Shown piece after piece: positions 1 through 46,805 of a DNA stretch of 46,805 nt. Numbering within the stretch: position 1 is the stretch's first letter; the number at the start of each line of letters is the position of its first letter. Origin of the DNA: Methylococcales bacterium (GTDB taxonomy: Bacteria; Pseudomonadota; Gammaproteobacteria; Methylococcales; Methylomonadaceae); assembly GCA_003584895.1 (NCBI GenBank), contig QVQF01000117.1, positions 1 to 46,805 on the forward strand. Reading direction: 5' to 3'. A program made the position numbers and the translations under genes. The notes beneath the pieces are model-generated. The model ran no database searches. It had not been told where the DNA came from and saw only the letters and a program-made list of their open reading frames with translations.

Positions 1-1818
1 CTTAATTATCATGACATAGTGAGTGCAGACGGGCCTTTTAATTCTACCGATGTCAGTATTGTTCACTTTGAAGAGCATTTGGCTTGGCTAAAGAAGCAAG
101 GTTACCATCTGGTCAGCATACAAAACGTGCTGGATGCTTCCACAGGAAAAGCGCCCTTACCCGATAAAGCGGTGGTCTTAACGTTTGATGACGGTTATTT
201 AAGTTTTTATACGCGCGTCTTCCCTTTATTAAAGAAACACCATTATCCGGCCACACTAGCACTAGTCGGCGCTTGGATGGATGGCGATCCTAGTAGTTAT
301 GATGCCGGCAAAGAATTATTAAATTGGGGTCAAGTCAGAGACATGGTGCACTCGGGCTTAGTTGACATAGCCTCGCACAGTTATGATTTGCATAAAGGTG
401 TACTAGCTAATCCTCAGGGCAATACCCAAGCCGCTGCAGTCACGCGTATTTATGATGACCCCATGCTGGTCTATGAAACCGACGAAGAATATCAAAACCG
501 CATTCATAAAGCGTTATTAAAAAGCAGTGACTTTATACTGCAACATGTCGGCATCAGGCCCAAAGCCATGGTCTGGCCTTATGGTGAATATAATCAAATC
601 GCCGTGCAAGCTGCGCGTGAAGCCGGCATGCCCGTCACTATGGGCTTGGTTGATGGTATTAATACTTTTGCCGATATCAGCGCCTTAAAACGTTTAATTA
701 TTGCTCAAGATCCAGATGTGAATGAGTTTGCAGTGATCGTCAGCAAAATGCGTGCGCAAAGACCGTTACGCGTGGCTCATTTGGATATGGATTATTTGTA
801 CGATAAAGATCCTGAACAAACCGAACACAATTTGGATCTGATTATTCAACGCATCAAAGATATGCGCATTAATGCCGTGTATTTACAGGCTTATGCGGAT
901 CCTGATGGTGATGGCAATGCCGATGCTTTATATTTCCCTAATCGTCATTTACCGGTCAGACAAGATTTATTCAACCGCGTGGCTTGGCAATTAAAAAATG
1001 TTGCACGCGTAAAAGTCTATGCTTGGCTACCGATTATGGCTTATCAAGGTGACATACCTGAAGACTGGTATGTGCAAGAATGGCGTGACGGTAAAGCACA
1101 AGCCTCCAGCCATATTTATAAGCGCTTATCGCCGGCTAATCCTGAAGCTCGTCAATTTGTGGCTGACATTTATGAAGACTTGGCCAAACATTGTAACTTT
1201 GATGGCATTTTATTTCATGATGACGGTATTTTGTCAGACTTTGAAGATGTCTCGCCCTTGGCCTTGACTTACACTAAAGAAGTGGGTGGTTTACCAGTGG
1301 ACTTCAATAAACTACATGCAACTAGCACTACGCGTATGGCTTGGGCTCAACAAAAAACCGAGCTCATTAATCAGTTCACTGATCAGTTAGCTGATCGGGT
1401 GCGTATTTATAGACCCGGCATAAAAACGGCCAGAAACATTTATGCACTACCTTTATTAAAGCCCTACAGTGAAGAATGGTACGCGCAATCTTTTAAATCG
1501 TTTTTAGCGCATTATGATTATGTGGCCATAGAAGCCATGCCCTTTATGGAAGAAGCTAAAAACCCTACTCAGTGGCTGACGCAATTAGTTAAAACCGTGG
1601 CTCAACAGCCTGAGGGTCTAAAAAAGACCGTGTTTGAATTGCAAGCAATGAACTGGAAAACCCAAGAAAAGATTCCTATGAAGGTCTTTATCTCGCAACT
1701 AGAGCTACTAAAAAAATTAAATGTGCAACATATCGGTTATTATCCTGACAATGTCTTTACCGATCAGCCTCGCTTAAGCGATTTACAAAAACATTTCTCA
1801 TTGCCTTTTATGCCATAA
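1..1818 (+). CDS. pgaB: Poly-beta-1,6-N-acetyl-D-glucosamine N-deacetylase PgaB, 5'-truncated by window edge
   Basis: Periplasmic/outer-membrane enzyme that partially de-N-acetylates poly-beta-1,6-GlcNAc (PNAG) before export through PgaA. The frame is open to base 1, where it encodes the family's YHD motif (residues 3-5 as read here), so the GTG at 19 is internal and the signal peptide and lipobox lie outside the window. The N-terminal polysaccharide deacetylase domain carries TFDDGY (residues 61-66), with the metal-binding aspartates, and a later WPYGEYN motif. From about residue 260 follows the C-terminal PgaB glycoside-hydrolase-like domain, with the acidic FHDDG motif (H406 D407 D408), a candidate dPNAG-cleaving active site. 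The 605 visible residues fit a full-length PgaB of about 670. pgaC and pgaD follow, so pgaA is expected just upstream. Family assignment is secure. Confidence 0.95.
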   Translation, partial: LNYHDIVSADGPFNSTDVSIVHFEEHLAWLKKQGYHLVSIQNVLDASTGKAPLPDKAVVLTFDDGYLSFYTRVFPLLKKHHYPATLALVGAWMDGDPSSYDAGKELLNWGQVRDMVHSGLVDIASHSYDLHKGVLANPQGNTQAAAVTRIYDDPMLVYETDEEYQNRIHKALLKSSDFILQHVGIRPKAMVWPYGEYNQIAVQAAREAGMPVTMGLVDGINTFADISALKRLIIAQDPDVNEFAVIVSKMRAQRPLRVAHLDMDYLYDKDPEQTEHNLDLIIQRIKDMRINAVYLQAYADPDGDGNADALYFPNRHLPVRQDLFNRVAWQLKNVARVKVYAWLPIMAYQGDIPEDWYVQEWRDGKAQASSHIYKRLSPANPEARQFVADIYEDLAKHCNFDGILFHDDGILSDFEDVSPLALTYTKEVGGLPVDFNKLHATSTTRMAWAQQKTELINQFTDQLADRVRIYRPGIKTARNIYALPLLKPYSEEWYAQSFKSFLAHYDYVAIEAMPFMEEAKNPTQWLTQLVKTVAQQPEGLKKTVFELQAMNWKTQEKIPMKVFISQLELLKKLNVQHIGYYPDNVFTDQPRLSDLQKHFSLPFMP

Positions 1819-1889
1819 TTTGTGTGACGTCATTCCGTATGGACGTTCGGAATCTAAGACATAAGGATGTAAAAAAACAATCTACAACA

Positions 1890-1920
1890 TAATTGGGTTG
1901 ATACAGCATCAACCCAATTA
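1890..1920. repeat. Perfect hairpin between pgaB and pgaC (REP-like)
   Basis: Perfect 13-bp arms (1890-1902 and 1908-1920, core TTGGGTTGAT/ATCAACCCAA) flank a 5-nt ACAGC loop. There is no T-run, so it is not a classical intrinsic terminator. The sequence resembles the GGGTTA...TAACCC palindromes elsewhere in the window; the copy at 10524-10549 has a related loop (GCACAGCA). Inside an operon it could stabilise or process the pga transcript. That role is inference. Confidence 0.7.
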
Positions 1921-1982
1921 TGTATGATGACTATAAAGCAAAGACCACAACTATCACTCGATATGGCCACGACCACAACACC

Positions 1983-3311
1983 ATGAATCCCTTTTTGCAA
2001 AACTTGATCGAAACGTTACAAACCCAATGGACACTCTGCGTAGCCGCATGGGAACCCCTAGATGGCAGCATTGAGGTATTCATTTATTACTATCCCTTGT
2101 TTATGGCTTATGTGTGGATGTTTGGCGCGATTATTTTTTATTTTCGTTACGAATGGCATAAACCCGGTGATAAGGAGCATTTGCCACCCTTAAAAGATTA
2201 TCCCCCTGTATCTATACTGATCCCTTGTTATAACGAAGGTGACAACGTACGTGATACCGTGGGTATTTTGTTAAAACAAAAATATCCCAACTACGAAATC
2301 ATTGCCATTAATGATGGTAGCAAAGATAACACCCTAGAAATATTAGAAGAACTAGCAGATCTTCATCCTCAACTGAGGGTGATTAATTTACATACTAATC
2401 AAGGCAAGGCTATGGGCTTACGAGCCGGCGCCTTGTTAGCTCAGCATGAATTTCTTATTTGTATTGATGGTGATGCCTTATTAGCGCCCGAAGCCGTGGC
2501 GTGGATGGTACGTCATTTTCAAGATAACCCTAATGTGGGTGCTGTAACCGGCAATCCACGCATCCGCAATCGCTCTACCTTGCTAGGTCGCATTCAGGTG
2601 GGTGAGTTTTCAGCCATTGTCGGTATGATTAAACGTGCGCAACGCTCTTATGGCCATATCTTTACCGTCTCCGGTGTGATTGCCGCGTTCCGCAAATCGG
2701 CCTTACATGATGTCGGTTATTGGAGCAACGATATGATCACCGAAGATATCGACATTAGCTGGAAATTGCAACTAGCCGGCTGGTCTATATACTTTGAACC
2801 CAATGCTTTGTGCTGGGTACTGATGCCTGAATCCTTAGAAGGTCTATGGAAGCAACGCTCACGCTGGGCGCAAGGTGGCACTGAAGTGCTGATACGGTAT
2901 TTTCCTGCCTTATTTCGTTGGTCATCACGCGGCATGTGGTTACTTTATGGTGAATGTTTAATCAGTATTATCTGGGCTTTTTTGATACTGGCCCATTTAC
3001 TGTTTACACCTTTTGAGTTATTCACTGAATCCACCCGCCAATCTTTACATGATCTAAGTCCTAGTTGGACCAGTATGTTGCTGAGCCTGACTTGTTTAAT
3101 ACAATTTGGCGTGAGTTTATTTATCGACTCGCATTACGAGTCGCGTACCGGTGGTGTAGCCCGTTATTATTACTGGATGGTCTGGTATCCCTTGGTGTAT
3201 TGGATGATTAACGTAGGTACCACGATAGTCGGCTCCATACGTGCTCTTAAAAAGAAACGCGGTCAACGCGCCGTTTGGGTTACCGTCGATAGAGGTTTGC
3301 GCAGCAAATGA
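1983..3311 (+). CDS. pgaC: Poly-beta-1,6-N-acetylglucosamine synthase PgaC (GT2)
   Basis: Inner-membrane processive family 2 glycosyltransferase that polymerises UDP-GlcNAc into PNAG, working with PgaD under c-di-GMP control. Start choice: an in-frame ATG at 1920 sits on the last base of a perfect hairpin and would add 21 poorly conserved residues. The ATG at 1983 gives 442 aa, matching the roughly 441 aa of E. coli PgaC, though neither start has a strong Shine-Dalgarno. Counting from 1983, the GT-A motifs are NDGS (about 110-113), DGD (162-164), TEDID (253-257) and QRSRW (291-295), the QxxRW of processive synthases. A membrane segment lies at about 35-55 and C-terminal ones at about 325-350, 375-395 and 410-430. 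The 3' end overlaps pgaD by 4 bp (ATGA), which indicates translational coupling. Confidence 0.95.
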   Translation: MNPFLQNLIETLQTQWTLCVAAWEPLDGSIEVFIYYYPLFMAYVWMFGAIIFYFRYEWHKPGDKEHLPPLKDYPPVSILIPCYNEGDNVRDTVGILLKQKYPNYEIIAINDGSKDNTLEILEELADLHPQLRVINLHTNQGKAMGLRAGALLAQHEFLICIDGDALLAPEAVAWMVRHFQDNPNVGAVTGNPRIRNRSTLLGRIQVGEFSAIVGMIKRAQRSYGHIFTVSGVIAAFRKSALHDVGYWSNDMITEDIDISWKLQLAGWSIYFEPNALCWVLMPESLEGLWKQRSRWAQGGTEVLIRYFPALFRWSSRGMWLLYGECLISIIWAFLILAHLLFTPFELFTESTRQSLHDLSPSWTSMLLSLTCLIQFGVSLFIDSHYESRTGGVARYYYWMVWYPLVYWMINVGTTIVGSIRALKKKRGQRAVWVTVDRGLRSK

Positions 3312-3754
3312 AAGAATATATTATTAATGCCCCGCAACTACAAACAGTACGCAAACGTATCAGCGCGGTATTTGTCTGGCTACTCTGTTGGGTAATGTGG
3401 ATATACTTATTGATTCCTTTAGTGGCCCTAAGCAATTGGGTGATGGGTGATAAGAAAATGATTAATGAAATGCGTTGGTTTGGCGGTTACAAAAGCCTAC
3501 TAGAGCTCATGGAAATCTACCTAGCAGCCTTAGTGATCATGACCTTGCTTTGGTTATGTTGGATTTTCGCTAGAGCCCTACGCTCACAAACACCCTTACC
3601 AGCAGCCCAGAAAGTAGTTAGCGATCGAGACCTGTGCGAGTTTTATAGCGTTAAACCAGACGACTTACAACAATGTAAAAACTCTAAACTGATGACTGTC
3701 TATTTCGATGAGCAAGGTCATATTGCTAATCTTGATGCTCATATTACGCATTAA
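3308..3754 (+). CDS. pgaD: PNAG biosynthesis protein PgaD
   Basis: Small inner-membrane partner of PgaC. In E. coli, PgaC and PgaD together bind c-di-GMP, which stabilises PgaD and activates polymerisation. The 148 aa (E. coli PgaD is about 137) contain two hydrophobic segments at about residues 20-45 and 68-92 separated by a polar stretch, then a soluble tail. Its position overlapping the pgaC stop by 4 bp is as informative as the sequence, since PgaD proteins diverge widely. It appears to be the last gene of the pga operon, because two hairpins follow. Confidence 0.88.
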   Translation: MKEYIINAPQLQTVRKRISAVFVWLLCWVMWIYLLIPLVALSNWVMGDKKMINEMRWFGGYKSLLELMEIYLAALVIMTLLWLCWIFARALRSQTPLPAAQKVVSDRDLCEFYSVKPDDLQQCKNSKLMTVYFDEQGHIANLDAHITH

Positions 3755-3757
3755 TCA

Positions 3758-3833
3758 TGCGTCTAGGTTGGGCAATGTTTTTTCGCTGCACCTCCTAGAC
3801 GCAAATTGATGTCGGGCATAAACCTCATGCCCG
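3758..3833. repeat. Two hairpins after pgaD
   Basis: The first hairpin has 10-bp arms TGCGTCTAGG (3758-3767) and CCTAGACGCA (3794-3803). The second has 7-bp arms CGGGCAT (3813-3819) and ATGCCCG (3827-3833). Neither has a downstream T-run. They may act as a factor-assisted 3' end for the pga mRNA or may be intergenic repeats. Confidence 0.55.
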
Positions 3834-3900
3834 CTCTACAAGACTGCGCAACACCTAATTATAGGCAACAATCTTTAATCTTAACCTTAGAGCATTCAAA

Positions 3901-5241
3901 ATGACCTTGTTTCGTACTGCCATTCTTATAGTCATACTCAATGCATTGCTGCCGAGCATCAGTTTTGCCACTCCTAAAGGTTTAGCTAAGATTGAGCACA
4001 TTGTGGTTATTTACTTAGAGAACCGTAGCTTCGATAGCTTGTTCGGCAAATTTCTGGGCGCTAATGGTTTAGTGCAAACCAGCAAAGTGCTGCCACAAGT
4101 TGATGAATACGGACGTCCCTATCAAACCTTGCCGCCCGTCATGGCGAATAAGCAACTAGATCCTCGCTTCCCTACTAATCTGCCTAACCACCCGTTCAAC
4201 ATTGCAGACTATGTGAACACCGGTGAAAAACATCCTGACCTGACGCATAGATTCTTTATCCATCAAATGCAGATCGATGGAGGGCGTAATGATCGTTTTG
4301 CGCAACTATCTTCGGCAGGTGGATTAACCATGGGCCATTATGACCTATCTGGTTCAGCACTGTGGCAGTATGCAAAACAATACACTCTAGCTGACAATTT
4401 CTTTCAAGGCGCTTTTGGCGGCTCATTTCTTAATCATCAATGGTTGATCTGCGCGTGCATGCCCGAATTTAAAAACGCACCCGCTGATCTTAAATTATGG
4501 AAAAGCGATCCGCTTACCGGCAAGATCATCAGTGATCCTAGCGTCACTGATGACGGTTATGCCGTTGGCACTATACAACCCAACTACCCACCATTTGATA
4601 AGGCACATTCTGAAAATAGACTGCCAGCACAGACCCAAGCGACGATTGGCGATCGTTTATCTGAAAAGAACATCTCTTGGGCATGGTATTCCGGCGGTTG
4701 GGATAATGCTGTCGCCGAACGTGTGACTGAAGATAACTTTCAATATCATCACCAACCCTTCGTGTTTTATAGCAACTACGCGCCCGGCACTGCGGCTAGA
4801 GCTGAACATTTAAAAGATAAGGCTCAGTTATTAACGGATCTTAAACAAGGCTTTCCGCATGTCGCCTTTTTTAAACCTGCCGGTAATAAAAATCAGCACC
4901 CAGGCTATTCCACTATCGAGGCCGCTGATCAAGAAGTACATGAACTGGTTGAGATCATCAAAAACAGTCCTATCTGGCCAAGTACGGCCATTATCATTAC
5001 TTATGATGAGTTTGGTGGTCTTTGGGATCATGTGGCGCCACCTAAAATTGATCGTTGGGGCCCAGGCACACGTATTCCAGCTATCATCGTGTCACCGTTT
5101 GCAAAGAAAGCTTATGTGGATCATACCGCTTACGACACTACCTCTATACTTAAACTGATTGAAGACCGTTTTGGCTTGGCGCCACTAACAACCAGAGATG
5201 CCCAAGCTAAAGGCTTAACAGGTGCCTTCAAGTTTAATTAA
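3901..5241 (+). CDS. Exported phosphoesterase (phospholipase C / AcpA-type acid phosphatase family)
   Basis: Member of the alkaline-phosphatase-superfamily phosphoesterases (PF04185) that includes bacterial phospholipases C and Francisella AcpA. An N-terminal signal peptide (hydrophobic core about residues 7-20, cleavage after SFA at about 23) indicates export. ENRSFD (40-45) is the usual N-terminal metal/nucleophile region of the family, and YDEFGG (from Y368) with the following LWDHVAPP is the C-terminal metal-binding region. The 446 aa are close to AcpA-like acid phosphatases and shorter than haemolytic PlcH (about 730), which favours a phosphatase or small phospholipase. The substrate cannot be read from sequence. 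It stands 146 bp after pgaD, on the same strand. Confidence 0.85.
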   Translation: MTLFRTAILIVILNALLPSISFATPKGLAKIEHIVVIYLENRSFDSLFGKFLGANGLVQTSKVLPQVDEYGRPYQTLPPVMANKQLDPRFPTNLPNHPFNIADYVNTGEKHPDLTHRFFIHQMQIDGGRNDRFAQLSSAGGLTMGHYDLSGSALWQYAKQYTLADNFFQGAFGGSFLNHQWLICACMPEFKNAPADLKLWKSDPLTGKIISDPSVTDDGYAVGTIQPNYPPFDKAHSENRLPAQTQATIGDRLSEKNISWAWYSGGWDNAVAERVTEDNFQYHHQPFVFYSNYAPGTAARAEHLKDKAQLLTDLKQGFPHVAFFKPAGNKNQHPGYSTIEAADQEVHELVEIIKNSPIWPSTAIIITYDEFGGLWDHVAPPKIDRWGPGTRIPAIIVSPFAKKAYVDHTAYDTTSILKLIEDRFGLAPLTTRDAQAKGLTGAFKFN

Positions 5242-5293
5242 CCCACAACTGTTCGACTGTCTTAGACCCCCTATTTCTTAAGCGAGCTAACTC

Positions 5294-5620
5294 ATGAATG
5301 CACCCCACTCTGTTATTAAGCCCATAACTGCCATCTTAGTCTTTATGCTGTTATTGCCAGCCTGTAAAGACCAAGACCCTTTTACCAATCAACCAGAAAC
5401 CGATACCGCTAAAGCTATCAGTCCAGAAGATGCCATTGCAAAACTGCAAAGAGCAGCTTTAGCTGGCGATTCTGATGCCCAATATCATCTCGCTTATCTT
5501 TATGAAAATGGCTTAGGTGTCACTAAAGATGAAGTTAAAGCATTGGAACTATATCAACAAGCAGCTGACCAAGGCCATCCTACTGCTCAAAATAACCTTG
5601 ATACTCTAAAAACTCACTAA
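5294..5620 (+). CDS. Sel1-repeat lipoprotein
   Basis: Predicted lipoprotein of 108 aa: hydrophobic segment at about residues 10-22 ending in the lipobox LPAC (acylated Cys24). The rest contains one clear Sel1/TPR-like repeat (about residues 55-90: GDSDAQYHLAYLYENGLGV followed by ALELYQQAADQGHPTAQNNL). Sel1 repeats mediate protein-protein contacts; with barely two repeats this is a minimal member. It lies 52 bp after the phosphoesterase and 19 bp before the next gene, consistent with co-transcription. Partner unknown. Confidence 0.8.
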   Translation: MNAPHSVIKPITAILVFMLLLPACKDQDPFTNQPETDTAKAISPEDAIAKLQRAALAGDSDAQYHLAYLYENGLGVTKDEVKALELYQQAADQGHPTAQNNLDTLKTH

Positions 5621-5639
5621 ACTTTCATTCACTATCATC

Positions 5640-5966
5640 ATGCTAAAACCTACTCTTAAGAGATCTAATTCTAGCAACAACGATCTCTCTCATCATATCT
5701 TGCCCAATTCTGCCACCATGGTCGGCGTGTGCATTATGGTTATCAGTATTGTTAAAAGCATGGCGCCTGACTTAGCCAACTACTTAATTGATAAAGGCCT
5801 AGCCATTGATAGCTTATTGTTCATGATCAGTGCGTTATTATCATTTTCATCGATACGTTCAGAGCAAGCAACTGATCGTTTAGAGCGTTGGGCAGAAATC
5901 ATATTCTTATTAGGTTTGGTGTCTATGACCTTAATTACGGTCGTTTTCTCTTTTGAAGTTATTTAG
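5640..5966 (+). CDS. Small membrane protein, unknown function
   Basis: 108 aa, not recognised. A polar N-terminus of about 25 residues is followed by three hydrophobic segments (about 27-45, 55-70 and 86-105), the last two separated by a charged stretch RSEQATDRLERWAE. The layout (short loops, amphipathic charged linker) fits a small integral inner-membrane protein. It lies 19 bp after the Sel1 lipoprotein and 42 bp before the deacetylase, so it is probably part of the same transcript. Reading frame and spacing support a real gene; no function is proposed. Confidence 0.65.
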   Translation: MLKPTLKRSNSSNNDLSHHILPNSATMVGVCIMVISIVKSMAPDLANYLIDKGLAIDSLLFMISALLSFSSIRSEQATDRLERWAEIIFLLGLVSMTLITVVFSFEVI

Positions 5967-6008
5967 TAACTTATACTCTGTTCTTTTGAGGGAGCCGCTT
6001 TAGCCATC

Positions 6009-7064
6009 ATGAAATTATCTTTTCTTTTTCCTTGCTTGCATACTGCCGCTATTATCATAGCTTTACTGACTACACCTAGCTTACAAGCTTCGCCATCCAT
6101 ACAGCCATTAAAAATAGGATCTCATGAACGTTTACTGGTTTTAGCGCCTCATCCCGATGATGAAACTCTGAGCGCTGCCGGTTTAATCCAGCAAGTATTT
6201 GATCATGGCGGTACAGTTCGTAGCGTGGTCGTAACTTCTGGGGATGCTTATGTAGAAGCCATACAACGCGACTTGGGTAAAACTAATCTCAGCAGCGCTG
6301 ACTATATCCATTATGGTGAAAAACGCCTGCAAGAATCGCGCAGCGCCGCTCATGTTTTAGGCCATGGCTACATTCATTTAGACTTATATGGCTTTTCAGA
6401 TGGATCTATTTACCCGATGCTGGTTTCTCATTGGGGACGTACACACCCTGACCGTTCCGGTTTTACTGGTTACAGCCATGTTCCCTACGTAGAAGCTGAA
6501 GATAAAGGCATAGCCCAAGAAGGCGAATTACTGCGCAATGAATTAGTGGCTATTTTACGGGCAACCAAACCAACGATGATTGTATTTCCCGATGTCATGG
6601 AAAATGATTCCGATCATGCCGGTTTAGGTATGTTTGCTTTATTAGCCATTAATGATTGGCTAGAACATAGTATTGGTGCCGAGCCTAATCCTCGTCTATT
6701 CGCCTATTTAATTCATTGGCAACATGGTTGGCCCTCTGGCTCTACTGCTGAAAAGCCACTAGATTTAAGCACACAACCCTTATTTTTACCTGATGATTTA
6801 CCTCTACGAGGTTTAACACGAACCTGTACTCCACTCAATGAAGCTGAGCGCTTGTTAAAGCGTGAGGCTTTAGCGCAATATCACACTCAACAACGCGCGA
6901 TGGGTTCATTCTTGGCGGCTTTTGTACGTAGTAATGAGTGCTATACAGAACTAACGGTTAATGATAGTAAAGGCATAGAAAATGTCGTAAGACAGTGGCA
7001 GCATGTACGCAAGTCTTTTGACTCACATCCTATAACTCGCCGAAAGATCTGGCAGCTTAATTAA
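6009..7064 (+). CDS. Exported PIG-L/LmbE-family deacetylase
   Basis: Zinc-dependent N-deacetylase of the PIG-L family, which removes acetyl groups from GlcNAc-containing molecules. The zinc/catalytic motif PHPDDE occurs at about residues 47-52, and a second motif SDHAG at about 197-201 supplies the further histidine ligand. A signal peptide (residues 1 to about 27, ending QAS) suggests periplasmic action, whereas many PIG-L enzymes are cytosolic. At 351 aa it is longer than minimal LmbE proteins, and the C-terminal region is not recognised. Given pgaBCD 2 kb upstream, an acetylated sugar substrate is plausible, but that is inference. Confidence 0.82.
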   Translation: MKLSFLFPCLHTAAIIIALLTTPSLQASPSIQPLKIGSHERLLVLAPHPDDETLSAAGLIQQVFDHGGTVRSVVVTSGDAYVEAIQRDLGKTNLSSADYIHYGEKRLQESRSAAHVLGHGYIHLDLYGFSDGSIYPMLVSHWGRTHPDRSGFTGYSHVPYVEAEDKGIAQEGELLRNELVAILRATKPTMIVFPDVMENDSDHAGLGMFALLAINDWLEHSIGAEPNPRLFAYLIHWQHGWPSGSTAEKPLDLSTQPLFLPDDLPLRGLTRTCTPLNEAERLLKREALAQYHTQQRAMGSFLAAFVRSNECYTELTVNDSKGIENVVRQWQHVRKSFDSHPITRRKIWQLN

Positions 7065-7110
7065 ATCAACTTAAGAAGTCGCCCCCTTAATAAACTCAAT
7101 ACGGTAGATC

Positions 7111-7710
7111 ATGGCAAGACGAAGTGAGCATAGTCTAGAAGAAATAAAAACCATGTTACTCGATGCTGCCGAACAGGTAGTCATAAGACAAGGTTTTTCA
7201 GCATTAAAAGCACGAAGTATTGCAAAAGAAATAGGCTACACAGTGGGCAGTCTCTACATGGTCTACGCTAATATGGCTGATTTGACCCTGCATATCCACG
7301 CCCGAACCTTTGATGCTATTGCTCTGCAATTAAAACAAACCCCATTAAGTGAAGCTGAGACTGCGATGGAAAGCTTAGCTTTAGCTTATATGAATTATGG
7401 CGTTCAAAACTTTAATCGCTGGCGCTATATTTTTGATGATCGCTTATTAACGGGTGTTGAAGTTCCTGATTGGTATCAAGACAAAATCGATAATGTACTT
7501 GCTCACTTTGAACTACGCTTGGCATCACTCAAACCAGAACTCAATGTGCTTGAAATAAAAGCCACCGCTGTCGCTTTCTTTGCAGGCGTCCATGGTATTT
7601 GTACGCTTTCTTTAAAGCCTAGTCTTGATAAAGCTGAAATCAAAAAAATTGAAGCTACCATACTTGTCCTTGTTAGTAACTTTATGCGTGGCTGGAACTC
7701 TCACCCTTAA
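7111..7710 (+). CDS. TetR/AcrR-family transcriptional regulator (WHG-type C-terminal domain)
   Basis: 199-aa one-component repressor. The N-terminal TetR helix-turn-helix spans about residues 10-55 (LLDAAEQVVIRQGF followed by IAKEIGYTVGSLYMVY). The C-terminal ligand-binding half contains an NFNRWRYIFDDR segment typical of the WHG (TetR_C_13-like) class. It is 46 bp downstream of the deacetylase on the same strand, so it may be co-transcribed with, and may regulate, the preceding exported-protein genes. Neither operator nor ligand can be inferred. Confidence 0.85.
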   Translation: MARRSEHSLEEIKTMLLDAAEQVVIRQGFSALKARSIAKEIGYTVGSLYMVYANMADLTLHIHARTFDAIALQLKQTPLSEAETAMESLALAYMNYGVQNFNRWRYIFDDRLLTGVEVPDWYQDKIDNVLAHFELRLASLKPELNVLEIKATAVAFFAGVHGICTLSLKPSLDKAEIKKIEATILVLVSNFMRGWNSHP

Positions 7711-7751
7711 ACTGCTTTAACCAACAATTAGCGGTATTCAAACGCTAGCCG

Positions 7752-7757
7752 TATAAT
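7752..7757 (+). promoter_or_regulatory. Candidate -10 box for trhO
   Basis: A perfect TATAAT lies 50 bp upstream of the trhO start. The corresponding -35 position is poor (TTAGCG with an 18-bp spacer), so this is a moderate promoter prediction for trhO-ubiF. Confidence 0.4.
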
Positions 7758-7806
7758 AGCTTCCTTTTTGCTCCAGTTTTACGTTCTGGTTCGCAATGAG
7801 GTTGTC

Positions 7807-8811
7807 ATGTCTACGATAGTTGTTTGTGCTTTATATAAATTCGTCACCTTGGACGAGTTTCAGTCTTTACGTCAACCCTTGCATAATGTTATGGAAGCCC
7901 ATCAAGTGCGCGGCACCTTATTATTGGCTAACGAAGGCATTAACGGTACCATTGCTGGGTCACGTGCCGGCATAGACAGCGTACTCAACTGGTTACGTCA
8001 AGATACACGTTTGTCGGATATTGATCACAAAGAATCCTATACCGACAGCCTGCCCTTTAATCGTACCAAAGTTAAACTTAAAAAAGAAATCGTTACCTTA
8101 GGTATAGAGGGTATCGATCCTAAACGTGTAGTGGGCACGTATGTGGCACCTGAAGAATGGAATCAACTGATCTCGGATCCCGATGTTATCGTAGTGGATA
8201 CTCGCAACGATTATGAATATCAAGTCGGTACCTTTAAAAATGCCCTCAATCCTAATACCGAAAGCTTCAGAGACTTTCCTCGTTATGTTAAAGAAAATCT
8301 AAATCCTGAAAAACATAAGAAGATAGCTATGTTTTGTACAGGTGGCATACGCTGCGAAAAATCTACCGCTTATCTCAAAGAGTTAGGTTTTGATGAGGTC
8401 TATCACCTAAAAGGTGGTATTTTAAAATACTTGGAAGTAGTACCCACTCAAGAAACATTATGGGAAGGTGAATGTTTTGTTTTTGATGAGCGTGTGACCG
8501 TCAACCTGCAACTTGAAAAAGGTCAATATGATCAATGCAATGCTTGTCGATTACCGATCACTGAAGCGGATAAAGCAGATACTAAATATCAGCAAGGCGT
8601 GAGCTGCCCTCATTGCTATGACAAGGCCACGGATTTACAGAAAACTCGCTTTATGGAGCGAGAAAAACAAATGGAATTAGCCAGACAACGTGGTGAAGCC
8701 CATATAGGTTCAGATGCCGCTAAAGCCCTAATCGCCAAACGAGCCGCTAAAATAGAACGTCAACTAGCACAACAAGCTATTATTAATGCCGAAAGGATGA
8801 GTCGCTCATGA
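7807..8811 (+). CDS. trhO: tRNA uridine(34) hydroxylase TrhO (rhodanese family)
   Basis: Oxygen-dependent enzyme that hydroxylates U34 of tRNA to ho5U (formerly YceA). Start: ATG 7807, preceded by AATGAGG, is preferred over the in-frame TTG at 7768, which adds unconserved residues; this gives 334 aa (E. coli 350). The N-terminal acylphosphatase-like UPF0176 domain is followed by a rhodanese domain from about residue 110, with the conserved Cys177 in the loop [10 protein letters not shown]-terminal Cys-rich segment (CNACRLP...CPHC, about residues 242-270) is typical of TrhO. The last bases overlap ubiF by 4 bp. Confident assignment. Confidence 0.92.
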
Positions 8812-10025
8812 TAGAAAAATTTGATGTAGTCATCGTGGGTGGCGGCATGGTGGGTTCAGCCGTAGCTTGTAGCTTAGGGAATAGCACACTAAAAGTCGCT
8901 GTTATCGAAAGTACAACACCACAGCCTTTTAGTCCTGAACAAAGTCATGACTTACGAGTTTCAGCCCTAAGTATAGCCTCCAAAAACATACTCGCCACCG
9001 TAGGTGCTTGGGACGGTATCGTGGCTAGACGTTTTTGTCCCTTTAAACGCATGCGTGTTTGGGAAACGGCTGGCGATACTGAGTTTTGTAGTGATGATAT
9101 CAACTATCCTGAACTAGGTTACATTGTTGAAAACAGAATAACCCAACTAGCACTCTTAGATCGCTTACAAGAATTCAACAATATTGAACTAATTTGCCCC
9201 AGCACAATTACAAAAATCAACTATTCCGTAGGAGAGGACAGCCTACTGGAGCTAGAAGATGGACGACAGCTGTCTACAAAAGTATTGGTTGCTGCTGATG
9301 GCGGGCAATCACGAGTCCGACAGGTTGTAGGGCTTGGTGTAACTAGCTGGGATTACAAACAACACGCTCTGGTTATTTATATAGAAACCGCCTACGAGCA
9401 ACAAGATATCACCTGGCAACGTTTTTTACCTAGTGGCCCGCAAGCCTTTTTGCCATTAACAGGACATTATGGCTCTATCGTCTGGTATAACTCGCCTGAC
9501 GAAGTTAGACGCTTAAAAAGCCTAAGCTACGAGGCTCTCAAGGATGAATTGCTAGGTGCATTTCCTGACTGCCTTGGCCAAGTCAATAAAGTCCTAGGCG
9601 TCGCCAGCTTTCCGCTCAAACGACAACATGCTCAAAATTATGTTAAACCGGGCGTTGTGTTGGTGGGAGATGCCGCGCACATGATTAATCCACTCGCCGG
9701 TCAAGGCGTTAATATTGGTTTACTGGATGCTGCAGCCTTAGGGGAAGTACTCATCGATGCAGCTAAAAAAGGTTTAGCACTCGGTGACTTAAGTGTTTTA
9801 AAGCGCTATGAGCAACTACGTCGTAATGAAAATCTTAAAATGATGACCGTAATGGATGTTTTCTATCAAGTATTTAGTAATGAAATACTACCTATAAAAC
9901 TCATCCGCAACTTAGGCTTAGGTCTAGCTGAACGGTTATTACCTGCTAAAAACAAAGTCATGCGTAGCGCCATGGGTTTGGAGGGTAAATTACCCAAGCT
10001 TGCTCGGGGTGAGCCGATCATTTAA
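8808..10025 (+). CDS. ubiF: FAD-dependent ubiquinone hydroxylase, UbiF-like
   Basis: Flavoprotein monooxygenase of the UbiH/UbiI/UbiF group, which introduces ring hydroxyls during ubiquinone synthesis. Seen: the dinucleotide-binding motif GGGMVG at residues 11-16, an ADGGQSRVR segment at about 164-172 and the second FAD motif [14 protein letters not shown] from G287. Collinearity over the whole length resembles E. coli UbiF (C6 hydroxylase: [28 protein letters not shown], and C-terminal [14 protein letters not shown]) more than UbiH or UbiI. 405 aa against 391 in E. coli. It overlaps trhO by 4 bp (ATGA), so the two are translationally coupled; both are O2-dependent hydroxylases. UbiF rather than a paralogue is likely but not certain. 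Confidence 0.87.
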
Positions 10026-10092
10026 TCAAGCAGCGCTTACCTGAGTGACTTTCACTCACCGCTGTCCTCTCAACTAAAACTTAGGAATGATC

Positions 10093-10485
10093 ATGAAAAA
10101 AACAAACGTAGTAACTCTATCTTTATTATTAGGCTTATCGTTATTAGCTAGTACTGCAAACGCTGATATTGAACTTAAAGCTAAAGAAGAAATACAAGGT
10201 ACTTGGAAACTTCAACATACCACTAACTCATTAACAGACAAACAAACTGTCACTCGTGAAGATACTTGGGTATTTAAAGATGGTAAAGTAACCATTTTGC
10301 ACATCCCACGTGAAGGCAAATACTATGACCAACCACCAGTTAATTACGAAATAGAAGAAGGAAAATTAAAGATTGCTTTGGTTGGTAACAGCCGATTTGA
10401 TGTATTTTCTTTAGTCGATAAAAATGACCAAACTATGACGCTAAAAGGAAAGTTTGGCGGCTATTATTATTTTAATAAAAAATAA
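10093..10485 (+). CDS. Small exported protein, unknown function
   Basis: 130 aa from ATG 10093. An overlapping ATG at 10087 is less likely because TTAGGA (10081-10086) is then too close. The signal peptide (MKK start, Leu-rich core, cleavage after ANA at about residue 24) predicts export. The mature part is a beta-rich sequence with alternating polar and aromatic residues (GTWKLQHTTN, DTWVFKDGKVTIL, MTLKGKFGGYYYF), reminiscent of small lipocalin-like or META-type beta barrels. That fold is a guess; no family is claimed. It stands 67 bp after ubiF and ends before a bidirectional hairpin. Confidence 0.7.
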   Translation: MKKTNVVTLSLLLGLSLLASTANADIELKAKEEIQGTWKLQHTTNSLTDKQTVTREDTWVFKDGKVTILHIPREGKYYDQPPVNYEIEEGKLKIALVGNSRFDVFSLVDKNDQTMTLKGKFGGYYYFNKK

Positions 10486-10523
10486 CGCTCTCCTTTAAGT
10501 CATTATAAATAGCTTAAAACAAC

Positions 10524-10549
10524 GTCGGGTTAGCACAGCATAACCCGAC
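10524..10549. repeat. REP-like hairpin, probable bidirectional transcript end
   Basis: Perfect 9-bp arms GTCGGGTTA (10524-10532) and TAACCCGAC (10541-10549) with an 8-nt loop, lying between two convergent genes (stops at 10485 and 10567). It is a canonical single unit of the GGGTTA/TAACCC palindrome family of this window. Confidence 0.75.
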
Positions 10550-10566
10550 AACGTTATAACCCCAGC

Positions 10567-11298
10567 TTAATTCGTAGCTCTCTTAACACGCATACTATAA
10601 ACAACAAAGCCCATCAATATCATGGCAAGTATCATAGACGAGCCAACAGTACCAAAACCAACACCGCCCTTTTCAATAGGTTTTGTCAGTAAATCACCAA
10701 AAGTCGCGCCAAAGGGACGTGTCAGTATAAAGGCCAGCCAGAACAACAGGATCTGATTAAGCTTGCCTAGATATGATGCAAGAGCAATTAATGCAATAAC
10801 GCCACCCACAAGCAGCGCGCCACCTAAAAATCCTAAACCAGAATCATCCGCCAAAAAATCACCTAAAGCCGTACCCAATGTATTTGAAAACAAAATAGCG
10901 ACCCAATAGAAAAGCTCAGCTTTAATAGTGTTAATATTGCTAACAGATAATGTTTTTTCATTGAGTCGCCAAACAGCCAATACGATTAACAAACCAGACA
11001 CCAAGATCAATGAGCCTTTAGCATAGCCCAGACCTAGAGTTCTATCCATATAATCAGACAATGTAGTACCCGCCGTACTGGTGGTAAGAATGACGGACCA
11101 ACAAAGCACCGGATGAAACGTGTTTACACAAAGCTGAATGACCAGTGTGACCAAGAATAGACTGAGCAAGATGATAGAACTGATGGCATAACCGATGCTC
11201 ATGGTCATAGACAAAAGATCACCTGCCGTTTCTCCTAAGGTAGTTGCACAAATCTTCATAATCCAAAAGTTAAGCGTAACTTGCGCGACTTTATTCAT
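10567..11298 (-). CDS. COG4705-type integral membrane protein with four internal repeats
   Basis: 243-aa inner-membrane protein made of four repeats of about 60 residues, each with a polar small-residue motif before a helix: TTLGETAGDLL, TTLSDYMDR, NTLGTALGDFLAD and PFGATFGDLLTK, mostly followed by a (L/I/V)GY/GF and another hydrophobic segment. About eight transmembrane helices are expected. This matches uncharacterised COG4705 membrane proteins; the repeated acidic G(D/E) motif within the membrane suggests a transporter-like pore or ion site, but no substrate is known. The start ATG at 11298 has GGGAG 8 nt upstream. The next gene of this run (11331-11741) lies 32 bp upstream and is also duplicated. 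Confidence 0.75.
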   Translation of the reverse strand: MNKVAQVTLNFWIMKICATTLGETAGDLLSMTMSIGYAISSIILLSLFLVTLVIQLCVNTFHPVLCWSVILTTSTAGTTLSDYMDRTLGLGYAKGSLILVSGLLIVLAVWRLNEKTLSVSNINTIKAELFYWVAILFSNTLGTALGDFLADDSGLGFLGGALLVGGVIALIALASYLGKLNQILLFWLAFILTRPFGATFGDLLTKPIEKGGVGFGTVGSSMILAMILMGFVVYSMRVKRATN

Positions 11299-11330
11299 GG
11301 TTTATGCTCCCATAACGCCTGTTTAGGGTC

Positions 11331-11741
11331 TTATAAATCGGATCTGACAACACTGACATATTTACTATAGGTTTCATAGCAAATAAACCATAGCGAGTAA
11401 ACCGTAATTCGTCCCCAGAAATCAACAAACACAAGGGTATCCGCTGTATTACTGATCTTGTCAAAATAAGCCAACAAAAGAAACACAGGGATATTAAGAC
11501 TAATCAGCGATAAAATCAGCCATTTTAAAAGCAAGGTGTTTGCTACATATTTTATGTAGATAGCAAAGCCAATAAACCATAACGAGTACACAGTAAAGCG
11601 CCCCCAAAAATCAATAAATACAGCTGATTTTGGGTCTGTACTCAGCACATGAAAATACGCCATCACTAAAAACAGTAAGGTATTAATTACGACTAAAGAA
11701 GACAGAAAATACCTTAATAGTTTTTTATGCTGTAAGTTCAT
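11331..11741 (-). CDS. Four-helix membrane protein with tandem internal duplication
   Basis: 136 aa, family not recognised. Two copies of a module of about 60 residues: a hydrophobic helix ending LLLAYFD or LVMAYFH, then (V/I)F(I/V)DFWGR(F/I)TVYSLWFI and a second helix ending in YxKYV. Four transmembrane segments in two hairpins are predicted. The near-identical DFWGR..TVYSLWFI motifs (about residues 44-57 and 104-117) show a clear duplication. It lies 32 bp before the COG4705-like gene on the same strand, so probable co-transcription. No function can be assigned. Confidence 0.6.
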   Translation of the reverse strand: MNLQHKKLLRYFLSSLVVINTLLFLVMAYFHVLSTDPKSAVFIDFWGRFTVYSLWFIGFAIYIKYVANTLLLKWLILSLISLNIPVFLLLAYFDKISNTADTLVFVDFWGRITVYSLWFICYETYSKYVSVVRSDL

Positions 11742-11898
11742 AGGGATATATAAAAGGCTAAGTAAAATGGCGAGTGGATTAAGCTTTAAGGATATAGCAA
11801 GTAAAAGAACGACCGTTGCCTGTTGGTTATAGGGTTAAATCATCTGCAACCGGAATATAACGTTATTGGACTAGCCTTTCTTGGCTAAGCTAATAGAT

Positions 11899-12285
11899 CT
11901 ATTTATGGCCCAATAGCATTTGGACTTTTTGAGCCGCTTTCTCACAAGCCACAGCAGATTTCTCAACGCGTCTAAGTAAAGAAATAGCAATATTTAACTT
12001 ATCAACTTCGCGAGTTGCATATTCATTCAATGGCGCACAAACTTCCTGCATTTTTTGATCTGCCTGCACTAAAACTGCATCGGCATCAGTGATAGCCATT
12101 ATTTCGCTAGTCATGTTGTTTTGCATTTTAAAGACTTTTTCCACATACAAAGTAAACTCTGCTTTAGTCTGACCATACTCGCCATAACGAACGCTCAAAG
12201 CATTAGTACAGCCTGATAACAAACAAGCTATTAACAGTATTATTAAAGGCGAGGAACTTAAAAAATCCGACTTTTTCTTTATCAT
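11899..12285 (-). CDS. Lipoprotein, unknown function
   Basis: 128 aa. The N-terminus (MIKKK, hydrophobic stretch about residues 13-24) ends in the lipobox LLSGC (Cys26), so a lipid-anchored envelope protein is predicted. The remainder is largely helical with heptad-like Leu/Val/Met spacing (LYVEKVFKMQNNM, DAVLVQADQKMQEV) and two cysteines (about 82 and 112). No domain is recognised. It is separated by 157 bp from the membrane gene downstream and is divergent from the dynamin-like gene. Confidence 0.65.
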   Translation of the reverse strand: MIKKKSDFLSSSPLIILLIACLLSGCTNALSVRYGEYGQTKAEFTLYVEKVFKMQNNMTSEIMAITDADAVLVQADQKMQEVCAPLNEYATREVDKLNIAISLLRRVEKSAVACEKAAQKVQMLLGHK

Positions 12286-12493
12286 TCAATTTTGTATACA
12301 ACCTGAAAAGCAGCCAAATATACTACAAATTTGTTTTATCTGCCTTGCAAAAATCAATAACCCCCTTATAAATACTGTTTTTATCTCAAACACCCCCCTT
12401 ACTTTTACCCTGTTTTTTGTATTATCAGAGCATAGCTAGGTGTATACTCGCTCAACTTTTATATTAAAATCCATAACATGCGGGGTCAAACTG

Positions 12494-13855
12494 ATGACTG
12501 AAAAGACAGCGAGCAAATACCTTATTAATCTTGAAAAACATTTCGCCAACGACCATCCAGTATTGCTAAAGTCAGCTAAAGTTTTTCATGATCTTGACCA
12601 GATAGAGTTTGATCTTGGCCTTATCAGTAACGATGAAACCACTGCCAACAAGCAATCATGGTGGCCTATTATTAGCCTAATTAGTGGCAATTCTAGCGCC
12701 AAGTCTCGCTTTCTCAATAGTTACCTCACGAATGCTCAGCAAGTCCCCTCTGGCACTCAGGCATTCAATCAAAAATTCACGGTGTTATTGCATAATAATC
12801 AAACACACGCTGCCACTTTGCCTGGCACAGCTTTGGATGTAGACCCGAGATACCCTTTTTATCAAATCAGTAACCAAATAGAACAATTACTTAAAGGTGA
12901 AGGGGATAGGATTAATTCCTATTTGGAATTAAAAACCATGAACTGTGAACGCTTAAAAGGTAAGGTTTTTATTGAAACGCCTAATATTAGTGCTGAACCG
13001 TCGAACCCCATCCACGCCTTACTTTCCAAAAAAAGTATAGACTGCGCCGACCTTGTTTTTGTTTTTTCCGATGTCTTTGAAACCACATCACCAATGCAAG
13101 ATGAATTAATACAACAGATCATCAGCCAACAAGATTCCAATAAGTTTATATATTTAATTGATGAGCCTTTAGCCGCACTCAATCCGGCTAAAACTAATGA
13201 AATCATTAGTTCATGGCAACGTAAACTCTTAGCATTAGGTTTAAATACTGGGCAGTTTATCATTATGCCTACTATGCAAAATAACATTAACCCTAATCAT
13301 CAAGCAGATTTCTATCAAATAGATGAGCGTATAGCTAATGTCAATAATGATCGTACTTATCGTGTACTAGATGCATTAGAAAAAAACATCCGTGATATCG
13401 AAAACGTAGTCATACCTGAAGTTAAAAAGGCTATTGCAACCTGGAAAGAACGTGCAAATATCACTAGTCTTTTTATTGTTAGTTTTATTGCCATTCTCGC
13501 AGTATTTGCAGAGATAGAGTTCGGTGTTTTAGACTTTTTATTTGACCCTATTATGGGCCCTATCATTCTAGTCGTTTTATTATTGATTCTAGCACCTACT
13601 CATTTATTGATTTGTAAATTACACGCAAAATTTATTGTCAAGAAACTTAATCTACGTCAAAAAGAACTCCATCTTATGGAAAACTTAGCTAATCTTTTTG
13701 AAATGAATTTAACCACGACCCGCATGTTATTACCTATTAGTGAGCCTATAGGTTGGAACAAAGTCACTAAGGCACGTTTAACGGCATTAACGAATAAAAC
13801 TAAAGAACTAGTACAATCTTTAAATGATGACTTTAGTGATTATGAAGACGAATAA
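12494..13855 (+). CDS. Membrane-anchored dynamin-like GTPase homologue with degenerate P-loop
   Basis: 453 aa from ATG 12494, which has GGGG 8 nt upstream; the in-frame GTG at 12440 lacks support. A helical N-terminus (about 60 residues) precedes a P-loop-like segment, ISLISGNSSAKSRFLN (about residues 60-75). Compared with dynamin GxxxxGKS, the Lys-Ser remain but the two glycines are Ser and Ala. VPSGTQAFNQKFTVLL looks like a switch I region, KGKVFIETPNI occupies the G3 (DxPG) position, and FSDVFET and YLIDEP occupy later strands. Two transmembrane helices lie at about 325-343 and 357-377, followed by a helical tail. This order resembles bacterial dynamin-like membrane GTPases. Nucleotide hydrolysis is uncertain because of the altered P-loop. 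The assignment is inference. Confidence 0.6.
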   Translation: MTEKTASKYLINLEKHFANDHPVLLKSAKVFHDLDQIEFDLGLISNDETTANKQSWWPIISLISGNSSAKSRFLNSYLTNAQQVPSGTQAFNQKFTVLLHNNQTHAATLPGTALDVDPRYPFYQISNQIEQLLKGEGDRINSYLELKTMNCERLKGKVFIETPNISAEPSNPIHALLSKKSIDCADLVFVFSDVFETTSPMQDELIQQIISQQDSNKFIYLIDEPLAALNPAKTNEIISSWQRKLLALGLNTGQFIIMPTMQNNINPNHQADFYQIDERIANVNNDRTYRVLDALEKNIRDIENVVIPEVKKAIATWKERANITSLFIVSFIAILAVFAEIEFGVLDFLFDPIMGPIILVVLLLILAPTHLLICKLHAKFIVKKLNLRQKELHLMENLANLFEMNLTTTRMLLPISEPIGWNKVTKARLTALTNKTKELVQSLNDDFSDYEDE

Positions 13856-13927
13856 AGACTTTACTAAACATTTTTTAATATAAAAAACATATAGTGTCTA
13901 TAACTTGCATGACATACGCGACAACCC

Positions 13928-14437
13928 ATGTTATCTATTGAAATTCTAAGACAATTTATACCGCTATGCTGGCTTAAACATAATCCACTAGAGCTTACTA
14001 GATCAACAGTGTTTTTTAAACAAAACCTAGTGTTCTTTTATATTGTCGAATTTTTCATGCAAACTAATATGACTGATGATCCTTTCGAGTCATTCCTTGA
14101 AGTGAGTTTTGAGACGGCATTTACGCTACTATTTATTGGCTTTATACTTTACCTCAATAAAACCTTATATGCCTTTGTGCAAACTACCACTGCTGTTTTG
14201 CTGTGTAGCAATATCGTCTCAATTTTTATCATCCCGATTTTAGTCTGGCTGACACTCAATGAATACTTAGTCAGCTATTATATATTAGGGCTTTTGTTTA
14301 TCTGGGAGCTCGTATTGATAGCCTATGTTTTTAGAAAAACTCTATCTATCAACCTTTCTGCCAGCATTGCTTTATCTGCCGTCTATTTTATCCTTGTTTA
14401 TTTGGGTTCATTTTCTATAGGCCAAATGTTAATGTAA
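13928..14437 (+). CDS. Polytopic membrane protein, unknown function
   Basis: 169 aa, not recognised. About five hydrophobic segments (approximately residues 30-44, 58-75, 80-105, 112-135 and 142-165) with short connecting loops and few charges. The architecture resembles small Yip1-like inner-membrane proteins, but no diagnostic motif is seen. It follows the dynamin-like gene by 72 bp on the same strand and might share its transcript. Its 3' end overlaps the convergent thiE 3' end by 23 bp. Confidence 0.6.
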   Translation: MLSIEILRQFIPLCWLKHNPLELTRSTVFFKQNLVFFYIVEFFMQTNMTDDPFESFLEVSFETAFTLLFIGFILYLNKTLYAFVQTTTAVLLCSNIVSIFIIPILVWLTLNEYLVSYYILGLLFIWELVLIAYVFRKTLSINLSASIALSAVYFILVYLGSFSIGQMLM

Positions 14438-15053
14438 CGCGCTCAAACAGTGCCTGATAAGTCCTTGCCGCCTGCTCAGGCTGCTCATCAAAAAGCCCAC
14501 CAATCACCGCTAACAAATCTGCACCCGCCTCTAATAATAGAGTGCCATTTTCTGGAAGTATGCCGCCTATAGCGACTATCGGAATAGTGAGTATTTGCTT
14601 TGCAAGACGCAAAGTCTCAAGACTTGCTGGTAATGCTAAGGGTTTAGATGAAGAAGGGAAAAAGCGTCCAAAAGCGACATAAGTTGCCCCTTGATCCTGA
14701 GCCTGCTGCGCATGTTCAACAGAGTTATAACACGAAACGCCAATAATGGCCTGCTCACCTAAACGCTGACGTGCCCGTTCAATAGAGCCATCGTCTCTAC
14801 CGATATGTACACCATCGGCACCTATTCTTTCCGCCAACGCCACATCATCATTAATCAGCAAGGGCACACAGTACTGTTGACAAAGTTTAAGCAACTGACT
14901 CGCTAAGTGGTCTGCATCTAGCGGTTGTTTATCCCGATATTGCACTACCACGGCACCGCCTCTAAGCGCCGCCTCAACTTCCATCACTATAGTGTCATAG
15001 GATTTATTGTCTGTTTGGGTGATGGCATACAAGCCACTGATAGGAAAGCTCAT
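14415..15053 (-). CDS. thiE: Thiamine-phosphate synthase ThiE
   Basis: Joins HMP-pyrophosphate and THZ-phosphate to give thiamine phosphate and PPi. The 212-aa TIM barrel has the expected order: VQYRDKQ (about 37-43) for pyrophosphate/Mg binding, LLINDDVALA (about 66-75), GADGVHIGRDD (about 78-88), IIGVSCYNSVEHA (about 100-112), YVAFGRFFPSSSK (about 124-136) and IVAIGGI (about 158-164). Length is normal. The start codon overlaps the thiD stop by 4 bp, so thiD-thiE form a coupled operon. No TPP riboswitch was recognised ahead of thiD. Confidence 0.93.
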   Translation of the reverse strand: MSFPISGLYAITQTDNKSYDTIVMEVEAALRGGAVVVQYRDKQPLDADHLASQLLKLCQQYCVPLLINDDVALAERIGADGVHIGRDDGSIERARQRLGEQAIIGVSCYNSVEHAQQAQDQGATYVAFGRFFPSSSKPLALPASLETLRLAKQILTIPIVAIGGILPENGTLLLEAGADLLAVIGGLFDEQPEQAARTYQALFERVTLTFGL

Positions 15054-15841
15054 GAATCGTCTTCCATCCAGAAAAAGCGATTTGGATTATGTTGACCCTT
15101 ACCTGGCTGATAAGCGCTACTTAATGAGTTCCAAGTATATTCTTGAGCTTCCATAACAGCCTGAACCGGTTCCAAACCATGAGCCAGTAATGCAGCAATA
15201 CTGGCAGCCAATGTGCAACCTGAGCCATGATAACTTGTGGGTAATCGATCCCAGGTATAAGTCTCCCAGCAACGATTATCATGAAATAACTGATTACTCA
15301 CTGATGGCGTATCTTCATGAGTGCCGGTAATCAACACATATTCACAACCTAGCTCTAACAAAGCGAGCCCGCAGTCTTCTAGATCGTTAAGCCCCGTTAA
15401 TTTACGAGCTTCTTCGCTATTAGGAACTAACACCTTCGTGCAAGGTAATAATAAATCAACGATAGCTTCAATTAAACGCTCATTCGATAAGTCAGCACCG
15501 CCACCTGCAGCTAATACTGGATCTAATACCACAGGAATATGAGGATACTGTTTTAGAATTGAATAAATGACCAAGGCCGTTTCATGATGCCCAATTAAAC
15601 CAACTTTAAAGATATCAACAGTTAAGTCATTTAACAAAGTGTTAGCCTGACTAATAATAGCTGCCGAGCTTTGTGGTATTAGTTTTTTAACATTGCGAGT
15701 ATCTTGCTCGGTCAATGCCGTAATAATACTGGCAGAATGACATTGATGACTGACAATAGTTTCAATATCAGCTTGTATACCCGCACCACCACTAGGATCA
15801 TGACCTGAAAAAGATAAGACTACCGGACGTTTAACGGACAT
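15050..15841 (-). CDS. thiD: Hydroxymethylpyrimidine/phosphomethylpyrimidine kinase ThiD
   Basis: Ribokinase-fold enzyme that phosphorylates HMP and then HMP-P in thiamine synthesis. Seen: the N-terminal FSGHDPSGGAGIQADIE signature (about residues 10-26), DPVLAAGGG (about 107-115), VPNSEEARKL (about 138-147) and the anion-hole/catalytic region YHGSGCTLAASIAA (about 203-216). 263 aa is typical. It is the first gene of thiD-thiE on the minus strand, and a large inverted repeat lies just upstream (15883-15955). Confidence 0.94.
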   Translation of the reverse strand: MSVKRPVVLSFSGHDPSGGAGIQADIETIVSHQCHSASIITALTEQDTRNVKKLIPQSSAAIISQANTLLNDLTVDIFKVGLIGHHETALVIYSILKQYPHIPVVLDPVLAAGGGADLSNERLIEAIVDLLLPCTKVLVPNSEEARKLTGLNDLEDCGLALLELGCEYVLITGTHEDTPSVSNQLFHDNRCWETYTWDRLPTSYHGSGCTLAASIAALLAHGLEPVQAVMEAQEYTWNSLSSAYQPGKGQHNPNRFFWMEDDS

Positions 15842-15882
15842 AAGACTTCCATAATGAATTACTTTAAATGAAGAGAATCAAA

Positions 15883-15955
15883 GTAGGTCGGGTTAGCGAT
15901 AGCGTAAGCCGACAACTTCTGAATGTTGGGTTACGCTATCGCTAACCCGACCTAC
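15883..15955. repeat. Long perfect inverted repeat made of two opposed REP units
   Basis: Two perfect 25-bp arms (15883-15907 and 15931-15955) beginning GTAGGTCGGGTTAGCGATAG, with a 23-nt spacer. Each half also reads as its own hairpin (GTCGGGTTA...TAACCCGAC in the right half, slightly degenerate in the left), which is the arrangement of REP doublets (BIME-like). It sits between the sbcB 3' end and the start of thiD, so any transcript crossing it would fold strongly. Confidence 0.85.
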
Positions 15956-16012
15956 CATAAACATTTTTTATTTTAATCATCCGTAAGCTATAGCGCTTTG
16001 TGCATAGTGAAC

Positions 16013-17479
16013 TTAACGTAACGCTAAGCCATAGGCCTCTAAGGCCTCAATAATATCAGTGCGACTATCATGACTGTCTCGTAAAGCCTGTAACCTAGCT
16101 TCATAAGCCTCAAAAGTAATACTCGCTCCAGGCACCTGCCCTGTTAAACGCTGTTGACACAGAGTCTGCCAACGCAACTGCTCATCAGCATTGAGTGTGT
16201 GTGGATAATTACGAGCCCGATAGCGAAATAACATCTCGCTTAAGCGCGGATCGGTAAAAGTAACATCAGATGCCGCTAGCTGTTTAGGTGATGATGACCT
16301 GATCTTAGCCATTTTCTGCTTATCTGCATCAGAAAAGAAACCACCGCTATATATAGCTAAATCCGGATCGTAGCCTCGATCTTCGTAAGCATGATCACTA
16401 AACACCGCCATTAACTTAGCAGACAAGTCCGTAGCAGCCTTAACTTTAGTGATATTAGCTTGGCATAGATCTAAATCAATCTCTAGGCGCTGCGCATCTT
16501 CTGACTTAATCACAGAGATGGGCGCTAATACAGGACACTTATTAATATGCACTGTTTTTAATGGGATGCGCGCCACACCCTCTGGCAAATCTTTAGTCGC
16601 CGTAAATAGCCGCTGTTGTATCTCCTCAACTGATAAAGACAACATAGGTTCAGGATCTATAGACAGATCATAAACAATGACACCATTATTATTAGTCGGA
16701 TGCTTACAAATGGGTAAAACGATAGCGAGGCAGTTCTTATGGACCGTATATTTACCAGAAATATGTACGACAGGCTGATCACTACCTAATTGCAACAACT
16801 CTAAAACCTTAGGCTTTAAACGATGCTGCATTAGAAAGTTAAAAAGTTTGGGTTGCGCTTGCTTAACAACTTTAGCGATGCCTATAGTGGCATGTACATC
16901 AGATAAGGCATCATGCGCTGATTCATGAACAATACCATTAGCGACCGTTAATTGATCTAAGCGTAAACTAGGCTTACCTTCATCGTTGACAGGCCAGTTA
17001 ATACCCTCTGGCCTTAAAGCCCTTGCGGCTCTTAATACATCGATTAAATCCCAACGTGAATTGCCATTTTGCCATTCACGCGCATAGGGATCATAAAAAT
17101 TTCTATATAAACAATTACGAGTCACCTCGTCATCAAAACGCAAATTATTGTAGCCTAAGGTACAAGTATTAGGCTGCGCTAGTTGTTCATGAATTAGATT
17201 AATAAACTCAGCTTCACAGACGCCCTTATCTTCGGCTAGTTGCGGTGTAATACCGGTAATGACGCAAGCATCAGGTTGCGGCAAGCAATCAGGTGTAGGC
17301 TTACAATAAACCACCAAGGGCTCATCGATAACATTAAAATCCTCATCCGTACGAAGACCGGCAAATTGTACCGGTCTATCACGTTGCGGATCAGTTCCAA
17401 AGGTTTCGTAATCATGCCAATAAAAGCTTGCAGCACCTTGTAATCTTTCCGTTAGTTTTGCTGACTCAGTTTTATTCAT
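16013..17479 (-). CDS. sbcB: Exodeoxyribonuclease I
   Basis: 3'-5' single-strand-specific DNA exonuclease acting in recombination and mismatch repair. The DEDDh exonuclease domain begins with YWHDYETFGTDP (catalytic Asp/Glu at about residues 23 and 25), continues with TLGYNNLRFDDE (about 128-139) and ends with HDALSDVHATIGIAK (about 198-212), followed by the SH3-like and C-terminal helical ExoI domains (FRYRARNYPHTL near 428-439). 488 aa from ATG 17479; the TTG three bases upstream is less likely. E. coli ExoI is 475 aa. Stand-alone minus-strand gene. Confidence 0.94.
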   Translation of the reverse strand: MNKTESAKLTERLQGAASFYWHDYETFGTDPQRDRPVQFAGLRTDEDFNVIDEPLVVYCKPTPDCLPQPDACVITGITPQLAEDKGVCEAEFINLIHEQLAQPNTCTLGYNNLRFDDEVTRNCLYRNFYDPYAREWQNGNSRWDLIDVLRAARALRPEGINWPVNDEGKPSLRLDQLTVANGIVHESAHDALSDVHATIGIAKVVKQAQPKLFNFLMQHRLKPKVLELLQLGSDQPVVHISGKYTVHKNCLAIVLPICKHPTNNNGVIVYDLSIDPEPMLSLSVEEIQQRLFTATKDLPEGVARIPLKTVHINKCPVLAPISVIKSEDAQRLEIDLDLCQANITKVKAATDLSAKLMAVFSDHAYEDRGYDPDLAIYSGGFFSDADKQKMAKIRSSSPKQLAASDVTFTDPRLSEMLFRYRARNYPHTLNADEQLRWQTLCQQRLTGQVPGASITFEAYEARLQALRDSHDSRTDIIEALEAYGLALR

Positions 17480-17529
17480 CAAGGCTCTTACTACACGTTA
17501 ATTATTACATTAAGACAACAAAAAAACTT

Positions 17530-17730
17530 TCACACTTCTATAGAGTTTTTAGCTTGCTGTGCTGCATCCAATTTCTTTCTTTTATCGCACTTTTCTATGC
17601 ACACACATTCGGCTTTGCTCATACCACCGCCACAAGAACCTTTAATGGCACGGCGGCCAAAGATAACACCAACCGCCATAATGGTTATAACCACCAGCAT
17701 CAGTACAAACGTTACTAAAAAATAAGTCAT
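17530..17730 (-). CDS. nqrM: Na+-NQR maturation factor NqrM
   Basis: Small membrane protein (DUF539) needed to assemble Na+-NQR, thought to deliver iron for the NqrD/E cysteine-bound centre. ATG 17730 has GAGGA 7 nt upstream and gives 66 aa; longer in-frame starts add a non-conserved leader. One N-terminal transmembrane helix (about 2-22) is followed by GRRAIKGSCGGG and the cysteine pattern C..(x8)CVCIEKC (about residues 31-47), the signature of NqrM. It is the gene next after nqrF but is separated from it by about 200 bp and a terminator-like hairpin, so it may have its own promoter. Confidence 0.9.
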   Translation of the reverse strand: MTYFLVTFVLMLVVITIMAVGVIFGRRAIKGSCGGGMSKAECVCIEKCDKRKKLDAAQQAKNSIEV

Positions 17731-17831
17731 GACAATCCTCTTATCAATGAGTGTTGCTAATTCTCTTAAGCGGCTACAGATACAGAAAATCAATAAAATC
17801 CATAACTGCTTAATATAGGATTACAACACTT

Positions 17832-17872
17832 AAATTAAAAAAACGAGGTATAGAACTAGTCTATCCTCGTTT
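17832..17872 (-). terminator. Intrinsic terminator after nqrF
   Basis: On the minus strand, an imperfect stem AACGAGGATAGA / TCTATACCTCGTT (arms at 17860-17871 and 17842-17854) is followed by a run of seven T. The opposite strand also has a T-rich tail, so it may act in both directions. It lies 57 bp downstream of the nqrF stop and upstream of nqrM. Confidence 0.7.
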
Positions 17873-17928
17873 TCTTTTAACAGGGTCCACTGTTAAGTTA
17901 AAACAACCTAACAGAAGCCTTGTAGCCT

Positions 17929-19149
17929 TTAACCGCCAAAGTCATCCAACATGATGTTTTCTGGCTCTACGCCATTTGCAATCAACATGTTAATCACTGA
18001 GGTATTCATGATTGGAGGTCCACACATATAGAACTCACAATCTTCTGGTGCTGGGTGATTTTTAATAAACTCTTCAAACAACACATTATGAATAAAGCCT
18101 TTATAACCATCCCAATTATCATCAGGTAATGGATCAGACAAGGCAACGTGCCATTCAAAGTTATCATTTTCTTTAGCTAGCATATCAAAATCTTCTACAT
18201 AGAACATTTCGCGTTTGCTACGAGCACCATACCAGAAAGTTATTTTACGATTAGACTTCAATCGACGTAACAGATCAAAAATGTGTGAACGCATAGGGGC
18301 CATACCTGCACCACCACCGACAAAAACCATTTCAGCTTCAGTATCTTTAGCATAGAATTCGCCATAAGGTCCTGAGATGATACATTTATCGCCAGGTTTC
18401 AAGTCAAAGATATAAGAAGACATAATGCCAGGCGCTACTGAATCAGGCGCACCAGGAGGGGGCGTCGCGATACGTACGTTTAGCATAATTTCTTTTTCTT
18501 CAGGATAACTGGCCATCGAATAAGCACGCAATGCCGGCTCTTTTACTTCAGAAACATAACGCCATAGATTGAATTTATCCCAATCTTCATGGAAACGTTC
18601 TTCAATCTTGAAATCACTGTACTTAGCAATATGCGGAGGACATTCAATTTGAATATAACCACCAGCTTTATAATTGATTTCTTCGCCGTCAGGCAACAGA
18701 AGTACCAGTTCCTTAATAAAAGTAGCTACGTTATTATTGGACTTAACGGTACATTCCCATTTTTTTACGCCAAAGACTTCATCTTCGACTTCAATACTCA
18801 TGTTATGTTTTACCGAAACTTGGCATGAAAGGCGTTCGCCATGAGCCGCTTCGCGCTTGGTAATATGCGTCAATTCAGTCGGCAGAATTTCACCGCCACC
18901 TGAATGTACAACTACTTTGCACTGGGCACAGGTTCCACCACCGCCACAGGCTGATGATACAAACAAACCATTATCAGCTAAGGCTGTTAATAGTTTTGAG
19001 CCTACCGGCACATGAATTTTCTTTTCATTATTAATCAGGATCTCAACATCGCCTTCCGCGACTAATTTGCTTTTTGCGCCGATAATAACAAATACCAGTG
19101 CAATAACAAAAGCCGTGAAAATAATGATCCCTAAGAGAATTTCCAGCAT
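17929..19149 (-). CDS. nqrF: Na+-translocating NADH:quinone reductase subunit F
   Basis: Electron entry subunit: oxidises NADH via FAD and a [2Fe-2S] centre. The N-terminal membrane anchor (about residues 3-24) is followed by a plant-type ferredoxin domain with the [10 protein letters not shown] cluster motif (about 69-78) and the last ligand in LSCQV (about 110). The ferredoxin-reductase domain has RAYSMASYP (FAD, about 211-219), GPYGEFY (about 263-269) and [13 protein letters not shown] (NADH site, about 280-292), and ends in MLDDFGG. 406 aa, full length. Last of nqrABCDEF, 12 bp after nqrE. Confidence 0.96.
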
Positions 19150-19161
19150 TACTCTACCTTC

Positions 19162-19770
19162 CTAAAGTTGGATTCCGGAGAAAGCCATGAAGCCAAGAGA
19201 CATCAGACCCGCAGTAATAAATGTAATACCCAAACCTTGCAAACCGGCAGGAATATCACTGTATTTAAGTTTTTCACGTACGCCAGCCATGACGGTAATC
19301 GCCAATGCCCAGCCTAAACCGCTACCTACACCGTAAGTGACACTTTCGCCAAAGTTGTAATCACGTTCAATCATGAATAAACTGCCGCCCAAAATGGCGC
19401 AGTTAACAGTGATTAAAGGTAAAAACACACCCAAAGCGAAGTATAAAGCGGGGAAAAACTTATCCAGAATCATCTCAAGAATCTGTACTAGTGCCGCAAT
19501 CATACCAATACAACTTAATAAGGCTAAGAAGCTTAAATCAACGCCTGTTATACCCATCCAAGAAAGTGCATCTTCTTTTAACAAAGCATGATAAACGACA
19601 TTGTTTGCAGGCACTGTAATCGCCTGAACCACCATGACCGCAATACCTAAGCCCATAGCTGTAGAAATTTTCTTCGATACTGCAATAAATGTACACATGC
19701 CCAAAAAGAAGGACAAGGCCAAGTTTTCAATAAAGACAGCCTTAACAAATAAACTAATATAAGCTTCCAT
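19162..19770 (-). CDS. nqrE: Na+-NQR subunit E
   Basis: Six-helix inner-membrane subunit, one half of the pseudo-symmetric NqrD/NqrE pair that holds a membrane-embedded iron centre through conserved cysteines. Here [12 protein letters not shown] (Cys about residue 26) and TVNCAILGG (Cys about 120) supply the expected ligands. 202 aa is the family length. It overlaps nqrD by one base, so translation is coupled. Confidence 0.95.
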
Positions 19771-20450
19771 TAGTGATGTCCTCCTTCACCATGAGATATC
19801 GACATAATCTTAAACTCTACCTTTTCAGCTTGAGCAGGTTTCCATTGACGAACCCCCCAAATAATCAAACCGATGATAAAGAAAGCGCTAGGTGGTAATA
19901 ACATCAAACCATTAGGATCGTACCAGCCACCGTCTTTAGTCAATTTAAACACTTCGATACCTAGTAATTTACCAGAACCTAAAGTTTCTCTGAAAAAAGC
20001 CACGATCACTAAGATCAAGCTATAACCTAAACCATTACCGATACCGTCCATGAAGCTTTCTAAAGGCGGATTTTTCATCGCATAACCTTCAGCTCTACCC
20101 ATTACGATACAGTTAGTAATAATCAAACCTACGAATACCGACAATTGTTTGCTGACATCATAAGCAAAAGCTTTTAACAACTGATCAACCACGATTACCA
20201 AAGAGGCAATAATGGTCATTTGTACAATAATCCGAATACTGCTAGGAATATGGTTTCTAATCGCACTAATCGCAGCACTAGAAAAGGCCGTTACTAAGGT
20301 TAAGGCCAAAGCCATAATCAAGGAAGTCGACATTTGTGAAGTGACCGCTAAAGCCGAACAAATACCTAATACTTGTAACGTAATAGGATTGTCATTGACT
20401 AGAGGGGCTGTTAATACTTTTTTTGTTTCATCATTCAATATTGCGCTCAT
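19770..20450 (-). CDS. nqrD: Na+-NQR subunit D
   Basis: Integral membrane partner of NqrE. Conserved cysteines: [10 protein letters not shown] (about residue 31) and [11 protein letters not shown] (about 114), the iron-site ligands. 226 aa is about 15 longer than typical NqrD because of a polar C-terminal tail ending HGEGGHH. The start lies 3 bp beyond the nqrC stop. Confidence 0.95.
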
Positions 20451-20453
20451 GAT

Positions 20454-21383
20454 TTAACTCCCTTGAACCGTTCTTACTTTCTTTAAATACGGAGCGAAAC
20501 CTTCGTCACCCATCCAGTATCTGACTAAATTAGTCACACCGGTACTGGTTAAAGTTGCGCCAGCAAGTCCATCAACCTGATATTGAGAACCAGGTCTAGT
20601 CGTATCGACTGCACCTTTAATTAAACTCAAGGCAGGCTCACCGACACTCGCCTCTGAAATTGAACCTTTATCTGCAGAGTGCTGCTCGCTTTCAGCATAG
20701 ACTTTCTTACCTTTCCACAAGGCACGCCAGTTAGGATTAACGACTTCGCCACCTAGACCCGGAGTTTCTTGTTGATCATAAAAGTTGATACTTTGTACGG
20801 TTTGACCATCTGCTTCTAAAGATAAAAAGCCGTATAAGGTAGACCATAAGCCATAACCATGCATAGGCAGAATAATAGACTTAAGCTTGCCACCGTCTTT
20901 TACTAAAAATACTTTGGCATATTTAGCTTTAACACGAATGTGGGCAATATCTTTGTCTTTAGGAATAGCGATACTTTGAGCTGGATCTTTCGCAGCTTTA
21001 CGTTGATCGTATTCATCAGCATTGATATTTTCAACATAAGCGCCAGTTTCTAAATCAACAATCTTCGCTTCAATTTTTTGAGCAAAAGCCGTGTTGATAT
21101 TAGCGCCTTCTTCAAGTAGACCGGCTACATCAAGAATGTTCTTTTTCATGTCCGCTGCTTTGTTATCAATTTGTAACGGTTTTAAAGCAACCGCAGCAAA
21201 TGAAACAAGTACCGCACACACTAAACAAAGTGCCACGGCAATAGCGATGGTTTTTTCTAAACTATCATTGCCTAAAGCCAGTACTTTATCTTTATAAACT
21301 ATAAACTTTCTATAGGATTCATACTCATTGAGCTTTTCACAGAGAGCCGTCATGTGTTTACAATTGATCTTTTTCTCAGTCAT
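20454..21383 (-). CDS. nqrC: Na+-NQR subunit C, with long N-terminal extension
   Basis: Periplasmically facing flavoprotein subunit with covalent FMN. One transmembrane helix at about residues 47-68 precedes the FMN-binding domain; the ApbE-type flavinylation motif DGLAGAT (about 271-277) carries the acceptor Thr, and ETPGLGGEV (about 207-215) is conserved. 309 aa against about 257-270 in the family: the usual N-terminus aligns at about residue 37 (GNDSLEKTIAIAVAL), leaving a 36-40-residue charged cytoplasmic extension with two cysteines (8 and 15). No in-frame ATG or GTG exists at the usual position, so the extension seems real. Overlaps nqrB by 4 bp. Confidence 0.93.
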   Translation of the reverse strand: MTEKKINCKHMTALCEKLNEYESYRKFIVYKDKVLALGNDSLEKTIAIAVALCLVCAVLVSFAAVALKPLQIDNKAADMKKNILDVAGLLEEGANINTAFAQKIEAKIVDLETGAYVENINADEYDQRKAAKDPAQSIAIPKDKDIAHIRVKAKYAKVFLVKDGGKLKSIILPMHGYGLWSTLYGFLSLEADGQTVQSINFYDQQETPGLGGEVVNPNWRALWKGKKVYAESEQHSADKGSISEASVGEPALSLIKGAVDTTRPGSQYQVDGLAGATLTSTGVTNLVRYWMGDEGFAPYLKKVRTVQGS

Positions 21384-22578
21384 GACCGTTTCATCCTTCT
21401 TCTGATATTAGCTTGAATGACGAAGTAATCGATCGTCGGTGCAAACATATTTGAAAACAGAATAGCCAGCATTATGCCTTCTGGAAATGCAGGGTTAACT
21501 ACGCGGATTAACACAGTCATACCACCAATTAAGGCACCGAATATCCAACGTCCGGTATTGGTCATAGAACCACTGACTGGGTCAGTTGCCATGTAAACCA
21601 TACCAAAAGCAAAACCACCAGCGGTTAAATGCCAGTACCAAGGAAACGCAAACATGGGATTCGTATCACTACCAATCACATTAAATAACACAGAAATAGC
21701 GACCATACCTGCGAACACTCCACCCATAATGCGGTAAGAGGCCACTTTGGTATACAACAAGAAGGCTGCACCAATTAAGATTGCTAAAGTAGAAGTTTCA
21801 CCTAAACAGCCAGGCTCAAAACCAAAGAAAGATTGCATCCAGCTATAGTTAGCGGCATAAACTGCATCTAAACCACCATTCGCTGCAATACCTAATGGAG
21901 TCGCGCGAGTAAAACCATCAACAGCAACCCAAACCGCATCACCCGTCATTGAAGCAGGATAAGCAAAATATAAGAATGCTCTACCTGTTAAGGCAGGATT
22001 CAAAAAGTTTTTACCCGTACCACCAAAGACTTCTTTACCAATAACGATACCAAAAGAGATACCTAAAGCAACCTGCCACAAGGGGATATCAGGAGGCATA
22101 ATCAAGGTATACAGCATAGAAGAAACCAAAAAGCCTTCATTGACTTCATGACCACGTACGGTTGCAAATAAAACTTCCCAAATACCACCGACCGCTAGGG
22201 TCACTATATAAATAGGTAAGAAATATAAAGCGCCATGCACGATATTTGAAAATGGATTTAAAGTGCTATAACCAAACAGCGTCATAGGGATACTACGCCA
22301 GTTCGCTATCTTCTCTAAGCCCATGGCTTCCATGGCTAAGTTCGCTTGATAACCCGTGTTATACATGGCCATCAATACGCAAAAGAACGTTGCAATAACC
22401 ACAAAGGTCATCGTACGCTTTAGATCATTACCATCACGTACATGTGTAGTACCACGTGTTACGTCAGCTGGGGTATAAATAAAAGTATCGACCATTTCAT
22501 ACAGGCCGTAATACTTTTCAAGTCGTCCGCCTTTTGTAAAGTGCGGCTCTACTTTGTCTAAAATTTTTCTAGCCGACA

Positions 22579-22579
<1 letters not shown>
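21380..22579 (-). CDS. nqrB: Na+-NQR subunit B
   Basis: Large membrane subunit carrying covalent FMN, riboflavin and the Na+ translocation path; ubiquinone also reduces here. 399 aa (Vibrio about 415) with about ten transmembrane helices. The FMN attachment region reads VDGFTRATPLG (about residues 193-203), keeping the Asp-Gly and acceptor Ala-Thr but with Arg in place of the usual Gly. Conserved loop GTGKNFLNPALTGRAFLYFAYP precedes it in two parts (about 161-182). GAGAAGGAAGGA upstream of ATG 22579 is a strong ribosome site inside the nqrA 3' end (1-bp overlap). Confidence 0.95.
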
Positions 22580-23937
<1,358 letters not shown>

Positions 23938-24024
23938 CTACTCTCCAAAACAAGTGGTAGCGGAACCGTCCCCTTTTTTCAACCTTAACTAAATAAGAGG
24001 CGCATTAAGACGTTTAAGATCGGC

Positions 24025-24053
24025 ATTACACCATAAAAACAAGATTTTCTCAA
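24025..24053 (-). promoter_or_regulatory. Sigma70-type promoter of the nqr operon
   Basis: On the minus strand, TTGAGA (24048-24053) and TGTAAT (24025-24030) are separated by exactly 17 bp, each one base off consensus. The predicted transcript start lies about 90 nt ahead of nqrA. Confidence 0.6.
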
Positions 24054-24166
24054 TTTTGTCGCACTATAAATGATAGATATTCTTCTTGGCTGCAAGCGTA
24101 TCGATACTCAATCGCTGCGACTTAGAATGATTATAAAAAATTAATGAAAATCTGTTTTTAACCAAG

Positions 24167-24263
24167 CGGGACGGGGTTTGAAATCCTGTCATTAACGTTT
24201 AACTTTTCGAAAGCTTTTGAAGCATCCAAACGTTTCGATCGGGGTTGCAAACCCCCGACAGGC
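24167..24263. repeat. Inverted pair of a second palindromic repeat type
   Basis: GGGGTTTGAAATCCTGTC (24173-24190) is partly repeated in inverted orientation at about 24239-24262 (a GGGGTTGCAAACCCC palindrome followed by CGACAGG). The shorter arms AACGTTT (24194-24200) and AAACGTT (24228-24234) nest inside. It could fold as a large imperfect cruciform. No coding content. Confidence 0.45.
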
Positions 24264-24312
24264 ATCGGAAGGACTTATTGCTCATAGCGACATAAACTCA
24301 TAACAAGCTTTA

Positions 24313-24341
24313 TTGACTTTGTAGATGGTAATGATTATCAT
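24313..24341 (+). promoter_or_regulatory. Sigma70-type promoter of the 24381 gene
   Basis: TTGACT (24313-24318), 17-bp spacer, TATCAT (24336-24341). The predicted start of transcription is near 24348, giving a leader of about 33 nt before ATG 24381. Confidence 0.6.
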
Positions 24342-24345
24342 TTGC
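24327..24345 (+). promoter_or_regulatory. Fur-box-like operator over the -10 element
   Basis: GGTAATGATTATCATTTGC contains the palindrome AATGATTATCATT and matches about 16 of the 19 positions of the Fur consensus if the central A/T is ignored. It covers the spacer end and the whole -10 hexamer of the promoter, the expected geometry for iron-dependent repression. Confidence 0.65.
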
Positions 24346-24380
24346 ACCAATGAACTATTACTACATTGAAGAACATTATT

Positions 24381-25205
24381 ATGACGAACTACTTACCTAA
24401 ATCTTTAACCCTCGCCCTGTGCGCTTTCATTACTGTAGGCTTCTCTACTTCCGCACTAGCGGGCATCGATCCTTTTGAGTTTCAGGTTTATGGCTACGAC
24501 ACCGTTGGTAAAGGCACATTAGATCCCGAATTACTGTCTAGTTATATCGTTGCAGGTCACAAAGCAGGTGACGGCGGCTCCTCGCCCACCTACGCTAGCC
24601 AAGGCATGATGCGCTATGCCCTTGAATTTGAATACGGACTGACCGATAAAATTGATTTTGCCTATTACCTCAACCTTGCCCGTCCTGATGGGCAGGATCT
24701 GCAATATGCGGGCTCTAAATTTCGTTTTCGCGGTCGCTTTGCTGAAGCAGGACAATTGCCTATTGATTTAGGCTGGTATAGCGAAATGGAATGGTGGAGT
24801 TCGGCTTTTAATGATGATCAACTAGAAGCCGAATTTATGACCACACTACAAAAGAATTTCGACAAGTGGACGATCATCGTTAATGCCCCGTCTATTGAAA
24901 AAGTTATTGTAGGTGCTAATCGCAATGCGGTATTTGAAATTGGCTGGCGTAGTGAAGTGAGCTATCAAATAGCCGATAGAACCCGTATTGGACTACAAGT
25001 GTATGGCTCGCCCGGCAAAGTTAATGATGTAACACCGGTTGGTCTGCAGCAACAATATGTAGTCCCTACCCTGCACACCGCATTATTTAACAAAGTACGC
25101 ACGTCTATAGGTTTAGGTTTTGGCTTAACGCCAGGCTCAGATTTGTTTTTCTTAAAGGCTAACTTTCACTTTGGTGGCGACCTAGATGAAAAGATTTATG
25201 ACTAA
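24381..25205 (+). CDS. Outer-membrane-type beta-barrel protein, probably Fur-regulated
   Basis: 274 aa from ATG 24381; an in-frame TTG at 24366 is possible but weaker. The signal peptide (about residues 1-27, ending SALA) predicts export. The mature protein is a run of amphipathic strands with alternating aromatic residues (FEFQVYGYDTV, MRYALEFEYGL, IDFAYYLNLA, IDLGWYSEMEWW, FFLKANFHFGG), typical of an outer-membrane barrel. No TonB box or plug domain is seen, so it is not a classical siderophore receptor. The C-terminus ends IYD, not the usual aromatic residue. The upstream Fur-like site suggests expression under iron limitation; the substrate is unknown. Confidence 0.72.
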   Translation: MTNYLPKSLTLALCAFITVGFSTSALAGIDPFEFQVYGYDTVGKGTLDPELLSSYIVAGHKAGDGGSSPTYASQGMMRYALEFEYGLTDKIDFAYYLNLARPDGQDLQYAGSKFRFRGRFAEAGQLPIDLGWYSEMEWWSSAFNDDQLEAEFMTTLQKNFDKWTIIVNAPSIEKVIVGANRNAVFEIGWRSEVSYQIADRTRIGLQVYGSPGKVNDVTPVGLQQQYVVPTLHTALFNKVRTSIGLGFGLTPGSDLFFLKANFHFGGDLDEKIYD

Positions 25206-25236
25206 TAGCGAAAAATCTAGCTAAACCCGCCGCTCT

Positions 25237-25289
25237 TACCCCCCATATAGAGCTTTAACTTTGCAAGATAAAGCTCTATATGGGGGGTA
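25237..25289. repeat. Perfect 21-bp-arm inverted repeat
   Basis: Arms 25237-25257 and 25269-25289 are exact reverse complements (outer TACCCCCCATATAGAGC, continuing TTTA) around an 11-nt loop. The right arm core recurs with two changes at 25402-25420 (AGCTCTATATGAGGGCTAA). It could end the transcript of the preceding gene, although there is no T-run; otherwise a mobile palindromic repeat. Confidence 0.85.
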
Positions 25290-25552
25290 ACCGAGCTATC
25301 GTTTGTAACATGAAAACTCTCTTATGGGGCAGATACAAGTGTATATGCCCCCATATCGTCAATTTTTACCCCCGCATGGCCTCTTTCGTTAGATAGTTGA
25401 GAGCTCTATATGAGGGCTAACTGCCCTTTATCTTTACAAGTTAAGCCTGTCATTGCCCCCTAACTAAAGCATCATTAATGGAATGATTTTCGATACTTTG
25501 CCATGACGCGACCAAGCTCTTATGATTATCTTTCGATATTTACAAGCGTGTC

Positions 25553-25580
25553 TTGACATCAGGCGACAAAGATTTATAGT
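25553..25580 (+). promoter_or_regulatory. Strong sigma70 promoter of the fibronectin III gene
   Basis: A perfect TTGACA (25553-25558), 16-bp spacer, TATAGT (25575-25580). Predicted leader of about 50 nt before ATG 25640. Confidence 0.65.
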
Positions 25581-25639
25581 TAAGCTAACACCAAAAGAGA
25601 GCCGTAAGTATAATTACTAATCATTATGAGGATATCGCC

Positions 25640-26284
25640 ATGCAAGCCAAACTTATTATTAGCTTCGAACACCTAAGTGAATCTGATTTTCTAGTTAAAG
25701 CCGAAACCATTGTTGCCGCATTGACCGGCAATAGTCATTATGTCCTGCCTTGGCCACCCCAAGCACCGACCTTAGCCGACCTAACGCAAGCACTGAACAC
25801 TTACAAAAACGATTATCTTGCCAGTATTAGCCGCGACACGCTAAAAATAGCACAGCGCATCAGCTCTAGGCAAAATTTAACTGACTTACTCAAACGACTA
25901 CCCTCTTATTTAGAATTTATTGCTCAAGGCAATACCAGCATACTCGCAACCACCGGTTACGATCTACGCAAAGACTCTGTGCACAATACAGGCAATGAAA
26001 TTCTAGCAGCTCCTAGCGATTTCAAAGTGAGCCATGGCATTAAAAAAGGTACGCTAAATATACATATTGCTCTACTGCCTGATGCCGGCAGTTATGAAGT
26101 GCAAATCACACAAGGCGATCCCAACGTTGAAGCTAATTGGCAACATGCCACGTCCTCTTTAACCAGCTCTCAAATTCTACTAGAAGAACTCATTCCCGCC
26201 CAAACTTACTGGATACGCATACGTGGCATAGGTCGCAATGGCTCAGGAGCTTGGGCAGAGCCTATTTGTATCATCGTGGTTTAA
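25640..26284 (+). CDS. Fibronectin type III domain protein
   Basis: 214 aa. GAGGAT upstream of ATG 25640 gives a good ribosome site. No signal peptide or membrane segment. The N-terminal half (about 1-110) is helical and unclassified (LADLTQALNTYKNDYLASIS resembles a coiled or helical repeat). Residues of about 119-214 form one fibronectin III domain: APSDFKVSHG (strand A), GSYEVQIT, WQHATSSLTSSQILLEELIPAQTYWIRIRG split over strands, then GSGAWAEPICIIVV (strand G). Proteins of this build occur in several environmental gammaproteobacteria; function unknown. Confidence 0.75.
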   Translation: MQAKLIISFEHLSESDFLVKAETIVAALTGNSHYVLPWPPQAPTLADLTQALNTYKNDYLASISRDTLKIAQRISSRQNLTDLLKRLPSYLEFIAQGNTSILATTGYDLRKDSVHNTGNEILAAPSDFKVSHGIKKGTLNIHIALLPDAGSYEVQITQGDPNVEANWQHATSSLTSSQILLEELIPAQTYWIRIRGIGRNGSGAWAEPICIIVV

Positions 26285-26306
26285 AAAAACATTGATATTA
26301 AGCCCT

Positions 26307-26338
26307 TACGTCAGGTTACGCTACGCTAACCCGACGTA
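26307..26338. repeat. REP-like hairpin
   Basis: TACGTCAGGTTA (26307-26318) and TAACCCGACGTA (26327-26338) pair with one mismatch over 12 bp, loop 8 nt. Member of the GGGTTA/TAACCC family. Confidence 0.75.
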
Positions 26339-26356
26339 TGAAATTAAAAAATTATT

Positions 26357-26572
26357 ATGAATACCAGTCACAGTTTAATGTTGATAGGTGCTTTTATCTT
26401 GGCATTGGGGCTGATTCTAGCTTATGCACCTAGCTTGCTAAGCTGGTTTGGCAAGCTGCCCGGTGATATACGCATCGAAAACACACACAGCTTTATATTT
26501 ATCCCTATCAGCTCAATGATAATAGTCAGTTTATTGGTAACATGTTTGCTTAATTTATTCTTTCGCAAATAA
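26357..26572 (+). CDS. DUF2905 family small membrane protein
   Basis: 71 aa matching the DUF2905 pattern: helix 1 (about residues 6-30), conserved loop GKLPGDIRIE (about 34-43), then helix 2 ending with LLNLFFRK (about 47-71). These short two-helix inner-membrane proteins are widespread but have no known role. It lies 11 bp before the next gene, so co-transcription is likely. Confidence 0.85.
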   Translation: MNTSHSLMLIGAFILALGLILAYAPSLLSWFGKLPGDIRIENTHSFIFIPISSMIIVSLLVTCLLNLFFRK

Positions 26573-26583
26573 GCACCTTACGT

Positions 26584-27066
26584 ATGAGCCTACTAGTCTT
26601 ACAAATCACGATCAAACAATGGGATAAAAGCCAATGCAGTGATGCTCATGAGCAACTACGTAATGCTGCACCCACGCAACATGCCATTATTTTTCCACCA
26701 GCTTTTTATGTGTTTGATCAGCTCTGTATCATCGATCAGCATGGCGGCCATCTACAAGCCGATAGAATCAACTACTCAAAGCAAGAAAATATTATCTATT
26801 TTGATCGCTATCTCATCAATTTAGAAACACAACAACTTGCTTATCATGATCCTAATACAGATCAGCCAGCAAAAATCATAGGCTCCCTTAATAATGAATG
26901 GCTACAAAGCCACTATCAGTGCCGCTACAGCGTCTATGAATCCGACTTGTTTTATTGGCTGTATGAAGACGTCACTTTAAATGCACTTTATAGTACAAAC
27001 GACCTAGATGATCAGGTATTTTTAACTACGAAGCCAGCCGTGATTCATAAGCATGAGCCAGATTAA
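26584..27066 (+). CDS. Uncharacterised soluble protein
   Basis: 160 aa, not recognised. No signal peptide or transmembrane helix. Rich in aromatic and acidic residues (IIYFDRYLINLE, YSVYESDLFYWLYEDVTLNALY), with beta-strand-like alternation and a His-containing tail. It follows the DUF2905 gene by 11 bp. Codon use resembles its neighbours, which supports a real gene, but function cannot be stated. Confidence 0.6.
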   Translation: MSLLVLQITIKQWDKSQCSDAHEQLRNAAPTQHAIIFPPAFYVFDQLCIIDQHGGHLQADRINYSKQENIIYFDRYLINLETQQLAYHDPNTDQPAKIIGSLNNEWLQSHYQCRYSVYESDLFYWLYEDVTLNALYSTNDLDDQVFLTTKPAVIHKHEPD

Positions 27067-27417
27067 TAAGATCTTTACCTATCGATTAGGCAATCATTGC
27101 GCAATTCTTTAGTAATTTAATCAACTTTTAATCAATAACCTACTAAGTGTGCTGTTGTTATTGCGCAAAGCAGTCAATATTAAGTTTTTTTAAGACCAAG
27201 ACAAAAGCCAGTCATGACCATGTATCGACTAGAAAGCTTAGTCTTTAGATGGCTTGTTGCAAACTAACCACCAGCAATTCTGATACCAGAAAACTAACAA
27301 GACTATTAAAAAATAGACTTGAATCAAGACCTCAAGCAGAGCACTATTTGACCACTTGTTGCTTCATGCTGCAGTCCAAGCCCTTACTTCAATTGTACTT
27401 ACTTGTAGGTGACTCTT
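27067..27417. other. Intergenic stretch without clear features
   Basis: AT-rich, with frequent short poly-A/T and no convincing gene, tRNA or terminator. A 61-codon frame at 27249-27434 overlaps the next gene's start in another frame, has no ribosome site and no family resemblance. Confidence 0.5.
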
Positions 27418-27642
27418 ATGCAAAACCCAGATGACGAACTACCCCCCACCAACCCCATTAAAGCAGCCGCTATGGTTTTAGGTGGACTAGGACTTTTATT
27501 TTCCATTTTCACCTTATTACCTATGCTCTTTACGTTAATGTCTGATGGTGATTTTCGAGCACCGGCAGAGATACATCCAACGGATACGGCAGCAAAAAAA
27601 CTAAGCCAAAGCAACTATCAGAGTAATGGCTATAACAAATAA
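27418..27642 (+). CDS. Small single-pass membrane protein
   Basis: 74 aa from ATG 27418 with AGGTGA 5 nt upstream; the in-frame GTG at 27409 is inside that ribosome site. A polar N-terminus (QNPDDELPPTNP) is followed by one long hydrophobic segment (about residues 14-40, AAAMVLGGLGLLFSIFTLLP) and a polar tail, so an N-in or N-out single-pass inner-membrane protein. Not recognised. Confidence 0.55.
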   Translation: MQNPDDELPPTNPIKAAAMVLGGLGLLFSIFTLLPMLFTLMSDGDFRAPAEIHPTDTAAKKLSQSNYQSNGYNK

Positions 27643-27700
27643 GTAAACCACTCGCTAGTAACAAACCTAGACCTAGCACACTCATAACCCAGGCATCATT

Positions 27701-28078
27701 ATGAAATTGAATTTCTTTAGTTTTTTTATCTTACTCTTAGTATCCAGCAACTCATGGGCTTACGGCAGTAGCAGTAGTTCAAAAGCCTGCGCCAAACCAG
27801 AGTTTAGCCAATTTATACCTGCAGAAAATTCAAGCATTGCCGCAGGCTCTTCTTTTTCTTTTTTCGCCTCGGCAAATACCTATCCAACTACTATTAAAGT
27901 CACTGTAAAAGGCTTGCCTGTTGAATTAAGCATTACGCCTAAAGACGCCGTCGGCTTTCTAGTAAAAGGTACGCTACCTAAATCATTACATGATGATTTT
28001 GCCAGAATAAGCATTAACGCTGAAGCTCAAAAGAACTGTAAAGGTGATGGCGGCTGGTTGGTTAACATTACTAAGTAG
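27701..28078 (+). CDS. Exported protein with Ig-like mature domain
   Basis: 125 aa. Clear signal peptide (MKLNFFSFFILLLVSSNSWA, cleavage near residue 20), a serine-rich linker (YGSSSSSKA), then about 95 residues of beta-rich sequence (SFSFFASANTYPTTIKVTVKGLPVELSIT, split over strands) with cysteines at about 29 and 114 that could form a disulphide. The spacing is compatible with a small Ig-like/CopC-like domain, but no metal-binding His/Met cluster is present. Function unknown. A 12-bp-arm hairpin follows. Confidence 0.6.
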   Translation: MKLNFFSFFILLLVSSNSWAYGSSSSSKACAKPEFSQFIPAENSSIAAGSSFSFFASANTYPTTIKVTVKGLPVELSITPKDAVGFLVKGTLPKSLHDDFARISINAEAQKNCKGDGGWLVNITK

Positions 28079-28087
28079 CTTGATAGT

Positions 28088-28120
28088 ATAGGATGCGCTT
28101 CGTTCCTCAGCGCATCCTAT
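28088..28120. terminator. Hairpin between convergent genes
   Basis: Perfect 12-bp arms ATAGGATGCGCT (28088-28099) and AGCGCATCCTAT (28109-28120), 9-nt loop, placed between convergent stops at 28078 and 28141. It lacks a long T-run, so it may be a palindromic repeat used as a bidirectional 3' end. Confidence 0.6.
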
Positions 28121-28140
28121 GGCATTATAAAATTCGAGAC

Positions 28141-29799
28141 TTATTTTTTTAAAGCCGCTTGACCTTCAGGATCGGTAATCCAGCACTCTAAGGTAAAGAA
28201 AACATGATCCCATTCTACTGGTTTACTAATGAAATCATTCATACCACAGGCTAGGCAACGCTCACGCTCTTGATCTAGCACATTTCCCGTCATGGCAATA
28301 ATAGGTAACTTGGCAAAACGTGGTTTTATACGAATACGGCGAGTGGCTTCATAACCGTCCATGACTGGCATCTGGCAATCCATGAGCACAGCCGCATAAT
28401 CATTAACAGCCAGCAAGGCTAACGCCTCTACACCATTACCAGCAAGATCAACCTGCATACCCTCATGCTCCATAATATCAGGTATAAATTCCCGTATCAC
28501 CTCATTATCTTCCACCACTAAGACGCGAACATTTCTCAGCCCAGGATAGGTATCTACACGTTTTGTAGCGATTGTAGGTAAAACAGGATTGATGACGGGA
28601 GTACCGACACCTAAAGTGATGATAAAACTAAAACAACTACCCATACCTTCCTGACTTTCAACAGCAATATGACCGCCCATTGCAGAGACTAATTCTTTGC
28701 TGATAGACAAACCCAAGCCTGTACCGCCGTATAACCGAGTCGTTGAATTATCAGCTTGATTGAAAGCCTCAAATAACTCACTTTGCCGCCCAATGCTTAT
28801 ACCGATACCCGTATCAATAATGGCAAAACGTAAACTTGCTTGCCCTGCTTCAAGACTTAGTAATTGCACCTCTAAAGTAATGCTACCTTCTGAGGTAAAT
28901 TTAATAGCATTACTCAATAAGTTTAACAACACCTGTCCCAATCGTAAGGAATCCCCTATTAATGCGGCAGGGATAGCAGGATCTACATTAAAGTTTAACA
29001 TCACGGACTTATCTTTCAATAAAGGAGGCGTGACATCTTGCAAAAATAGCATGACTGAGTTCAACTCAAAATCGCTATGTTCCAAGCTGACTTTACCTTC
29101 CTCTAATTTGGAAAAGTTAAGAACGTCATCCAATATGCCTAACAACCATTTTGCCGAGTTATCAATTTTATTCAGGTAGTTATGCTGCTGTGCGGTTAAA
29201 TCGGTTTGCAGTGTTAAATAACTAATACTCATGATGGCATTAATCGGCGTACGAATCTCATGACTCATATTAGACAAGAAAGCTTTTTTTATTTTTAGTG
29301 CTGATTGTGCCTGCTCAGTAGTCTTTCTAAGCTCTTCTGTACGTTCAGCAACTTGGTCAGCTAACTGCTGTTGCATTTGGGTTGCTTGATTAAGTAATTG
29401 AGTCTTTAAACCTTGATTGCGTCGAATTTCTGCCAAGGCTTTAGGAACGACAACAATCATCACTATAGCAGTGGACAGCGAAATCAGCCCAGTAACAAAC
29501 TTTAGCAAACCTTCCAACCAATAAAGAGGCATCCAGATGGTAATAATTGAAAGTACATGCGTAGTGCCACAAGCAATAATAAAGGCCGCAAACAACAGTA
29601 ACAGATTGTTAAACGGAAAATCTTTATGCTTACGGATAAAATAAAGCATTATCAGCGGAATGGAATAATAGGCCAAGGCAATCAAAGCATCTGAAAACAC
29701 ATGCAACCAAAGTAATGCTGAATTCCATACCAGACAATAACCATGTGGCATCAGGTTTGTAATATCAAAAAGAGGACTGAGCATGTGCATGACATCCAT
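28141..29799 (-). CDS. Hybrid histidine kinase with ethylene-receptor-type membrane sensor
   Basis: 552 aa from ATG 29799; in-frame alternatives are TTG 29835 and ATG 29790, none with a strong ribosome site. Three transmembrane helices (about residues 28-52, 66-88, 97-120) match the ETR1/SynEtr1 ethylene-binding domain. Taking D37 as ETR1 Asp25, the positions for Tyr32, Ile35, Pro36, Ile62, Cys65 and His69 are Y44, I47, P48, I74, C77 and H81, all conserved with identical spacing; Cys and His bind copper(I) in ETR1. A coiled-coil linker (about 125-170) leads to HisKA with SHEIRTPIN (His180), HATPase_c (GDSLRLGQVLLNLLSNAIKF in part, DTGIGI, GGTGLGLSIS) and a C-terminal receiver domain (Asp474, Lys of ISKP). 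No GAF domain. Ligand is inference. Confidence 0.9.
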   Translation of the reverse strand: MDVMHMLSPLFDITNLMPHGYCLVWNSALLWLHVFSDALIALAYYSIPLIMLYFIRKHKDFPFNNLLLLFAAFIIACGTTHVLSIITIWMPLYWLEGLLKFVTGLISLSTAIVMIVVVPKALAEIRRNQGLKTQLLNQATQMQQQLADQVAERTEELRKTTEQAQSALKIKKAFLSNMSHEIRTPINAIMSISYLTLQTDLTAQQHNYLNKIDNSAKWLLGILDDVLNFSKLEEGKVSLEHSDFELNSVMLFLQDVTPPLLKDKSVMLNFNVDPAIPAALIGDSLRLGQVLLNLLSNAIKFTSEGSITLEVQLLSLEAGQASLRFAIIDTGIGISIGRQSELFEAFNQADNSTTRLYGGTGLGLSISKELVSAMGGHIAVESQEGMGSCFSFIITLGVGTPVINPVLPTIATKRVDTYPGLRNVRVLVVEDNEVIREFIPDIMEHEGMQVDLAGNGVEALALLAVNDYAAVLMDCQMPVMDGYEATRRIRIKPRFAKLPIIAMTGNVLDQERERCLACGMNDFISKPVEWDHVFFTLECWITDPEGQAALKK

Positions 29800-29944
29800 G
29801 ATGACTAAAATGACTTTGATTTCTACAGATAACAAGACTGTTGCGCTACGGAGGCAAGTGCTGAAACCATATCACGACCGTGTGCTAATAAGAACTTTAA
29901 TTTTTGTTTTATACTAGACCTTAGCCTGATGTTCTTTCATGCGC

Positions 29945-30016
29945 TGGGTTAGCGATAGCGTAACCCGGTATTTCGAAGCACATACGTCGGGTTACGGCTA
30001 GCGCCCAACCTAGCCC
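29945..30016. repeat. REP-like doublet
   Basis: Unit 1: TGGGTTA (29945-29951) ... TAACCCG (29961-29967). Unit 2, about 18 bp on: GTCGGGTTACGGCTAGCGCC (29986-30005) continuing CAACC, a degenerate copy. The second unit runs into the last codons of the O-methyltransferase gene. Confidence 0.65.
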
Positions 30017-30702
30017 ATTTTCCTACGAGCGACGATTAAACCATCACGCGTTGGGTTAATAAAAGCGTCAAAATCTGGATCATTAAATATCAGGCGATTA
30101 TGTTCACGTATCGCTTCAGTCCATCCGGTAAAAACATCAGAATATTGCTCTACGGCCACTCTACCGCGCCAAAGCACATTATCCGCAATATATAAACCAC
30201 CAGGACGCACTCGATCTTTAGCCAGCATCCAAACTTCAGGATAATCACCCTTATCGACATCGTTATAACAGATATCAAATAAGCCAGTGGTATCTGCAAA
30301 AGCAGCCTGTGCCATCTCAGTACGAAAATCAATACGATCCCATAAACCGGCAGCACTCAAATAGCCCTCAGCTTTCTGTTGATTAAGAAAGTCCGCTTCA
30401 CTGCATATCACTTGCCCGTTTTCGCCTACCGCTTTGGCAAACCAATAAGCCGAATAACCATAACCACTACCAAACTCGAAAACCCGCTGAGCATTGATCA
30501 TTTTGGCCATGGTTTCTAAGAACACACCGGCTAAGCGGCCGACAATAGGGAAATTATTTTTTTGCGCTAAAGCTTCCATTTCCAAGAGTACGGGATGATC
30601 CGTAGGCTCTAGTAAGCCGCGCATATAAGTTTCAATGGCGGGATGCACGGGTGTTAAAACGCTGGGATTAGTAACGGTAGGAGATTTTAGTGGTTTGGTC
30701 AT
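30010..30702 (-). CDS. SAM-dependent O-methyltransferase (family 3)
   Basis: 230-aa class I methyltransferase of the caffeoyl-CoA/catechol O-methyltransferase group (PF01596). Motif I reads VFEFGSGYGYSAYWFAKAV (about residues 67-85), with a supporting acidic residue at the end of the next strand (VICSEAD). FDICYNDVDKGDYPEVW (about 127-143) is the metal-binding/catalytic Asp region, followed by GGLYIADNVLWRGRV (about 157-171), equivalent to the D-N metal ligands. AAGGA precedes ATG 30702. Substrate cannot be inferred. Confidence 0.85.
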   Translation of the reverse strand: MTKPLKSPTVTNPSVLTPVHPAIETYMRGLLEPTDHPVLLEMEALAQKNNFPIVGRLAGVFLETMAKMINAQRVFEFGSGYGYSAYWFAKAVGENGQVICSEADFLNQQKAEGYLSAAGLWDRIDFRTEMAQAAFADTTGLFDICYNDVDKGDYPEVWMLAKDRVRPGGLYIADNVLWRGRVAVEQYSDVFTGWTEAIREHNRLIFNDPDFDAFINPTRDGLIVARRKMG

Positions 30703-30796
30703 GCGGGTCCTTGTCGTAGATATTTACGGTAGAAAATGATGAATAATTAACTTCAGTTAGTTAATTGGGGGATTGTATATACATGCTATGCTTTGA

Positions 30797-31108
30797 CTAC
30801 TTACTGCATTTACTTATTTTATTTTTTATCCACGTAGGATCTCTGCGCATAGGCAAAACCGCAATTATAGATGCAACATCACAATTAACATCATAATAAA
30901 TGGCGTAAGGAAATCGTTTTGACAACATTCGATAATATCCATATTTTTTACTATGGACACCCGCAAAAACAACTAGTGACTCCATGTCAGATAACAGGCT
31001 GTCCCAATAATAATCGCCAACACTGACTTCCTGTTTGGCGTAAAAAGCCCTTCCCTCATTAAGATCTTGTAGTGCATCAGTAAGTATCTGAATGCTTTTT
31101 ATCGTCAT
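30797..31108 (-). CDS. ParE/RelE-type toxin
   Basis: 103 aa. Second gene of a toxin-antitoxin pair. Typical ParE/RelE fold pattern: two N-terminal helices (ALQDLNEGRAFYAKQ), then a beta-hairpin with YYRMLSKRFPYAIYY (about residues 63-77) and VASIIAVLPMRRDP (about 83-96). The arginine in PMRRDP is at the position common in ParE/RelE toxins. It overlaps the antitoxin by 4 bp. Whether it targets gyrase or ribosomes cannot be told from sequence. Confidence 0.8.
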   Translation of the reverse strand: MTIKSIQILTDALQDLNEGRAFYAKQEVSVGDYYWDSLLSDMESLVVFAGVHSKKYGYYRMLSKRFPYAIYYDVNCDVASIIAVLPMRRDPTWIKNKISKCSK

Positions 31109-31305
31109 CTCTTTAATCTTAATGCTGCAAGAGATATAAATTCGGCTTTACCTTCGTCAATCATGTTTTTTCTAGCGACTAGCGTCTCCCTATGCCAATC
31201 GGGAGATTCCATCTCTGATGGCTCATGAGTCAATGAATCCCATATCGCCTCCATAGTTTGCAGACGTTCAATTCTACTCATTCTAATGATCTCACTGGTA
31301 TTCAT
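31105..31305 (-). CDS. Addiction-module antitoxin (PF09720 family)
   Basis: 66 aa. The sequence fits the short addiction-module component family: MSRIERLQTMEAIWDSLTHE (split: RIERLQTMEAIWDSL at about residues 11-25), PDWHRETLVARK (about 35-46) and a C-terminal helical AALRLKR. TAGGAG lies about 7 nt before ATG 31305. First gene of the pair, so it is expected to autoregulate. No separate DNA-binding domain is obvious at this length. Confidence 0.8.
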   Translation of the reverse strand: MNTSEIIRMSRIERLQTMEAIWDSLTHEPSEMESPDWHRETLVARKNMIDEGKAEFISLAALRLKR

Positions 31306-31343
31306 AATATCTCCTATTTTTCCGAGTCAGATAAAAGCGTAGA

Positions 31344-31372
31344 TTGGGTTAGCAGTTTTATCGTTAACCCAA
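31344..31372. repeat. REP-like hairpin beyond pntB
   Basis: TTGGGTTA (31344-31351) and TAACCCAA (31365-31372) around a 13-nt loop, between the pntB stop (31386) and the antitoxin start. Family of GGGTTA/TAACCC palindromes; may protect or end the pntB mRNA. Confidence 0.7.
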
Positions 31373-31385
31373 CCATACATTGAGC

Positions 31386-32780
31386 TTAACCCTTCAACGC
31401 TTTCAACACCGCCTGCATAGTGGCATTAGCATCACCAAACAACATACGGGTGTTATCGAGTACGAACAAAGGATTACCGATACCGGCATAACCAGAGGCC
31501 ATACTACGTTTAAGTACGATGGTAGTTTCGCCTTTCCAGCATTCTATAACCGGCATACCGGCAATCGGACTATTAGGATCATTAAGCGCTGACGGATTAA
31601 CGATATCATTAGCGCCGATAACGATAGAGACATCAACATTGCCAAAATCATCGTTGATTTCATCCATTTCATAAACGATGTCATAAGGCACTTTGGCTTC
31701 TGCTAACAATACGTTCATGTGGCCAGGCATACGACCAGCAACGGGATGAATGCCAAAACGTACTTTTTTACCCTTATCACGTAACAACTTAGTGATTTCA
31801 TTCACGGTATGTTGCGCTTGAGCTACGGCCATCCCATAACCTGGGATAATCATGATATTTTTTGAATCTTGTAACAACTTAGCCACTTCTTCAGCTTCGA
31901 TAGGCTGTACTTCGCCTTCAATAGCCGCGGCTTCACCACCAGAAGAAGTACCAAAACCACCGGCAATAACACTCAAGAAGTGTCTATTCATGGCACGGCA
32001 CATGATGTAACTCAAGATCGCACCACTACTACCGACTAAAGCGCCAGTCACGATCAACAAATCATTGCTGAGCATAAAACCGGTTGCCGCTGCCGCCCAA
32101 CCTGAATAACTGTTCAGCATGGAAATAACCACCGGCATATCAGCACCACCGATAGCCATGACCATGTGTATACCAAATATGATGGCAATACCGGTCATAA
32201 TGGCTAAAGGAATAATCGCTTCACCACCCACTTCAGTTTGCTGCAAGAACATGGCACCTAAGCCAATAACAGCAACCAACAGCGTTAGATTAAACCAATG
32301 ACGACCTGGCAATAACAAAGGTTTGCCATTGATTTTTTCACTCAGCTTACCAAAAGCAATCACTGATCCTGAAAAGGTCACCGCACCGATTAATATGCCG
32401 ATATAAATTTCTACTTCATGGATGGTTTTTTCAACGCCAGTAATGGAAATAGTACTGTCCATGAAATTGGCATAACCGACTAAGACCGCTGCCAAACCCA
32501 CCAAACTGTGCATGATGGCAACGAGTTCGGGCATTTGGGTCATTTCAACTTTTAAGGCCGCTTTAGCACCGATCAAACCACCGATGGTGATAGCGGCAAT
32601 CAATACACCGTAAACGCTGACCGAAGCACTGAAGGTGGTCGCGACAATAGCAATCGCCATACCTAACATGCCGTAATAATTACCTTTACGGGCCGATTCC
32701 TGATTACTTAAACCACTCAGACTTAAAATGAACAAAATGGCGGCAACGATATATGACATCGTAACTAAACTATGAGACAT
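31386..32780 (-). CDS. pntB: NAD(P) transhydrogenase subunit beta
   Basis: Membrane and NADP(H)-binding subunit of proton-translocating transhydrogenase, which drives NADH + NADP+ to NADPH using the proton gradient. 464 aa (E. coli 462). About nine N-terminal membrane helices are followed by the dIII domain with [13 protein letters not shown] (about residues 313-325), [22 protein letters not shown] (split, from about 340) and [10 protein letters not shown] (about 391-400), all NADP-binding hallmarks. AGGAAA precedes ATG. 12 bp after pntA. Confidence 0.96.
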
Positions 32781-32792
32781 AATAATTTCCTG

Positions 32793-34358
32793 TTATTTTC
32801 TGAACATTTCTAACATACGACGTGTGACTAAGAAGCCACCGAAGATATTAATAGACGCGAGTAAGATAGCGGAACCAGCTAATATGGTGACCGTATTATT
32901 AGCCGTAGAGACCTGTACCACAGCCCCAATAACGATAATACTGCTGATGGCATTAGTGACGCTCATTAAAGGTGTATGCAGCGAATGTGAAACATTCCAG
33001 ATCACTTGATAACCAACGAAACAGGCTAAGACAAAGACTGTAAAGTGGGTCATAAAGGATTCAGGTGCCACAGCACCAATGCCAAACAAGACTAAGCCAG
33101 CGATGACGATAGGCAATAATTGCTTAACGACCGGCGGCAAAAATGACTTCTTTTGTTGAGCAAGCACTTCAGCACACGCTGGGGCTTCGGTTTGTGGCGC
33201 TGGAGCAGCAGAAAGTTTAGGCGCGGGGGCTGGCCAAGTGATATTACCTTCTTTAATGACCGTGGTACCGCGTATCACTTCATCATCCATATTAACATTG
33301 AGTAAACCGTTCTTTTCAGGGCACAGTTCGGTCAATAAATGTCGAAGATTAGTGGCATAAAGCTGACTAGATTGATTGGCTAAACGACTGGGTAGATTGG
33401 TATAGCCTATGACGGTTACATCATGTTTAACCACGACTTGATCTTTTTCAGTCAATTCACAGTTACCGCCTTGTTCTGCGGCTAAATCAACAATAACGCT
33501 ACCGGCTTTCATGGAGGCGACCATTTCTGCAGTAATAAGCTTAGGTGCCGGTCTGCCTGGAATCAAGGCCGTAGTGACAATAATATCGACTTCTTTGGCT
33601 TGCTGGGCAAATAAAGCCATCTCGGCCTCAATGAATTCTTTAGACATGGTTTTAGCATAACCACCTGCGCCGGCGCCTTCTTCCTTGAAATCTAGCATCA
33701 AGAATTCAGCGTCCATACTTTCGATTTGTTCTTTAACCTCGGGACGGGTATCAAAAGAACGAACGATAGCACCCATGCCTTTTGCAGTACCGATAGCCGC
33801 TAAACCTGCAACACCAGCACCAATCACCAATACTTTAGCAGGTGGGATTTTACCAGCAGCGGTAATTTGGCCGGTAAAAAATCGACCGAAATGTTGCGCG
33901 GCTTCTATGATAGCTCGGTAACCGGCAATATTGGCCATGGAACTTAAGGCATCCAACTTTTGAGCTCTGGACATACGAGGCACGCTGTCCATAGCCAAAA
34001 CAGTCACACCTTTAGCAGCCAGCTTCTTTAATAAGTCTTCATTTTGAGCGGGCCAAATAAAACTAATTAAAGTTGCACCGGGTGATAACAACTCTGTTTC
34101 GTCTATGGCTAGCTTAAGGTTGAGCTCAGGGGCTCGCACTTTCATGATAATGTCTGCTTGTTTCCATAGAGTTCGTGTATCCGCGACGATCTCAACGCCG
34201 GCTTCCTTGTAAGCCTCATCCGATATATTAGCGCCGAGTCCTGCTCCGCTTTCTATACTAATGGAAAATCCTAATTTTATTATTTGTGCAGCAGCCTCGG
34301 GTGTCGTGGCTACACGCATTTCACCGTGGTGAATTTCTTTTGGGATACCAATCTTCAT
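32793..34358 (-). CDS. pntA: NAD(P) transhydrogenase subunit alpha
   Basis: NAD(H)-binding subunit. 521 aa (E. coli 510), i.e. the fused enterobacterial form, not the split PntAA/PntAB form of alphaproteobacteria. Seen: N-terminal [17 protein letters not shown] (about residues 5-21), Rossmann motif [20 protein letters not shown] (about 174-193), [12 protein letters not shown] (about 198-209), a Pro/Ala linker at about 380-395 and four C-terminal membrane helices. AGGAG stands 6 nt before ATG 34358. First gene of pntAB. Confidence 0.96.
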
Positions 34359-34428
34359 ACAGTCTCCTGTGGGCGTGATTTAGAGCATTAAACTTCAATA
34401 TTTCAGTTTTAAGTCAAAACTAAAGCGG

Positions 34429-34457
34429 AGCATAGGTGATAAAGAGTTGAGTTTCAA
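34429..34457 (-). promoter_or_regulatory. Possible pntAB promoter
   Basis: On the minus strand TTGAAA (34452-34457), 17 bp, TATGCT (34429-34434). Two mismatches in the -10; leader about 65 nt. Confidence 0.35.
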
Positions 34458-34566
34458 TAAAAAACGCAAAAACCCTATTGCTATCTTAGTTATTTAATTA
34501 ACTGATGTTACTCTTGTATTCAACTTAACCAATAAACTGAAAAGCTATCGATATAGATATTGCTTT

Positions 34567-34595
34567 GTAAAACAGCTAAAGCAGTTTTACTCCAA
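34567..34595. repeat. Palindrome shared with the 41899-42011 element
   Basis: GTAAAACAGCT (34567-34577) pairs with AGCAGTTTTAC (34580-34590) with one mismatch, followed by TCCAA. The stretch TAAAACAGCTAAAGC and GTTTTACTCCAA recurs at 41959-41986. Confidence 0.65.
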
Positions 34596-34645
34596 GTACA
34601 CAATACCCAAGTTCTAAACATTACAAAAAACCATAGGAGTTAGTC

Positions 34646-35575
34646 ATTATTTTTGCCAAAGATTTTATAGAAACTAGTGAAGGACTTGTTTTCGCCGTAG
34701 TCAGCTCCGGTACTGAGCAAGATCAGGTCTTATGTTTTTTACGTTATATTAAAACAGACTCGGTTTGGAATAAGCTCTCTACTGAGCCTGCTAATGCCTA
34801 TTTAAACGAACATTATCCTGATTACTTGCATTATTCACCGGTTTTAGATGCGCATTTACATGCAGTGCCTTTAACGCGCATTGTTAAACATCATCAACCC
34901 AAACAACGCTTGCAAGATTTAATGCAAGCAAAGCAGCATGATGCTATAGAAAGCGATCTATTCCAGCTTTGTAACTTATTACAACAAGGCGGTTTGGATT
35001 TATCCCAAACAGGTATTACTGGCTCATTATTAATAGGTGCTCAGCAAGCCAATTCGGATATTGATTTAGTCTGTTACAGTCGAGCAGCCTTTCATCAATG
35101 TCGAGATATCACTCGTGAGTTAATCGAGTTACAGCACTTACATGAATTAGATGAACAAGATTGGCAAGCGTCTTATCAGCGTCGCTCTTGTGACTTAAGC
35201 TATAGCGATTATGTCTGGCATGAACGCCGTAAATATAATAAAGCCGTCATCAATGGCCGTAAATTTGATTTAAACTTTATAGATGACACATTGACTCCTG
35301 ATCTAGCTATTTATCAAAAAGGTGTAGCGATTACCTTGGAATGCATTATTACCGATGATACGCAGGGCTTTGATTATCCAGCTGAGTTTAAAATTAAACA
35401 TGAACAGATTGATGCTATCGTGAGCTTTACCGCGACTTATACAGGACAAGCACTTAAGGGTGAAACTGTGCAAGTTTCGGGCATAGTCGAGCAAAACCAA
35501 TACGGCGTCAAACGCATAGTGGTCGGTTCTAGTCGTGAAGCCCATGGTGAATATATTAAGGTGCTTCATGTTTAA
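34646..35575 (+). CDS. Nucleotidyltransferase-fold protein with apparent ATT start
   Basis: 309 aa as proposed. The obvious start (TTG 34826) cuts into coding sequence: the frame stays open back to a stop at 34634 and reads plausible protein (FAKDFIETSEGLVFAVVSSG from 34652). No ATG, GTG or TTG lies between 34634 and 34826 in frame, but TAGGAG (34634-34639) is 6 nt before an ATT at 34646, so an ATT start is proposed. The nucleotidyltransferase motif is GS (126-127) with DID (138-140): GSLLIGAQQANSDIDL. A third acidic residue is probably in FDLNFIDD. The C-terminal part (GETVQVSGIVEQ...) is beta-rich. It overlaps the HAD gene by 8 bp. Substrate unknown; resembles archaeal-type nucleotidyltransferases. 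Confidence 0.75.
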   Translation: MIFAKDFIETSEGLVFAVVSSGTEQDQVLCFLRYIKTDSVWNKLSTEPANAYLNEHYPDYLHYSPVLDAHLHAVPLTRIVKHHQPKQRLQDLMQAKQHDAIESDLFQLCNLLQQGGLDLSQTGITGSLLIGAQQANSDIDLVCYSRAAFHQCRDITRELIELQHLHELDEQDWQASYQRRSCDLSYSDYVWHERRKYNKAVINGRKFDLNFIDDTLTPDLAIYQKGVAITLECIITDDTQGFDYPAEFKIKHEQIDAIVSFTATYTGQALKGETVQVSGIVEQNQYGVKRIVVGSSREAHGEYIKVLHV

Positions 35576-36221
35576 ATTAAGTGACTTTGCGGCTGTTATT
35601 TTTGATATGGATGGTTTGGTGCTAGATACTGAACCCACTTATTTCATTGCTTGGCAACAAGCCGCAAAGACCATGGGTTATAGTCTGTCAGCTGATTTCT
35701 GTGAATCACTCTCTGGCTTACATTATCAAGCCGTCACTGAACAAGTGTTAAGGCATTGTGGCGCTGACTTTAATCTACAGCGCTTTAATGAACTCAGTGG
35801 CCTGTATTGGCATGAACACGTTAATCGCTATGGCATTAATAGTCGCCCTGGCTTTAACGAACTCATAGAGACACTAATGCTGAAAGATATACCTTATTGT
35901 TTAGCGACTAACAGTAATGCTATCAATGCCAAGGAATGTCTGGCCTTTGCTAAGTTAGACCATGTATTTTCTACCATCATTAGTCGCGATGATGTTTTAA
36001 ACGGCAAACCTGCTCCTGATATTTTTTTAAAAGCAGCAGACATTTTAAATATTCCGATACAACAGTGTTTAGTTCTGGAAGATTCTCATGCCGGCATAGT
36101 CGCAGCAAAAAGTGCCGGTGCTTATGCGGTATGGATACCTGCTACAAAAACGCTTGATCCTGTCACATCAAGCCTTTGTGATACCAAAATAAATAATTTA
36201 GCAGACATTATCAAACTGTAG
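35568..36221 (+). CDS. HAD-superfamily phosphatase (subfamily IA)
   Basis: 217 aa from ATG 35568, with AAGGTG 5 nt upstream; a longer in-frame start at 35535 lies deep in the previous gene. Motif I is FDMDGLVLDTE (Asp13 nucleophile, Asp15), motif II LATNSN (about residues 112-117), motif III Lys of NGKPAPDIFLKA (about 145-156), motif IV VLEDSHAGIVAAKSAG (about 170-185). The cap is the all-helical beta-phosphoglucomutase type. Coupled by an 8-bp overlap to the nucleotidyltransferase and 129 bp before beta-RFAP synthase. Substrate not assignable. Confidence 0.88.
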   Translation: MFKLSDFAAVIFDMDGLVLDTEPTYFIAWQQAAKTMGYSLSADFCESLSGLHYQAVTEQVLRHCGADFNLQRFNELSGLYWHEHVNRYGINSRPGFNELIETLMLKDIPYCLATNSNAINAKECLAFAKLDHVFSTIISRDDVLNGKPAPDIFLKAADILNIPIQQCLVLEDSHAGIVAAKSAGAYAVWIPATKTLDPVTSSLCDTKINNLADIIKL

Positions 36222-36310
36222 AAACGCCTACAGATTAGGTCAGCACTGACTTTAGAGTATCTGCTCCTGAACATACATGTTCAAGCTCACTCATTTTTGC
36301 GTTAATCCTG

Positions 36311-36316
36311 TATAAT
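36311..36316 (+). promoter_or_regulatory. Candidate -10 box for beta-RFAP synthase
   Basis: Perfect TATAAT 35 bp upstream of the GTG start; the matching -35 region is poor. It suggests that this gene can be transcribed separately from the two upstream genes. Confidence 0.4.
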
Positions 36317-36350
36317 TTGTCAAATTTTTCAATTCCATATTTCTTCTCTT

Positions 36351-37313
36351 GTGATAGCCCAATATTCTAAAGTCTCAGTTATTGCTCCAGCCAGGTTACA
36401 CATGGGCTTTATTGATTTAAGTGGATCCTTATCTCGTCATTTTGGCAGCATAGGTATCGCCCTTAATGAACAGGCCACACGCTTAACCATTAGCTATGCA
36501 GACCGACGCACTATTAGTGGTCCTTGCGCACAACGGGCAGATAAATGCCTAACCTTGCTATGTCAGGCATTAAATGTTTCCGATCGACTTGAAGTTATTA
36601 TTGAAACCGCTATTCCAGAACATGTAGGTTTAGGTTCTGGTACACAAATGTCATTAGCCATCGGCATGGCTTTAAATACCTACTACGACCTTGGACTCAC
36701 AGTAAGAGATATTGCCGCGTTAATGGATAGAGGTTTACGCTCGGGTATCGGTATCGGTATCTTTGAACAAGGCGGTTTGGTCGTAGACGGCGGTAGGGGA
36801 GAAAAAACCATTACCCCGCCCATGCTGGTTCATATGGATATACCGAATGATTGGCGCTTTATTTTAGTACTGGATCAACGCGGACAAGGTTTACATGGCC
36901 TACAAGAAATCCAAGCATTTAAAGAATTACCGCCCTTCCCTCAGCAAGAAGCCGCACGCTTATGTTATTTATTGTTGATGCAAGGTCTACCTGCCGTGGC
37001 CGAAAATGATCTTAGCAAATTTGGTGACGTCATTACCCAATTACAACGCTCGGTCGGTGAACATTTTGCATCAGCTCAAGGCGGAGTATTTACCAGCCCT
37101 GAAGTTGCTTTAGCCATGGACTGGTTAGCGGAACAAGGTGCAGTCGCCATTGGCCAAACCTCTTGGGGGCCCACAGGATTTTGTGCGATAGACGGCATAG
37201 CCTTAGCAGAAGGAATTACTCAGCAGGCAAAAGAGAAATTCGCTCACTTTGATAATTTGAGTTTTATAACGGTCAGTGCTCGAAATAGCGGCGGAGAGGT
37301 ATTTGCTGCTTAA
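36351..37313 (+). CDS. Beta-ribofuranosylaminobenzene 5'-phosphate synthase (methanopterin synthesis)
   Basis: Condenses a p-substituted benzoate (4-aminobenzoate in bacteria) with PRPP, releasing CO2 and PPi: the first committed step to tetrahydromethanopterin, the C1 carrier of methylotrophic formaldehyde oxidation. GHMP-kinase fold: N-terminal APARLHMGFIDLSG (about residues 12-25), the glycine-rich loop PEHVGLGSGTQMSLAIGMA (about 89-107), GLRSGIGIGIFEQGG (about 129-143) and C-terminal WGPTGFCAI (about 268-276). 320 aa is normal. The start is GTG with no clear Shine-Dalgarno; the N-terminus aligns with the family, so it is probably right. The gene strongly implies a methylotroph. Confidence 0.9.
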   Translation: MIAQYSKVSVIAPARLHMGFIDLSGSLSRHFGSIGIALNEQATRLTISYADRRTISGPCAQRADKCLTLLCQALNVSDRLEVIIETAIPEHVGLGSGTQMSLAIGMALNTYYDLGLTVRDIAALMDRGLRSGIGIGIFEQGGLVVDGGRGEKTITPPMLVHMDIPNDWRFILVLDQRGQGLHGLQEIQAFKELPPFPQQEAARLCYLLLMQGLPAVAENDLSKFGDVITQLQRSVGEHFASAQGGVFTSPEVALAMDWLAEQGAVAIGQTSWGPTGFCAIDGIALAEGITQQAKEKFAHFDNLSFITVSARNSGGEVFAA

Positions 37314-37327
37314 ATCATTTGGTTATA

Positions 37328-37439
37328 CGGCTACCAACTTAACACGGGATAAGGCATTTGCGTAGATCGAGTTAGGTGCTAGCCGTAACTCGACACTCAA
37401 TAACATTATTCACACTGTCCCGTCTTAAGTTGATAGCCG
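37328..37439. repeat. Nested inverted repeats upstream of the CorA-type gene
   Basis: Outer imperfect arms: CGGCTACCAACTTAACACGG (from 37328) and the near reverse complement ending CTTAAGTTGATAGCCG (to 37439). Inner perfect 8-bp arms: TCGAGTTA (37367-37374) and TAACTCGA (37386-37393), the latter REP-like. The structure fills most of the gap between beta-RFAP synthase and the transporter. Confidence 0.65.
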
Positions 37440-37494
37440 TTATTACTAACTAAACTTACCCAATAGCCCACTGCCCCCCACAGGAAGCAAAAAA

Positions 37495-38838
37495 ATGAAT
37501 GATTACCTAGATACTCAAAATCATCTCGCTACTGTTAAAAACTTACTCGCTAAGCATAAGCTCATTGAAGACTTGGTTCGCCGTCAAGACATGCCTCAAC
37601 ATGACTTGGTAGAAACCCTAGTGCACAAACAAAATCGAGTAGAGCTACAAAGACTACTCGACAATCTTGATCGTCAAATTATCGCGAGGATACTTGAATC
37701 TCTATCCACCGATGACCGACAAATAACTTGGCAGTTACTTCGTGATGATCGTAAAGAAGATGTACGACGAGAAATAACGGAAGCACTACGCGCTGAATTT
37801 ATTATCGAGATTAAATCTCGTAATCGAAACATGACGATACGTGTATTTGATTTGCATGAAGGACGCTTACGACAAATCCCCATTGAAACCAAAGAAGATT
37901 TAGCCCGAGCCAATCCTATCTGGATTGATTTGGTAAGACCGGAAGATGAACAACTCACTTGGGCAAAAGACATTTTTGACGTAGAACTCCCAAATCCCAA
38001 AAGTTTAACGGACTTAGAAACCAGTGCTCGTTTTTACGTAGAAGAAAATGGCGAAGTGCATTTGCATTCTGATTTCTTACTCGATAGAAAAGATGAATCA
38101 CGAAACGTTGCCGTGGCTTTCGTTCTTCATAAAGGCACCTTATTTTCAGTACGTAACAAAGAACTACCGGTATTTCGTTTACAACGTTTGCGGGCGCGAG
38201 CAGAATCGGGGTATGTATCAGAAGCTAAAGATGTATTGCTAGATTTATATGCGGCCGAAGTTGAATATTCGGCAAATGCGCTTGAAGATGTTTATGCCGA
38301 ACTTGAAGCTGTCGGCAGACAAGTCTTTAAATCCCATATGACTGATGATGAAGCCGAAAATATACTGGCGGCTATTGCTGAAGAAGAAGATCTTAACGGA
38401 CGCATACGCCGCAACGTTCTGGATACAAGGCGAGCCTTATCTTTTCTAATGCGTGGCAAGTTTTTATCTGATGAGCAACATGCTGATGTCCGAGAAATCT
38501 TACGAGACATAGAATCTTTAGATGGACATACGGCTTTTTTGTTTAATAAAATCAACTTCCAAATGGATGCTACCGTTGGTTTCATTAACGTCAATCAAAA
38601 CAAAGACCTTAAACGTTTAACAATTATTAGCGTTATTTTTATGCCGCTCAATCTCTTAGCCGGAATAGGCGGTATGTCAGAATTCACTATGATGGCAGGT
38701 GGTGTTTCTTGGCCTATGGCTTATGGAGGCTTTACCCTAGGTTTATTTTTGATAGGCTGGTTAACGTTCTTTGGCTTACGCTATTTCGAAAATAGAAATC
38801 TTAAGAAACCTACACTAACTAAGAAGAAGTTAAATTAA
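37495..38838 (+). CDS. CorA-family divalent cation transporter with MgtE-N-like domain
   Basis: 447 aa. Residues of about 10-105 are helical repeats (HDLVETLVHKQNRVELQRLL, RQIIARILESLSTDDRQ), like the MgtE intracellular N domain. From about 110 the CorA cytoplasmic alpha/beta domain and long stalk helix follow, then two C-terminal transmembrane helices (about 370-390 and 405-427). The pore loop reads GIGGMSEF, i.e. GMS at 393-395 where canonical CorA has GMN. AGGAAGC precedes ATG 37495. Mg2+ (or Co2+/Ni2+) uptake or efflux is the family expectation; ion and direction are uncertain because of the altered signature. Confidence 0.82.
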   Translation: MNDYLDTQNHLATVKNLLAKHKLIEDLVRRQDMPQHDLVETLVHKQNRVELQRLLDNLDRQIIARILESLSTDDRQITWQLLRDDRKEDVRREITEALRAEFIIEIKSRNRNMTIRVFDLHEGRLRQIPIETKEDLARANPIWIDLVRPEDEQLTWAKDIFDVELPNPKSLTDLETSARFYVEENGEVHLHSDFLLDRKDESRNVAVAFVLHKGTLFSVRNKELPVFRLQRLRARAESGYVSEAKDVLLDLYAAEVEYSANALEDVYAELEAVGRQVFKSHMTDDEAENILAAIAEEEDLNGRIRRNVLDTRRALSFLMRGKFLSDEQHADVREILRDIESLDGHTAFLFNKINFQMDATVGFINVNQNKDLKRLTIISVIFMPLNLLAGIGGMSEFTMMAGGVSWPMAYGGFTLGLFLIGWLTFFGLRYFENRNLKKPTLTKKKLN

Positions 38839-38841
38839 GCA

Positions 38842-38858
38842 GGGCGAATGCGTCGCCC
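38842..38858. terminator. Hairpin between convergent genes
   Basis: GGGCGA (38842-38847) and TCGCCC (38853-38858), followed by CTACGAAACG, between the convergent stops at 38838 and 38876. No T-run; probable bidirectional 3' end or a repeat. Confidence 0.5.
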
Positions 38859-38875
38859 CTACGAAACGTAACAAT

Positions 38876-39823
38876 TTATTTTGAATTCAACCAATCCAAA
38901 TACTGAGTAACACCTTGTTTGACGGTTAAAAAGTCTTTGCTATATCCTGCCTGCCTTAATCCTGAAATATCGGCCTGTGTATAACTTTGATAAGCGCCTT
39001 TTAAATGCTCGGGGAAAGGAATATATTCAATACTTCCTTGTTGATGCCAAGCAATTACAGCATTGGCAACCGTATTAAAGGTTTCTGCCCTGCCTGTACC
39101 GACATTAAAAATCCCTCTTTGCTCTGGATGATCTAAAAACCATAGATTGACATCAACAACATCATCGATATAAACAAAATCACGTTGTTGTTCGCCATTG
39201 GCCATACCATCACAACCGGAAAATAACTTTGCTTTGTTATGCTCAAGCACTTGCTGATTAAAATGGAAGGCCGTACTACTCATCGCGCCCTTATGCTGTT
39301 CTCCAGGACCATAGACATTAAAATAACGAAAGCCGGCGATTTGACAATCTGTGCTTGGCAATAATCTTCGTACATATTGATCAAATTGAAACTTTGAGTA
39401 AGCATACATGTTAATGGGCTGCTCACAACCACGATCTACACGAAACCCTTGCTCACCATTACCATAAACAGAGGCTGAAGAAGCATAAATAAAGGCTACA
39501 TTTTTGGCAATACAAGCTTGCAATAGATGCTTAGAATAATTGTAATTATTCTCCATCACATACTGACCATTCCATTCCGTGGTTGCAGAACAAGCACCTT
39601 GATGAAATATCGCTCTAACGCCATTTAAAAAGGTTGGCGAGTCCATCTTATCGATAAACTCAGCTTTATCCATATAGTCAGCGATATTAAGATCCGCGAT
39701 ATTAAACATTTTTCGACCATTCACTAAATGATCAACTAATAATATATTGCTTTCGCCACGCTTATTTAGGGCACGAATCAAATTACTACCAATAAAGCCT
39801 GCACCACCTGTAACAATAATCAT
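38876..39823 (-). CDS. hldD: ADP-L-glycero-D-manno-heptose 6-epimerase
   Basis: Last step of ADP-heptose synthesis: epimerises ADP-D,D-heptose to ADP-L,D-heptose for the LPS inner core. Extended short-chain dehydrogenase: TGGAGFIGSN (about residues 5-14), ASSASVYG with catalytic Ser (about 114-121), YAYSKFQFDQYV with YxxxK (about 139-150) and FRYFNVYGPGE (about 166-176). 315 aa (E. coli 310). Overlaps hldE by 4 bp. Confidence 0.96.
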   Translation of the reverse strand: MIIVTGGAGFIGSNLIRALNKRGESNILLVDHLVNGRKMFNIADLNIADYMDKAEFIDKMDSPTFLNGVRAIFHQGACSATTEWNGQYVMENNYNYSKHLLQACIAKNVAFIYASSASVYGNGEQGFRVDRGCEQPINMYAYSKFQFDQYVRRLLPSTDCQIAGFRYFNVYGPGEQHKGAMSSTAFHFNQQVLEHNKAKLFSGCDGMANGEQQRDFVYIDDVVDVNLWFLDHPEQRGIFNVGTGRAETFNTVANAVIAWHQQGSIEYIPFPEHLKGAYQSYTQADISGLRQAGYSKDFLTVKQGVTQYLDWLNSK

Positions 39824-41244
39824 AGCTCACCTCTTGCTTTATTTATCATCGCTGTCGTTGATTGACCATCAACAAACTGTAAGATTTTAACTTCGCCACC
39901 CGCCTTAATAACACAATCGCCACCTACGACTTGCTCGGTACTATAATCACCGCCTTTAACAAGAATATCGGGTAGTAAGTTGCAATATAAACGCTCAGGA
40001 GTTTCTTCTGTAAAAGCCACTACCCAGTCGACACAGGCTAAGGCTGCTAAAACAGTCATGCGTTCTTTTAAGGCATTGATAGGTCGTGATTCACCTTTAA
40101 GTTGTTTAACAGAGGCATCGGAATTGACAGCCACGCATAAACGATCACCGAGTGCTTTCGCTTGCTCTAAATAAGCGACATGACCTGCATGTAACAAATC
40201 AAAACAACCATTGGTCATAATGATTTTTTCATTATGGGCTCTAGCTCTAGCAAAAAGCTTAGCGAGTTCATCTTCTGCAACCACACCATAAAAAGAATCT
40301 CTGGCTCCATGCATAGCACGGGTTAATTCTTGTAGCGAAACTGTAGAGGTGCCGAGCTTGCCGACGACAATGCCACCTGCCAAATTAGCTAAATACATAG
40401 CCTCCATTAAAGGCAACTCCAAAGACACGCATAAGGCCATCACGGCAATAACCGTGTCACCTGCCCCTGTTACATCAAAAACATCTTTGGCTTTTGCGGG
40501 TATTGAATGGACTTGATCCGCTGCAATCAAAGTCATACCCGCTTCACCACGCGTCAACAACAGCGTAGGAATATTATATTGGGCTAATAAAGCACGGCCT
40601 TTTTCAATGAGTTCCTGTTCATCATGACAAGCACCGACCACTGCTTTTAATTCTGATAAGTTAGGTGTAATTAAATCAGCTTCCGCATAAGACTGATAAT
40701 CAACCCCTTTAGGGTCAACTAAAGTTTTAACGCCGGCTTGCTTAGCAGCAGAGATAAAACTTGCTACCTCAATTAACGTGCCTTTGCCATAATCTGAAAA
40801 CACCACCACATCATGTTTAGGTAAATGTCGTATTAAGGCCGAGTGCAAAGCTGCTTGATCAAACTGTATGGGGGTGTCTTCAAAGTCTAAACGGATCAAT
40901 TGCTGATGTTGCGCCATAACTCGTAATTTGCAGATACTACGCAGGGACTTTTCAACAACAAAATCACACACGACACCTTCAGCTTTTAATAATCGCTGGA
41001 CTATTTCACCTTCGGCATCATCACCAATAACGCCTAGCAAAGTCACTTGACCACCTAGTTTGGCAATATTGAGTGCGACATTAGCCGCGCCACCAATACG
41101 GTCTTCAATAGACTTAACCTTAACTACTGGCACTGGAGCTTCGGGAGAAATACGGGTAGCTTGCCCAGACCAATAACGATCTAGCATCACGTCCCCAATA
41201 ACAATAATTCTAGCCGCGTTAAACTCAGGCGTTACTACGATCAC
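39820..41244 (-). CDS. hldE: Bifunctional heptose-7-phosphate kinase / heptose-1-phosphate adenylyltransferase
   Basis: Two steps of ADP-heptose synthesis in one protein. N-terminal PfkB-type kinase (about 1-320): [14 protein letters not shown] (about 15-28) and the anion-hole [11 protein letters not shown] (about 260-270). C-terminal nucleotidyltransferase (about 340-474): [20 protein letters not shown] (about 342-361) with the HxGH motif, and [12 protein letters not shown]. 474 aa (E. coli 477). The GTG start at 41244 has GAGGAG 7 nt upstream, inside gmhA (20-bp overlap). Confidence 0.96.
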
Positions 41245-41800
41245 TTAATGCCTCCTCAATCACACCACACCACCAATGCCCAATTAAGATATGAGCCTCT
41301 TGTATTCTTGCTGTTACTTTTGAAGGCACAACCACAGCAACTGTTGACAGCATACTCAACTCACCACCGTCATTACCGGTCAAACCAATCACAGTCATAC
41401 CTTTGGCTTTTGCAGCCTCGGTAGCTTTTAATATATTCTTGCTGGTACCTGAAGTGGAAATAGCAATCAAACAATCTTTGTTATTACCTAAGCCTTCAAC
41501 TTGACGGGAGAATACCGTTTCAAAATCAAAATCATTTGCATGGGCGGTTAAGATAGAACTATCTGTCGTCAAGGCAATAGCCGCCATAGCATGACGTTTT
41601 TTTTCATAGCGCACGACTAACTCAGCGGCGATATGTTGACAGTCAGCCGCACTACCGCCATTACCACAAAGCAAAATCTTGCCGCCTTGTTTTAAGGTGG
41701 CAATTAATAAAGCACCTGCCGCTTCTATTGCGTCAGCTTGTTCTGCTAAGCAGACGATCATTGCTTGATGCTCTTCAAGCTCTGTCACAAATGTTTTCAA
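41225..41800 (-). CDS. gmhA: Sedoheptulose-7-phosphate isomerase
   Basis: Converts sedoheptulose 7-phosphate to D-glycero-D-manno-heptose 7-phosphate, the first step toward LPS heptose. SIS fold: [20 protein letters not shown] (about residues 43-62), [10 protein letters not shown] (about 77-86), [12 protein letters not shown] (about 115-126) and the metal ligands in C-terminal [12 protein letters not shown]. 191 aa. Translation appears to start at TTG 41800, preceded by AGGAG with a 7-nt gap; a GTG four codons further in lacks a ribosome site. First gene of gmhA-hldE-hldD. Confidence 0.94.
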
Positions 41801-41898
41801 AATAGTTCTCCTAGGTTTTTAAAGAGAGATAGTTTTAGGTAATTATTAGCGTCCAAGTCCAAGTATAAATATAAGCATTAAGGCCCTTAATCTATCTC

Positions 41899-42011
41899 TG
41901 CCATTAAGTTGAGAAAATAGTAAATATTTGGAGTGCAATAGCTTCAGCTATTGCTTTTTAAAACAGCTAAAGCTGTTTTACTCCAAACGCAGATCACTTA
42001 ACTTAATGGCA
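41899..42011. repeat. Nested palindromic element (MITE-like)
   Basis: Three levels of inverted repeats: outermost TGCCATTAAGTT (41899-41910) / AACTTAATGGCA (42000-42011); middle TTTGGAGT (41927-41934) / ACTCCAAA (41980-41987); and inside two adjacent hairpins, GCAATAGCT/AGCTATTGC and AAAACAGCT/AGCTGTTTT. A partial copy of the inner right section is at 34567-34595. No coding capacity. Confidence 0.75.
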
Positions 42012-42052
42012 ATGCCCCCTCTCCAAAAAGAGTAGGCACTGAATAATTACAT

Positions 42053-43834
42053 TTAATCTGGCATCGTTACTTCAAGAGGCTGCTCTGTTTTTTCAGTCTG
42101 TGTTTTAAATTGTATGTGATGCAACCTAGCATAAGCACCCTGTTTTTCTATCAGTTCTACATGAGAACCCTGCTCTATAATTCGTCCTTGATCGATCACT
42201 AAAATGACATCTGCATTTTCTATCGTTGATAAGCGATGAGCGATAACCAATGTGGTTCGATTGCCCATCACTTTTTGCAAAGCCGCTTGTATATAGCGTT
42301 CGGATTCGGTATCAAGTGCCGATGTTGCCTCATCTAATATTAATATAGGCGCATCTTTGAGTAATGCTCTCGCCAAGGCTAGACGTTGCCGCTGTCCACC
42401 GGATAACTTAACGCCATTCTCACCAATTTCAGTTTCTAAACCTAATTCGAATTTACTCACAAACTCCATAGCATAAGCATCGGTAGCAGCCGTGGTAATT
42501 TCGTCTTTAGTGGCCGTTGCCAGCGCTCCATAAGCAATATTGTTAGCTATCGTATCATTGAATAGCGTGACTTGTTGATTAACCAAGGCAATTTGCTTTC
42601 TTAAGTTAGCCAATTGATAACTATTAATTTCTACGCCATCTAATAATATCTCGCCATTATCATGAGGATAAAAACGTGACACCAAATTAGCTAAGGTACT
42701 TTTACCGCCACCTGATGCGCCGACTAAAGCAATCGTCTGTCCTGGCTCTACCTTGAAATTAATGTCCTTAAGCACAAACTCATTCGTTCCTGGATACTTA
42801 AATGACAGATTTTTAAATTCTAAGGCACCTAGACAACGACCGGCTTGATAACTACCTGAATCTTCTTCACCTGGCTCATCTAAGATTTCAAATAAAGATT
42901 CAGCAGCAGCGATGCCTTTTTGTATATCACCGTTGGCATCACTTAATTGTCTAATCGGTCTAGGCAATAAAAAAGCAGCCGTTAAATATCCGACAAACTC
43001 ACCAACACTGGCTTGCTTCATAAAAAACAAGGCCATATACATTAAAACGGATAAGGCAATAGCGATAATGAATTGCATAATTGGATTATGTATAGCCATC
43101 GTCGTTGATAGCTTCAGAGATTGGCTACGGTTATATAAACTACTCGCCAAAAAACGTTGACGCTCGTATTCTTCACCACCATAACTACGAACCACACGAT
43201 GACCACCGACTAATTCAGACGTGATATGCGTCATATCACCAATGGATTCTTGTATTTTCTTACTAATGCCACGTAGACGCTTACTGACATAAGTTACCAG
43301 CACCACAATAATAGGCGCAATCGCCACAAAAACTAACGACAACATCCAACTTGAATAGAATAAATAAATTAACAATCCTATAGCGGTAAAGCCCTCGCGC
43401 ACAAAGGTACGCACAGCATCAGTCGTTGCCTGAGTGACTTGTCCAACATTGTTGGTTATTCTTGAAATCATATAACCACTGTTATTGGCATCAAAATAAC
43501 TGGTAGGCAGACGAGTGTATTGGTCGAAGATTTCACACCTTAAGGCATGTACGACGTTAGTGGATACTTTAGCTAAAAAATAATTGCCTATGTAAGCGCC
43601 TATACCATGAATGATAATTAACCCACTAAACAATAACGGCAAATAATACATACCCTCTCTAGCTTCACTTTGTAGGGTATCAATAATGTGCTTAATTAAT
43701 GCTGCGAATAAGGTCTGGGTGCCTGAGTACATCAAGAAGCCAACAATACTGATGGCAAAAAGACCACGGTGTGGCTTTACATAGGTTAATAAACGCTTAT
43801 ATATTTGCGTACTAGCTGTCGGTTCTTTTTTCAT
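42053..43834 (-). CDS. msbA: Lipid A export ATP-binding/permease MsbA
   Basis: Homodimeric ABC flippase moving lipid A-core to the periplasmic leaflet. N-terminal six-helix permease (about residues 20-310), then the ATPase domain: Walker A GASGGGKST (about 373-381), Q-loop LVNQQVTLF (about 420-428), ABC signature LSGGQRQRLALARAL (about 479-493), Walker B ILILDEATSALD (about 498-509), H-loop AHRLST. 593 aa (E. coli 582). A polar C-terminal tail (about 575-593) is longer than usual. Lies 58 bp after the glycosyltransferase in the LPS gene run. MsbA rather than another exporter is supported by context. Confidence 0.92.
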   Translation of the reverse strand: MKKEPTASTQIYKRLLTYVKPHRGLFAISIVGFLMYSGTQTLFAALIKHIIDTLQSEAREGMYYLPLLFSGLIIIHGIGAYIGNYFLAKVSTNVVHALRCEIFDQYTRLPTSYFDANNSGYMISRITNNVGQVTQATTDAVRTFVREGFTAIGLLIYLFYSSWMLSLVFVAIAPIIVVLVTYVSKRLRGISKKIQESIGDMTHITSELVGGHRVVRSYGGEEYERQRFLASSLYNRSQSLKLSTTMAIHNPIMQFIIAIALSVLMYMALFFMKQASVGEFVGYLTAAFLLPRPIRQLSDANGDIQKGIAAAESLFEILDEPGEEDSGSYQAGRCLGALEFKNLSFKYPGTNEFVLKDINFKVEPGQTIALVGASGGGKSTLANLVSRFYPHDNGEILLDGVEINSYQLANLRKQIALVNQQVTLFNDTIANNIAYGALATATKDEITTAATDAYAMEFVSKFELGLETEIGENGVKLSGGQRQRLALARALLKDAPILILDEATSALDTESERYIQAALQKVMGNRTTLVIAHRLSTIENADVILVIDQGRIIEQGSHVELIEKQGAYARLHHIQFKTQTEKTEQPLEVTMPD

Positions 43835-43892
43835 GTTTTAAAAATCTTGTTGATAGGTAAGGCTTTCTAACTAACGATACCTTAATTAATTA

Positions 43893-44708
43893 CTATAAAT
43901 ATTGAGAAACACCCTTTTCTGCAATAATAAAATCTTGTTGCTGTAATCTCTCTAGCAAACGTTGATAATTCTGTTCTTGCTTACTTTTGTCATTATGAGT
44001 ATGCCATAGATGCAATACCGGCACGGAAAACCGCCCTTCTTTGCGTTTAATGCCCGCATGTATCAATCTGATAACTAAATCAGAATCCTCAAAGCCCCAG
44101 CCTTCAAATAGCTCATCAAAACCATTGACCCGAATAAAATCGTCTTTCCAGACACCCAGATTGCAAGTCATCGCTCTTTGCCATTTTTTGGGCTGCATAT
44201 ACCTTAAAAAACCTAAGGGCAAATACAGAAAGCCAGACATACGATTTATTTTTTTCTGTAATCTAAGTGATAGAAAATAGTTAATAGGCTTTACATGTAA
44301 TGGAGTCTGTTGCGTTATCACTTCTTCGGTAAACTTAGCATTTAATAGCACTCGATTGCCAGGTACAAAACACTGCAACTCAGCTAATTGACGATGCCTA
44401 GCAATAAAATCTGGCATCAAAATACAATCGCCATCAATAAAGAGCAAATAATCACTTTTACTGAGTGCGACGGCTTTGTTTCTAATGGTTCCAGCCCTAA
44501 AGCCCTGATCTTCATGATAACTATAAGATATAGACACAGGACTAAGCTCGCAAAAAGCTTGGGTTTTCTTTAAATTTTCCGCACTGGAACCATCATCAGC
44601 GATAATAATTTCAAAGTTCTGATCTTGTTGGGCAAATAAACTATCTAAACACAGTTTTAGTGCTTGCGGCCAATTATAGGTGGTGACAATAACAGAAATT
44701 AACTTCAT
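43893..44708 (-). CDS. Family 2 glycosyltransferase (with GT7C-like C-terminal region)
   Basis: 271 aa, GT-A fold. VIVTTYNWPQALKLCLDSL (about residues 6-24), IIADDGSS (about 35-42), FRAGTIRNKAVALSKSDYLLF (split, from about 70) and the metal-binding DGD (about 93-95). The C-terminal part VNGFDELFEGWGFEDSDLVIRL (about 196-217, read in two pieces) with the WGFEDxD pattern is typical of galactosyltransferase-like/chondroitin-synthase-type transferases. Probably adds a sugar to LPS core or O-unit. Overlaps the next upstream gene by 4 bp. Confidence 0.86.
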   Translation of the reverse strand: MKLISVIVTTYNWPQALKLCLDSLFAQQDQNFEIIIADDGSSAENLKKTQAFCELSPVSISYSYHEDQGFRAGTIRNKAVALSKSDYLLFIDGDCILMPDFIARHRQLAELQCFVPGNRVLLNAKFTEEVITQQTPLHVKPINYFLSLRLQKKINRMSGFLYLPLGFLRYMQPKKWQRAMTCNLGVWKDDFIRVNGFDELFEGWGFEDSDLVIRLIHAGIKRKEGRFSVPVLHLWHTHNDKSKQEQNYQRLLERLQQQDFIIAEKGVSQYL

Positions 44709-45448
44709 GGTTGACGGCTGTGTAATTCCAACAACTTAATATACTTATAATAAGTGCCTTCGGCATTGGAAATTGCTAGCATTAAACCTTGTCGCCCATC
44801 CAAAAATCCGCCCTTTAGTCCATAGGTACGAATAAACATCCATAAGGCTTTAAGTATGGCTTTACCTAATGATGACGATACATTTTTTCGATACAACATA
44901 TTTGCGCCTAACGACGAATAGCTATTCACTTTATGTAAAACTTCTTCTAAATTAATAAAAGCATCATGCAATAACGGAACGGTCAATTGCCCCACATCAC
45001 CTTGCACTACAATCCGCTCATGCACCACATTATCAGTAAAACATCCTGTTTCACGTTTAAAAAACCTAAGCACATAATCAGGATACCAACCACCATGACG
45101 CATTTGCTTACCGCAATAACTAGATAAGCGTGGAATCTCATAGCCATTAACCGAGGATTCAATCATAGCTGCTTGAATTTCAGCTTTTAATTCAGGACTA
45201 ACCACTTCATCGGCATCAATCGAAAACACCCAATCACCCTGAGCGTGATCCAATGCACGTTGTTTTTGAATTCCAAAACCTGGCCAATCGGTGACAAACA
45301 CCTTATCCGTATAACGCCTGCATATTTCAACGGTATTATCTTCACTACCAGAATCCAGTACTATGATTTCATCTGCCCATGAAACGGAGTCTAGGCAGCG
45401 CCCTATATGAAAGGCTTCATTTTTGGTTATAACAATGACACTAAGCAT
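44705..45448 (-). CDS. Family 2 glycosyltransferase, WaaE/KdtX-like
   Basis: 247 aa. N-terminal SVIVITKNEAFHIGRCLDSV (about residues 3-22), ADEIIVLDSGSEDNTVEI (about 26-43), GFGIQKQRALDHAQGDWVFS (about 59-78) and the DADE metal motif (about 80-83), followed by a YCGKQMRHGGWYPDYVLRFF segment (about 111-130) typical of LPS-core beta-1,4-glucosyltransferases of the WaaE type. Such enzymes glucosylate inner-core heptose, consistent with gmhA/hldE/hldD nearby. Overlaps the O-antigen ligase gene by 8 bp. Confidence 0.86.
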   Translation of the reverse strand: MLSVIVITKNEAFHIGRCLDSVSWADEIIVLDSGSEDNTVEICRRYTDKVFVTDWPGFGIQKQRALDHAQGDWVFSIDADEVVSPELKAEIQAAMIESSVNGYEIPRLSSYCGKQMRHGGWYPDYVLRFFKRETGCFTDNVVHERIVVQGDVGQLTVPLLHDAFINLEEVLHKVNSYSSLGANMLYRKNVSSSLGKAILKALWMFIRTYGLKGGFLDGRQGLMLAISNAEGTYYKYIKLLELHSRQP

Positions 45449-46652
45449 GATTTATTTCGGCATTAAGACCAGTAGATAACGAGGCATAACATAAGGCTAT
45501 CATCATAAGAAACCAGTGCCCCTCGGCATGATCCATGATCGGGGTATTGAATAGACTGGTAATAATTAAAGTAAGTAACAATCCCTGAGCTACGTACTTT
45601 TCTTGATCAGCTAATTTTTTCGATAAAAAGTACTGACTAGCCAGAAAACCTAAATAAATTAATAGTCCTACAACGCCTAATTGAACACTAACCATTAAAA
45701 ATTCATTATGGGGGTTTTTTGCCATCATTGTTTCAGTACTGGCAATCCGCTCATATTCTTTTGCAAAGCTCCCTGTGCCATGACCGAACAAAGGCTTTTC
45801 AGCAATTAATTCCAAAGAATATCGCCAAAACATATAACGCTGCCCCATTGAGGTTTGCGATTGCTCTGGCCCAGGTTTTAAATCAGATTGCATATTAACG
45901 ACACCTTCATTAAATCGTGTCGCCTTATCTGAATAATTTAAAAACAGTAGCATTAAGATACCAACAACAAAGACTGTCATGACAAGTCCTCGATTAGTAA
46001 AGCGTTGCACAGCAAACAATAGTATTAATGAAACAGCAATTAATTGTCCTGTACGTCCTTCAACTATAAAGAACAAGTTATAAGAACAGGCAATAAACAA
46101 CAGCCAATATAGCTTTTTATAAGCTTTTCCGTCATACGCTTTATGAGCACAGAAAAAACCAAAAAATGAAATAAATATACTGTGAGTAATACGACTTTTA
46201 AAAGCAGGATCACCCTGATTATTTAAATTCAAAATACCAAAATGCATTAAATAAGAGATCACCAATATCAGCACTGATGAAATAATAAAGGCATTCCACG
46301 CCCAATAGCGAGTGCGCTCCGTACTTAAAAAAGACGTTAACAGTGGAATAAATAGCAACTCCCTGTATTTCGACAGCATAGAAATAGCTTCACCATTAGT
46401 CGCAACACCATAACCCAAACCAACAATAAAGCACAGTAACAACAATAGAGAAAAAGCGGCAACTGGATTTTTCTTTAAGGTAACGGGCAACACCATAAAT
46501 TGGCCGGAAAGCAACCATAACAAGGCTAATAAGCCTGATAGGATAATAGCCAAACTGGTTGAAAAATAAATGGCTACTATAAATAAAGCCGTGCACATCC
46601 CACCGACCTTAAGCGCCCAGACGTTAACTTTTTCGAACATTACACTAATCAT
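45441..46652 (-). CDS. O-antigen ligase family protein (WaaL-like)
   Basis: 403 aa with about 11-12 transmembrane helices and the Wzy_C/O-antigen ligase domain (about residues 190-350). The large periplasmic loop includes QRYMFWRYSLELIAEKPLFG and then GHGTGSFAKEYERIAS (about 290-305) and NPHNEFLMVSVQLGVVG (about 313-329), with the conserved HNxxL histidine. Transfers polymerised O-antigen, or a capsule or polysaccharide, onto lipid A-core. Position with WaaE-like GT and MsbA supports WaaL. ATG 46652 and ATG 46640 are both possible starts. Confidence 0.85.
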   Translation of the reverse strand: MISVMFEKVNVWALKVGGMCTALFIVAIYFSTSLAIILSGLLALLWLLSGQFMVLPVTLKKNPVAAFSLLLLLCFIVGLGYGVATNGEAISMLSKYRELLFIPLLTSFLSTERTRYWAWNAFIISSVLILVISYLMHFGILNLNNQGDPAFKSRITHSIFISFFGFFCAHKAYDGKAYKKLYWLLFIACSYNLFFIVEGRTGQLIAVSLILLFAVQRFTNRGLVMTVFVVGILMLLFLNYSDKATRFNEGVVNMQSDLKPGPEQSQTSMGQRYMFWRYSLELIAEKPLFGHGTGSFAKEYERIASTETMMAKNPHNEFLMVSVQLGVVGLLIYLGFLASQYFLSKKLADQEKYVAQGLLLTLIITSLFNTPIMDHAEGHWFLMMIALCYASLSTGLNAEINHA

Positions 46653-46661
46653 TGTGATTCA

Positions 46662-46805
46662 TCATAAAAAATTTTCATATAACTTAAGGGTATCATTCAT
46701 CATGGTGTCAAACGACAAACAACGTTTAGCCAGTTCATAAGCATCGTTTTCAAGTTGTTGTTTAAGTCGCGAATTCAACTCATAAATGCAACACCGAGTG
46801 AATCA
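46662..46805 (-). CDS. 3' end of a probable glycosyltransferase, interrupted at the window edge
   Basis: The minus-strand frame ending at TGA 46662-46664 reads RLKQQLENDAYELAKRCL and SFDTMMNDTLKLYENFL, which looks like the C-terminus of a GT-B (family 1/4) glycosyltransferase. The same frame meets a TGA at the last three bases (46803-46805), leaving 46 open codons without a convincing start. Either a frameshift lies near 46775-46800 or the upstream part is in another frame; the window is too short to decide. Precedes the O-antigen ligase gene by 9 bp. Confidence 0.45.

Follow-up and report, generated by a model that had tools for sequence, protein, structure and literature searches.

The window, a stretch of 46,805 nucleotides (Methylococcales bacterium, GenBank assembly GCA_003584895.1, contig QVQF01000117.1), encodes on its minus strand a hybrid histidine kinase that almost certainly belongs to the ETR1-type ethylene receptors. 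The best explanation overall, to which we assign a probability of about three in four, is a copper-loaded, ethylene-sensing ETR1-type membrane receptor that feeds a phosphorelay. The protein itself is a further case of the known ETR1-type receptors and not a new type. The part of this work that may be new is that such receptors are over-represented in two sampled methanotroph groups; no report of ethylene receptors in methanotrophs was found among the best matches in the open-licence literature, and subscription papers, for example a 2019 review of non-plant receptors, may list some.

Gene, domain order and predicted binding site

The open reading frame named in the initial annotation (28141-29835, minus strand) is present in the list of open reading frames, where it comprises 564 aa from TTG 29835. 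The probable start is ATG 29799, giving a gene at 28141..29799 (minus) and a protein of 552 aa according to the frame list, Pfam, and the starts of relatives, while the starts of the closest relatives suggest ATG 29790 as an alternative. Numbering from ATG 29799, the sensor domain ETR1_N (Pfam PF25487) covers residues 29-123 (29431..29715, minus) with E = 3e-37 and 127 bits against a cut-off of 27, so the match is not due to chance and the family membership first proposed for the protein is borne out. The same segment was matched at 131 bits in a search of the own genome, in which the window gene was the sole ETR1_N match of its assembly. The sensor is followed on the same strand by a HisKA domain (residues 171-235, 29095..29289) with the phospho-acceptor H180, an HATPase_c domain (residues 282-395, 28615..28956), and a receiver domain (Response_reg, residues 426-531, 28207..28524) with the phospho-acceptor D474, the domains being assigned by Pfam and the two acceptors by motif position. 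Like ETR1_N, all three scored above their Pfam cut-offs. A kinase-type output is thus present (HisKA and HATPase_c, with H180), presumably on the cytoplasmic side. Beyond these four, no Pfam domain was matched at E <= 0.001, and since residues 123 to 171 are blank at that threshold, the protein has neither GAF nor PAS and passes from sensor to HisKA, HATPase, and receiver as first described; residues 124-170 are a plausible coiled coil. Among the best 25 of 146 NCBIfam families, kinase-core matches alone were obtained, below their cut-offs.

The seven ETR1-type residues are D37, Y44, I47, P48, I74, C77, and H81; Asp and Cys lie 40 positions apart, Cys and His 4. The alignment places them in register with D25, Y32, I35, P36, I62, C65, and H69 of ETR1 and with D35, Y42, I45, P46, I72, C75, and H79 of AzoEtr1 (from the public record), which upholds the residue and spacing assignments of the initial annotation. 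On the same alignment, C77-x-x-x-H81 (29557..29571, minus) contains the predicted Cu(I) ligands, and K100 (29500..29502, minus) is the counterpart of AzoEtr1 K98 and of ETR1 K91, for which a signalling role has been published (PMC11819568). Before helix 1, the alignment of bacterial sensors revealed the motif P18-H-G-x-C22-x-x-W25 (29725..29748, minus), whose P18, H19, G20, C22, and W25 are each kept at 95-98% in 117 aligned sequences, a few duplicate genes included; its His and Cys might form a second metal site or a dimer site. C22 is the only N-terminal cysteine before helix 1, so the plant-type pair is absent, and a single N-terminal cysteine has likewise been reported for cyanobacterial sensors (PMC6682694). 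A second motif, WxPxY before helix 3 (window residues 89-93), is also near-invariant in the aligned bacterial sensors, and neither motif was seen in the ETR1 sequence used for comparison.

A structure model, which the initial annotation had suggested as a check, gave the expected three long helices: AlphaFold2 with 19 sequences placed them at residues 27-57, 64-89, and 93-129, together with a short one at 3-11, at a mean pLDDT of 83. Residues 12-21 were poorly predicted, and a single-sequence model reached a pLDDT of 70. Foldseek found no PDB entry similar to the model at E <= 0.001 (best E 1.2), nor did the sensor sequence match any PDB chain at E <= 1. Many members of the bacterial set could thus serve to obtain the first experimental structure of an ETR1-type sensor.

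The window sensor probably binds ethylene. The receptor would work as a dimer, in which C77 and H81 would hold Cu(I) and ethylene or a similar small olefin would bind the copper within the membrane. The change on binding would be relayed by helix 3 and the linking helix to the region around H180 and would alter autophosphorylation, after which the phosphate would pass to D474, to an HPt domain encoded elsewhere, and finally to an unlinked response regulator. Four HPt matches were identified in the genome, all in open frames of at least 518 aa, and these four domains are possible partners in the phosphorelay.

Known receptors, close relatives and conservation of the site

A close counterpart with published ethylene binding is AzoEtr1 of Azospirillum brasilense, whose sensor is 46% identical to that of the window over 123 residues, with all seven residues coinciding. 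The two proteins also have in common the three-helix sensor, the single N-terminal Cys in PHGxC, the lysine K98/K100, and the membrane histidine kinase. The A. brasilense Sp7 plasmid region matched by the window sensor encodes a 525-aa protein that starts with MFGGVEAF and bears D35, C75, H79, and K98; we identify it as AzoEtr1 because its length, residues, and start (compared with the cloning primer) agree with PMC11819568. According to that study, residues 1-130 of AzoEtr1, its sensor domain, bind ethylene, the D35A and C75A forms are predicted non-binders, and the protein has a PAS domain, with an operon mentioned and no receiver described, whereas the window protein has a receiver and no PAS. 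SynEtr1 of Synechocystis and GeiEtr1/2 of Geitlerinema, compared by description (PMC6682694), show the same sensor type with the seven residues and one N-terminal Cys. SynEtr1 senses light too (PMC11819568), and GeiEtr1 contains a GAF domain (PMC6682694), which the window protein lacks. Arabidopsis ETR1 follows the domain order of the window protein (sensor, then kinase core, then receiver) and is 33% identical to its sensor over 110 residues, including the seven residues and the K91 counterpart. In contrast, both features expected of plant ETR1/ERS, namely a GAF domain between sensor and kinase and two N-terminal Cys, are missing from the window protein, which has one N-terminal Cys and the bacterial PHGxCxxW motif.

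The two closest relatives, from the same genus, are 68% identical to the window protein: that of G150 over 544 residues, with the sensor leading straight to kinase and receiver (read by eye), and that of G148 over 391 residues, with the sensor leading straight to the kinase in a gene that runs off its contig. The G283 relative carries a PAS domain according to Pfam. When 61 full or partial proteins from the order were scanned (of 72 found), HisKA was matched in 41, PAS_9 in 54, GGDEF in 19, EAL in 15, and the receiver in 9. Since 54 match PAS_9, at most 7 of the 61 are without any PAS, and the form in which the sensor leads straight to kinase and receiver is therefore a minority one.

The window gene is adjoined by an O-methyltransferase gene on one side and by a gene for a small protein with no Pfam match on the other, and Pfam found no response regulator and no HPt among nine scanned neighbour proteins in the window. 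At the G150 and G148 loci, the neighbours differ from those of the window as far as the contigs reach, and no other window frame was matched there except the opposite-strand frame of the receptor gene. The idea of a conserved operon from which the function could be read was thus rejected, as over the reach of their contigs the closest relatives have no neighbour in common with the window. Across 72 such genes, 106 of the 122 immediate neighbours of at least 100 aa were scanned; among the 25 commonest of 114 families, Response_reg ranked first (13) and the formaldehyde-activating enzyme (2) was the sole C1-metabolism family by name. Linkage to pmo genes was likewise rejected: tblastn at E <= 1e-8, with all frames of at least 95 aa from three AMO loci as queries, gave no match in 70 stretches (1.06 Mb) around such receptor genes. 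Base composition gave no sign of a recent foreign origin, with a GC content of 0.405 for the gene and 0.410 for the window. Upstream of the receptor gene, at 29935-30020 of the window, lies a palindrome-like repeat of the CGCTAACCC type that looks like an interspersed REP-type element; similar pieces occur at 15890-15948 and 26324-26343.

Conservation was assessed in 150 sensor domains from the fetched loci, mostly the best-scoring and not a random set, with the window and ETR1 excluded. All seven residues are kept in 129 of these relatives and at least one is lost in 21; by group, all seven are kept in 67/73 (f1), 12/16 (f4), 27/30 (f204), 2/4 (f182), and 21/27 (others). The Cys/His pair is kept in 146/150, the four sensors without it being L101, L148, L149, and L174. 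The first of these (L101:5975-8395, from G193 of the window's genus) has Phe at the copper Cys and keeps Asp, His, and Lys; from these residues, it is possibly a natural non-binder. Since no row stands closer to the window's group than L101, some close relatives appear to have given up binding.

The counterparts of Asp25 and Lys91 are both present in 143/150 sensors, and every sensor with the Asp has the Lys. The Asp is missing in seven, five of which also lack the Lys (L135, L154, L145, L050, and L150), with N accompanied by D or E, E by L twice, and L by T at the two positions. This paired loss has a Fisher p of 4e-8 when shared descent is ignored, L135 and L154 being sister rows. A D25-K91 contact has been proposed for ETR1 (PMC11819568), and it gains natural support because Asp and Lys change together. 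One of the five, L050:3722-4477 from a Chlamydiia MAG, is a divergent ethylene-binding domain in a frame of ~250 aa, with E for D25 and L for K91. Additionally, the counterpart of Pro36 is Ser in L030, L125, L127, L160, L038, L188, and L200, which belong to several groups and keep Cys and His; receptors with this Ser may differ in the ligand that they prefer.

The same residues bear on whether the protein is mainly a membrane Cu(I) sensor, useful because the main enzyme needs copper, with ethylene binding merely incidental. Copper matters to pMMO. With its Cys/His pair, the window sensor has a predicted Cu(I) site, and the ETR1 sensor binds Cu(I) in the femtomolar range (PMC6586836). However, we consider this explanation improbable, since the five other ethylene-binding residues are also kept, with the full set of seven in most relatives, and no copper family was found among the 25 commonest of the 114 neighbour families. 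Binding as tight as femtomolar would also fit a cofactor better than a signal.

Host, distribution and a possible link to methane oxidation

The window's assembly (2.6 Mb, 235 contigs, 96% complete) carries two AMO/pmoA fragments at contig ends, which are possibly parts of one gene, and one of them is followed by a 422-aa frame that we take to be pmoB. Among named genomes, Methylobacter MAGs hold the sensors most closely related to that of the window, and an AMO match was found in 237 of 301 genomes of the order. Because of the pmoA fragments, the frequency of AMO in the order, and the Methylobacter sensors, the host is regarded as a Methylococcales-type methanotroph, in agreement with the initial annotation, which had proposed a methanotroph.

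Within the order, ETR1_N exceeded the Pfam cut-off in 152/301 genomes (156 at E <= 0.001) and occurred in 34/50 genera, with up to six matches per genome (G115); of the 33 genomes sampled from the genus of the window, 15 have any such domain. In the class-wide sample, the domain was over the cut-off in 12/369 genomes, three of them from the window's order, and in 16/272 genera at E <= 0.001. The two samples weigh genera differently, and the class-sample denominator outside the order, 365, is an upper bound, as not every match-free genome was listed. All positive genomes of the order belong to families f1 and f4, and 24 AMO-bearing genomes listed from families f2, f3, f6, f7, and f8 gave no ETR1_N match.

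A second group with a high frequency is the alphaproteobacterial family of G835, in which the domain was over the cut-off in 7/11 AMO-bearing genomes (G947, G948, G950, G1099, G1131, G1177, and G1193) versus 20/138 without an AMO match (Fisher p 0.0006, descent ignored). Counted by genus at E <= 0.001, the contrast is weak (2/3 AMO-bearing versus 13/40 others), and in the genus of G835 itself 14/39 genomes carry the domain. In the family of the AMO-bearing G621, by inference of ammonia-oxidiser type, the domain was found in 5/81 genomes, which is not clearly above the class sample (Fisher p 0.15). Bearing AMO is not proof of methanotrophy, because the AMO family includes ammonia and other copper monooxygenases besides pMMO.

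The phylogeny was built from 148 sensor domains and 141 columns, with SH-aLRT support and no bootstrap, after four long-branch rows were dropped; many of its forks are unresolved. The window row groups with three rows of its genus (support 99), all four keeping the Cys/His pair, and L101 is their nearest sister (94). This group lies in a clade of 47 rows (92). Apart from L147, every row of that clade belongs to the order, by handle or by Methylobacter name, and only L101 is without the pair. A placement among sensors lacking Cys/His had been named at the outset as a possible refutation; the window row instead stands among Cys/His-bearing sensors, with L101 as the one blemish. Sensors of g430 and g493, the genera of the seven AMO-bearing alphaproteobacterial carriers, are situated in another, 18-row clade (99), which also contains G1105, a genome without an AMO match (AMO was tested in part of the clade's g430 genomes), while two divergent extra copies of G948 were placed outside it. 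Because their sensors sit in different clades, the two methanotroph groups seem to have gained or expanded them separately. Within the limits of 141 columns and many unresolved forks, the separate clades also led us to reject the view that the common enrichment arose from genes passed between methanotrophs of the alpha- and the gammaproteobacteria.

Another explanation, without functional meaning for methane oxidation, attributes the enrichment solely to common ancestry and to the expansion of gene families in bacterial families that have many sensor kinases. In its favour, the window's 47-row clade and another of 25 rows have radiated largely or entirely inside f1, the domain is limited to two families of the order, much of the count comes from related genomes and multi-copy genes, and some copies have lost a binding residue. 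We give this explanation appreciable weight, short of an even chance. Against it, the binding residues mostly survive duplication, as the f1 sensors show, and the second AMO-bearing lineage shows the same tendency, mostly in a clade of its own.

The sensor could also bind copper and ethylene-like gases but have as its natural signal ethylene from plants or microbes that informs the cell of its surroundings (rhizosphere, wetland, or competitors). Such a signal would steer biofilm formation or motility, as in Azospirillum and Synechocystis, with no particular connection to methane monooxygenase. The bacterial receptors described to date influence biofilm formation, the colonisation of roots, and phototaxis (PMC11819568 and PMC6682694). 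The GGDEF and EAL domains counted above are outputs usual in attachment control, and the ETR1_N domain occurs in cyanobacteria, Azospirillum, Roseomonas, and others, as well as in 20 of the 138 alphaproteobacterial genomes without an AMO match. Such a cue, which we regard as a reasonable but not the favoured possibility, fails on its own to explain why half of the order's genomes carry the domain versus few in the class sample, although wetland life could.

For the copper-loaded, ethylene-sensing receptor that we prefer, the likeliest role would be an ethylene warning, since methane monooxygenase converts the gas into toxic epoxyethane; metabolism, attachment, or detoxification would be adjusted in response. 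Methanotrophs are inhibited by ethylene and co-oxidise it to epoxyethane, and their best-studied response to it was assigned to a gene cluster whose regulator has a MEDS domain and is a different kind of sensor (PMC11507031). A role tied to monooxygenase poisoning is plausible, if somewhat less probable than its absence. The connection between ethylene and methane monooxygenase drawn in the initial annotation is supported in part by the enrichment in two methanotroph groups, but the patchiness within the genus, the AMO-bearing families lacking the domain, and the lack of pmo linkage speak against a strict link. Together with L101, which has no copper Cys, the weak contrast by alphaproteobacterial genus, the nine scanned neighbours with neither response regulator nor HPt, and the MEDS-type response, these points also count against our best explanation. 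For a proposed methanotroph-specific group of ethylene sensors, the enrichment is likewise offset by the carriers without an AMO match and by the low count in the family of G621. A broader proposal, that aerobic methanotrophs recruited ETR1-type receptors at least two times independently as an ethylene alarm, making ethylene signalling a guild trait and a control point on wetland methane oxidation, is speculative and on balance doubtful. If methanotrophs do sense ethylene in this way, the methane sink could be adjusted by plants and soil microbes through a signal as well as through poisoning.

Two further loci of the receptor family showed particular arrangements. On either side of the G283 receptor gene, frames at L082:8284-8706 and 10990-11751 start with an identical MTGFITPLLTFAGY stretch, as if repeat copies flanked the gene. 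Likewise, at L087:5225-11950 (G115), two genes encoding ethylene-binding domains are situated side by side.
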